From positions 1 to 35,666 of the IMG/VR virus record IMGVR_UViG_3300030090_003671: a DNA stretch of 35,666 nucleotides. The stretch is one strand, 5' to 3'. Positions 1 through 35,666 of the stretch are shown here, in pieces. Position numbers and translations under genes: made by a program. A model generated the notes under the pieces. The model ran no database searches and was not told the origin of the DNA. It worked only from the letters and a program-made list of their open reading frames with translations. Numbering within the stretch: the stretch's first letter is position 1; each line of letters begins with the position of its first letter. Origin of the DNA: a virus.

Positions 1-1541
1 TTTATATCGCTCCAATCCATTTTAGCGATTTCATCGCCTGATGGAATATTAAGTTCTGCAACTACTTCTTCTTGTTTCCTAATTACAGTTTCTTTTTCTT
101 CTTTTAATGATTTTAAAAGGGAACTAAATTGTTCTTTTAATTCTGCTACTTCTGCTTTAGCATCGTAGTTTGCCTTTTCAATTTCTTCAGTCTTTGCTAC
201 CATCTCAGCATCGAATCTTGTTTGGAACTGATTTTTAACTGCTTCATAAGCCGCTTTTTCCAATTGTTCTGCTTTAAATTCTGCATAAGCCTTTTCAAGA
301 TTTTCTGGAGATAAATCTAATGTAGATTGGTCTTCAAATTGCTTGATTGTTGTTCCGTCATCACTCATTTGGTCATGACTGTCATCAACATATCCACCAG
401 CAGTTCCCGCTTCTACTTGTCCAGTAGGTAAATCAGGTTTTGATTTTAATTCTTCATCATCAGCCTTATCTTCCATATCCGCTTTATCATGCATCATGCC
501 GTGACCTTTATCTTCCATGTCCTTTTTATCGTACATAGTTTTTTCTTCTTCTTCTGTGTCCATATATTCTTCTTTTTCTAAGTTTGACATATTATTTGCC
601 TCCTTCGTTGAATCAGTGTTTTTCACTATGTTCTTTATATGCTTTTCCGTAGATTTGCTTAAATCAGCCATTTCTACGCTATCATCGTCCATCCCCATTG
701 GCATATCCATTCCACTTAATCTATTACCAGTTCCAGAGTTATGTTCGTTAATCATTTCATTTAATTCTGCTCTAGTAAAGATTTCTTCTTCTACCAGTCT
801 TCTTAATGTGCTATTATTAACATCTAACTTTCCTCTAGTAGTGTATATATCTTCCATAGCAGTATCTTTTACTTGTTCTAAAGTCGCTTTACCTGTCTTA
901 TAATCATTTAAGACTTCTAAGAATTCCATTTTAGATATATTATTAATTCTATCCAAAGTATCGTTTAATTCATTCAATGCTTTTTCTATATCATTCATTT
1001 TTGTTTCACCTTTTTCCATTTTTAAAATATCAAACTTTGCTTCTGGGTTAATTCCTTTTTCACAAATTGTAACTTCATGGAGTTCTAATTTGGAGATTTC
1101 ATTGTATTCTCCATATTCTTTATGATTTTTCTTTCTTTTTTCTAAGGCTTGTCCGCCTATACTAAAAGAGCGAAGACTACCGTTTCTTATTTCTCGGCCA
1201 ACTTCTTTTGCTTTTTCAATGTCTTCTCTCATTTTAATAACTACAAAAAACCCAACATCATCAACATCTGTTTTCCATAGTTTACCGTTTTTATCTCTAT
1301 ATTGGGGAATAACTTCTCCCACCTGAACATTAGAATGATTAGTCATTACATTTCTAAATTTTGTAATTTTCATATATTTACCAACGGCTTCTTTTAAAGC
1401 CCCTAAAGTAATCAAATCATTTTGTTTATCTACCATTTCTATTGAAGCATATCCTCCAATTACTAAATCATTAGATTTTAAAATACTAAAAGAATCATGT
1501 CTTGTAGGACTAACTGTTTTCAAAATAGCAGTTGCACTCAT
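1..1541 (-). CDS. Prohead maturation protease with fused scaffold-like C-terminal region (partial, runs off left edge)
   Basis: This open frame starts at ATG 1541 and is still open at base 1, giving at least 513 residues. The first 175 residues resemble the XkdF/HK97-type prohead protease group. A core with GYASIEMVDKQND leads to a conserved His (NHSNVQVGEV, H69) and a Ser cluster (RNGSLRSFSIGG, S126/S128), then LHEVTICEKGINPEAKF. H69 and one of these serines would form the catalytic pair. The remainder is acidic, Gln/Lys/Glu-rich and predicted helical, as expected for a scaffold (delta-like) domain, and carries EIAKMDWSDI at the window edge. It is the last gene of the late operon here. The major capsid gene is expected just beyond base 1. 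ILK tripeptides near residues 6-8, 20-22 and 172-174 echo the operon-wide tag. The protease call is confident, the scaffold role is inferred. Confidence 0.82.
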   Translation of the reverse strand, partial: MSATAILKTVSPTRHDSFSILKSNDLVIGGYASIEMVDKQNDLITLGALKEAVGKYMKITKFRNVMTNHSNVQVGEVIPQYRDKNGKLWKTDVDDVGFFVVIKMREDIEKAKEVGREIRNGSLRSFSIGGQALEKRKKNHKEYGEYNEISKLELHEVTICEKGINPEAKFDILKMEKGETKMNDIEKALNELNDTLDRINNISKMEFLEVLNDYKTGKATLEQVKDTAMEDIYTTRGKLDVNNSTLRRLVEEEIFTRAELNEMINEHNSGTGNRLSGMDMPMGMDDDSVEMADLSKSTEKHIKNIVKNTDSTKEANNMSNLEKEEYMDTEEEEKTMYDKKDMEDKGHGMMHDKADMEDKADDEELKSKPDLPTGQVEAGTAGGYVDDSHDQMSDDGTTIKQFEDQSTLDLSPENLEKAYAEFKAEQLEKAAYEAVKNQFQTRFDAEMVAKTEEIEKANYDAKAEVAELKEQFSSLLKSLKEEKETVIRKQEEVVAELNIPSGDEIAKMDWSDI

Positions 1542-1573
1542 TGTTTAGTGCTTTTCTGAATGAACTATATTAA

Positions 1574-4054
1574 TTATTCCTTTAAAACTAGTTTAGATTT
1601 CTTATCTTCTCTAATATCCCAAACCCCATCATCTGATTCAGGGTCAACTGGTTTTGTCTCTACTCCAGTCCAAGCAAGCCACATATCTTTACCTTTAACT
1701 GGAATTACTCTAACGTGGAATTTAGTTTCAAATTTATTACCCTCTAAGAAGTATTCATGATAGCCATGTCTTTGCACCCCTAACTTTACTTTACCAGAAT
1801 CAATCAGTTTTCCCTTTCTAAATTTAGTTTCTACTTGTGCGGGAAACTTTCCAGATTTACCAAATAAAGAGAAAATATCATCTTCTTTCTCTATATCTAT
1901 TTCCCAACCAATAAGTTCTTCATCTAATTTAAACATAATAGAAAGGTTTTCATTCTCTTTATGATAGATTTTAAACTCTCCTTCTCTATATTCTTTAGGG
2001 GTTTCATATTTTTCTATCATATCGTATTCAGCATGAAACTTATCTTTAGTCTTATCATAAGTAATATCTTCTAGTTGTTTTAACCAATCTTTTAATTTTT
2101 TAGATTTAGAACCAAATATATTATTAAATTCTTTTAGATATTTTTGTGAAACAAATTCCTCTATTTTTCTATAGGGAACCCCATCTTTATTTTCCATTAA
2201 GAAATTTTTAATGGCTACTCTAAATTTTGACTTTTGAGTTTTTAACATATCTTCCATTTGTTCTTTCCATATATCAATATCCAATAATGCATTTTTAGCC
2301 ATTAGATTATTTTCTTCAAATCCGTAAAAAGTAAATCCATCTAAATCAGATTTAAAGATAAGAGTGGCCTCACCATGTATAGTATCTGTAATAGCATATC
2401 CTTTTTCTAATGCTTTAATATCATAATTTAAAGACTTCTTAGTATCTTGTGCTAAGAAATCTAAAGTAATTAGTTTTTCTGGAAGTTCTACTTCAGGTAT
2501 TTCTATTACTTTAGCAGACAATACTTTATACCCACCATCTTTATCTTTCTTAACTTCATCAATTTTAACTCTAATAATTTTACCAACATCTATATCTATT
2601 TTAGTATTCAATGATTTACCAACGTTTAAGTATTTTCTATCATCTATTTCTTTAATGTTTTTAAAATCATCTTCATCAGTTAAAGGACCAGCACCCAAAG
2701 TATAACTAAATAAATTAGATTTAGTAGTTTTCTTATCTAATACCATTAAGTCTAAATCAACAAACTTCTTCCACTTTATCCACTTAGGATTTTTCTTAGT
2801 TCCTATAAAATAAGTAGATGTCATATCCTTTATAACTACTCCCTCGGCTGTAGGAATCTTCATAATTTCTTCTGCGTATTCTTTCACTTCTTTTATTGAG
2901 TCAGCATAACGAGTATCTTTCTTAGAAGGGAATGCTAATTTTTCATCGGAATGAGTTGAATAATTATTAAATAAAATTGTGAGGCGTTCTGATAGTTCAG
3001 TATCATGTAAATCATCCCCTTCATGTCGCATAATATCAAAAACATGCGCCCTTAATATGGAATCTGATTTCTTATTCTTAAAAATTTTAGCAACAACTTC
3101 TGCTCTATGTAGGGGTTCTTCACCATCAAATAACATTAATTCGCCATCTAAAATACAATCACCGAAATGTTTTGCTTTCATTATCTTAACTTGTTCTGGA
3201 CATTTCTCTGTAATATCTTTATTATTAAAAGAATATATTTTTACTTGATTATCTATTTTATGTATTTGAATTCTCATTCCATCATACTTTTCTTGAACAA
3301 CCCAGTTACCAGTAAAACCTTTTAATTCTTTCAAATCATCAATTTCAAAAATTCTATACATTGGTTTGTTAGGAACTAAGAAATGAGATTCTGCTTTTTC
3401 TGCTTTCTTAAAACTTACAAGATTGTCCCAAGTAGATTTACTATGATGTGCAACATAAATTTTTTCTAATAACTTTTCAGCCGCTTTAAATTTACCTTCT
3501 ATTCTTTTAGTATCTTTACCGTCACCATAATGTTCTACAATAAAATCAACTACGTCTTTCGGGGCTAAATTTAATCCTCTAAATCCTTCAGTAAGTTCAT
3601 CAGCAGGTAAATCATTTTTTTCCCATGCTTCATCACTAAATGATTTATCATGATTTCTAATAGCCCAATGGATAAATTGAGCGAATAATGCTTCACTCTC
3701 CATTAGTTTATCTAATACTTCATCTTTATATTTATTAACAAATGGGTCTTTAACTAATTCAGAAGAATATCTTAATTCCTTTATTTGTTCATATATTTCC
3801 CTAGCAGTATCACTTTCGATATTCTCTGCTTCATCTGAAAATAATTCTTTTTCTGTTATAGATTCTTTAATTGCTTGTGCAAAATCATCTATATCATCCC
3901 ATTGTTTTCTAAGAGTTTTAATTTCCCCTACCCATTTTTTACCATAGGTTTTCTTATCCGATAAAGCGGATAAATATGACATTCGCATTTTTTCAAAAAA
4001 TTGAATTACTCTTACCGTTAAAGGGTCTTTATCTTTTTGAAGTAAGAGAGGCAC
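1574..4054 (-). CDS. ATP-dependent DNA ligase with extra N- and C-terminal domains
   Basis: The 826-residue product has the nucleotidyltransferase motifs of ATP-dependent DNA ligases. These are motif I EKYDGMR (residues 255-261, nucleophile K256), III DGELMLFD (303-310), IIIa HVFDIM (337-342), IV EGVVIKD (404-410) and V KWIKWKK (424-430), followed by an OB-like region to about 540. About 250 helical residues precede the core, like an archaeal/eukaryal DNA-binding domain. The last 150 residues form a separate domain containing KVKLGVQRHGYHEYFL and MWLAWTG, which I recall from marine viral ligases but cannot name. The start is GTG, chosen because the frame has a stop just upstream and an AGGTGAT ribosome site sits five bases before it. 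The N-terminus PLLLQKDKD may be a worn form of the tag seen on neighbours. It would seal nicks in viral DNA. Its position among head genes is unusual. Confidence 0.88.
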   Translation of the reverse strand: MPLLLQKDKDPLTVRVIQFFEKMRMSYLSALSDKKTYGKKWVGEIKTLRKQWDDIDDFAQAIKESITEKELFSDEAENIESDTAREIYEQIKELRYSSELVKDPFVNKYKDEVLDKLMESEALFAQFIHWAIRNHDKSFSDEAWEKNDLPADELTEGFRGLNLAPKDVVDFIVEHYGDGKDTKRIEGKFKAAEKLLEKIYVAHHSKSTWDNLVSFKKAEKAESHFLVPNKPMYRIFEIDDLKELKGFTGNWVVQEKYDGMRIQIHKIDNQVKIYSFNNKDITEKCPEQVKIMKAKHFGDCILDGELMLFDGEEPLHRAEVVAKIFKNKKSDSILRAHVFDIMRHEGDDLHDTELSERLTILFNNYSTHSDEKLAFPSKKDTRYADSIKEVKEYAEEIMKIPTAEGVVIKDMTSTYFIGTKKNPKWIKWKKFVDLDLMVLDKKTTKSNLFSYTLGAGPLTDEDDFKNIKEIDDRKYLNVGKSLNTKIDIDVGKIIRVKIDEVKKDKDGGYKVLSAKVIEIPEVELPEKLITLDFLAQDTKKSLNYDIKALEKGYAITDTIHGEATLIFKSDLDGFTFYGFEENNLMAKNALLDIDIWKEQMEDMLKTQKSKFRVAIKNFLMENKDGVPYRKIEEFVSQKYLKEFNNIFGSKSKKLKDWLKQLEDITYDKTKDKFHAEYDMIEKYETPKEYREGEFKIYHKENENLSIMFKLDEELIGWEIDIEKEDDIFSLFGKSGKFPAQVETKFRKGKLIDSGKVKLGVQRHGYHEYFLEGNKFETKFHVRVIPVKGKDMWLAWTGVETKPVDPESDDGVWDIREDKKSKLVLKE

Positions 4055-4064
4055 ACATAATCAC

Positions 4065-4259
4065 CTACTTCTTTTTATTAGCACTAGCGTAAACTCTTTT
4101 TCCTTCTTTTACACTAAAGCCTTTTGCTTCATCAGAAAGATGACCAACACCTAATTCTTTTGGTTTTGCTTTTTCACCTTTAGTTCTTTTCAATTTCATT
4201 TCTTCGCCAATTACAAATTTGGCTAGTTCTTCCATATATTTTGTTTTTTCATTTGCCAT
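4065..4259 (-). CDS. Small basic protein of unknown function
   Basis: A 64-residue lysine-rich protein (begins MANEKTKYMEELAKF). The start is set at the ATG at 4259 because an upstream GTG lies inside the GGTGA ribosome site of this gene. It lies between the tagged 99-residue protein and the DNA ligase, with gaps of one and ten bases, so it is in the same operon. The middle is rich in Lys (KLKRTKGEKAKPKE) and the C-terminus ends in three lysines. It has no W-x-x-I-L-K tag and no recognisable domain. A nucleic-acid-binding role is possible from charge alone. Confidence 0.6.
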   Translation of the reverse strand: MANEKTKYMEELAKFVIGEEMKLKRTKGEKAKPKELGVGHLSDEAKGFSVKEGKRVYASANKKK

Positions 4260-4260
4260 T

Positions 4261-4560
4261 TTATTCACCTAGCGCTCCATGATACTGTAGTTGTGGGCTA
4301 ATGCTATAGCCATAAGAACCATCCCATAATCCTATTGTTTCAAGATAATCTGCTATCACGCTTTTTAATTCCCTCATATAATGTTCAACTTCTTGAAAAG
4401 AACCTAATGCTTCTCTCACATTTTCTTTTATAAATTTACCTTCTTCATTTTTTACACCTTCAGGAGTATGATTTTCCATAGAATATTTAATAGATTCTTT
4501 TAATTCTTCTAATATATTATCTATCTTATCGTAATTTTTTAATATACCTTCCCAACTCAT
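4261..4560 (-). CDS. Tagged small helical protein (MSWEGILK)
   Basis: A 99-residue protein starting MSWEGILK. The ATG at 4560 is preferred over the GTG at 4572 because it places the tag at residue 1 and leaves the upstream GTG within the ribosome-site region. After the tag the sequence is mostly helical and acidic (NYDKIDNILEELKES, REALGSFQEVEHYMRELK) and ends with an aromatic/Gly-rich tail (GLWDGSYGYS). No family recognised. It is separated by one base from genes on both sides, which supports translational coupling. Confidence 0.65.
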   Translation of the reverse strand: MSWEGILKNYDKIDNILEELKESIKYSMENHTPEGVKNEEGKFIKENVREALGSFQEVEHYMRELKSVIADYLETIGLWDGSYGYSISPQLQYHGALGE

Positions 4561-4561
4561 T

Positions 4562-4798
4562 TTAATTACCACCTAATCTGTCTACTAAATTGTTTATATC
4601 ATCCCAACTCATCTTAGCAATTGTATCTGAATCTGGAATATCTGAATGAATTTTCATTGCTGGAACTGGTGTATTAGTTGTAACCATTCCTGATTTCATT
4701 AAAATATTATCATTATTATAAACTGTCTTTTCTATTTCTTTTATTCTTCCCACTAATTCTTTTAGTAGTTCCATCATTTCATTATTTTCTTCTGTCAT
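4562..4798 (-). CDS. Small helical protein with C-terminal KMSWDDI motif
   Basis: A 78-residue protein (starts MTEENNEMMELLKEL at ATG 4798, preceded by GGGTGA). The N-terminal half is a likely coiled coil (MELLKELVGRIKEIEKTV). The C-terminus reads DSDTIAKMSWDDINNLVDRL, nearly the same as the sequence at the truncated end of the prohead protease/scaffold protein (GDEIAKMDWSDI). It therefore shares the scaffold motif rather than the N-terminal tag. It could be a small scaffold-related or adaptor protein that interacts with the same partner. This is inference from motif similarity only. Confidence 0.62.
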   Translation of the reverse strand: MTEENNEMMELLKELVGRIKEIEKTVYNNDNILMKSGMVTTNTPVPAMKIHSDIPDSDTIAKMSWDDINNLVDRLGGN

Positions 4799-4799
4799 A

Positions 4800-4958
4800 T
4801 TATTCACCCTTTTTATCTTCGACTAATTTACAATAACCTTCATAAATTCCTTCTTCATCTATTAGTTTTAATCTAATAATAAATTCTGTCTGATTTTGCC
4901 AGTCCACTTCTATGATTTCAAAACCTTCTACTTCTTTCAATATCTTTTCCCAACTCAT
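4800..4958 (-). CDS. Tagged 52-residue protein (MSWEKILK)
   Basis: A short gene of 52 codons starting MSWEKILKEVEGFEIIEVDW at ATG 4958. Its ATG overlaps the stop of the preceding gene (ATGA), and its stop adjoins the next gene's ribosome site (GGGTGAATAA). The body is a short beta-rich acidic sequence (TEFIIRLKLIDEEGIYEGYCKL) with no known domain. The perfect tag, the overlapping start and the absence of a gap in the operon support it as real despite its length. Confidence 0.6.
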   Translation of the reverse strand: MSWEKILKEVEGFEIIEVDWQNQTEFIIRLKLIDEEGIYEGYCKLVEDKKGE

Positions 4959-5296
4959 TTTTCATCATCTCTTAAACTACCAGCACTCTTTGGATATACT
5001 ATTTTTCTTACTTGTCGATACAGTTGTTCATACTGCTTACGGAGTTTGCTCGCAGTAGCGACCATATCAACGTTTTGTTCATTAATAGATTTCATTCGCT
5101 TTTTCATCTTAGAATCATCTTTAACCAAATCAAGTTCTTCTAGCATTCCAATTAAATCCCCTAACTGTGTAAAGTCTTGGCCGAAATACTCTGTAGGTTC
5201 TGCCGCTTGAAGTGTTTTCTTTAGTTTTTTCTTTTGCTTAGAATCTAAAGCATTAAGAATTCTATTTTCTTCTTTTAGTATATCTTCCCATGTCAT
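4955..5296 (-). CDS. Tagged coiled-coil protein (MTWEDILK)
   Basis: A 113-residue protein with the canonical tag MTWEDILK. ATG 5296 is chosen over an upstream in-frame start because it puts the tag first. The rest is charged and helical, with a long heptad-like stretch near residues 60-100 (KMKKRMKSINEQNVDM, ASKLRKQYEQLYRQVRK). No family recognised. The start is one base after the upstream gene and the end overlaps the next start by four bases. It is a candidate internal head protein because of the tag. Confidence 0.66.
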   Translation of the reverse strand: MTWEDILKEENRILNALDSKQKKKLKKTLQAAEPTEYFGQDFTQLGDLIGMLEELDLVKDDSKMKKRMKSINEQNVDMVATASKLRKQYEQLYRQVRKIVYPKSAGSLRDDEK

Positions 5297-5297
5297 A

Positions 5298-6809
5298 TTA
5301 CTCGTCCTCAATTTGTGCTTCTAATTCAGTTTTATCTGTAGACACTAAAAATTTATCACCAAAAGTATTTCTAAAATTAGTAATGAATTCATTATCATCA
5401 AACCCTTCTGAGGGCTCAATAAAACTAAAAATTCCTGAAGGAATCATACCTTCTTTATCTTCGGTGTTTTTTAGGAATTTTACACCATCAAATTCTTGAT
5501 TCAAATAATTCTTAATATTTGTCTTTTCTTCTTCCCAATCTAAATTACTATTACCTAAAGTTATTCTTACTGCTATTCTGTCTAATTGTAATAAAGCCAT
5601 CAATTCACCTTCTTGTAATTCTCTTACTAAAGCCCTATAATCATTCAAAAACTTTTTTCTATTTTCTTTTGAGCGTTCTAATATAACTCCTCTCTTTTGT
5701 TCAATAGCATACAGAAGAGCATCTAATAAAGTTACACTAGGTCTTGAACCATCTAATCTTGGGTATTTCTTTTTAGCAGTTAATGTTTTATGTATTTTTT
5801 CTTTTAAATCATTAATTTGCATTTTATCTTTTGAAAACAATTTAACTTCAGAACCATTTGTATAAAGTTTAGTATCAGCATTCAATCCTATTTGGTCAGA
5901 TTGAGGGTCTAACCAGTTTTCTTTAAACGTTTTAAAATCTTTACTTCTTTCTTCTCTGTATTCATCAAAGGGTTTTTCCTTTCGCTGTGATAATCTTTCT
6001 AATCCAAATCTTTCTTTACCTAGTTTTCTAAATTCGATTTTAATTTCTTTTTCGAAAGCATTTCTAATTAATTTATTTAATCCTTCCTTTTGTTCATTAT
6101 TCATTTCATCTACATTTAAAGGTTTAAAATAATAACTAGGTTTAGCCGCTTCTTCTAATTCTTGTATGGCTTTATTATTTGGAATTAACTCTAATAATGG
6201 GTCTTCTACCTCAGATTCATAAACCAATTTACCTTCAAAATCTACCATGTCTACTTTTGTTAATAAGCCACTTAACTTTTGTAAATCTTTCAAGTCTTTA
6301 TCTAATTCTTTATCAGCCGCAACTACCTTTTCTTTAGATGCTATACTTTCTTGCTCAAACATTCCAACATTTCTTGGTGTTTTTTCTTCTAATCTTTTAT
6401 CCTCTATGGATATTAATTGATTTAAACCAACAATTATTTTTTTTAAATCGCCATATTTAGAAGCATCCCATTTAGTTTCTTTCTCTAATAAATTTCTAAA
6501 ATTAATAAGATTATTTCTTCTTGCTTCTTCCTCATAACCATGATTATCTTTAATAGTATCTAATAAGAAAGGAGGGCTATCTTTATTCATCCATCTTCCT
6601 ACTTTACTGTTCTTCTTTGCACCTGTTAATTTCTGAAATGCCTCTAATGTTTCTTTACTAAAAACTTCTGAATCTCCAGAATCTAATATAGCATCTACAA
6701 AAGTTTTACCAGTTGCTTTAAGGATGGTAGGATAATATTCATTTAATAAAATTTCAAACATTTCTAAAGGATTATTCGTTTTACGAAGATGTGCCTTTAA
6801 TAATGTCAT
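5298..6809 (-). CDS. Large unknown head-operon protein (503 residues)
   Basis: A 503-residue, mostly helical, charged protein starting MTLLKAHLRKTNNPLEMFEI at ATG 6809. I recognise no catalytic motif. Long charged helices alternate with short hydrophobic segments (for example LDALLYAIEQKRGVILERSKENRKK near residue 365). The first residues TLLKA recall the end of the tag but lack the tryptophan. It sits between small tagged proteins. It might be an internal or structural head protein, but nothing in the sequence shows that directly. A frame of this length without stops in a 33%-GC-like background is certainly coding. Confidence 0.75.
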   Translation of the reverse strand: MTLLKAHLRKTNNPLEMFEILLNEYYPTILKATGKTFVDAILDSGDSEVFSKETLEAFQKLTGAKKNSKVGRWMNKDSPPFLLDTIKDNHGYEEEARRNNLINFRNLLEKETKWDASKYGDLKKIIVGLNQLISIEDKRLEEKTPRNVGMFEQESIASKEKVVAADKELDKDLKDLQKLSGLLTKVDMVDFEGKLVYESEVEDPLLELIPNNKAIQELEEAAKPSYYFKPLNVDEMNNEQKEGLNKLIRNAFEKEIKIEFRKLGKERFGLERLSQRKEKPFDEYREERSKDFKTFKENWLDPQSDQIGLNADTKLYTNGSEVKLFSKDKMQINDLKEKIHKTLTAKKKYPRLDGSRPSVTLLDALLYAIEQKRGVILERSKENRKKFLNDYRALVRELQEGELMALLQLDRIAVRITLGNSNLDWEEEKTNIKNYLNQEFDGVKFLKNTEDKEGMIPSGIFSFIEPSEGFDDNEFITNFRNTFGDKFLVSTDKTELEAQIEDE

Positions 6810-6818
6810 TTAAATCAC

Positions 6819-7040
6819 TTAAAAAAATGGTATGTTTTCTGTCTTTGGTTTCTTTCTTTTAGGCAAATGAATTACATTAGGAACACCATTAGTTTTAGGT
6901 TCTGGTCTATCTTTTTCCTTTTTCAATTGCATAGGAGTATAACTAGGTTTAGGTGCTTTAGCCTTTTCTTGCTGTGCTAAAATCCTTTCAGCCCTAACTA
7001 ATTCCTTTCTCATTTTATTCGTTTCTTCTCTTGTTACCAT
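6819..7040 (-). CDS. Small basic proline-rich protein, untagged
   Basis: A 73-residue protein starting MVTREETNKMRKELVRAER, preceded by a GAGGAA-type ribosome site. An N-terminal helix of about 28 residues is followed by a disordered Lys/Pro-rich tail (KPSYTPMQLKKEKDRPEPK, LPKRKKPKTENIPFF). It has no tag and no known domain. Spacing of two bases from the upstream gene and nine from the downstream one places it in the operon. Confidence 0.6.
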   Translation of the reverse strand: MVTREETNKMRKELVRAERILAQQEKAKAPKPSYTPMQLKKEKDRPEPKTNGVPNVIHLPKRKKPKTENIPFF

Positions 7041-7042
7041 AT

Positions 7043-7354
7043 TTATTCCTCTGTTATTTTAACTCCTAATTTACCCTGTGTTCTAAATAATAAATTCATT
7101 ATATCTTCTCTAGGCATATCTTTTACTTTTTCAGTTAACATTTCAATTAAATCTTCCCTAGTTGCATCTGCTAATTCTGCTTCCATATCAGGCATTGGTC
7201 TATCTTTTCTTGCTTCTAATTTAGGGTCATCCATTGCTCCTACCATTGGAACTCCACCTTTAGGTCTGTGAAACCTTTGGTGAACGTTTCTGCCCCTTCT
7301 AATTTTTCTACTAGTATGTGCTTTACTTCTTTTTAATATATTTGTCCATTCCAT
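7043..7354 (-). CDS. Tagged basic protein (MEWTNILK)
   Basis: A 103-residue protein with the tag variant MEWTNILK, followed by a strongly basic region (TSRKIRRGRNVHQRFHRPKGG, residues 14-34). It then has an acidic C-terminal helical part (ELADATREDLIEMLTEKVKDM). The basic segment after the tag would suit binding to packaged DNA. No family recognised. A GATGAT ribosome site precedes the ATG by a few bases. Confidence 0.65.
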   Translation of the reverse strand: MEWTNILKRSKAHTSRKIRRGRNVHQRFHRPKGGVPMVGAMDDPKLEARKDRPMPDMEAELADATREDLIEMLTEKVKDMPREDIMNLLFRTQGKLGVKITEE

Positions 7355-7358
7355 TTTA

Positions 7359-7571
7359 TCATCTCACTCTTTGTTCCCAAACAACAGGGCCATAATCACT
7401 AGCCCTATATGTATCTCTTTTCATCATAACTGTAAACTTTCCATCTTTTTCCCTAATAACATGAGGGACAGCAAAAGACCATTGAAATGCTAATCTCCTT
7501 GCTTTATCAAAATCATTGAATGTTTTCCTAGACCCCATCTCTCCTAATTTTAAAACTGAAACCCAACTCAT
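7359..7571 (-). CDS. Tagged small protein (MSWVSVLK)
   Basis: A 70-residue protein. The ATG at 7571 is chosen because it gives MSWVSVLK at the N-terminus and follows a GTGATATT ribosome site. An in-frame start 18 bases upstream would read through the end of the preceding gene. The body (RKTFNDFDKARRLAFQWSFA, PHVIREKDGKFTVMMKRDTY) looks like a small alpha/beta domain. I do not recognise it. Confidence 0.63.
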   Translation of the reverse strand: MSWVSVLKLGEMGSRKTFNDFDKARRLAFQWSFAVPHVIREKDGKFTVMMKRDTYRASDYGPVVWEQRVR

Positions 7572-7575
7572 AATA

Positions 7576-7743
7576 TCACACAAATCCATAATAACCTTCT
7601 GGTTTTACTTCCATACCACTGTATTCTGCCCAACATTTCTCTGAGCAGAATCGTCTAAGACCAACAGGTAAATTCTCATCAGCAAACTTGGCTGGCTTTT
7701 CACACATAGCACATTTTGATTTAATTATATCTTCCCACGCCAT
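7576..7743 (-). CDS. Tagged small zinc-finger protein (MAWEDIIK)
   Basis: A 55-residue protein starting MAWEDIIKSKCAMCEKPAKF. It has a CxxC pair at residues 11-14 and a second pair CSEKC about 20 residues later, followed by WAEYSG, typical of a treble-clef or MYM-like zinc-binding fold. The ATG overlaps the portal stop codon (TAATG). The tag confirms the start. A nucleic-acid or protein contact role is plausible but not shown. Confidence 0.68.
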   Translation of the reverse strand: MAWEDIIKSKCAMCEKPAKFADENLPVGLRRFCSEKCWAEYSGMEVKPEGYYGFV

Positions 7744-9389
7744 TAAATTCCGCCTCTTTCAGTTCTTCTATCTACGTTATTATTAGCCGCTTCTTTTGGT
7801 AAACCCTTACTACGATTAGGTGGTCCTACACTCATCTTAGGTTTAGACTTTACTTTTTCGGGCTGTCCAGCCTCCGTTGCTGTAGGTCTAGTTCCCGCTT
7901 CCATCATCTGTCCAAGTTGTGACTGGTCAATATCTGTTCCAGCATAAGGGTCAGACTCTATTGGTTTTCCTTCTTCGCCTTCTCCCTGTTCCTCTGGTTT
8001 AGGTTCTGGTTTATTAAATATGAATTTACCATTTTCATCCATATCAACCTCAAAACCTAAATTTTTTATTTGACCAGCAATATTAACTTCGATTTCTCTT
8101 TTACGCATAACTGCTATTTCATCTTCTTCTTCCGAAGGAGGTAAAACAATATTCCAATCAGTTATACCGAATTGTTCAACTATAAATGGGAATACATATT
8201 TGTTCCAAACATTCTGAGCCATTTCTACAGCCCTATTCGTTACAAGTATTTGCATACCTTCATTGTTTAAACCACCACTAGCAGAGTTATCCGCCATAAA
8301 GATTTTACTTACACCATAGAAAGCCGCAACTCTATCTCTCAAATCTTCTTTAACTGAAATGTAATCCATTTCCTTTAAACTATCCATGAACTTAACCCAC
8401 TCTACAGAGCCTCTACCATTCTCTGCTTCTATCCCCATAACAGGAATAAAGTGTGCATCCTGTTCCATCTTTTCTTTAACGCCTCTCCAGAATGTTTTCA
8501 TTGATTCAATATTTCTAGTTTGAACAGCAAGTAATCCTTTAGGCATTCTTGCTTTTGTATATGCTTGGTTAATATAATTCTCCATAGCAATTAAAGTTGT
8601 TAAGTGATTCCATAAAGTTATAACAGGGCTAGTTCCATATAACCTACTAGGTGAATATTTACTGAAATGAAGAACTTCTCCCTTAATGAAATTTTGTTCA
8701 TAACCATGCGCTCTATTTACATAGTGAACTGGATATAAGTCTCCACCGCATTCTCCACATTTTTCATGAGGCTCAGTAGAAGTAAATTCTCTATGATGAA
8801 TACAAGTATAAGTATCTCCACCTTTATTTCCTTCATCGTCACAAACAATAGCCATAGTTACTGGGTCTGCTCTATAAAGTTGTTTAATTTTATGCGCTCT
8901 AATATTACCATTACCATCAATGAAATACTCTTTAACTAACACAATATATGCATCATCCATAATATTTAAATCATCTTCTAATTCTTTTAAAACATCAATA
9001 AGCATTTGTTCAGATTCATTAACATAAGAATGATTCATAAATTTATCCGCATATTCCTTTTGTCTTTTATCGGGCTTAACAAGAGCCTGAGAATCACATT
9101 CAGAACATTGAGTTACAGGTTCATCATGTTCCTTTCCACAATCTTCACATTTGAGAGCAAATTTAGGTTTCCATTCATATCCCCTTCTAAAAACTTCATT
9201 TTTTAATTGAGTTATACAGGTTCTAAGAATAACAGAACTATCTGCAATATGATAAACTATAGGACCAGTCATCATTAAAGGATGGTGTCTTTCTTGTATT
9301 CCCATTTGGTAAACTTCTCTATCAGCGGGAACTGGTGTTGATTTTCTAAAGAAATTAGTTATTTTCCATCTTCTTCTTTCTTCGGGCAT
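7743..9389 (-). CDS. Portal protein with zinc-ribbon insertions
   Basis: A 548-residue protein directly downstream of large terminase and the endonuclease-like gene, as expected for portal. The core resembles HK97/SPP1-like portals: FIKGEVLHFSKYSPSRLYGTSPV (around 234-254), then ENYINQAYTKARMPKGLLAV, SVKEDLRDRVAAFYGVSKIF, and the acidic Pro/Gly-rich tail. Two cysteine clusters are inserted in the N-terminal half: C81, C84, C95, C98, and C195 with H197/H198, C210, C213. Each is a plausible zinc ribbon and unusual in portals. It carries no tag, consistent with its role as the vertex ring rather than cargo. It forms the DNA entry and exit channel of the head. Confidence 0.85.
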   Translation of the reverse strand: MPEERRRWKITNFFRKSTPVPADREVYQMGIQERHHPLMMTGPIVYHIADSSVILRTCITQLKNEVFRRGYEWKPKFALKCEDCGKEHDEPVTQCSECDSQALVKPDKRQKEYADKFMNHSYVNESEQMLIDVLKELEDDLNIMDDAYIVLVKEYFIDGNGNIRAHKIKQLYRADPVTMAIVCDDEGNKGGDTYTCIHHREFTSTEPHEKCGECGGDLYPVHYVNRAHGYEQNFIKGEVLHFSKYSPSRLYGTSPVITLWNHLTTLIAMENYINQAYTKARMPKGLLAVQTRNIESMKTFWRGVKEKMEQDAHFIPVMGIEAENGRGSVEWVKFMDSLKEMDYISVKEDLRDRVAAFYGVSKIFMADNSASGGLNNEGMQILVTNRAVEMAQNVWNKYVFPFIVEQFGITDWNIVLPPSEEEDEIAVMRKREIEVNIAGQIKNLGFEVDMDENGKFIFNKPEPKPEEQGEGEEGKPIESDPYAGTDIDQSQLGQMMEAGTRPTATEAGQPEKVKSKPKMSVGPPNRSKGLPKEAANNNVDRRTERGGI

Positions 9390-10720
9390 TATACCACCAC
9401 TCCTGTTTCTAATTTATCCATAACACTCATTTTATTATTCTCCTTATATTTAGCAATATTTTCAACATAAATACCATCCTTAGCAAAGTCGTAATTAACG
9501 TGGTCTGCGTGATTAGCCCACTTCATCAACTTAAATAACTCTCCCATTCTTTCTTTAGCCCAAGATTGTTTTTTATGATTTTTCTTTATACGAATTAACT
9601 CTGTAAGAATATCTGCATTATCTCCTTTCATTCTATAATACGGTCTAGTTTTTGAAATTAACTTAGTAATATCATCTTGAGAATAAAAATTTAATCTTTG
9701 AACTGCCCTAGTTGCTTGAGGTGATTTTTGGTCTAAATGTAATTTACCAAATCCTAGTTCTTTATGTAGTTCAGTAACAAACGCTTTACCCCTATTACCT
9801 GTAGCAATTATTCCAATTCTAGGATTGTAGTTTCTATCCATAGTTATGTAACCATCTGAATCTATAAATGCCGCAGTATAAGCATAAAGGTCTTTTTTAA
9901 TTTCCATTGGTAATTTATAATATTCCCCATCAATATTTGTAATATTCATTTTATCTGCTATTTTACAGATAATTTGTGGAGAAGCCCTTCTATGTAATTT
10001 AGTTGGTAATCTATCATATATTTGTCTAGCAGATATACCTTGTTCATCGCATACAGATTTTAAAACAAAATCATCTAATTGTTTAGACACATTTGTTTTA
10101 ATAACTTGATTTGGAATATCAGTTACTATTTTTCTAAATTCTCTTTTTGAATTAGTCATTGTTTTACTTAAAGAAGAGTAATTAGAATTATACTCGCTAC
10201 CTCTATGTAAACTTGCTTCCCAGAATTTACACAAACTTTCTATAATATCTCTCCTAGTTTTTTCGTCTTTAATAGAATGGATTTTCTTTAAATCTGATTC
10301 TGTATATCTCATTTGTCTTAATGGAGTTTCATAAGGTGCTAACCAATAGATAGATTTTATACAATCAGATAGGTGATTAGAATAAGCAACAATTAAATTC
10401 TCTATACCTTTAGTAAATTCTAACTTATTGTCTCCTTTTAACTTCCTTCTATGCTTCTTTAAATCTTTGACAACTTCTGGAATTGATTTATTTTCGATTG
10501 TATATTCTTTCGGAAAAGAATCTAATTGTGCCTTTGCTTCTGTAATATTCATATTATATTTTTTAGAAACACTCATTGCTACTTCATAGTCACTCATAAG
10601 AGGTAATGTTGAAATCCATTTTTGAGTATTCAATTCATCTTTAATTTCTTCTTCCTCATCTTTCAAATCAGCAAGTTCTCGGAGTTTATCTCCTTCTTCA
10701 CTTTTAGAAATTAAGTCCAA
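9389..10720 (-). CDS. LAGLIDADG-type endonuclease-like protein overlapping large terminase
   Basis: A 443-residue protein. The C-terminal third has a LAGLIDADG-like segment, YTAAFIDSDGYI (281-292), followed by the beta pattern PRIGIIATGNRGKAFVTELHKELGFGKLHL typical of homing endonucleases. Residues 220-270 look like a winged helix. The N-terminal 200 residues are helical and unassigned. The start is TTG at 10720, within the terminase frame, supported by a strong AGGAGGGGG ribosome site eight bases upstream. A start at the later ATG (residue 42) cannot be excluded. It could be a free-standing homing endonuclease or a nuclease working with the terminase. It carries no tag, and the terminase itself is uninterrupted. 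Confidence 0.65.
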   Translation of the reverse strand: MDLISKSEEGDKLRELADLKDEEEEIKDELNTQKWISTLPLMSDYEVAMSVSKKYNMNITEAKAQLDSFPKEYTIENKSIPEVVKDLKKHRRKLKGDNKLEFTKGIENLIVAYSNHLSDCIKSIYWLAPYETPLRQMRYTESDLKKIHSIKDEKTRRDIIESLCKFWEASLHRGSEYNSNYSSLSKTMTNSKREFRKIVTDIPNQVIKTNVSKQLDDFVLKSVCDEQGISARQIYDRLPTKLHRRASPQIICKIADKMNITNIDGEYYKLPMEIKKDLYAYTAAFIDSDGYITMDRNYNPRIGIIATGNRGKAFVTELHKELGFGKLHLDQKSPQATRAVQRLNFYSQDDITKLISKTRPYYRMKGDNADILTELIRIKKNHKKQSWAKERMGELFKLMKWANHADHVNYDFAKDGIYVENIAKYKENNKMSVMDKLETGVVV

Positions 10721-12155
10721 ACATTCCCCCTCCTATACTGAGCGCCTGTGGTTGCTCATTATCAAATATTGCCATATCATCTAATAAAACAATTGATTCT
10801 AACATATCATGTGTAGCGGAATTAGCAAGAGCAAGTCCCATAACTAAGTCATCGTGTGCGCCCACTCCTTCAAACTTTCCATTGTCAGTAATACTAAACA
10901 TAGATAATTCCTCTATAATATTATCAGTCACCTTTCGTGATTCATCATTCCCTCTAGGGAATATAATCTTAGTATTCTCAATATTCATTTGTAGATTAAG
11001 AATAATTTCTTCTTTCTTTCTACGAGTCATCGTAACATCTCTAATATTTAAATCGGTTTCATTACGCAACTCTTGAGTAAAAGATTTAGCAAATGTATTT
11101 GTTTCAAAATAAATTACATCAGGTTCAAATAATTGAGCAACCATTTTTATTTTATTTATGTTATCTCTAAACTCTACATTCTTTTGTCTATCAACATAAA
11201 TTATTCTTTTATTTCTTTGTTCATCTACTTCTAAAACCATAATAACATTATAATCACCATCAGTAGAAATAGCAGGGTCAACTCCTACATAGTAATTATA
11301 TCCTGAATCTTTTCTATGTCTTAATCTTAGAATATCTTTTTTACCTGCTTCTCTACATGCATCTATATGTTCTTGGGCAAATAAAGCAGTTCCAGTAGAT
11401 ATAGGAATACAAAGATATTCTCTTGTAAATTTCAATGAACCTACTTCTTTTTTTCTTTGCATTAAAGAATCATAATCCCAACGAGAAGGCCATAAAGGTT
11501 CATTGTTTTGATTCAGACAGGGGTAGTTCCTAACAGTATAAACTTCTGAATATTCATCGCTGGCTAATAGACTAAAAATATCTGTATAAGTAAAAGGAGT
11601 TCCAATCATTCTAAGACTAGCAGTGTGGTGAAGTGTAGGAATCATATCACCAAAAAACCAATCTGTAACTTTTTTAATAGCAGTTAAACTGAATTCCTTT
11701 AAAGGGTCATCAATAATTATTTCTTGAGGATGAAGTCCTCTAATCTGAGAACCCACTGAACGTTCAAGAATTGAATTACCATTAGTGAGAGTAATGTTTC
11801 CTACCGCCCATCCTCTTGATGGCCGAAAGTGAGCAATGGTTGGATTGTTAAACAGTTTATCTATATCCCTCATGTGAACCATAGTCTGTTTATGGTTAGA
11901 AGAAATGTATAACATCTGATAAGGAGCAGGTTGAAAGCATAACTGCCATACTGCCCATGAATGCATAAATACAGATTTTCCGTGGTCACGACTACAGATA
12001 ACAACAGTTCTATCAGTAGTATTCATTAATTCTAACCACTCTTGGTGAAAAGGAGTAAACTCAAAACCTAAAACTTCTGTAAAGAAATAAGGAAAAGAGT
12101 TTTTAGATAACTCTAAATCCATATTTCTACTAAAGTCTAAGTTTTTTATTTCCAT
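10704..12155 (-). CDS. terL: Large terminase subunit
   Basis: The 483-residue packaging motor. ATP-binding motifs are SRDHGKS (residues 55-61, a deviant Walker A), IIIDD (146-150, Walker B plus catalytic acid) and MIGTPF (183-188, coupling motif). The C-terminal RNase H-like nuclease has GVDPAIS (D293), VIYFETN (E351) and VGAHDDLVMGLALA (D435/D436). The ATG at 12155 is chosen over a GTG at 12164 that lies inside the GGTGATT ribosome site. The gene lies between a tagged metalloprotease and the endonuclease-like gene, whose start overlaps its 3' end by 17 bases. It lacks the tag, as expected for a factor that docks on the portal and leaves. High confidence. Confidence 0.96.
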   Translation of the reverse strand: MEIKNLDFSRNMDLELSKNSFPYFFTEVLGFEFTPFHQEWLELMNTTDRTVVICSRDHGKSVFMHSWAVWQLCFQPAPYQMLYISSNHKQTMVHMRDIDKLFNNPTIAHFRPSRGWAVGNITLTNGNSILERSVGSQIRGLHPQEIIIDDPLKEFSLTAIKKVTDWFFGDMIPTLHHTASLRMIGTPFTYTDIFSLLASDEYSEVYTVRNYPCLNQNNEPLWPSRWDYDSLMQRKKEVGSLKFTREYLCIPISTGTALFAQEHIDACREAGKKDILRLRHRKDSGYNYYVGVDPAISTDGDYNVIMVLEVDEQRNKRIIYVDRQKNVEFRDNINKIKMVAQLFEPDVIYFETNTFAKSFTQELRNETDLNIRDVTMTRRKKEEIILNLQMNIENTKIIFPRGNDESRKVTDNIIEELSMFSITDNGKFEGVGAHDDLVMGLALANSATHDMLESIVLLDDMAIFDNEQPQALSIGGGMFGLNF

Positions 12156-12164
12156 ATTAATCAC

Positions 12165-13520
12165 CTAATAATATTGGGTATAACTGTCGTTATACGACTG
12201 ATAGACACTTTTTAACCATGCTTCAAAATTCTTTCTTCTTGTAGGGTCATTTTTATATAATTCACTATATCTTTTTTTAGCCTGTTCATAATTTATGGGA
12301 AAATTCCAGTCACTAGGGTTAGCCTTTTTATTAACCAATTCTACTCTAGCAAGAACCTCTGCAACTTTTTTATTTCCATTAGAAAATTCCTTAGCCCACA
12401 ATTTCAAATCTCTCAAAGGCTCCATATTCTCTTTAAGTTTCATTTTTCCGAATCCCATTAACTGAACCAATTCTGAGGGCATCCCCATTTGTTCTACCAG
12501 ATATTCACCTGCTATATCATTAGGTTTAAATTCATAAATAGCAGAGTGTGTTCCTAAATCTTCGATAGCATCAATAACACTATCAGGGTATTGTAACATA
12601 TATGCTAGATATTCTTTTTGTTCTTCAGGTCTTTCCAAAAATTTTGGGTCGGCTTTATCATGTGCCGCATGAATCGCTTCATGAGTAATAGTTGAAGTCA
12701 TTCTGTTTGTAATTTCTTTATCGGTAGGTTCTCTACCTAATTCTCTTTTTAACTGAGCATAAACATTTTTATGAAATATTTTAATATGTTCTACAGGCTC
12801 TTTTAACCCTATTACTTCTTCTATAAGTTCTTCAGGCATCTCCATTCCTAAATCTCTTTTTGCCTCTGCTTGTATTTCAGCAAGTATTTCTCTATATCTT
12901 TTTTTACCTTCTGGAGTAGGTGTACCATAATATCCCATCATACCTTCATCAACATTTTTATCAGAATCAAAATCAATATCTACTTTTAGAATTTGCATCC
13001 ATTTAGAAATGGACCAACTATATCCGCCTTCGCTGAAATTATCTTCAAAGTGTTGAATAACTTCATCGGGAATTACTTCATGTTCTGAAGGAGTAAATCT
13101 TGGTCTAGGGTTAAACTTACTACCTGCGGCTGTATAACCAGCAATAGTAGGAACATCGGGTTTATTTTGTAAGGCTTTTTGTCTAGTCTTTCCACCATAT
13201 CCTCTAACTACAGACCAAGTTCCGCCTTTATACGCAAATTGTTTTCCCTCTTTTCCTTGTCTAACTGCAAAACCACTTATAGCAACTAATCGTGCTTTAC
13301 CATTTTCATTAATAATAGCGCCATACCAGTTATCAACTGGGTAATTCTTTGTTCTTTCGTTTTTTATATTACGCATTATATATGGTTGGTCGGGATTACT
13401 AGCGTTCCACATCTCTTGCACTTTACTTTCACTTGGGCCTAAATCAATAATAACTTCGTTTTTATTACCTAAGAGTTCTCTTAGTCTATCGTGAAATTTT
13501 AGAGTATTAAACCAACCCAT
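12165..13520 (-). CDS. Two-module tagged protein: possible acyltransferase-like domain plus HExxH metalloprotease
   Basis: A 451-residue protein starting with the tag MGWFNTLK. Residues 60-160 (NWYGAIINENGKARLVAISG, GGTWSVVRGYGGKTRQKAL, VPTIAGYTAAG) look like a degenerate GNAT-type acyltransferase (low confidence). At 173-179 a second tag-like peptide KWMQILK begins a new module, VDIDF..., containing HEAIHAAHDKAD (H280, E281, H284). This is a zincin motif. The second module matches the stand-alone protein encoded at 28147-28848, down to its own tag. The gene thus looks like a fusion of two tagged proteins. The metalloprotease could act inside the virion or on the host. The third zinc ligand is unclear. 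Confidence 0.75.
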   Translation of the reverse strand: MGWFNTLKFHDRLRELLGNKNEVIIDLGPSESKVQEMWNASNPDQPYIMRNIKNERTKNYPVDNWYGAIINENGKARLVAISGFAVRQGKEGKQFAYKGGTWSVVRGYGGKTRQKALQNKPDVPTIAGYTAAGSKFNPRPRFTPSEHEVIPDEVIQHFEDNFSEGGYSWSISKWMQILKVDIDFDSDKNVDEGMMGYYGTPTPEGKKRYREILAEIQAEAKRDLGMEMPEELIEEVIGLKEPVEHIKIFHKNVYAQLKRELGREPTDKEITNRMTSTITHEAIHAAHDKADPKFLERPEEQKEYLAYMLQYPDSVIDAIEDLGTHSAIYEFKPNDIAGEYLVEQMGMPSELVQLMGFGKMKLKENMEPLRDLKLWAKEFSNGNKKVAEVLARVELVNKKANPSDWNFPINYEQAKKRYSELYKNDPTRRKNFEAWLKSVYQSYNDSYTQYY

Positions 13521-13524
13521 TTAA

Positions 13525-13812
13525 TCACCACAACTTCTTACATGCTAAACATTTCGGAGTTGTGATTCTACCTTTACATTGGTCGCAATTATGTCTTGCT
13601 TTAAAATTGGCTCGCCTCTTAGGATTTTTATGAGTGCCACCGCCTCTATTTTTCCCTTTACCTTTGTAATTGCCATAACCTTTAGCGCCAGCATGAATTT
13701 TTTTACCTTCATGTGTTAACATCATAATTTTTTTACCTGCTCTATCACTAGTATAAACTCGACCTACTCTCATATCTTTTTTATCTTTTTTAAGTAAGTC
13801 GAACCAATCCAT
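13525..13812 (-). CDS. Tagged basic protein with C-terminal zinc ribbon (MDWFDLLK)
   Basis: A 95-residue protein starting MDWFDLLKKDKKD (ATG 13812, chosen to place the tag first). It has a KKIMMLTHEGKKIHAGAKGYGNYK core. This resembles a small domain found in phage and giant-virus proteins with the pattern LxDGKxIHFGxKGYxDY (family number uncertain). The Gly/Lys-rich linker is followed by HNCDQCKGRITTPKCLACKK, a four-cysteine ribbon. It is strongly basic. It is likely a DNA-binding internal head protein. Confidence 0.68.
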   Translation of the reverse strand: MDWFDLLKKDKKDMRVGRVYTSDRAGKKIMMLTHEGKKIHAGAKGYGNYKGKGKNRGGGTHKNPKRRANFKARHNCDQCKGRITTPKCLACKKLW

Positions 13813-13816
13813 AATA

Positions 13817-14152
13817 TCACAGTCCATCCATTAAAATAATGTCACCGTCTTTATGTGTTTTTATATTTTTCATTGAATCAAGCACTGCTTTACATTCTTT
13901 TTTAGATAAACCAGTTTCTTTGCATAAAACATCTAAACCAGCGGCCCCACCTTCTTTCTTTAGAGTTCTAATGATAATTGGTTTTGGGTCAGCCTTTTTT
14001 TCTCTTAGTTGTCTAAAGTCTTCTCCAGTTATTTTACCATCACCATCAGCATCTATTCTTTTTTGGTTTCCAGTTAGTGCTTTTTCTTCTTCATCTTCAT
14101 TATCTACTTTATGTGTTCCACAGTGTATCTTCAATATATCTTCCCATGTCAT
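13817..14152 (-). CDS. Tagged EF-hand-like calcium-binding protein (MTWEDILK)
   Basis: A 111-residue protein with canonical tag MTWEDILK. Residues 34-45 (DADGDGKITGED) form a textbook 12-residue EF-hand loop, with D34, D36, D38, K40 backbone and E44/D45 at the end. A flanking helix follows (FRQLREKK). The C-terminal 55 residues (IIIRTLKKEGGAAGLDVLCKETGLSKKECKAVLDSM) look like a winged helix. It overlaps the upstream gene by one base. Calcium binding might sense the move from seawater to cytoplasm or stabilise the head. This is inference. Confidence 0.7.
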   Translation of the reverse strand: MTWEDILKIHCGTHKVDNEDEEEKALTGNQKRIDADGDGKITGEDFRQLREKKADPKPIIIRTLKKEGGAAGLDVLCKETGLSKKECKAVLDSMKNIKTHKDGDIILMDGL

Positions 14153-14553
14153 TATTGTTCACCTCTTTCTTGATTTTCTTTTGAGCGCTTATCGTCTGTA
14201 ATTGGCCCACCCTTAGCCCATGTATAACATGTTCTAGCGGAATGGCATTTGAAATGGTGCATCCAGCAATAACCTAAACGACCATCATCATCTAGTTCTA
14301 ACGGCATACATTCTTCCATTCTAGGAGAAATATCAAATGCAACACAATTACTACAGTTAGACTTTTTAGCCACATCAGCAGTAGTATTCCACCTTGCCGC
14401 ATACCTTTCCCAGTATTCCTCATCATCTAAGTTTAAAGGGCCATATTGAATATGTTCGGCTTTAACAGCACTATCTCTATTTTTAGTGTTTAACTCTAAA
14501 TCTTGAGTCGCTCTAGGACAGGCCATTTCTTTTAATATTATTTCCCAACTCAT
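14152..14553 (-). CDS. Tagged cysteine-rich protein, possible metal or Fe-S binding (MSWEIILK)
   Basis: A 133-residue protein starting MSWEIILKEMACPR. The conserved-looking cysteine region runs from NCSNCVAFDISPRMEEC to GYCWMHHFKCHSARTCYTWAKGGPI. It has seven cysteines with an HH pair and a GGPI ending, a layout I associate with small phage proteins that resemble high-potential iron-sulfur proteins. Cluster or zinc binding cannot be told apart from sequence. It overlaps neighbours by one and four bases. The tag suggests it is packaged. Confidence 0.68.
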   Translation of the reverse strand: MSWEIILKEMACPRATQDLELNTKNRDSAVKAEHIQYGPLNLDDEEYWERYAARWNTTADVAKKSNCSNCVAFDISPRMEECMPLELDDDGRLGYCWMHHFKCHSARTCYTWAKGGPITDDKRSKENQERGEQ

Positions 14554-14891
14554 GCTTTCATCCTCTGTGTTTTTCTCTTGCTAGACTCCTTTCGGGATAA
14601 AGCAACCTTATGAGCCGCATTTAATCTCTTTTTCGCTTCAGGGTCTTTAGCCCTTTTAGCCGCAACTCTCGCCCTTTGCTCTACTAAGTTAATAATTTGT
14701 GATTGTCTTTTATGTGGTTTATTCTTAAATGCAGAACTAGAAAATGTTTCTCTAACATCTTGTGCTGTTTTAAATTTTACAGGTACAGTATCTTTTGGAT
14801 TCTCATCAGTGTATAACCTTCTAGTAGAACCTTGAGGTTTTTTACCCGTTCCTTTTCTTGGTTCTTTCTTTAGAATAGTTTGCCAACTCAT
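14550..14891 (-). CDS. Tagged highly basic protein (MSWQTILK)
   Basis: A 113-residue protein starting MSWQTILKKEPRKGTGKKPQ. The body pattern YTDENPKDTVPVKFKTAQDV, SSSAFKNKPHKRQSQIINLVEQR and AKRAKDPEAKKRLNAAHKVA resembles a small domain I recall from phage and giant-virus proteins of unknown role. It is rich in Lys and Arg and probably binds the packaged genome. It overlaps the preceding and following starts by four bases. Confidence 0.66.
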   Translation of the reverse strand: MSWQTILKKEPRKGTGKKPQGSTRRLYTDENPKDTVPVKFKTAQDVRETFSSSAFKNKPHKRQSQIINLVEQRARVAAKRAKDPEAKKRLNAAHKVALSRKESSKRKTQRMKA

Positions 14892-15304
14892 GTTCCCTTT
14901 CTCCGTTTATATGTTTTACATGCGGCACAGGTTGGTCTACATCTTCTCTTTGTTCCTTTAGATGCATCTTTTCTACCACAAGGTTTAGGCCCATCTTTAC
15001 TTCCACAAGATGAACAATCAATCCATCCCCCTTGTGTTTTACCACCTTTTTCTTTTCCACCTCTCCTAGAAAACCATCCATGAAGTCCAGATTCTTTTTC
15101 TCTTTTGAAATTATCTCCACCCTTCATTGTGTCTTCCCAAGACTTTTTAACTTTCTTAGATTTATTACCCCAATTAGCCGCACCAACTTTTCTACATCTA
15201 ACTAATGCGCCACTAGCATAAGCACTGGGCCATTTTTTGTAACGACTTCTTACCTTATGGTAACAAGCGTCTTTTTTAGATTTCAAAGTTTCTTCCCATA
15301 ACAT
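14888..15304 (-). CDS. Two-module tagged basic protein (MLWEETLK ... KSWEDTMK)
   Basis: A 138-residue protein. ATG 15304 is chosen because an upstream GTG lies in the AGGTGAG ribosome site. Module 1 follows the tag MLWEETLK and contains CYHKVRSRYKKWPSAYASGA and VRCRKVGAANWG. This domain is widespread in marine phages and giant viruses (name uncertain). An internal tag KSWEDTMK at 54-61 introduces module 2, with GLHGWFSRRGG and GGWIDCSSCGSKDGPKPCGR...RCRPTCAACK, also seen in viral proteins and cysteine-rich. Both are basic. The internal tag marks a domain boundary exactly, as in the metalloprotease gene at 12165. Confidence 0.7.
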   Translation of the reverse strand: MLWEETLKSKKDACYHKVRSRYKKWPSAYASGALVRCRKVGAANWGNKSKKVKKSWEDTMKGGDNFKREKESGLHGWFSRRGGKEKGGKTQGGWIDCSSCGSKDGPKPCGRKDASKGTKRRCRPTCAACKTYKRRKGT

Positions 15305-15309
15305 ATTAC

Positions 15310-18018
15310 TCACCTAAACATTGCTTTAACTGTATAAACTACTTCTTCATTTATTCCATAATTTCTTGAAATAGATTCGTAAGAGGAAACCGCCTTAACT
15401 ATTCTATCAATTTCAGTAGCAGTTAAATCCATTCTATGTTCTTTATGTATTTTATTAATAACTAAACCCATGTGGTCTACATCAGTTAATGATAAACTAG
15501 ATTTAACAATAGGTTTATTTTCCATTTTTCTAATAGTATCATGAGCGTATAATAAAGACTCATTTATTTCATCCATTTTATGGAACTCATCAAATAATCT
15601 ATCTAACCGCAGTAAAGATGCGTATAAATCTTTATCCATTCCAATCGCTAATTTTTTCTCTGCTCTAGGGTCTGAACCACCTTCACCGAATACATCTGGT
15701 TCTCGTTTAGGCGCACCTGCTCTATAACTACTAACACCAAAAAACGCCGTAAACTCTGGAAGATTAATAGCATGTCTTAACATGTCTATTGGGTAATTTT
15801 TTCTCCTTCTATCTTTATCAGGTTTTAAATCACCAAAAAATCTTTGCAATGCTTTAGTTTGGTTTTTTATATCGGCAGTGGGCATAGCACCTTTAATTAC
15901 ATTTAAAACGGAAATTTTATTCTTCTTATCAAATTGTTGACCGAATATTTCATTTAATGCTTTTGAAGCCCTTCTAGCGGTTTGCCATAATCTCTTTTCA
16001 TCATCCACTAAAGTTCCTTGTGTCGCTAAACTCATGAAAGTAATTAACGCATCAATATCTTTCTTTCTTATATCATCCATTCCTTTCTCTAATAAAGAAC
16101 CAATAGGGCTTACTAATTGTCCTTGTTTATCTCTAACCATTTTAGATAAATTTAACCAAGCACTTCCTGTTGACCATCTTGGCCTCTCCTTCGCTTGAAC
16201 ATAAAATTTTCCAGATAAAGGTTCAATATAATACTCATACATAGCATTCATTAAATCATTCCATTGTTCAGTTAATTCTGTTGGTAATTTTCTATTAATA
16301 CCTTGAGAGGCTATTTGTTTTATAGCACCAAAACTACCACCTAAAGAACCACCGTCTTTATGGTCTTCTTCTGATATTCTTTCATTATAAACATCAAATG
16401 CATCTCTAACTTCCTTCCCAAAAGTAGTAAGAACTTCTAAGAAATCCTCAGTCATTTCATTAACTTCATCAAGATATTGTTCATTAATTACCTTTTTTTG
16501 CTTTTTACCCTTTTTACCTCTAGCGAAGTCTTGGAAGAAAAGTCCAGTATCTTTTGGTAATTTAGTAGAAGTTTCTCTTACTTCTAATACATTTTTTAAT
16601 TTGGATTTTTCAGGAGTTTGAACTCCAGTAGTGAATTCTAAAAGTTCTTTAGGTTGTTGCCTTGCGTAATATTCATCTTCTATAAATGGAGATATAGGTA
16701 AATGATAAGGGGCCTTTTTCCTAGTCATAGATATGTTATTTGCCCACTCATCAAATTTAGAAATAAACTCGTCAGTTAATTGTTGGTTTTCTTTAAATAC
16801 AGGCATCATTGATAATAAAGACCTGTATTCTCCACCACCAATAAGTAAATTTCTAAGTTTTCTTAAATCTCCTATAGGTATAGGCATGTCTTCATACTCA
16901 TCACTGTATTTATACCAAAAGATAGGGTCAACTGGTATCGCCTTAGTTTTAGTAGTTAATTTTATTTTTTCCGTTTCATCAACTACTTCTTGAACTGCTG
17001 GACTCATAGAAGCAGTTTCAACAAACTTGGGGCGGTCTTCTTCATGCAGAGTATCAAAGACACCTTCATGCTCTACGTTTTCTCCCACTCTTTCATCTTC
17101 TTTACCAGCAACTTCTACTTGTGCTTTTGGCGCTTCACTTATATCTTCATCTTCTGATATACCTTTTAATTCTAAAAACTTACCAATTAACCTTATAGCA
17201 AAAGGAAGTCCTTCTTCTACCTCCATAGAAAAACTATTTAATTTTAAAACATAATTAGGTATAATTATATTTCCTTGTAAATATTTTTTCTGATATAAGT
17301 CTTGAACTTCACTTAACGCTTCCTTTAAAGTTTCATCTTTATTTTTTTCAAACAACTCATTCGCCGCTTTATTAAAATCCTCAAAAGCATCTACAACTAT
17401 AGTGTGTTTTTTATGTATTCCTTCCCAGTAATCATATATCCTTTCTCTAGTTTCCCATCTACCATAGGGCAAATTACCTATTTCTTCTATCCAACCTAAA
17501 TTTATTTTTTTCTTTGAACCACTAACTCTAGCCTGTTCTAACTTTGACTTTCTTTTATCTAATAATTTTTTTAGGAAATCAATATTCTTATTTATCTCTC
17601 CTTTTTGAGTATCATCTGTAACTGCTGGATGACCAGATTGTGATAAACTCTCTAAATCATTTTTAGCCTTATCAATTTTATCTTCATCATCTATTTGTCT
17701 TTTAACTTTAACATTATCTAAATCAAAACCTGAAACAAATAAATCTTCATAATTAACATTTCTTTTTTTATTACGCCAATCAAATATTTTACTTACTAAT
17801 TTATTAAATTCTTCAAAAGGGTTTACATCTTTTTGTTTTCCCTCTGGAAGTTGAGTAGCCAATTCATCTCTCAATTCATTAATCTCTTTATCTAGTGCTT
17901 CCTCAGACGCATCAGGATTAGTTGTTTCTAAATGGTCATATAAGTCCTCTGAAAACTCATCCCATTTTTGGTTTTCCCACGCTTCTTTTGCTTTTTCTTT
18001 CCAATCTTCAGTTATCAT
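15310..18018 (-). CDS. Very large unknown protein (902 residues), untagged
   Basis: A 902-residue, charged, mainly helical protein starting MITEDWKEKAKEAWENQKWD, with a GGAGGA ribosome site. It has no N-terminal tag and no recognised motif. Coiled-coil-like segments lie in the first 250 residues, an acidic low-complexity stretch lies near 300-340 (EDEDISEAPKAQVEVAGKED), and the C-terminal part has regular helices. It overlaps the following tagged gene's stop by one base. The size and position among putative cargo suggest an internal virion protein, but this is not shown by sequence. Confidence 0.72.
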   Translation of the reverse strand: MITEDWKEKAKEAWENQKWDEFSEDLYDHLETTNPDASEEALDKEINELRDELATQLPEGKQKDVNPFEEFNKLVSKIFDWRNKKRNVNYEDLFVSGFDLDNVKVKRQIDDEDKIDKAKNDLESLSQSGHPAVTDDTQKGEINKNIDFLKKLLDKRKSKLEQARVSGSKKKINLGWIEEIGNLPYGRWETRERIYDYWEGIHKKHTIVVDAFEDFNKAANELFEKNKDETLKEALSEVQDLYQKKYLQGNIIIPNYVLKLNSFSMEVEEGLPFAIRLIGKFLELKGISEDEDISEAPKAQVEVAGKEDERVGENVEHEGVFDTLHEEDRPKFVETASMSPAVQEVVDETEKIKLTTKTKAIPVDPIFWYKYSDEYEDMPIPIGDLRKLRNLLIGGGEYRSLLSMMPVFKENQQLTDEFISKFDEWANNISMTRKKAPYHLPISPFIEDEYYARQQPKELLEFTTGVQTPEKSKLKNVLEVRETSTKLPKDTGLFFQDFARGKKGKKQKKVINEQYLDEVNEMTEDFLEVLTTFGKEVRDAFDVYNERISEEDHKDGGSLGGSFGAIKQIASQGINRKLPTELTEQWNDLMNAMYEYYIEPLSGKFYVQAKERPRWSTGSAWLNLSKMVRDKQGQLVSPIGSLLEKGMDDIRKKDIDALITFMSLATQGTLVDDEKRLWQTARRASKALNEIFGQQFDKKNKISVLNVIKGAMPTADIKNQTKALQRFFGDLKPDKDRRRKNYPIDMLRHAINLPEFTAFFGVSSYRAGAPKREPDVFGEGGSDPRAEKKLAIGMDKDLYASLLRLDRLFDEFHKMDEINESLLYAHDTIRKMENKPIVKSSLSLTDVDHMGLVINKIHKEHRMDLTATEIDRIVKAVSSYESISRNYGINEEVVYTVKAMFR

Positions 18019-20363
18019 TATTTGTCCTCCACTATTAATTTTCTTCTTTTTAATAAATTTATAATACTAGTTTTACCTTTAGTTTTACCAGCCTTTGCTT
18101 TACCTCTAGTTTCTTGAATTAAATGTTTAGCAGGGTTTTCAACTATTTCTTTTACTTTATTTTCTGCTTCTTCTTTTAGCCAGTCTCTAACTTTAGGTAT
18201 ATCTTGTTCTATAGCCGCCACTAAATCTTTCACTATATTTTTTATTTCTGCGTCAGATTTTGGATTTTCTTCGTCATACTGTAAATCATCTATAAATTGA
18301 GTGTAATTATTAACACCTAATCTACTAGTGAATGCTCTACCTAATTTAGTTAAAATAGAAAACAAATCCTCAAATGACGGCCCTTTTACATTAGAAGTAT
18401 CGAATCTCAAAATATCTTTAAAATCCTTTTCATTATCAAGCGCCGAAAATACAACAACTGCAACATCTCTTTCTTTTTGATTAAGCCCTTCTGTTCTACT
18501 TTGCATTGATGATTGTATTTGTGGTGTTATTGTAACTTTTGGTTTTGCTTTCTTTCTAAGTGAATTTATCATTCTAGTATAGGTATTACCAAATCTTTCT
18601 CTTACTTCCCCTACAGTATCTAAGAGTTTAATAGTAGCAATAAACTCATCTAACTTATCTCTATTAGATTTGTCAAGATATTTTACTCCTGATTTCTCTT
18701 TAATGGGGTTAGTAAAAAGAGGTTGTAATATTTTAAAGTCTTCCACTCCATCATCATGTGTAGTTTCCTTTTCTATTATATCTATTGCTTTTGTATAATC
18801 GATTTTAACACCGTTTTCATCTGTTAATTCTCCTAATTTCTTAATAAAATTTAATTCCACATCATTAACAGATAAAGAAAGATAAGGAGTTATCTCTGTA
18901 TCTTCATCCACTATTTTATTTAATAAAGGATAAAGAGAAGAATCAGGGTTAGTAAATTGTTCCTTTAAATATAGTTCCTTTTCCTTTTCATTTTTAGATT
19001 GGAATTCAATTCGTTCTAAATCTGAAAGTCCAACATCTGATGATTCATAATTTTCACCAGTTAAAGTTTTAAATTCCTTACCACCTGCTTCTATTATTCT
19101 TTTAATATAATAATTCATAATAGCATTTTTATTTTTATAAAGTTGTTGTGTTACATTAGTTACAAAATCAGCATATATAGTGTTAGTATCAGAATACTCA
19201 TCATCTAATAATTGTAAAACAATCTTATGAGTTCCTTTAGGATTTGCTCCCTTTGATGCTCCAGTTATCAAATAAGAATTCTTCAATTGTTCTGGTATTA
19301 AACTACGCCCTTTACGCAATATATACCCGTAATAATATTGAGCCTGACTAAAAGTAAAATTTGGATTTACTTTATATTTTTCAAATTCTTCCACTTGTTG
19401 TTGTAATAAGTCTGCTTGAGATAATCTAGTTCCCTCTTTCTTTGGTGTTGTTTTATAATCTTCTTCTGCTTGCGCTGTAATTAATTTACCAACGCCAAAA
19501 ACTCTAACAACTGGTAACGGTTTAGTCGAAATTTTTAGGTTTTCAGTTTTAAGTTTCTCCTTAATTTTTCCTTGTAAACCTCCAAATTTATCTTTTTCGA
19601 TAGGACTAGAAATAATTTCTGCCTTTTCTTTTTTAAAAGTAACACCATCTATTGAATCTAATTTTAAACTATTCCATTTTTCAGGAGGCATTCCTTTATT
19701 AGATATGATTATTTTTCTTTTATCTAATAAACCTACATTGGAAAGAATAGTTCTAATATTAGGTTTAAGTTTTAATCCGAAACTTTGTAGTTTATCATTT
19801 ACTTTAGTCTTATCTCTAATATTAGAATTGAATTCCTCTAAGAGTTTTAATTGTTCGCCTTTAGATAATTCAGTTATACCTGTTAAAGCCTTAATAGCAG
19901 ACTCAGTATTATTCCAATCTGTTTTACGTTTAAATTGAGTTTTAGCCCCTGATTTCGATTTACCTGCTGAAGCGGTGGTTCGTAATTTAGGTAAAACTAT
20001 ATCTACATATTTACCAATAATAGTGCGTATATGTTTTGGTCTAGTAACAGGATTAGCACCAGAAGCCAAACTACCAATTTTTGTTCTATCCCAAGCATTG
20101 GGATTTTCTTTCCATTCTTCTAATTGATAAATTGTTGCCCAAATATCACTACCAGACCCACTAGGAAAATCACCTTTAACTACATCGTTAATAAATTCAT
20201 CATTATCTAAAGGTATATTTTTATTACCTTCTCTATCTTGAGTAAGACTATGATATTTAATAAGATTAAACCAAGAAACATAATCACCCTTAGCAGGGAA
20301 TTTATTTCCTAATCGTTGAAGCCAAGTAATATCTTGTTTAAGAAGAAGCAAAGACCAACTCAT
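18018..20363 (-). CDS. Very large unknown protein with two N-terminal tags (781 residues)
   Basis: A 781-residue protein beginning MSWSLLLLKQD. A second tag-like peptide SWFNLIK occurs at residues 30-36, so the N-terminus carries the tag in tandem. The rest is lysine-rich and helical with no recognised motif (for example KVTITPQIQSSMQSRTEGLN near 600). The C-terminus is basic (GKAKAGKTKGKTSIINLLKRRK). The start overlaps the end of the candidate small terminase by four bases. It is a strong cargo candidate. Nothing indicates its activity. Confidence 0.73.
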   Translation of the reverse strand: MSWSLLLLKQDITWLQRLGNKFPAKGDYVSWFNLIKYHSLTQDREGNKNIPLDNDEFINDVVKGDFPSGSGSDIWATIYQLEEWKENPNAWDRTKIGSLASGANPVTRPKHIRTIIGKYVDIVLPKLRTTASAGKSKSGAKTQFKRKTDWNNTESAIKALTGITELSKGEQLKLLEEFNSNIRDKTKVNDKLQSFGLKLKPNIRTILSNVGLLDKRKIIISNKGMPPEKWNSLKLDSIDGVTFKKEKAEIISSPIEKDKFGGLQGKIKEKLKTENLKISTKPLPVVRVFGVGKLITAQAEEDYKTTPKKEGTRLSQADLLQQQVEEFEKYKVNPNFTFSQAQYYYGYILRKGRSLIPEQLKNSYLITGASKGANPKGTHKIVLQLLDDEYSDTNTIYADFVTNVTQQLYKNKNAIMNYYIKRIIEAGGKEFKTLTGENYESSDVGLSDLERIEFQSKNEKEKELYLKEQFTNPDSSLYPLLNKIVDEDTEITPYLSLSVNDVELNFIKKLGELTDENGVKIDYTKAIDIIEKETTHDDGVEDFKILQPLFTNPIKEKSGVKYLDKSNRDKLDEFIATIKLLDTVGEVRERFGNTYTRMINSLRKKAKPKVTITPQIQSSMQSRTEGLNQKERDVAVVVFSALDNEKDFKDILRFDTSNVKGPSFEDLFSILTKLGRAFTSRLGVNNYTQFIDDLQYDEENPKSDAEIKNIVKDLVAAIEQDIPKVRDWLKEEAENKVKEIVENPAKHLIQETRGKAKAGKTKGKTSIINLLKRRKLIVEDK

Positions 20364-21022
20364 TGTAATTGCTCCTGTAATTTAGATTTGATGTCCAACC
20401 AAACTTGGGGGTGTTGCTGTGCTAATACTTCTTGGACTACCTGCATTTGAGCGACAATAATGGTGTCCTGTCTTTTATGAACAAGTTGGCCTTTAAACTC
20501 CAACATGTATTTTAATGACTCACGTATTTCTTTAGCAAGTTTGGTTAGACTGTCAATGTATTTTGGATTTAAGTCGTCTTCATCAAACAACATTTCTATT
20601 TTATCTTCTAATCTATGAATGTTATCAGCAAGCATATCTACTTCATTTAATTCTTTTTTTGCTATTTCCATCGCCGCAGACTTTTGCACAATAGGTTTCA
20701 AATGCTTTTTCATATGTTTCATTACTTGTTGACGAGTTATTCCTAAATCTGCCGCAACAGTTGTAGGGGATATTTCTCCTTCATGAATGGCTAACTCTAA
20801 TTCTTGTCTTTGTGGACTAGTGCATAATGCACATCTAGGATTTGACTGGTCGGTATATTCCGTGTCCATGTGATTTCTTAAATGCCTTGAAGAAACACCG
20901 CTAGGCCATCCCATTTCAGCATCCAGTTCATCGGGAGTAATTTGTAAAGAAGTTAATCTTTCTTCTAATTGCTCTCTATCAGGATGTTGACAGAACCTAC
21001 AGCGTTTTCTTGTTTTAGCCAT
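20360..21022 (-). CDS. Candidate small terminase subunit with two Cys2His2-helix-turn-helix repeats
   Basis: A 220-residue protein with two tandem repeats. Repeat 1 has CRFC (C8, C11), a helical segment and HLRNHMD (H47, H51). Repeat 2 has CALC (C64, C67), a clear helix-turn-helix (ISPTTVAADLGITRQQVMKHM) and HMKKH (H103, H107). A C-terminal coiled coil (NIHRLEDKIEMLF, LTKLAKEIRESLKYM) follows, as needed for an oligomeric ring. DNA-binding N-terminus plus oligomerising C-terminus and position upstream of large terminase fit a small terminase. It lacks the tag, as do large terminase and portal. A transcription regulator is the alternative. Confidence 0.6.
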   Translation of the reverse strand: MAKTRKRCRFCQHPDREQLEERLTSLQITPDELDAEMGWPSGVSSRHLRNHMDTEYTDQSNPRCALCTSPQRQELELAIHEGEISPTTVAADLGITRQQVMKHMKKHLKPIVQKSAAMEIAKKELNEVDMLADNIHRLEDKIEMLFDEDDLNPKYIDSLTKLAKEIRESLKYMLEFKGQLVHKRQDTIIVAQMQVVQEVLAQQHPQVWLDIKSKLQEQLQ

Positions 21023-21031
21023 TAGTATTCC

Positions 21032-21382
21032 TCACTTATCTTGCACATTACTTCTTCCTCTTAATGGGTTGTCTTTTTGCGCTCTCATCCATTGTATAAC
21101 ATTGCGCCATTGGTTCTTGGCATTTTTTCCGTCTTTTTTCTTAAGGAACATTCTACCCCTTTTTAGCATAAATGGTAACATCTCATCACTTTCTGACATC
21201 AAATTTGCCTCGTCAATATACGTTTCTAAACGGTTAAATTTTTCAGTGTATTCTTCAAGTAAACGCAAATTTTCCTTATCAGCCTGTTCTTCTCTAAATT
21301 CTTCCATTTCTTCGGGTGCAAAATCTTCTGCATCCATTCTTTCTCTAGCACTTAATCCTTTCAAAATATCTTTCCAGCCCAT
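21032..21382 (-). CDS. Tagged helical protein (MGWKDILK)
   Basis: A 116-residue protein starting MGWKDILKGLSARERMDAED. The centre is an acidic coiled coil (EEMEEFREEQADKENLRLLEEYTEKFNRLE), followed by KRGRMFLKKKDGKNAKNQWRN and a basic end. No family recognised. A GGAGATGAT ribosome site precedes the ATG. It lies between the candidate small terminase and a larger tagged protein. Confidence 0.65.
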   Translation of the reverse strand: MGWKDILKGLSARERMDAEDFAPEEMEEFREEQADKENLRLLEEYTEKFNRLETYIDEANLMSESDEMLPFMLKRGRMFLKKKDGKNAKNQWRNVIQWMRAQKDNPLRGRSNVQDK

Positions 21383-21386
21383 TTTA

Positions 21387-22688
21387 TCATCTCCATAAAC
21401 TAGCGACCCAACTTTTCTTAACTGGTTTAGGTTTTAGTTCCTCTGGGATGTCATCTCCCCAATTTCTCAATACTCCTTTTACACCACCGTCATCGGGAGT
21501 ATAAAATAATCTACCATCGGGCGCTTCGAAATCACCTTTTTCTCTCATAACTTTATTGATAACTCTAAATAATAAAGGACGTGTAATTTTAATTTTAAAC
21601 TGTTTAATGTTTTCATGACCTACTATATCTTGAAAACCACCAATAGCAGTTATAAATTTAGAAGTTAATCTAGTAACGTTAAAAGGTTTAGCATTTATAT
21701 TATCTAATATCCTACTTGGGCCTCCACTGTAAATAACTTTATTGGAAGCATTACCAGTTCCATAAGTTCCAGCAGATTTCATTATTTTTCTCACATAATT
21801 AGCGAACAATTTCCAGTCTGCTAATTGTTGCGCCTTTTTATCCATATTGATTCCACCACCACTTGTAGCAAAATCAACAATTACTTCATCTATTTCAGCA
21901 CCTTTTATTTGTTTATCAAATCTTTCTAATAAACCCAATAAACCAATAGAAACTAATTTTCCTTTACCTTCAGATACACTTGAATTAGCAAACATGGCTT
22001 GATGCATCGGTGGAGTTTGAGGGCCATTCATAGGACCATACCAAGATTCAGGAACAGGACCCATTTCATTTTCTTCTCCTTTAACTTTAGTTCTCATCTC
22101 TACATATTTAGGAGTTCTATAATGGCCGTGGACCACTTCTTTATCATCCACTTCAAATCCATCACCGCCCGCTTTAGCAGATATAGATACAGGAACAGTG
22201 AAAGGAATATTTTTTGGGTCAGCATCTTCATCTCCAGAAAATGATTTTATTGTTTTTGTAAATTCTTCCATATCTTCTGCATCTTCTTCTGTAATTAACT
22301 CATCACCTGAAGTTAATATTCTTTTAAAATCTTCTAATTTATTTTTAAAGAATGGCTGTTCTACCCCTTTACGGGATGCGGCGGTAGTTACATGATTTTC
22401 TAAATGTTCATATAAAGTATCAAAATATTTTTTTCTCTTTGGGGTTCCTCTACTTGTATTAGCCGCAGAACCAACAACTCCAATATCTTCATTACTCAAT
22501 TCTTTACATCTATTAGTCCATGTTTCAAAATCTTCTTTTAACTTAGAATGTATTTCTCCTACATCTTGGTCTATAAAAGAAATCACCCCATCTGGTCCTT
22601 TAAACCTAACTAACTGTTTTTTCTTTACTGGTTTCTTTTTAGCCTTTAAAATTGGTTCTCTTTTCCATAGTTGACTTGTCCAACTCAT
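21387..22688 (-). CDS. Unknown protein tagged at both ends (MSWTSQLWK ... KSWVASLWR)
   Basis: A 433-residue protein starting MSWTSQLWKREPILKAKKK and ending KPVKKSWVASLWR, so the same tag variant (SWxxxLWK/R) is at both termini. The interior has a glycine-rich region (VSISAKAGGDGFEVDDKEVVHGHY near 170) and a region GLLGLLERFDKQIKGAEIDEVIVDFATSGGG, with no assignment. The start overlaps the upstream stop by four bases. The double tag is the most informative feature and suggests cargo loading or double processing. Confidence 0.7.
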   Translation of the reverse strand: MSWTSQLWKREPILKAKKKPVKKKQLVRFKGPDGVISFIDQDVGEIHSKLKEDFETWTNRCKELSNEDIGVVGSAANTSRGTPKRKKYFDTLYEHLENHVTTAASRKGVEQPFFKNKLEDFKRILTSGDELITEEDAEDMEEFTKTIKSFSGDEDADPKNIPFTVPVSISAKAGGDGFEVDDKEVVHGHYRTPKYVEMRTKVKGEENEMGPVPESWYGPMNGPQTPPMHQAMFANSSVSEGKGKLVSIGLLGLLERFDKQIKGAEIDEVIVDFATSGGGINMDKKAQQLADWKLFANYVRKIMKSAGTYGTGNASNKVIYSGGPSRILDNINAKPFNVTRLTSKFITAIGGFQDIVGHENIKQFKIKITRPLLFRVINKVMREKGDFEAPDGRLFYTPDDGGVKGVLRNWGDDIPEELKPKPVKKSWVASLWR

Positions 22689-23983
22689 TCTTCATCTTCC
22701 TCCTTTTTCTTTTTCTTTTTTCCGTATATGGGTTTACTTTCAATTCCAGCATGAGTGCTTGTAACTGCACCTGCAAGTTTTAACATTCTAGTCCAGCGGC
22801 CAGTTCCTTGTTTACCCTTTAACTTTGATAAAATAGGTAAACGGTATTTCCTAGCAATTTTAAGTTCTGCTTCAGGCTGGTCCATATTTCTAAATCTCAT
22901 TTCCTCTTTCATTTCAGTAACGTATTGTGGATAATCTCTAACAAATTCTGTTTCAATGATAGCCTTATTTAATAAGGGATTAAAAACTGATTTTTTAACT
23001 GTTTCTAATTGGTCTAGTTCATCAATATATCTATCAAGTAAATCATCTAAGGGACTTTTTAATAACGTACCTTCCCATTTTTTTTCTGAAGTAGGGTCTT
23101 GTTTTACTAAATATTGAATCATTTTATTCCTTATTGCATCGAGTTTACGCCTATGTTGTGCTTGAACGTGACTTCGGCCTTTTTCGTCAACACCGATTTC
23201 TTTGTTTTTTAACTTCTGTGCATAGTCTACAAATTTACCTAGTGTTACTTGAGTTAAGTTTTTATTCTGTATTGCTAAGTCTACAGCAGAATCTAGCCGT
23301 TTAAGACGCATATCTAAATCTTTATATCTTTGTGTAAAAGGTCTAGTATCTCTTTGTTCGGGGCTAAATTGACTGTGATATTCTTGATACTTACTATCTT
23401 GAGTTTGGGTTCCCATTTGTGTAGGGTCATCTAAAAATTCATCTATTAGTTGTTGTAATTGTTTATCAGGAGTTACTTCATTTAAATCCTCTATTACCTC
23501 ATCTATTTCTTCTTTTGATGGTTCTTTACGAGGGGTTAACTTTCTACCTTCTCTAATTATATCTTGATTATGACTTTCTGCATCTGCTCTATTTTCATAA
23601 CCAAAGTAAGGAGGTTGGATATAACTTTTCTCTCTACCTTTATCTTGAGGTCTATTACCTTCACCATACTGACTTGGCTCAAAGGTTTCATAATCAGCCC
23701 TTAATATAACCCACCTTTCAGAAAATTTTTTCCACCAATCAGATGCTTCGTCAAGAGTTTTACTTTCTGGTTTTACTCCAATAATATCAGTAAATTTTTT
23801 ATATTTATCCATTCCCATTACATTACGCAAAAACCCTGCTTCTGGAGACTCACCGAAATCAGATGGTGTTCCAAACCTTTTACGAATCATATCACGATAC
23901 CTATTCTTTGTTTCTTTATAGGCTGGTGCATAAACTTCTTTTAGATTTTTAATCTGATGAATTGTTCCTTTCATTATTTTCAT
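22685..23983 (-). CDS. Unknown helical protein with internal tag-like peptides
   Basis: A 432-residue charged helical protein starting MKIMKGTIHQIKNLKEV. It has no N-terminal tag, but WEGTLLK occurs at 303-309 and WTRMLK at 397-402, each preceded by a basic residue pair. The C-terminus ends in a long Lys run followed by Glu. No known family. It starts immediately after the stop of the 34-residue gene (TAAATG). Confidence 0.68.
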   Translation of the reverse strand: MKIMKGTIHQIKNLKEVYAPAYKETKNRYRDMIRKRFGTPSDFGESPEAGFLRNVMGMDKYKKFTDIIGVKPESKTLDEASDWWKKFSERWVILRADYETFEPSQYGEGNRPQDKGREKSYIQPPYFGYENRADAESHNQDIIREGRKLTPRKEPSKEEIDEVIEDLNEVTPDKQLQQLIDEFLDDPTQMGTQTQDSKYQEYHSQFSPEQRDTRPFTQRYKDLDMRLKRLDSAVDLAIQNKNLTQVTLGKFVDYAQKLKNKEIGVDEKGRSHVQAQHRRKLDAIRNKMIQYLVKQDPTSEKKWEGTLLKSPLDDLLDRYIDELDQLETVKKSVFNPLLNKAIIETEFVRDYPQYVTEMKEEMRFRNMDQPEAELKIARKYRLPILSKLKGKQGTGRWTRMLKLAGAVTSTHAGIESKPIYGKKKKKKEEDEE

Positions 23984-24088
23984 TTAATCCACCTGCGTAA
24001 ATGCACTTTTTCTATGCTTCTTTCTTTTCTTTTTTTCTTCCTCTTTAGGTTTTACAGGTTTCTTTTTTAATACTTCTTCCCAACTCAT
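23984..24088 (-). CDS. Tagged 34-residue basic peptide (MSWEEVLK)
   Basis: A tiny gene of 34 codons: MSWEEVLKKKPVKPKEEE, then a Lys/Arg-rich segment ending in SAFTQVD. It overlaps the preceding zinc-binding gene by four bases and abuts the following ATG. It is essentially a tag plus a polycation, like the small protamine-like internal peptides of some phages. The perfect tag and tight packing support it, although composition alone could be misleading. Confidence 0.55.
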   Translation of the reverse strand: MSWEEVLKKKPVKPKEEEKKKRKKHRKSAFTQVD

Positions 24089-24288
24089 GTTCCATCACCC
24101 ATATCTTTTGGAACTTTCATTGGGCAATAAGGAGGCGCTGATGTTTCCCCTTCCGCTGGTAACTTTAATGGACAAAAACCAGTTAAAGTAGCAATAAATT
24201 CTTTACATTTAGGGCATGTTCCAGAGTATTGAGTTTTTCTTTTATGAATAGAGCCTTCATCGTTTCTAAGTAACTCTGTCCATGCCAT
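24085..24288 (-). CDS. Tagged small zinc-ribbon protein (MAWTELLR)
   Basis: A 67-residue protein. ATG 24288 is chosen over a TTG four codons upstream because it gives MAWTELLR and follows the TTGGGTGAG ribosome site. It has a CPKC pair (residues 25-28 region) and further CPLK and CPMK cysteines, consistent with one zinc site. No family recognised. Confidence 0.63.
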   Translation of the reverse strand: MAWTELLRNDEGSIHKRKTQYSGTCPKCKEFIATLTGFCPLKLPAEGETSAPPYCPMKVPKDMGDGT

Positions 24289-24320
24289 AATCTCACCCAA
24301 TATCTAACCGTAACTATATC

Positions 24321-25571
24321 TCATTTAATATTATATTGTTTCTTTAATATACTTTTCCACAATTCCCCACTAAACTTAGACTTCGCCTGTTGAAGTAAGA
24401 AATCCTCATCATTCTTACCAGTTTTAACGGCTAATTCTAATAAAAAGTCTAAAATTTCACCAATTTTCCTTCCACTCAGTCCTTTATCTAAAAGGTCTTG
24501 CCCAGTTACGGCCAATTCTTTCAAATTTGTCGGTTTTCCTTCACTTTTCATTGATTTTAGTTGCTCACTTAACGTTTTTTGGTTTTTGGCTTTCTGTAAT
24601 GCATCAATATTACGAATAATATCATTTTTATCAGTCATTTTAGATAAAAATTTAACAATATTAAGGTCATTTACATCTAGTTTTTGAAAATCCATAACTG
24701 CTTTAACTATTTTAGCGTCTTTATTAGATAATTTCATTAAATCTTGTAACTTCTCACTACTTGAATCTTCACCAAATAACGCCAAAAACGCTGGAAAAGC
24801 ATTTTTATCCAATTTATCCATTAAAGGATTAACTTTTCCATTACTAAGTATATGTCTCATCAATCCAGTTTCGACTAAAAGTTCAACTCCTATTGTGGGC
24901 TTCAGGGATTTTTCGAACATTTTTCGAAATTCTTCTTGGAATCGCTCATTAGAAACAGTTGTAATTTTTTGAGCATTTTTCTTTATTTCTTTCATTGTTT
25001 CTTCTTCTATTTTAAACTCAAATCTAGCCGCAAATTGAACAGCCCTTAACATCCTTAATGGGTCATCTTCAAACGCTTTTGGATTAATTACAGAAATTTG
25101 TTTGTTTTTTATGTCAAGTTGACCTCTACCTTCAATATCTACTAGTTCTCCAGTTTCAATATCCTTAGCAATTGCATTCATCCAAAAATCTCTACGCAAT
25201 TGTTCTTCTTCTAATGTAATATCTTTACCCAATTTAACTTCGAAATCCTTGTGGCCTTCCCCAGTGCTTACTTCTATACGTGGAACAACAATATCCACAG
25301 GTTCTCCCTTTTCACCAGTAGGATTAAATTTTAAAACTCCAAAACTTTTACCAACTAAATTGACTTTACCATGTTTATTTAACAATTCTTGTAAATCTTC
25401 AATGTCTATTCCAGTAATTATCAAATCTAAATCTTTTGACACTTTACCTAGAAACTCATCTCTAACTGCTCCACCAATTTGATATATTTTACCGCCCATA
25501 GATTTTACATCTTGGCGCAACTCACTAGTGATTATATCCAATGAAGTCTTTAAAATTTGCATCCATCCCAT
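24321..25571 (-). CDS. Class II CCA-adding-type tRNA nucleotidyltransferase, tagged at both ends
   Basis: A 416-residue enzyme of the class II (bacterial-type) CCA-adding/poly(A) polymerase family. Motifs: GGAVRD (33-38), DLDL with catalytic D47 and D49, RRDFWMNAIA (126-135), EDDPLRMLRAVQFAARF (168-184) and an NERFQEEF segment. The C-terminal helical region is longer than the core. The N-terminus is the tag MGWMQILK, and LWKSILKK (404-411) at the C-terminus repeats it. It would add or repair the CCA end of tRNA. Archaea normally use the unrelated class I enzyme, so a class II enzyme in an archaeal virus would be acquired. It lies next to the tagged 2H gene. Poly(A) polymerase activity is the alternative. 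Confidence 0.86.
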   Translation of the reverse strand: MGWMQILKTSLDIITSELRQDVKSMGGKIYQIGGAVRDEFLGKVSKDLDLIITGIDIEDLQELLNKHGKVNLVGKSFGVLKFNPTGEKGEPVDIVVPRIEVSTGEGHKDFEVKLGKDITLEEEQLRRDFWMNAIAKDIETGELVDIEGRGQLDIKNKQISVINPKAFEDDPLRMLRAVQFAARFEFKIEEETMKEIKKNAQKITTVSNERFQEEFRKMFEKSLKPTIGVELLVETGLMRHILSNGKVNPLMDKLDKNAFPAFLALFGEDSSSEKLQDLMKLSNKDAKIVKAVMDFQKLDVNDLNIVKFLSKMTDKNDIIRNIDALQKAKNQKTLSEQLKSMKSEGKPTNLKELAVTGQDLLDKGLSGRKIGEILDFLLELAVKTGKNDEDFLLQQAKSKFSGELWKSILKKQYNIK

Positions 25572-25575
25572 AATA

Positions 25576-25953
25576 TCACCTATTAGGAATTTCTTCTACA
25601 ACTCCACTTAACTTACCACTGTATTTTTCAAAATCCTTAATCTGATTCGAATGAAATGGTTTACCACCATCAGGACTAACTGCAATAGTAACATGAGCAA
25701 ACTTATCATCATCTCTCTCAGCATCTACTTTAACAGCCATTGCCCTATCATCAATACCAATAGCAGTAATATTCATTGAAACCTTATCTCCCACCTTATA
25801 TTTTGAATCTCGCAACGGTCCAAGTTTAATTGTCATATGATGAGCAATAGGTTTCCATCCTTCGGGAACTAACTCTAACAATTTATTTCTGGATTCATCA
25901 TCAAGAACAACAGCGGAATAACTGATACTTTTCAAGATGGTTTTCCAACTCAT
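25576..25953 (-). CDS. Tagged 2H phosphoesterase-like protein (MSWKTILK)
   Basis: A 125-residue protein starting MSWKTILKSISYSAVVLDDE. Two H-x-T motifs, HMTIKLG (39-45) and HVTIAVS (87-93), are about 48 residues apart and sit on beta strands. This is the signature of the 2H superfamily (LigT, cyclic phosphodiesterases, RNA end healing). The HHMTIKLGPL and GGKPFHSN contexts are those I recall from viral 2H proteins. It would open or cleave 2',3'-cyclic phosphates or related bonds in RNA. It lies five bases upstream of the CCA enzyme and in the same operon. The substrate is unknown. Confidence 0.72.
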   Translation of the reverse strand: MSWKTILKSISYSAVVLDDESRNKLLELVPEGWKPIAHHMTIKLGPLRDSKYKVGDKVSMNITAIGIDDRAMAVKVDAERDDDKFAHVTIAVSPDGGKPFHSNQIKDFEKYSGKLSGVVEEIPNR

Positions 25954-27329
25954 CTCCTATACCTCTTATTTCTCTGTCTTCTTTGATAATCCCTTTTTCT
26001 CTTTTCTTTATCTTTTTGCTTTCGTTCCCTTTCAGCAATATCTCTTGCATATTGAGCCTGTTCTTGTTGTTCTTTCAAAGGAGTAGTCAAATCTTTATCT
26101 TCTCTTGCTTTATTTTGTCCTCTGTCTTCAAACCCTTCCCCAGCATTCCATATATCTTTAGGTATAACATTATCCTTTGGAGGTTGTCTACCATCTTTAG
26201 GATAAATGGTATTAAAAATTAGAGTCTTTCTGTCAACTTTATGATTATACTCTGAAGAAGGCAACCTATCTCCTATATTTAGAGAATCAACTAAAACTAT
26301 CTGTAAGTTACTTGTGTCTGGAAATCTCCAAAACCAATAACTACCCTTTGATAAACTACCTAACTTTTCTATCCATTGGGGCATTTCAGTTTCATTTGGA
26401 GGGCCGCCTCTTTTATCTCCCCGATACATATAATGAGGTCTAACAATAACAGAGGGAGATTCTCCTGACCCTGCCTCTATATTACCATAACCTAAATCAT
26501 CTTCTCTTTTTTCTTTAGCGGTATCTTTATATTTAAAAGTTGACCACGAACTAGGAGGAGCCCATTTTAGAACCTCTTTCCATTTATCTACAGATTTAAA
26601 CGTTAATCGTTGTCCACTTGGAAAATCAGTCGAATATTCTGCATCAGGGTCAAATTCCATATCTTCAAATTTATCTGTAACCTTACCTTTAGGAGTTATA
26701 AATTTAGCACCTTTTTCTCCTTTCGCTGAAACAGCAATAGCATCTTGATTATACTTATCCGCCATCTCATAAATCTTACTTTCTAAACTAGTAGGAACTC
26801 CAGTTAGCATAAACGAAGGTTCAGTTCCCCATTGTCCACTTCTACCAGTAGCAGAAGTAATAGTGAATTTATTCCCTACATTTAATCTTGCTAATTCATC
26901 TAACATCTTATCAGACAATCTACTCTTTTCCTCATTGGGAATATCAGGGTCCTCTATAGGAGCAATCCAAATATTACTTTTATCGGGTTCAACTAACCTT
27001 TCAACATTTTTAGGGTCAAACCCTTGTAAAGTAGTTTGTCTTTTCTTAAGACTTCTTATTATATCTTCGCCGCCTTTATCTTCAATATCGTATCTAGCAT
27101 TACTACTCCTTAGCATTTCTTCAAGAATACCATTAATAGCAGATTGTCGCTTCTTTTTATTTTTACCAATCCGAAAATAATAATTAACCATATTACGATT
27201 AATCTTATCTAAATTACTATACCTAACATATTTATTTCTGTCTTTAGGCATAGCGTCATTCTTAATACCATTAATTAACTCAAGCCATTTTAAATCAATT
27301 GGCGCTTTAAGAACATCTTCCCAACTCAT
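25950..27329 (-). CDS. Tagged two-module protein with basic tail (MSWEDVLK ... KWKEVLK)
   Basis: A 459-residue protein. ATG 27329 is chosen because it overlaps the upstream stop (ATGA) and gives MSWEDVLK. Module 1 contains FTITSATGRSGQW, EPSFMLTGV (170-178) and QDAIAVS (195-201), weakly like the DUF3293 pattern. At 248-255 DKWKEVLK repeats the tag and opens a second module of unknown fold, with VIVRPHYMYRGDKRGG and SYWFWRFPDTSNLQIVLVD. The last 40 residues are almost all Arg/Lys/Glu/Gln (a basic helix). No activity assigned. Confidence 0.7.
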   Translation of the reverse strand: MSWEDVLKAPIDLKWLELINGIKNDAMPKDRNKYVRYSNLDKINRNMVNYYFRIGKNKKKRQSAINGILEEMLRSSNARYDIEDKGGEDIIRSLKKRQTTLQGFDPKNVERLVEPDKSNIWIAPIEDPDIPNEEKSRLSDKMLDELARLNVGNKFTITSATGRSGQWGTEPSFMLTGVPTSLESKIYEMADKYNQDAIAVSAKGEKGAKFITPKGKVTDKFEDMEFDPDAEYSTDFPSGQRLTFKSVDKWKEVLKWAPPSSWSTFKYKDTAKEKREDDLGYGNIEAGSGESPSVIVRPHYMYRGDKRGGPPNETEMPQWIEKLGSLSKGSYWFWRFPDTSNLQIVLVDSLNIGDRLPSSEYNHKVDRKTLIFNTIYPKDGRQPPKDNVIPKDIWNAGEGFEDRGQNKAREDKDLTTPLKEQQEQAQYARDIAERERKQKDKEKRKRDYQRRQRNKRYRR

Positions 27330-28150
27330 GCTACCACCTTGTTCTCCAGCCAATTCGCCAACCGAGTTAATTCCGCCAAATCAACTCCTGTCTTATAACC
27401 CCGACTATGCGCCCAACTAATCAACTTATTCGTAGAAAGATTATTTCCACTATTCGGCATAAAGGGACATCCGCCCAACCCACCAACACTCGCATCAAAA
27501 GTAGTTACACCCCATTCGATTGCCGCCTCTACATTCCGAAACATATCATTAGCACCCTCATGTAAATGTAATGCAATCTCAACAGGTAAACCTCTAGTCA
27601 ACTCCAACGTCTGTAACAACTTACTTGGATAACATGCTCCAACCGTATCACACAAAACAACCGTATTACCTAATTCAGAAGCCATCTTTAGAACCTCTAA
27701 CATTTTATATTCATTCGGAAGTCCTTCATATGGACAACCAAACGCACAAGAAACATAAACCCTAACATTCTCTTTATCGACCCCATTCAACATCTCAGCA
27801 TACTCGGCATAAAGCAAATCTAAACGCTTCCCCCAATTCCTAACATTAAATTCCTCAGAAGGAGAAAAACACACATTAAACCTAGTAGCACCAACTTCCT
27901 TTGCCCTCTCAAACCCTTTTAGATTCGGCACAAGAACTCCAAAATCCGCCAAACCCTTAGTTCTCTCAACAACATTTTCAGCATCCGCTAGATTAGGAAC
28001 TCTTTTTGGATGAACAAAAGACGTAACTTCAATATTCTTTAAACCAGCCCTATGTAAAGACTCTATCATATCCACCTTTTCATCAGTAGTTAAACTTCCT
28101 TCCCAATTTTGCAACCCATCTCTAGGCCCAACTTCATAAATACTTATCAC
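27326..28150 (-). CDS. HMG-CoA lyase-like enzyme (HMGL family)
   Basis: A 274-residue TIM-barrel enzyme of the HMG-CoA lyase branch of the DRE-TIM family, close to the usual ~300. Residues matching the lyase active site are YEVGPRDGLQN (R10, D11), EVTSF (E41), HLH (H195, H197, metal ligands), and GLGGCP (C228, the catalytic cysteine), plus VSCAFGCPYEG. The metal-binding loop reads HLHEGAND where lyases usually have HCHDTYG, so specificity may differ (for example a related aldolase-type reaction). It has no tag and overlaps both neighbours by four bases. The plus strand here is visibly richer in C than in the rest of the operon, suggesting recent acquisition. It is a candidate auxiliary metabolic gene. 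Confidence 0.85.
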   Translation of the reverse strand: MISIYEVGPRDGLQNWEGSLTTDEKVDMIESLHRAGLKNIEVTSFVHPKRVPNLADAENVVERTKGLADFGVLVPNLKGFERAKEVGATRFNVCFSPSEEFNVRNWGKRLDLLYAEYAEMLNGVDKENVRVYVSCAFGCPYEGLPNEYKMLEVLKMASELGNTVVLCDTVGACYPSKLLQTLELTRGLPVEIALHLHEGANDMFRNVEAAIEWGVTTFDASVGGLGGCPFMPNSGNNLSTNKLISWAHSRGYKTGVDLAELTRLANWLENKVVA

Positions 28151-28848
28151 TTAAACAGCCGCCTAATAAATTTATGAAAATTTTTGCCATATCTCGCTAA
28201 TGCTTGATTCAAATCCTGTGGAAATACATCTTTTTGTGTTGCTCCCCAACCCCTGTTATCCATTAACTTTCTATGAGCCAACTCTATTCTAGTTAGTTTT
28301 TCCTTATCTTTAGAATTTTTAGCCCACCTATTGACATACAAGATTAATTTACGAATAATATCCGCAGTGTCTTTAAACTCTCTACCTTCTGAGGAAAACC
28401 CTAACGCATGTAAGGCTCTATTTTTAGGTTCTTTCATTGTTTTAGGGTGCTTAAGATAATTCTTTAATGCCAAATAAGTGCTTTCTGGAAACATAGACAT
28501 ATAAGCAATATATTCCGCTTGTTCCATTGGCCTATCATCAAATTCTGGGTCTGCCTTATCATGACCAGCGTGACCTGCTTCATGCATAATTATTCTTTTA
28601 ATGTATTCAATAAGTTCATCTTCTGTTGGTTCTCTATCCAAGTCTCTCTTTAAACCCTGATAAATTTTATGATGATTAATTTTTATTCCTTCCAATGGAA
28701 CATCTTCTCCCGCCTCTAATCTTTTCATATATTCAGGCCAATTAGCAACCCTTCTTTTCCAATAATGACCATAGCCTTGAGGCGCTGTATGAGTCTCCGC
28801 TTCAAAGTCTATATCGACCTTAAGAATATCAAACCATTTGGGGGTCAT
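28147..28848 (-). CDS. Tagged HExxH metalloprotease, paralogue of the 12165-13520 C-terminal module
   Basis: A 233-residue protein starting MTPKWFDILKVDIDF. ATG 28848 is preferred because the upstream GTG is part of the GGTGAT ribosome site. It shares KWxxILKVDIDF, the REPT segment and HEAGHAGHDKADPEF (H89, E90, H93) with residues 173-300 of the protein encoded at 12165-13520. The shared ADPxFxxRPxEQxEYxAYM block confirms they are paralogues. A zinc metalloprotease with either His96 or a following Asp as third ligand is likely. It is the first gene of the late operon. Confidence 0.76.
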   Translation of the reverse strand: MTPKWFDILKVDIDFEAETHTAPQGYGHYWKRRVANWPEYMKRLEAGEDVPLEGIKINHHKIYQGLKRDLDREPTEDELIEYIKRIIMHEAGHAGHDKADPEFDDRPMEQAEYIAYMSMFPESTYLALKNYLKHPKTMKEPKNRALHALGFSSEGREFKDTADIIRKLILYVNRWAKNSKDKEKLTRIELAHRKLMDNRGWGATQKDVFPQDLNQALARYGKNFHKFIRRLFK

Positions 28849-28945
28849 TTCTATCACCTAACTTTTTCAAAAAATGGGCGGTAATTTGTGTGGGACTAGC
28901 AAAAAATTTTTTGGCCGTTTAAATCTATTTCCAGCCAATACCCGT
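28849..28945 (-). promoter_or_regulatory. Probable promoter and leader region of the late operon
   Basis: This 97-bp gap holds an A6T6 tract (28901-28912), a possible T-rich terminator for the upstream 70-residue gene, and CCGTTTAA at 28915-28922 and 28942-28949. It lacks the ACCATATGGT operator and the ACCTTAT box found for the right-hand genes. The late operon would thus be controlled differently. No box is convincing enough to name. Confidence 0.35.
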
Positions 28946-29158
28946 TTAACTCTTATCCTCCATCAATGACAGTATATCTTCTTTCGTAAATAACTCGCTC
29001 AGTACTTTAGACTTTAAAGTACTAGCAGTGCATTCTTTATAACTTACAGGGGCAACATTATGTATATCTTTTAGCGTTAAAAGCAAGCCTTTTCTGTTAC
29101 TTTTAACCGTAGCGTTTAAGATGTTTTTCTTTATGTCGAATAAGTTATTAGTAGTCAT
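28946..29158 (-). CDS. Small unknown protein between the two transcription blocks
   Basis: A 70-residue Lys-rich helical protein starting MTTNNLFDIKKNILNATVKS. It is separated from the late operon by 97 bp and faces the rightward block, so it has its own promoter. CCGTTTAA repeats lie on both sides (28915, 28942, 29207) and TGTTACTTTTAACC occurs both inside it (29095-29108) and upstream (29217-29230). Its position suggests a regulator of the switch between blocks, but no helix-turn-helix or other DNA-binding motif is recognisable. Confidence 0.55.
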   Translation of the reverse strand: MTTNNLFDIKKNILNATVKSNRKGLLLTLKDIHNVAPVSYKECTASTLKSKVLSELFTKEDILSLMEDKS

Positions 29159-29277
29159 AAGATAACCTGTTGAGAGGTATGCAGATAGGCTTAATTAATA
29201 GATATACCGTTTAAAGTGTTACTTTTAACCTTTAAAGCACTCAATTAATCGTTTACGGTTAAATAAAAATTTTTCTG

Positions 29278-29319
29278 CAAAGCCATATGGTTGTGTGCTT
29301 TGCCCACATCAACCTCATA
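29278..29319 (+). promoter_or_regulatory. Operator-promoter: GCCATATGGT palindrome plus ACCTCATA box
   Basis: CAAAG at 29278-29282 abuts GCCATATGGT (29282-29291), followed by CTTTG at 29298-29302. ACCTCATA at 29312-29319 begins exactly 30 bp before ATG 29342, implying a leaderless transcript. One base of the palindrome and one of the box differ from the other copies. Confidence 0.65.
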
Positions 29320-29341
29320 ACTTAATTAAAATCCTGTAGAT

Positions 29342-29524
29342 ATGAAAAAGAAGCATCAAACAGATACGGATTATAACAACGAATTAAGAAGCACAGGGCA
29401 ATTACCTAGACGTGGAAAGAATAGGCAACATCCTATTAGACCAGAGATAAACTACCATAGGCCACTAAACAAATTAAGAAGATGGAAACCATCAAGTGGA
29501 AAAACAGACGGGGTGAGAAAATGA
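29342..29524 (+). CDS. Small basic protein, first gene of a four-gene rightward operon
   Basis: A 60-residue very basic protein (MKKKHQTDTDYNNELRSTGQ...), rich in Arg, Lys and His with no recognised domain. Its ATG is 30 bp after the start of an ACCTCATA box, as in other leaderless genes of this region. Its stop overlaps the next ATG (ATGA). Charge suggests nucleic-acid binding. Confidence 0.6.
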   Translation: MKKKHQTDTDYNNELRSTGQLPRRGKNRQHPIRPEINYHRPLNKLRRWKPSSGKTDGVRK

Positions 29525-29736
29525 GAATACAAATGAGTTACGGGAATTTAATTCATCAAGATGGAACAATTGAAAGAAAAACCACATACCACTTTGACAG
29601 TTTAGAAGAACTATTTGACTTTAGAGAGTCAATGACTTCAGAGCATATAGTTGACTTAGAAAAAACAATTATAGAAATTTCCGAGTATGTAGAATTTGAA
29701 AGATATATGATTGAAGGAGATGATGATGATGAGTGA
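29521..29736 (+). CDS. Small acidic unknown protein
   Basis: A 71-residue protein starting MRIQMSYGNLIHQDG. ATG 29521 is chosen over an upstream start because it overlaps the preceding stop (ATGA) and follows GGGTGAG. The body is alpha/beta with an acidic end (EGDDDDE). No family recognised. The next gene's start overlaps its 3' end. Confidence 0.62.
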   Translation: MRIQMSYGNLIHQDGTIERKTTYHFDSLEELFDFRESMTSEHIVDLEKTIIEISEYVEFERYMIEGDDDDE

Positions 29737-29989
29737 TGAATTAGTAACTATATGTGACTCATGTAATGAGCCAACAGAACTGATAACTTGGGAAGATAGT
29801 GAAGAAGTCTGTTACGGTCATGGTAGAATATCAACTGAGTGGTTCGAATGTGAAGGTTCAGAATGTTGTCGTTCTGAAACTACAGAATGGCCTTTAGGGT
29901 TTTGGGTAGAAGAACATCTTGAAATAGCATTAGAGTTCGGTTATATAACACAAGAGGAATATAATCAAATAATGGGGGAAACAGAATGA
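29729..29989 (+). CDS. Small cysteine-rich protein, possible zinc ribbon
   Basis: An 86-residue acidic protein, MSDELVTICDSCNEPTEL, with CDSC (residues 9-12) and a later CEGSECC cluster, suggesting one zinc site. A GAAGGAG ribosome site lies just upstream of a run of ATG codons, so the exact start (29720-29729) is uncertain. The last ATG gives the best spacing. A helical C-terminus (HLEIALEFGYITQEEYNQIM) follows. Confidence 0.63.
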   Translation: MSDELVTICDSCNEPTELITWEDSEEVCYGHGRISTEWFECEGSECCRSETTEWPLGFWVEEHLEIALEFGYITQEEYNQIMGETE

Positions 29990-30204
29990 ATGGACATTTC
30001 ACTTATGATAGAGATTGGGAGTCAATCGAGAATATGTTAGTTAAGGCTGAAAGGAAACAAAACTTTCACTCAATTGAAATGAGTAAGGACTTACCTAAGA
30101 AAGAACGAATATATCATATGCGTCAATTCAAGGCTCTCGAAGGGGTGATTAAATCCCTTCGTTGGGTCTTGGGTGATAAGGACGTTGAACATCCTTTGGT
30201 GTGA
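29986..30204 (+). CDS. Small helical unknown protein, last gene of the operon
   Basis: A 72-residue basic helical protein (MNGHFTYDRDWESIENMLVK, KKERIYHMRQFKALEGVIKSL). Its ATG overlaps the previous stop by four bases. No domain recognised. It is followed by an operator copy at 30220-30250 and the structured region to 30733. Confidence 0.62.
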   Translation: MNGHFTYDRDWESIENMLVKAERKQNFHSIEMSKDLPKKERIYHMRQFKALEGVIKSLRWVLGDKDVEHPLV

Positions 30205-30219
30205 GCCATCGGGTATTGA

Positions 30220-30268
30220 CAAAGCATACCATATGGTAGTAATCGCTTTGCCAGTAAATAACCCTAAA
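30220..30268 (+). promoter_or_regulatory. Operator copy with weak rightward box, no clear protein gene downstream
   Basis: CAAAG (30220-30224), ACCATATGGT (30228-30237) and CTTTG (30246-30250) are followed by ACCCTAAA at 30261-30268. By the spacing of other copies a transcript would begin near 30291, in a region with no protein gene. It may drive the non-coding stretch to about 30650. Confidence 0.45.
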
Positions 30269-30290
30269 AAAATATAAAAAAAATTGGTCA

Positions 30291-30650
30291 ATCCTAGCAA
30301 CATGGAAAAAATGAACTAGTGGGGCGATTGACCAGTTCCCCAGTGGAATAAAGGTGGAGTAGAAGGATTGACTACCTTCATCGTGCCAGTGGGCAAACCC
30401 CCACTATGGTATTGGTCACCTCGAATTTCGTTCGAAGCGCACGAACTACGGTTATCCAAGTTGCTAGTTACACAACTCCCCTTTTGAGGTTCAAGGACTT
30501 TTCAAAGAGGTTAATGCTCTGACTCTCGCCCGTCACATCAACATTTGCCACACTACATGGAACCGTATGCCTTACCCCGCAACCAGTGAGGTATTCGGCC
30601 ATACTCCGTAGGGTTAATTACGCCCTACAACTATAGTAATGTAGTTTAAT
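30291..30650. ncRNA. Candidate structured non-coding region
   Basis: About 360 bp of noticeably higher GC than the surroundings with local hairpins. AGTGGG pairs with CCCACT around a CAAACC loop (near 30388-30405), TCGAA with TTCGA (30421-30435), and GTAGGG with CCCTAC (near 30608-30628). Only a 44-codon candidate gene is visible, on the minus strand. The operators on both sides could direct transcription in either direction. I see no tRNA, RNase P or SRP RNA signature. Confidence 0.35.
30468..30602 (-). CDS. Candidate 44-residue protein on the minus strand
   Basis: A 45-codon frame starting MAEYLTGCGVRHTVPCSVAN at ATG 30602. An ACCTTAAT box on the minus strand (30659 to 30652) would start a transcript near 30629, 56 bp from the palindrome at 30676-30685 used in that direction. 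The amino-acid make-up looks protein-like, but no homologue is recalled. It overlaps the structured region, so the transcript could instead be a non-coding RNA. Confidence 0.32.
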   Translation of the reverse strand: MAEYLTGCGVRHTVPCSVANVDVTGESQSINLFEKSLNLKRGVV

Positions 30651-30651
30651 T

Positions 30652-30711
30652 ATTAAGGTAGACTACAAAGTGCCTACCATATGGTGTTAACTTTGTATAA
30701 AATACCTTATA
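30652..30711. promoter_or_regulatory. Bidirectional operator-promoter
   Basis: CAAAG (30666-30670), ACCATATGGT (30676-30685) and CTTTG (30691-30695) form the most symmetric copy, with five-base spacers on both sides. On the plus strand ACCTTATA at 30704-30711 begins 30 bp before ATG 30734. On the minus strand ACCTTAAT (30659 to 30652) would fire leftward. One operator may serve both directions. Confidence 0.65.
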
Positions 30712-30733
30712 GGAATTAATTAATTATACTAAT

Positions 30734-30853
30734 ATGCACGTAGGAGTAGTATTAGCAGAGATAGCATTGGATGAATTTGATGGATGTGAAAGAAGAATGT
30801 TCGAATTGATGGGAATGGAAAACGGATGTAGATGTCCTAGTTGTGAAACCTAA
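30734..30853 (+). CDS. Small 39-residue protein with CRCPSC knuckle
   Basis: A 40-codon frame MHVGVVLAEIALDEFDGCER... ending GCRCPSCET. It is leaderless, with ACCTTATA beginning exactly 30 bp upstream and a full operator before that, which is the main evidence that it is a real gene. Three closely spaced cysteines near the end, with a fourth upstream, suggest a small metal site. A GAAACC-TAATA-GGTTTC hairpin spans the stop (30845-30861) and may help end transcription. Confidence 0.55.
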   Translation: MHVGVVLAEIALDEFDGCERRMFELMGMENGCRCPSCET

Positions 30854-30878
30854 TAGGTTTCCTTTAGGTCTATAACAA

Positions 30879-30930
30879 CAAAGAAGTTATGACCATATGG
30901 TATGTTGCTTTGCTAATTATATACCTTATA
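30879..30930 (+). promoter_or_regulatory. Operator-promoter for the 160-residue gene
   Basis: CAAAG (30879-30883), ACCATATGGT (30892-30901), CTTTG (30908-30912) and ACCTTATA (30923-30930), the last beginning exactly 30 bp before ATG 30953. The spacing from palindrome start to ATG is 61 bp. Confidence 0.72.
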
Positions 30931-30952
30931 TGGTGTAAGTGCTAGTTTTAAC

Positions 30953-31435
30953 ATGAACGAACTACCTAGATATGTAAGTGATAATGAACGAATGGACAAT
31001 ACTTGTGTTTTACATGTTTGTAGAACTGGTGAAAAAGAACAGTTTTACACCTTGTATCATGAAGGATTAATTAAAATGCCCTATGGTATGAGTAGGTTCT
31101 GTGACTTCCAGCAGAATTTAGCACATTCCTTAACTGATGCTCTTGATAAGGCTACAAACCGATTTAACCAAATGGTTGAGAAGGGCTTTTGGGATGCAGT
31201 AGAAATTCAATACCATGAAACTCCTAGAATGAAATATAACAAGATGGAAGCATTTGGAGCAGAATTTAAAACTGCTAAATCTGGAAAAGTTATGTGGGCT
31301 AGGGCTACCTCCGCTTTTTGGGATTTTTGGAGAGAAGACAAACAAGCAGTTAAAGATGCAGGGTTTTGGGTGAAAAAAATGGATTCAGGTTGGATGGTAT
31401 TTTGCAGACACAGTGCAGAATACGATTATTCCTAA
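30953..31435 (+). CDS. Unknown protein of 160 residues (leaderless)
   Basis: A 160-residue protein starting MNELPRYVSDNERMDNTCVL with an alpha/beta look and many aromatic residues (GFWDAVEIQYHE, SAFWDFWRED, GFWVKKMDSGWMVF). No family recognised. It has its own operator and box, and a TTCG-capped hairpin with T run after the stop. It is thus a one-gene transcription unit. Confidence 0.68.
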   Translation: MNELPRYVSDNERMDNTCVLHVCRTGEKEQFYTLYHEGLIKMPYGMSRFCDFQQNLAHSLTDALDKATNRFNQMVEKGFWDAVEIQYHETPRMKYNKMEAFGAEFKTAKSGKVMWARATSAFWDFWREDKQAVKDAGFWVKKMDSGWMVFCRHSAEYDYS

Positions 31436-31443
31436 TCGTTAGC

Positions 31444-31463
31444 GCCCTTCGGGGCCATTTTTT
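31444..31463 (+). terminator. TTCG tetraloop hairpin with T run after the 160-residue gene
   Basis: GCCC-TTCG-GGGC (31444-31455) is followed by CATTTTTT. The T run is the signal used by archaeal polymerase. A similar GGCC-TTCG-GGCC hairpin (32067-32078) follows the 77-residue gene but lacks the T run. Confidence 0.6.
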
Positions 31464-31464
31464 A

Positions 31465-31496
31465 CAAAGTTAAGACCATATGGTAATGAACATTTG
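31465..31496. promoter_or_regulatory. Operator copy without an adjacent box
   Basis: CAAAG (31465-31469), ACCATATGGT (31475-31484) and a degenerate right arm ATTTG (31492-31496). No ACCTTAT-like box lies at the usual distance on either strand. It lies 95 bp upstream of another copy and may act with it on the 67-residue gene. Confidence 0.5.
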
Positions 31497-31569
31497 TAGT
31501 TATTACTAACTTTTCAACATTAATTGTCACATGTTACAGAAAACCAGACATTCGCTACATTTTTCACAA

Positions 31570-31604
31570 ACCATATGGTAGGGAACTTTGAGGACTACCT
31601 TATG
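31570..31604 (+). promoter_or_regulatory. Operator-promoter for the 67/77-residue gene pair
   Basis: ACCATATGGT (31570-31579), CTTTG (31586-31590) and ACCTTATG (31597-31604), which begins exactly 30 bp before ATG 31627. The left arm is degenerate (CACAAA). Palindrome start to ATG is 57 bp. Confidence 0.7.
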
Positions 31605-31626
31605 TATAACTTAATTTACAAATAGT

Positions 31627-31830
31627 ATGAACGCAAGTGATTTAGTAAAGGGAGAATGGTACATAATCAATAACTTTGGTTATGACTTAAGAGCGCAACT
31701 ATTAGAAAGTCCAAAAAGAGGACGAGGATATAAGAATGTAGTTTTAATGCATGTCTTCGGTTCTGACATTGGCTTTTATGATGAAATGGGCTCAGTATAT
31801 GTGAGTGACATCGTAAGGAGGTTGGAGTAA
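31627..31830 (+). CDS. Small unknown protein (67 residues)
   Basis: A 67-residue protein starting MNASDLVKGEWYIINNFGYD. It looks like a small beta-rich domain (QLLESPKRGRGYKNVVLMHV). It is leaderless with an operator-promoter upstream and is followed immediately by the next ATG, so the pair forms an operon. No family recognised. Confidence 0.62.
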   Translation: MNASDLVKGEWYIINNFGYDLRAQLLESPKRGRGYKNVVLMHVFGSDIGFYDEMGSVYVSDIVRRLE

Positions 31831-32064
31831 ATGGGTATAGATGTTAGACAATATACAACAACTGTTGAAGATTTTCTTGCTCTAGGTAATTTATATCCTA
31901 TGGGTAAATATAAAATTGCTTCGGGTGACCAACCAAGAAGAACAACTTGGTTTCAAGTCAACATTCCTATTAATAATATGAATTTGGAAGTAACTTGGTT
32001 TATAGACCACGGATTAAGTGAATCAGTTTGGACAGAAATGGTTGAGGAACTTGAATTGATATAA
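31831..32064 (+). CDS. Small unknown protein (77 residues)
   Basis: A 77-residue protein starting MGIDVRQYTTTVEDFLALGN directly after the preceding stop (TAAATG), with an AAGGAGG ribosome site in the upstream gene. It is beta-rich in the middle (TTWFQVNIPINNMNLEVTWF) with an acidic C-terminus. No family recognised. A GGCC-TTCG-GGCC hairpin follows the stop. Confidence 0.62.
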   Translation: MGIDVRQYTTTVEDFLALGNLYPMGKYKIASGDQPRRTTWFQVNIPINNMNLEVTWFIDHGLSESVWTEMVEELELI

Positions 32065-32066
32065 TC

Positions 32067-32078
32067 GGCCTTCGGGCC
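32067..32078 (+). terminator. GGCC-TTCG-GGCC hairpin after the 77-residue gene
   Basis: A perfect four-base-pair stem capped by TTCG lies two bases after the stop. There is no T run, so it may protect the RNA end or attenuate rather than terminate. Confidence 0.4.
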
Positions 32079-32087
32079 ACTTCGCCG

Positions 32088-32137
32088 CAAAGCAACTACG
32101 GACCATATGGTAACAAACTTTGTTAGTTTACCTTATG
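32088..32137 (+). promoter_or_regulatory. Operator-promoter for the 116-residue gene
   Basis: CAAAG (32088-32092), ACCATATGGT (32102-32111), CTTTG (32118-32122) and ACCTTATG (32130-32137) beginning exactly 30 bp before ATG 32160. Palindrome start to ATG is 58 bp. The best match to the consensus. Confidence 0.74.
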
Positions 32138-32159
32138 TAATACTTAATTCTCTATAATC

Positions 32160-32510
32160 ATGAGCAATGGTAGAGTGAGTATAGAAGATTGGAATAATAT
32201 GGTAGAACAAGGAATTATAGTTGACTATAAATCAGTTCAGTGGGGAGATGTAGTAAAATCATTCGATTTTAGATGGGATATTGGTAATTACTATTTAGGG
32301 AGAGTTTGGAACATTGGACCTGCACCAGAAAACGTATGTCCTTGTGGGGGCGACCATTTACACATAGCAGTTGAAAAGAGATTTGTGAATGGCGAAGAAG
32401 TCCATAGTAACAATAAAGTTATCTTTCCAGCATGTGTAGAGCATGATTTGGGTGGAGCAATGATTCAAATTGTGAAAAGATACGGAATACCTGTAAGTCC
32501 TACCGATTAA
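32160..32510 (+). CDS. Unknown protein with CPCGGDHLH motif (116 residues)
   Basis: A 116-residue protein starting MSNGRVSIEDWNNMVEQGII, leaderless. Near residue 60 NVCPCGGDHLH offers two Cys and two His for a metal, and a further FPACVEHD follows. The fold is unknown. It has its own operator and is followed by another operator copy. Confidence 0.64.
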   Translation: MSNGRVSIEDWNNMVEQGIIVDYKSVQWGDVVKSFDFRWDIGNYYLGRVWNIGPAPENVCPCGGDHLHIAVEKRFVNGEEVHSNNKVIFPACVEHDLGGAMIQIVKRYGIPVSPTD

Positions 32511-32528
32511 GGTAGGCAATATTCCCTC

Positions 32529-32580
32529 CAAAGTAAAATATTTACCTACCATATGGTTGCGCTTTGCCAGTAACCTTACA
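32529..32580 (+). promoter_or_regulatory. Operator copy with rightward ACCTTACA box
   Basis: CAAAG (32529-32533), ACCATATGGT (32548-32557), CTTTG (32562-32566) and ACCTTACA at 32573-32580. By the 30-bp rule a transcript would start near 32603 and run opposite to the 174-residue gene. No protein gene is on that strand, so an antisense or small RNA is possible. Confidence 0.42.
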
Positions 32581-32583
32581 AAC

Positions 32584-32640
32584 CCAAATCACGAAGATTT
32601 GGACCCGTAAGGGGGTGGAGGCCAAACCGTTTCAGGTTTA
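32584..32640. other. Hairpins at the 3' end of the minus-strand 174-residue gene
   Basis: CCAAATC-ACGAA-GATTTGG (32584-32602), CCC-GTAA-GGG directly after it, and GGAGG...CCTCC further on. They may terminate the minus-strand gene or form the start of a plus-strand small RNA from the box at 32573. Confidence 0.35.
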
Positions 32641-33162
32641 ACCTTCGACCTCCTTAGTTGGGATTACGATTGTCGGTAATCCGTTTTTATTTAATGTTCC
32701 ATCCCATTGCTTTTTACCTGTAACGTTATCTCTGTGGTTTCTGTAGTATTCAGTCATCCTATCAGCGAATAACGCTACCATTGCACTCACATATGATTCA
32801 CTGTCACCGTATGGTGTTGAGTAAGCACCACGTTTTGATTCGACTTCACCAAAGAGTGGGTGAGTCGCAAAAAGCGCACTGTGACCTTCGGCATAAATTG
32901 CCTTTAATGTTACAAGTGAATCCTGTACTACTTGGGGGAGTGTTGATTGCTTACCAAATTTAATTGGTGAGTTGTCAACTGTAGCGTAAAGATTGGATAT
33001 ATTAGTCCAATATCTTTTACGGTTTTCTTTATCAGTAGTACCTGTTTCTAAATTCCATCTAAGAACTGCTTCCATGCTTCCTCTATCGTTCATTGATAAA
33101 TCATTTTCGATAAGGGAAACTCGGGCATTCCATTTTTCTTCATCCATTGTATAATCTGCCAT
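32638..33162 (-). CDS. Unknown 174-residue protein
   Basis: A 174-residue protein starting MADYTMDEEKWNARVSLIEN. ATG 33162 is chosen because it lies nine bases after AGGAG. A start nine bases upstream overlaps that site. It is mostly helical (PQVVQDSLVTLKAIYAEGH, SYVSAMVALFADRMTEYY) with no recognised motif. The upstream operator and minus-strand box predict a transcript start near 33210, giving a leader of about 48 bases. This explains why it uses a ribosome site while its leaderless neighbours do not. Confidence 0.66.
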   Translation of the reverse strand: MADYTMDEEKWNARVSLIENDLSMNDRGSMEAVLRWNLETGTTDKENRKRYWTNISNLYATVDNSPIKFGKQSTLPQVVQDSLVTLKAIYAEGHSALFATHPLFGEVESKRGAYSTPYGDSESYVSAMVALFADRMTEYYRNHRDNVTGKKQWDGTLNKNGLPTIVIPTKEVEG

Positions 33163-33232
33163 ATTTTTCATCTCCTGTCTAATAAGTTAATTCGTAACTG
33201 TTTGACCTCCAACCATTGGAAAGTAAATTACT

Positions 33233-33279
33233 ATTAAGGTATGAACTGGCAAAGCGCCATACCATATGGTTGCACTTTG
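33233..33279 (-). promoter_or_regulatory. Operator-promoter for the 174-residue gene (leftward)
   Basis: CAAAG (33250-33254), ACCATATGGT (33261-33270) and CTTTG (33275-33279). Read leftward, ACCTTAAT occupies 33240 to 33233. The predicted start near 33210 is 60 bp from the palindrome, the same as in the rightward copies. Confidence 0.6.
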
Positions 33280-33317
33280 TCAGAACCATATACAACAGAA
33301 CTCGCCCGAAGGAAGGG

Positions 33318-33518
33318 TCATTGTTCTGCTTGCAAAATCTTGAAATCTTGCAGGGCTAACTGTAAATCAGCAATACATTGTTCTAAGTTATCACCACTTA
33401 CTCTCATCTTCTTAATGATTAACTCGCTATTACGATTATGACCTATCTCAATAACGAATCTTTGTTCTGTGTTTTCAACTGCTTCTTCAACTGTATTCTT
33501 TTTGTTAAACCATTTCAT
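33318..33518 (-). CDS. Small unknown protein (66 residues)
   Basis: A 66-residue protein starting MKWFNKKNTVEEAVENTEQR. ATG 33518 is chosen because a GTG three codons upstream falls inside its GGTGA ribosome site. Beta-alpha composition (FVIEIGHNRNSELIIKKMRV, then a helix). The predicted promoter (box 33803 to 33796) is far upstream, so the transcript would have a leader of about 255 bases. No family recognised. Confidence 0.58.
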   Translation of the reverse strand: MKWFNKKNTVEEAVENTEQRFVIEIGHNRNSELIIKKMRVSGDNLEQCIADLQLALQDFKILQAEQ

Positions 33519-33795
33519 ATTTTTCACCTTTTGAATTTAAGCCGAACAGTTTAGGACTATGCGCACTCATCCTTAGTAACTTACTTTTAATCGAAATCGG
33601 AGGGACGGCTCATCATTCTATTGTCGTATTGAAAGTGCATCTATAACTTCCTAGGAAAATTATAGCAATCTTACGGCTCATATGTGATACATCGTGTCGC
33701 ATTTGTTAATTTCGGTTACCCTGCTCTAATCTCATAGTGAAATCCCCGAAGGAGTTACATTCACTACTTGACTACCTATTAGAATTTAAATTAGT
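33519..33795 (-). other. Long predicted leader or small-RNA region
   Basis: Between the 66-residue gene and the leftward promoter lie about 255 bases with no good protein gene (best is a 29-codon frame). GAAGTTATAGATGC and AATCTTACGGC-type segments recur only loosely. It could be a long 5' leader or a separate small RNA. Confidence 0.3.
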
Positions 33796-33841
33796 ATTAA
33801 GGTTCGCTGACAAAGTGCCAAACCATATGGTCATAACTTTG
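33796..33841 (-). promoter_or_regulatory. Operator-promoter, leftward
   Basis: CAAAG (33811-33815), ACCATATGGT (33822-33831) and CTTTG (33837-33841). Read leftward, ACCTTAAT occupies 33803 to 33796 and predicts a start near 33773, 58 bp from the palindrome. Confidence 0.55.
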
Positions 33842-33864
33842 TGTGTTTGGACCAGATGGCGGGA

Positions 33865-34062
33865 TTATATCCAATCCCACCAAAATTTAATCCAATTTTC
33901 ACCTTTACAGGTTCGGATTAACTCTAGGAACATAGCATCTTCTATTTCTTGGATTTCTTCTTCATTCTTCGGTTTCCAATTAGGATTAGATGATATTTCC
34001 TCTGCTGTCTTCCATTTTTTCAATCTTTCTTGATTTCTATTTATTTTGTATTTATCTTTCAT
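33865..34062 (-). CDS. Small unknown protein (65 residues)
   Basis: A 65-residue charged helical protein (MKDKYKINRNQERLKKWKTA, ending KFWWDWI). Its ATG overlaps the stop of the upstream gene and it has a GGTGATT ribosome site. It is the second gene of a two-gene leftward operon. No family recognised. Confidence 0.58.
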   Translation of the reverse strand: MKDKYKINRNQERLKKWKTAEEISSNPNWKPKNEEEIQEIEDAMFLELIRTCKGENWIKFWWDWI

Positions 34063-34346
34063 TAATAATCACCCCAAATTCCACATATTTCACCTGCTTT
34101 CTCCCATGCTTCATTTTCTGTCATTCCTTCTTCCTCTACCCATTTAGAATACATTTCATCGAATATCCAATGTCTTTGATAATCCGCTAAATCAGAAACA
34201 TTAGTATAATCAATATGACCGATTTGCCAACCGAATCTATTACCCATTATTTCTAATGCTTCCTCAGTTACACCGATTTCAACCCTATAATCGAATTTCT
34301 TTTGTTCGTTATCCCACTTCTTTGCTAATGCCCAGTAAATCATCAT
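34062..34346 (-). CDS. Unknown protein (94 residues), leaderless
   Basis: A 94-residue protein starting MMIYWALAKKWDNEQKKFDY. Middle region EEALEIMGNRFGWQIGHIDY is alpha/beta, and the C-terminus is acidic and aromatic. On the minus strand ACCTTATG begins at 34376, exactly 30 bp before this ATG. No family recognised. Confidence 0.62.
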   Translation of the reverse strand: MMIYWALAKKWDNEQKKFDYRVEIGVTEEALEIMGNRFGWQIGHIDYTNVSDLADYQRHWIFDEMYSKWVEEEGMTENEAWEKAGEICGIWGDY

Positions 34347-34368
34347 ACCCTAATTAGAAAATATTAGA

Positions 34369-34413
34369 CATAAGGTGCATTTCATTATTCTTCAAAGTAT
34401 CACACCATATGGT
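34369..34413 (-). promoter_or_regulatory. Operator-promoter, leftward, for the 94/65-residue pair
   Basis: CAAAG (34393-34397) and ACCATATGGT (34404-34413) lie upstream of ACCTTATG (34376 to 34369, minus strand), which begins 30 bp before ATG 34346. The right arm is missing and the operator is 67 bp from the ATG, slightly further than usual. Confidence 0.6.
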
Positions 34414-34506
34414 TGTTACGCAGTTAAACTTAAATGGATTTTTAATTAAAGTTGTAAATTTCGCAAATTTCGCCATGCGCCACCTTTATAAGTAATTTAA
34501 CATCTC

Positions 34507-34632
34507 GTAGGTAGACAAAAGAAATGATTATCCATTACAGTATATCTCACATGGAGAGTGACCTCTTTTATCTAAGTAAAACCTAACACAGATATAATTA
34601 CTACCACTCAAAATGGTAATAGTTATACCTAC
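34507..34632. other. Nested inverted repeats, possible structured RNA
   Basis: GTAGGTA (34507-34513) pairs with TACCTAC (34626-34632), and TATATCT (34541-34547) with AGATATA (34590-34596), with ATTAC/GTAAT in between. No protein gene is present. The stems are short and AT-rich, so the structure is only suggestive. Confidence 0.3.
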
Positions 34633-34669
34633 CTAAATAGTTAGCCATTTTACTATATCAAATTCAATT

Positions 34670-35010
34670 GGTTATATATTATATAATATATTATATTAAT
34701 ATAGATATTAGTATCTAGTATAGAATATTCATAAGATTCGTATTATTATGATTATTATGATGTCATAATAATAATGAAATGTGTGAATAGAGAGAGTATT
34801 GATAGTTTTTTTATATTATTATTATTATTATTATATTTATTATATATATATAATATAATTAAAATACACTATAACACACTCTATATGTATATACTCTGTA
34901 TATATGAAATAATAATAATAATAATCATAATAATCAGAATTATGCGATTCCGTTTAAATTTGCGGGAAAATAGCATAATAATAATAAAATAATAATCATA
35001 ATAATAAGAT
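34670..35010. repeat. A/T-only low-complexity tract with AAT/ATT microsatellites
   Basis: About 340 bp made of TAT, ATT and AAT runs with few G or C. No gene. Such tracts often mark origins or boundaries where DNA opens easily, but no direct repeats of the iteron type are seen. Confidence 0.55.
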
Positions 35011-35032
35011 TTTTCAATAAGGTTTGCAAAGT

Positions 35033-35180
35033 AATAAAGGGAGAACATCCTGTCTCTTAGCAAAAGAACTAATCCGTAGAAATGTCGTAAAGGTGAGAGC
35101 CTTTATTGTAAATGCGGTATGATGAGTTGGCGACATTACAGAATTCATGTCGTTAGTTCTTTTCCTTCCTCAACTTTATT
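35033..35180 (+). ncRNA. Structured element 1 with alternative pairings
   Basis: AATAAAG (35033-35039) pairs with CTTTATT (35174-35180). AAAAGAACTAA (35062-35072) pairs perfectly with TTAGTTCTTTT (35153-35163). AATGTCG (35081-35087) pairs with CGACATT (35131-35137). TAAAGG (35088-35093) pairs with CCTTTA (35100-35105). The CGACAT segment can also pair with ATGTCG at 35147-35152, so two folds compete, as in switching RNAs. Confidence 0.5.
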
Positions 35181-35204
35181 AACTATCAATAATTAGTGAT
35201 TGTT

Positions 35205-35288
35205 GTCCACACTGGGTAACTCCAAAAAACGGAGCATAGAGATGGTGTGGATGGGTTCGTATTTACCCTTTTTCTTTCTCTATGCTCC
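35205..35288 (+). ncRNA. Pseudoknot element, copy A
   Basis: Stem a TCCACAC (35206-35212) pairs with GTGTGGA (35245-35251), extendable by G-T pairs. Stem b GGAGCATAGAGA (35231-35242) pairs perfectly with TCTCTATGCTCC (35277-35288). Hairpin c is GGGT/ACCC (35253-35256/35265-35268). The order a-b-a'-c-b' is a pseudoknot. G-T pairs favour plus-strand RNA. Confidence 0.6.
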
Positions 35289-35295
35289 ACTCACA

Positions 35296-35370
35296 GTCCA
35301 CACTGGATATCTCAAAGGGGTGTGGGGAGAGTGTGGATAGGCCCGTTTTAGCCTTTTATGACTCCCCACA
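35296..35370 (+). ncRNA. Pseudoknot element, copy B with compensatory stem
   Basis: TCCACAC (35297-35303) pairs with GTGTGGA (35331-35337), the same as copy A. Stem b is different, TGTGGGGAG (35321-35329) with CTCCCCACA (35362-35370), but still perfect and extendable by two G-T pairs. Hairpin c is AGGC/GCCT (35339-35342/35351-35354). Spacers match copy A within one base. Confidence 0.6.
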
Positions 35371-35384
35371 TTCCGCTTTACATT

Positions 35385-35478
35385 CCTTAATTTACAGGGG
35401 AGGTAGGGTAGTAAATTAAGGGGTTGTTACTTGGTTAACACCATGAGATGTTAATTAGGTCGTCATCCCTACCTTCCC
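35385..35478 (+). ncRNA. Third pseudoknot element
   Basis: CCTTAATTTAC (35385-35395) pairs with GTAAATTAAGG (35411-35421), 11 bp. GGGGAGGTAGGG (35397-35408) pairs with CCCTACCTTCCC (35467-35478), 12 pairs with one G-T. Hairpin TTAACA/TGTTAA (35435-35440/35449-35454) lies between. Same a-b-a'-c-b' order with a short first spacer. Confidence 0.55.
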
Positions 35479-35495
35479 ACTTAAACTATAATAAT

Positions 35496-35666
35496 TCTAT
35501 AGAAGATGATAAGTTATAACATTACATTTAGTTAGTTATTGGTTTTACTACTAATAACTATCCGAAATTGAGAGAAGTTAATGCCACCACTTATCTATAG
35601 AAGATGTAACTGATAGACTATGACTAAGTTTACTTACGAGTTAGTCGGTGAATTAGTTGATGTATT
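35496..35666 (+). ncRNA. Further structured sequence running off the right edge
   Basis: CTATAG and ATAAGT around 35497-35514 pair with ACTTAT and CTATAG at 35589-35600 with a six-base bulge. TAGTTATT (35533-35540) pairs with AATAACTA (35553-35560). GACTAA/TTAGTC (35622-35627/35641-35646) makes a last hairpin. TCTATAGAAGATG is repeated directly at 35496 and 35594. Confidence 0.4.

Follow-up and report, generated by a model that had tools for sequence, protein, structure and literature searches.

Predicted tandem pseudoknots with an embedded hairpin in a non-coding region of a marine, probably magrovirus-like virus

Introduction

In the mRNA leader of phage T4 gene 32, a pseudoknot mediates autoregulation by the phage single-strand-binding protein; single-strand-binding proteins often carry an acidic tail ending in DWF. 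Flavivirus 3' ends contain tandem exoribonuclease-resistant pseudoknots. Among three-stemmed H-type pseudoknots, examples are the preQ1-II riboswitch and the SARS-CoV-2 frameshift element, and tandem predicted three-stemmed pseudoknots near start codons have been reported as well (PMC11262651). ToxI RNAs, in turn, consist of 3 to 5.6 copies of a repeat with a core pseudoknot of ~25 nt (PMC8860590).

The locus analyzed here lies in IMGVR_UViG_3300030090_003671, a linear viral contig in IMG/VR of 35,666 bases, which was analyzed over its whole length and is termed the window. An earlier note on this DNA had described two tandem pseudoknots, here copies A and B. This observation was confirmed and turned out to be larger than first described: the plus-strand fold stood, but a third pseudoknot just downstream (PK4) and a nested pseudoknot RNA just upstream (PK1) had been missed. 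A, B, and PK4 share with the preQ1-II/SARS-CoV-2 type the topology of two crossing stems plus an embedded hairpin (PMC11262651), yet lack sequence or Rfam similarity to these elements. They are located outside coding sequence and hence are not a frameshift signal as in SARS-CoV-2; conserved loop nucleotides of the ligand-pocket type are not kept between A/B and their counterpart in a relative, and stem b of A/B, with 12–13 bp, is long. The likeness to T4 gene 32 is that of a viral pseudoknot in a (here predicted) replication-gene leader, extended by the finding that PK1 in relatives touches the gene for an acidic-tailed protein ending in DWF. However, PK1 follows this gene instead of preceding it, A and B in the window are not near a gene of the DWF type, and the DWF-tailed protein gave no Pfam or PDB match, such that its single-strand-binding identity is a guess. 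As at flavivirus 3' ends, duplicated and diverged pseudoknots have kept their fold in a viral non-coding region, but A/B differ in topology, come from a virus with a DNA genome, and apparently lie in a 5' leader, and their resistance to exonucleases is hypothetical. With ToxI RNAs (PMC8860590), A/B have in common that both are tandem pseudoknot repeats; they differ in unit length, copy number, and fold, and neither a toxin gene nor a terminator was found with A/B.

Rfam 15 returned no matches at gathering score for the window and 8 related loci, preQ1-II and other pseudoknotted riboswitches included, and relaxing the cutoff to E<=10 for 34900-35666 added only weak, scattered matches without a common fold. 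The statement that no described family has this repeat thus held, as nothing credible was seen even at E<=10. Three such folds in series behind a conserved nested-pseudoknot RNA, in a virus that is apparently archaeal, are undescribed in the literature searched, which covers few subscription papers. As far as could be searched, the three-stemmed topology is known, while the sequence family and the arrangement are without a described match. An HDV-like ribozyme, whose nested pseudoknot the helix order of A and B resembles, was considered and rejected: the order misfits, P3 is missing, and Rfam gave nothing.

Results

Predicted fold of copies A and B

The two copies comprise the following features.

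35205-35288, plus strand: copy A, three-stemmed H-type pseudoknot of the order a-b-a'-c-b' (from sequence and shuffle score)
35205-35212 / 35245-35252, plus strand: copy A stem a, GTCCACAC / GTGTGGAT
35231-35242 / 35277-35288, plus strand: copy A stem b, 12 bp, GGAGCATAGAGA / TCTCTATGCTCC
35253-35268, plus strand: copy A hairpin c, GGGT..ACCC
35296-35374, plus strand: copy B, fold as copy A (from shuffle score, register with A, and the homologue in IMGVR_UViG_3300030108_002666)
35296-35303 / 35331-35338, plus strand: copy B stem a
35317-35329 / 35362-35374, plus strand: copy B stem b, 13 bp including two G-U pairs, GGGGTGTGGGGAG / CTCCCCACATTCC
35339-35354, plus strand: copy B hairpin c, AGGC..GCCT

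The repeat unit of 91 nt is present in two copies. Every stem that had been named in the order a-b-a'-c-b' was found in both copies with zero mismatches (A, 23 Watson–Crick pairs and one G-U; B, 22 and three). Stem b of copy B is 13 bp long with two G-U pairs, not 9 bp as first read, and this 13-bp reading places B in exact register with A. Loop lengths in A and B (L1 12–18, L2 0–2, L3 22–24) are compatible with a three-stemmed H-type pseudoknot, a class to which A, B, the copy in the relative, and PK4 can be assigned with all stems unbroken. Using the best two-stem score from stacking energies and 200 dinucleotide shuffles as the null, copy A scored -41.5 (shuffle mean -17.8, sd 4.4) and copy B -44.1 (mean -19.3, sd 5.1), with 0/200 shuffles as good in either case. 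When 4.8 Mb of fetched loci were scanned on both strands, the highest-scoring pseudoknots were B, A, the relative's copy, and PK4, which ranks the A/B/PK4 array with the strongest pseudoknot formers across several megabases of related DNA. Pseudoknot-free folding recovered b and c and left a unpaired. G-U pairs occur in A, B, the relative's copy, PK4, and PK1 in the plus-strand sense only and thus favor a plus-strand RNA, as had been deduced before from the G-T pairs. Among the window's open reading frames, none of note covers the A/B element.

Covariation between the copies

Stem a is identical in the two copies, as the earlier note had it, and also in the relative; because its sequence is invariant, it is supported by pairing potential and retention rather than by covariation. 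Stem b and hairpin c did change, and compensatory changes have kept both paired. For the 16 pairs of b and c combined, 7 positions per strand differ between A and B, and 6 of them coincide (hypergeometric P = 0.0056); for stem b alone, where 4/5 changes fall on partner bases, the coincidence gives P = 0.045. We used this position-coincidence test in place of a null that all 12 b pairs stay standard. Given that G can pair with C as well as with U, 40% of placements pass such a null, which therefore carries no information. Inclusion of the relative's copy yielded 6 doubly changed pairs with 97% of cells paired, matched by 4/500 shuffles. Covariation had been rated as strong evidence for the fold; it stands at P ~0.006, but is thinner than this rating implies, with two states compared, essentially one comparison, and stem a invariant, so that we consider it moderate. 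Taken with the fold, a plus-strand RNA pseudoknot kept by selection in A and B is a well-supported prediction.

Matched changes in stem b might also arise from quasi-palindrome correction, i.e., template switching between the arms during replication, instead of selection on RNA. Template switching can place changes on partner bases just as seen for 4/5 stem b changes in the two copies. Such correction yields perfect palindromes, though, yet stem b carries two G-U pairs in B and one in the relative; hairpin c, nested in b, has changed in step, while the crossing stem a and the spacing were kept, and PK1 (see below) shows many independent changes across 30 sequences. We consider this explanation quite unlikely.

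PK4 and the arrangement in a relative

Directly downstream of copy B, a third fold of the same helix order was identified.

35385-35478, plus strand: PK4, order a-b-a'-c-b' (from shuffle score and identity with G003)
35385-35395 / 35411-35421, plus strand: PK4 stem a
35397-35408 / 35467-35478, plus strand: PK4 stem b
35433-35456, plus strand: PK4 hairpin c

PK4 scored -44.3 (shuffles -20.0, sd 4.2; 0/200 as good). A pattern search for PK4 hit no viral contig other than IMGVR_UViG_3300030108_002666 (G003; loci L083, L107, L143), which is also the sole other contig with the A/B element. Between the window and G003, structured parts exceed genes in conservation, with 100% identity for PK4 over 102 nt and 97% for PK1 versus 90–92% for genes.

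G003 carries a single B-like copy with its three stems intact. A relative in which stem b no longer pairs was sought and not found: in G003, the only relative, stem b pairs 13/13 and retains one G-U pair. Both A and B are predicted to fold in the window, but the tandem state does not extend to G003, and of the a-b loop motif TGGRTAWCTC, reported as kept, only TGG recurs there while RTAWCTC differs. With one copy and an altered loop in G003, the tandem state and the loop motif are lineage-specific; loss of the loop motif also makes it less likely that the a-b loop forms a ligand pocket. Further searches were in line with this narrow distribution. The A/B model R2 matched G003 only among 50 related virus records, an exact search with GTCCACACTGGRTAWCTC gave one unrelated match inside a gene (L002), and the pattern GTCCACACTGGN{15,45}GTGTGGAT gave G003 and three matches in unrelated sequence, two of which were inspected and lack the fold. 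In the contigs nearest by terminase (G008, G010, and G013), the whole pseudoknot cassette is absent from the homologous place, where the same divergent gap and AT-rich block are followed directly by genes. As it is missing in these closest relatives, the cassette is dispensable and accessory.

The order in G003 is PK1-PK1-B-PK4-ribosome-binding site-start codon, the array stopping ~20 nt before the start codon with PK4 and then AGGTGATTAATATG; the downstream operon encodes, among others, a pyrimidine-dimer glycosylase family protein. Tandem pseudoknot repeats preceding a gene are reminiscent of ToxIN (PMC8860590) and of an antitoxin RNA of a type III toxin-antitoxin system, encoded ahead of an endoribonuclease toxin gene. 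We regard this as highly improbable, since no toxin or defense family was detected among the downstream genes of G003 (seven analyzed by PADLOC, five by Pfam), two three-stemmed 91-nt repeats contrast with the ~25-nt core and 3–5.6 copies of ToxI (PMC8860590), and a terminator was not found. For ToxN/AbiQ-type toxins, this test rests on the G003 genes, as the gene downstream of the array is truncated in the window: a close start codon is absent after PK4, and the next candidate, near 35.6 kb, runs off the record.

The PK1 family

Upstream of copy A, we identified a nested pseudoknot RNA adjoined by a conserved block.

35009-35049, strand unassigned: conserved block immediately 5' of PK1, 97.6% identity to G003
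35064-35161, plus strand: PK1, nested pseudoknot RNA in which an outer stem encloses two crossing helices (from covariation, 34 copies)
within PK1, plus strand: outer stem AAGAACTAA / TTAGTTCTT, pseudoknot helix CCGTA/TGCGG, helix AATGTCG/CGACATT, and an optional hairpin
within PK1, plus strand: conserved unpaired stretches GTATGATGNGTTG and ACAGAWTTCATGT

PK1 is present in ~40 related viral contigs, as found by IMG/VR pattern scans and model R1; 35060-35170 of the window scores 103 bits with R1, but is among the sequences from which R1 was built. A, B, and PK4 are not members of this family. In an alignment of 34 copies (30 distinct), 12 pairs are doubly changed and 98.8% of cells are paired, matched by 0/500 shuffles. 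Covariation was found in both crossing helices, one pair of the pseudoknot helix being G-C in 18 and C-G in 12 sequences; since the crossing helix has no place in the alignment model and yet covaries, the pseudoknot receives independent support. The long unpaired stretches are nearly invariant. In G003, PK1 is duplicated (L083 7440-7553 and 7615-7725), and the outer stem is wholly swapped (AGAACTAA / TTGGTTCT versus GGTATCAC / GTGATACC) with the core kept. Weak R1 matches at two loci of G049 (L137, L138) look like chance, L137 lying within a coding frame, and matches of 18 bits in a bacterial genome (L153/L168) were likewise taken as chance.

Elsewhere, PK1 is located directly 3' of a gene ending in ..DFDWF and adjoins an RFC-like clamp-loader gene; on its 3' side are small genes, an ATPase-like gene, a clamp-like gene, and a PolB-like gene. 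Among these names, only RFC-like is backed by a Pfam match; ATPase-like, clamp-like, and PolB-like are guesses from gene order, and the 407-, 270-, and 254-aa proteins had no useful match. Between PK1 and the start codon of a small gene, these loci contain a second, smaller pseudoknot, a GGGTGCGAAGCCC hairpin, and a ribosome-binding site. The second pseudoknot, CAAGT-AGTGT-ACTTG-ACACT, shows compensatory variants (AGTGT/ACACT, AATGT/ACATT, AGTAT/ATACT). Judged from this order, A, B, and PK4 appear to take the slot of the second pseudoknot behind PK1. As both settings place pseudoknots between PK1 and a start codon, PK1 is predicted to head the leader; its orientation relative to the next gene is constant, also where it is far from the AT-rich region.

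In distant relatives (L180-L199), the gap after the gene for the DWF-tailed protein is hypervariable, containing nothing, a GGGTGCRANGCCC hairpin, or apparent pseudoknots, the latter at L193, L196, and L197 with AAGGGA/TCCCTT versus AAGAGA/TCTCTT. An A/B-like helix order in these leaders of G010, G009, and G008 was seen by eye only and is a candidate. An intergenic gap of G008 (L200 8792-8846) contains a possible small pseudoknot in which GCTCCCCCC / GGGGGGAGC crosses GAAGGT/ACCTTC.

Virus and genomic context

Among the genes pointing leftward in the window are those for the large terminase, the portal protein, and an S78 prohead protease, as well as for an ATP-dependent DNA ligase, an HMGL-like enzyme, and an enzyme of the CCA-adding type. 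In IMG/VR, at least 215 relatives of the terminase were found, many of them encoded on contigs of 85–96 kb. Two PK1-bearing records of 94–96 kb have a terminase that matches the window's at 69%, and in one of these two the RFC-like clamp loader adjoins PK1. We know of no cultured system for this virus group. The group is similar to magroviruses, viruses of the archaeal Poseidoniales (PMC10160649, PMC12999244). Of a criterion comprising head-tail genes, a replication module of PolB, clamp loader, and ligase, and a marine genome of around 95 kb, the window shows the terminase, portal, S78 protease, and DNA ligase genes; we regard this marine virus as probably archaeal and putatively magrovirus-like.

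The pseudoknot array lies in a non-coding gap of ~1.2 kb (34350-35600) without a credible gene. One further conserved element was detected in this gap.

34484-34640, plus strand: R0, TATA-like CTTTATAAG (34484-34492) followed by a conserved non-coding element with the core CTCACATGGAGAGTGAC

Counterparts of R0 exist at the homologous place in G003 (95.5% identity), G008, G010, and G013, while a pattern search matched G003 only. R0 is possibly a further non-coding RNA and a candidate plus-strand transcription start for the region. A plus-strand promoter just upstream of PK1 was not found, and the nearest motif points leftward: 35009-35049 reads CTTTGCAAACCTTATT on the minus strand and in this resembles the other promoter-like motifs of the virus. 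This block (97.6% identity to G003) contrasts with the neighboring AT-rich block, which is only 82% identical.

That AT-rich block (34640-35005), with TTA/TAT repeats, is a possible replication origin; its counterparts in relatives have other simple repeats (AGTAG, TTATCA).

Discussion

We favor, with a probability of about 0.6, the reading that PK1-A-B-PK4 represents plus-strand leader RNAs that act in cis on a rightward cluster of DNA-metabolism genes. A and B would then be two tandem versions, since diverged, of one plus-strand H-type pseudoknot that has a hairpin embedded in it, and the array would belong to the non-coding leader of viral genes that are clustered in rightward orientation and that in G003 are DNA-metabolism genes. 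Its position suggests transcription of the array and a cis effect on the genes downstream. Most likely, it would form a rigid structure, bound by protein or resistant to RNases, 5' of the ribosome-binding site, and thereby control translation or lifetime of the downstream mRNA, with the tandem copies adding redundancy. It could serve as a protein-bound translational switch, protect the mRNA against a 5' exonuclease, or have a sensing function.

Alternatively, PK1, A, B, and PK4 might be domains of a free-standing non-coding RNA with a trans-acting or structural role. A non-coding stretch of ~1.2 kb with several conserved folds would suit such an RNA, as would the lack of a close start codon after PK4 in the window and the long invariant unpaired stretches of PK1, which are typical of partner-binding RNAs. 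Yet, in G003 and at the ~40 PK1 loci the pseudoknots lead straight into a ribosome-binding site and start codon, and no terminator was identified after PK4, which makes this alternative rather doubtful.

The folds might also act at the DNA level, as inverted repeats that form cruciforms or hairpins of single-stranded DNA at an origin of replication; TCCACAC/GTGTGGA would then be bound by a protein. They indeed adjoin an AT-rich, repeat-rich block between divergent gene sets, and the invariance of stem a is what one would expect of a binding site. Such repeats are, however, absent from the counterpart AT-rich region in G008, G010, and G013; PK1 also occurs far from the AT-rich region, between replication genes and in constant orientation to the next gene, and G-U in the plus strand is used as a pair. 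A role as DNA thus appears unlikely.

Within the preferred reading of cis-acting leader RNAs, one may go a step further and assume a modular architecture, in which a transferable PK1 head is combined with swappable second pseudoknots that are duplicated and reshuffled between operons. The second pseudoknots would be of the A/B/PK4 type in the window and a small H-type knot elsewhere. This extension is tentative and, in our estimation, possible rather than probable. If true, DNA replication genes of marine archaeal viruses would be subject to a previously undescribed layer of regulation by RNA. Irrespective of this model, PK1 is a tractable RNA for structure/function work, as the family has dozens of members and its two crossing helices clearly covary; that it is repeatedly linked with replication genes points to a role that can be tested.

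Two other repeated motifs were noted in the window. Ten ACCATATGGT palindromes versus 0.03 expected are present between 30228 and 34413, mostly in intergenic gaps and with CAAAG/CTTTG arms; for several of them, ACCTTATRTA or ACCTTAATA comes next and leads to a start codon. These sites look like a repeated promoter or operator module of the virus group. Finally, an N-terminal M-(S/G/T)-W-x-x-(I/L)-L-K, which may be a tag for targeting or for the prohead, is common to many proteins of the structural region; it is seen in the window at 14152-14553, 15310-18018, 21387-22688, and 25950-27353, and also at L137.
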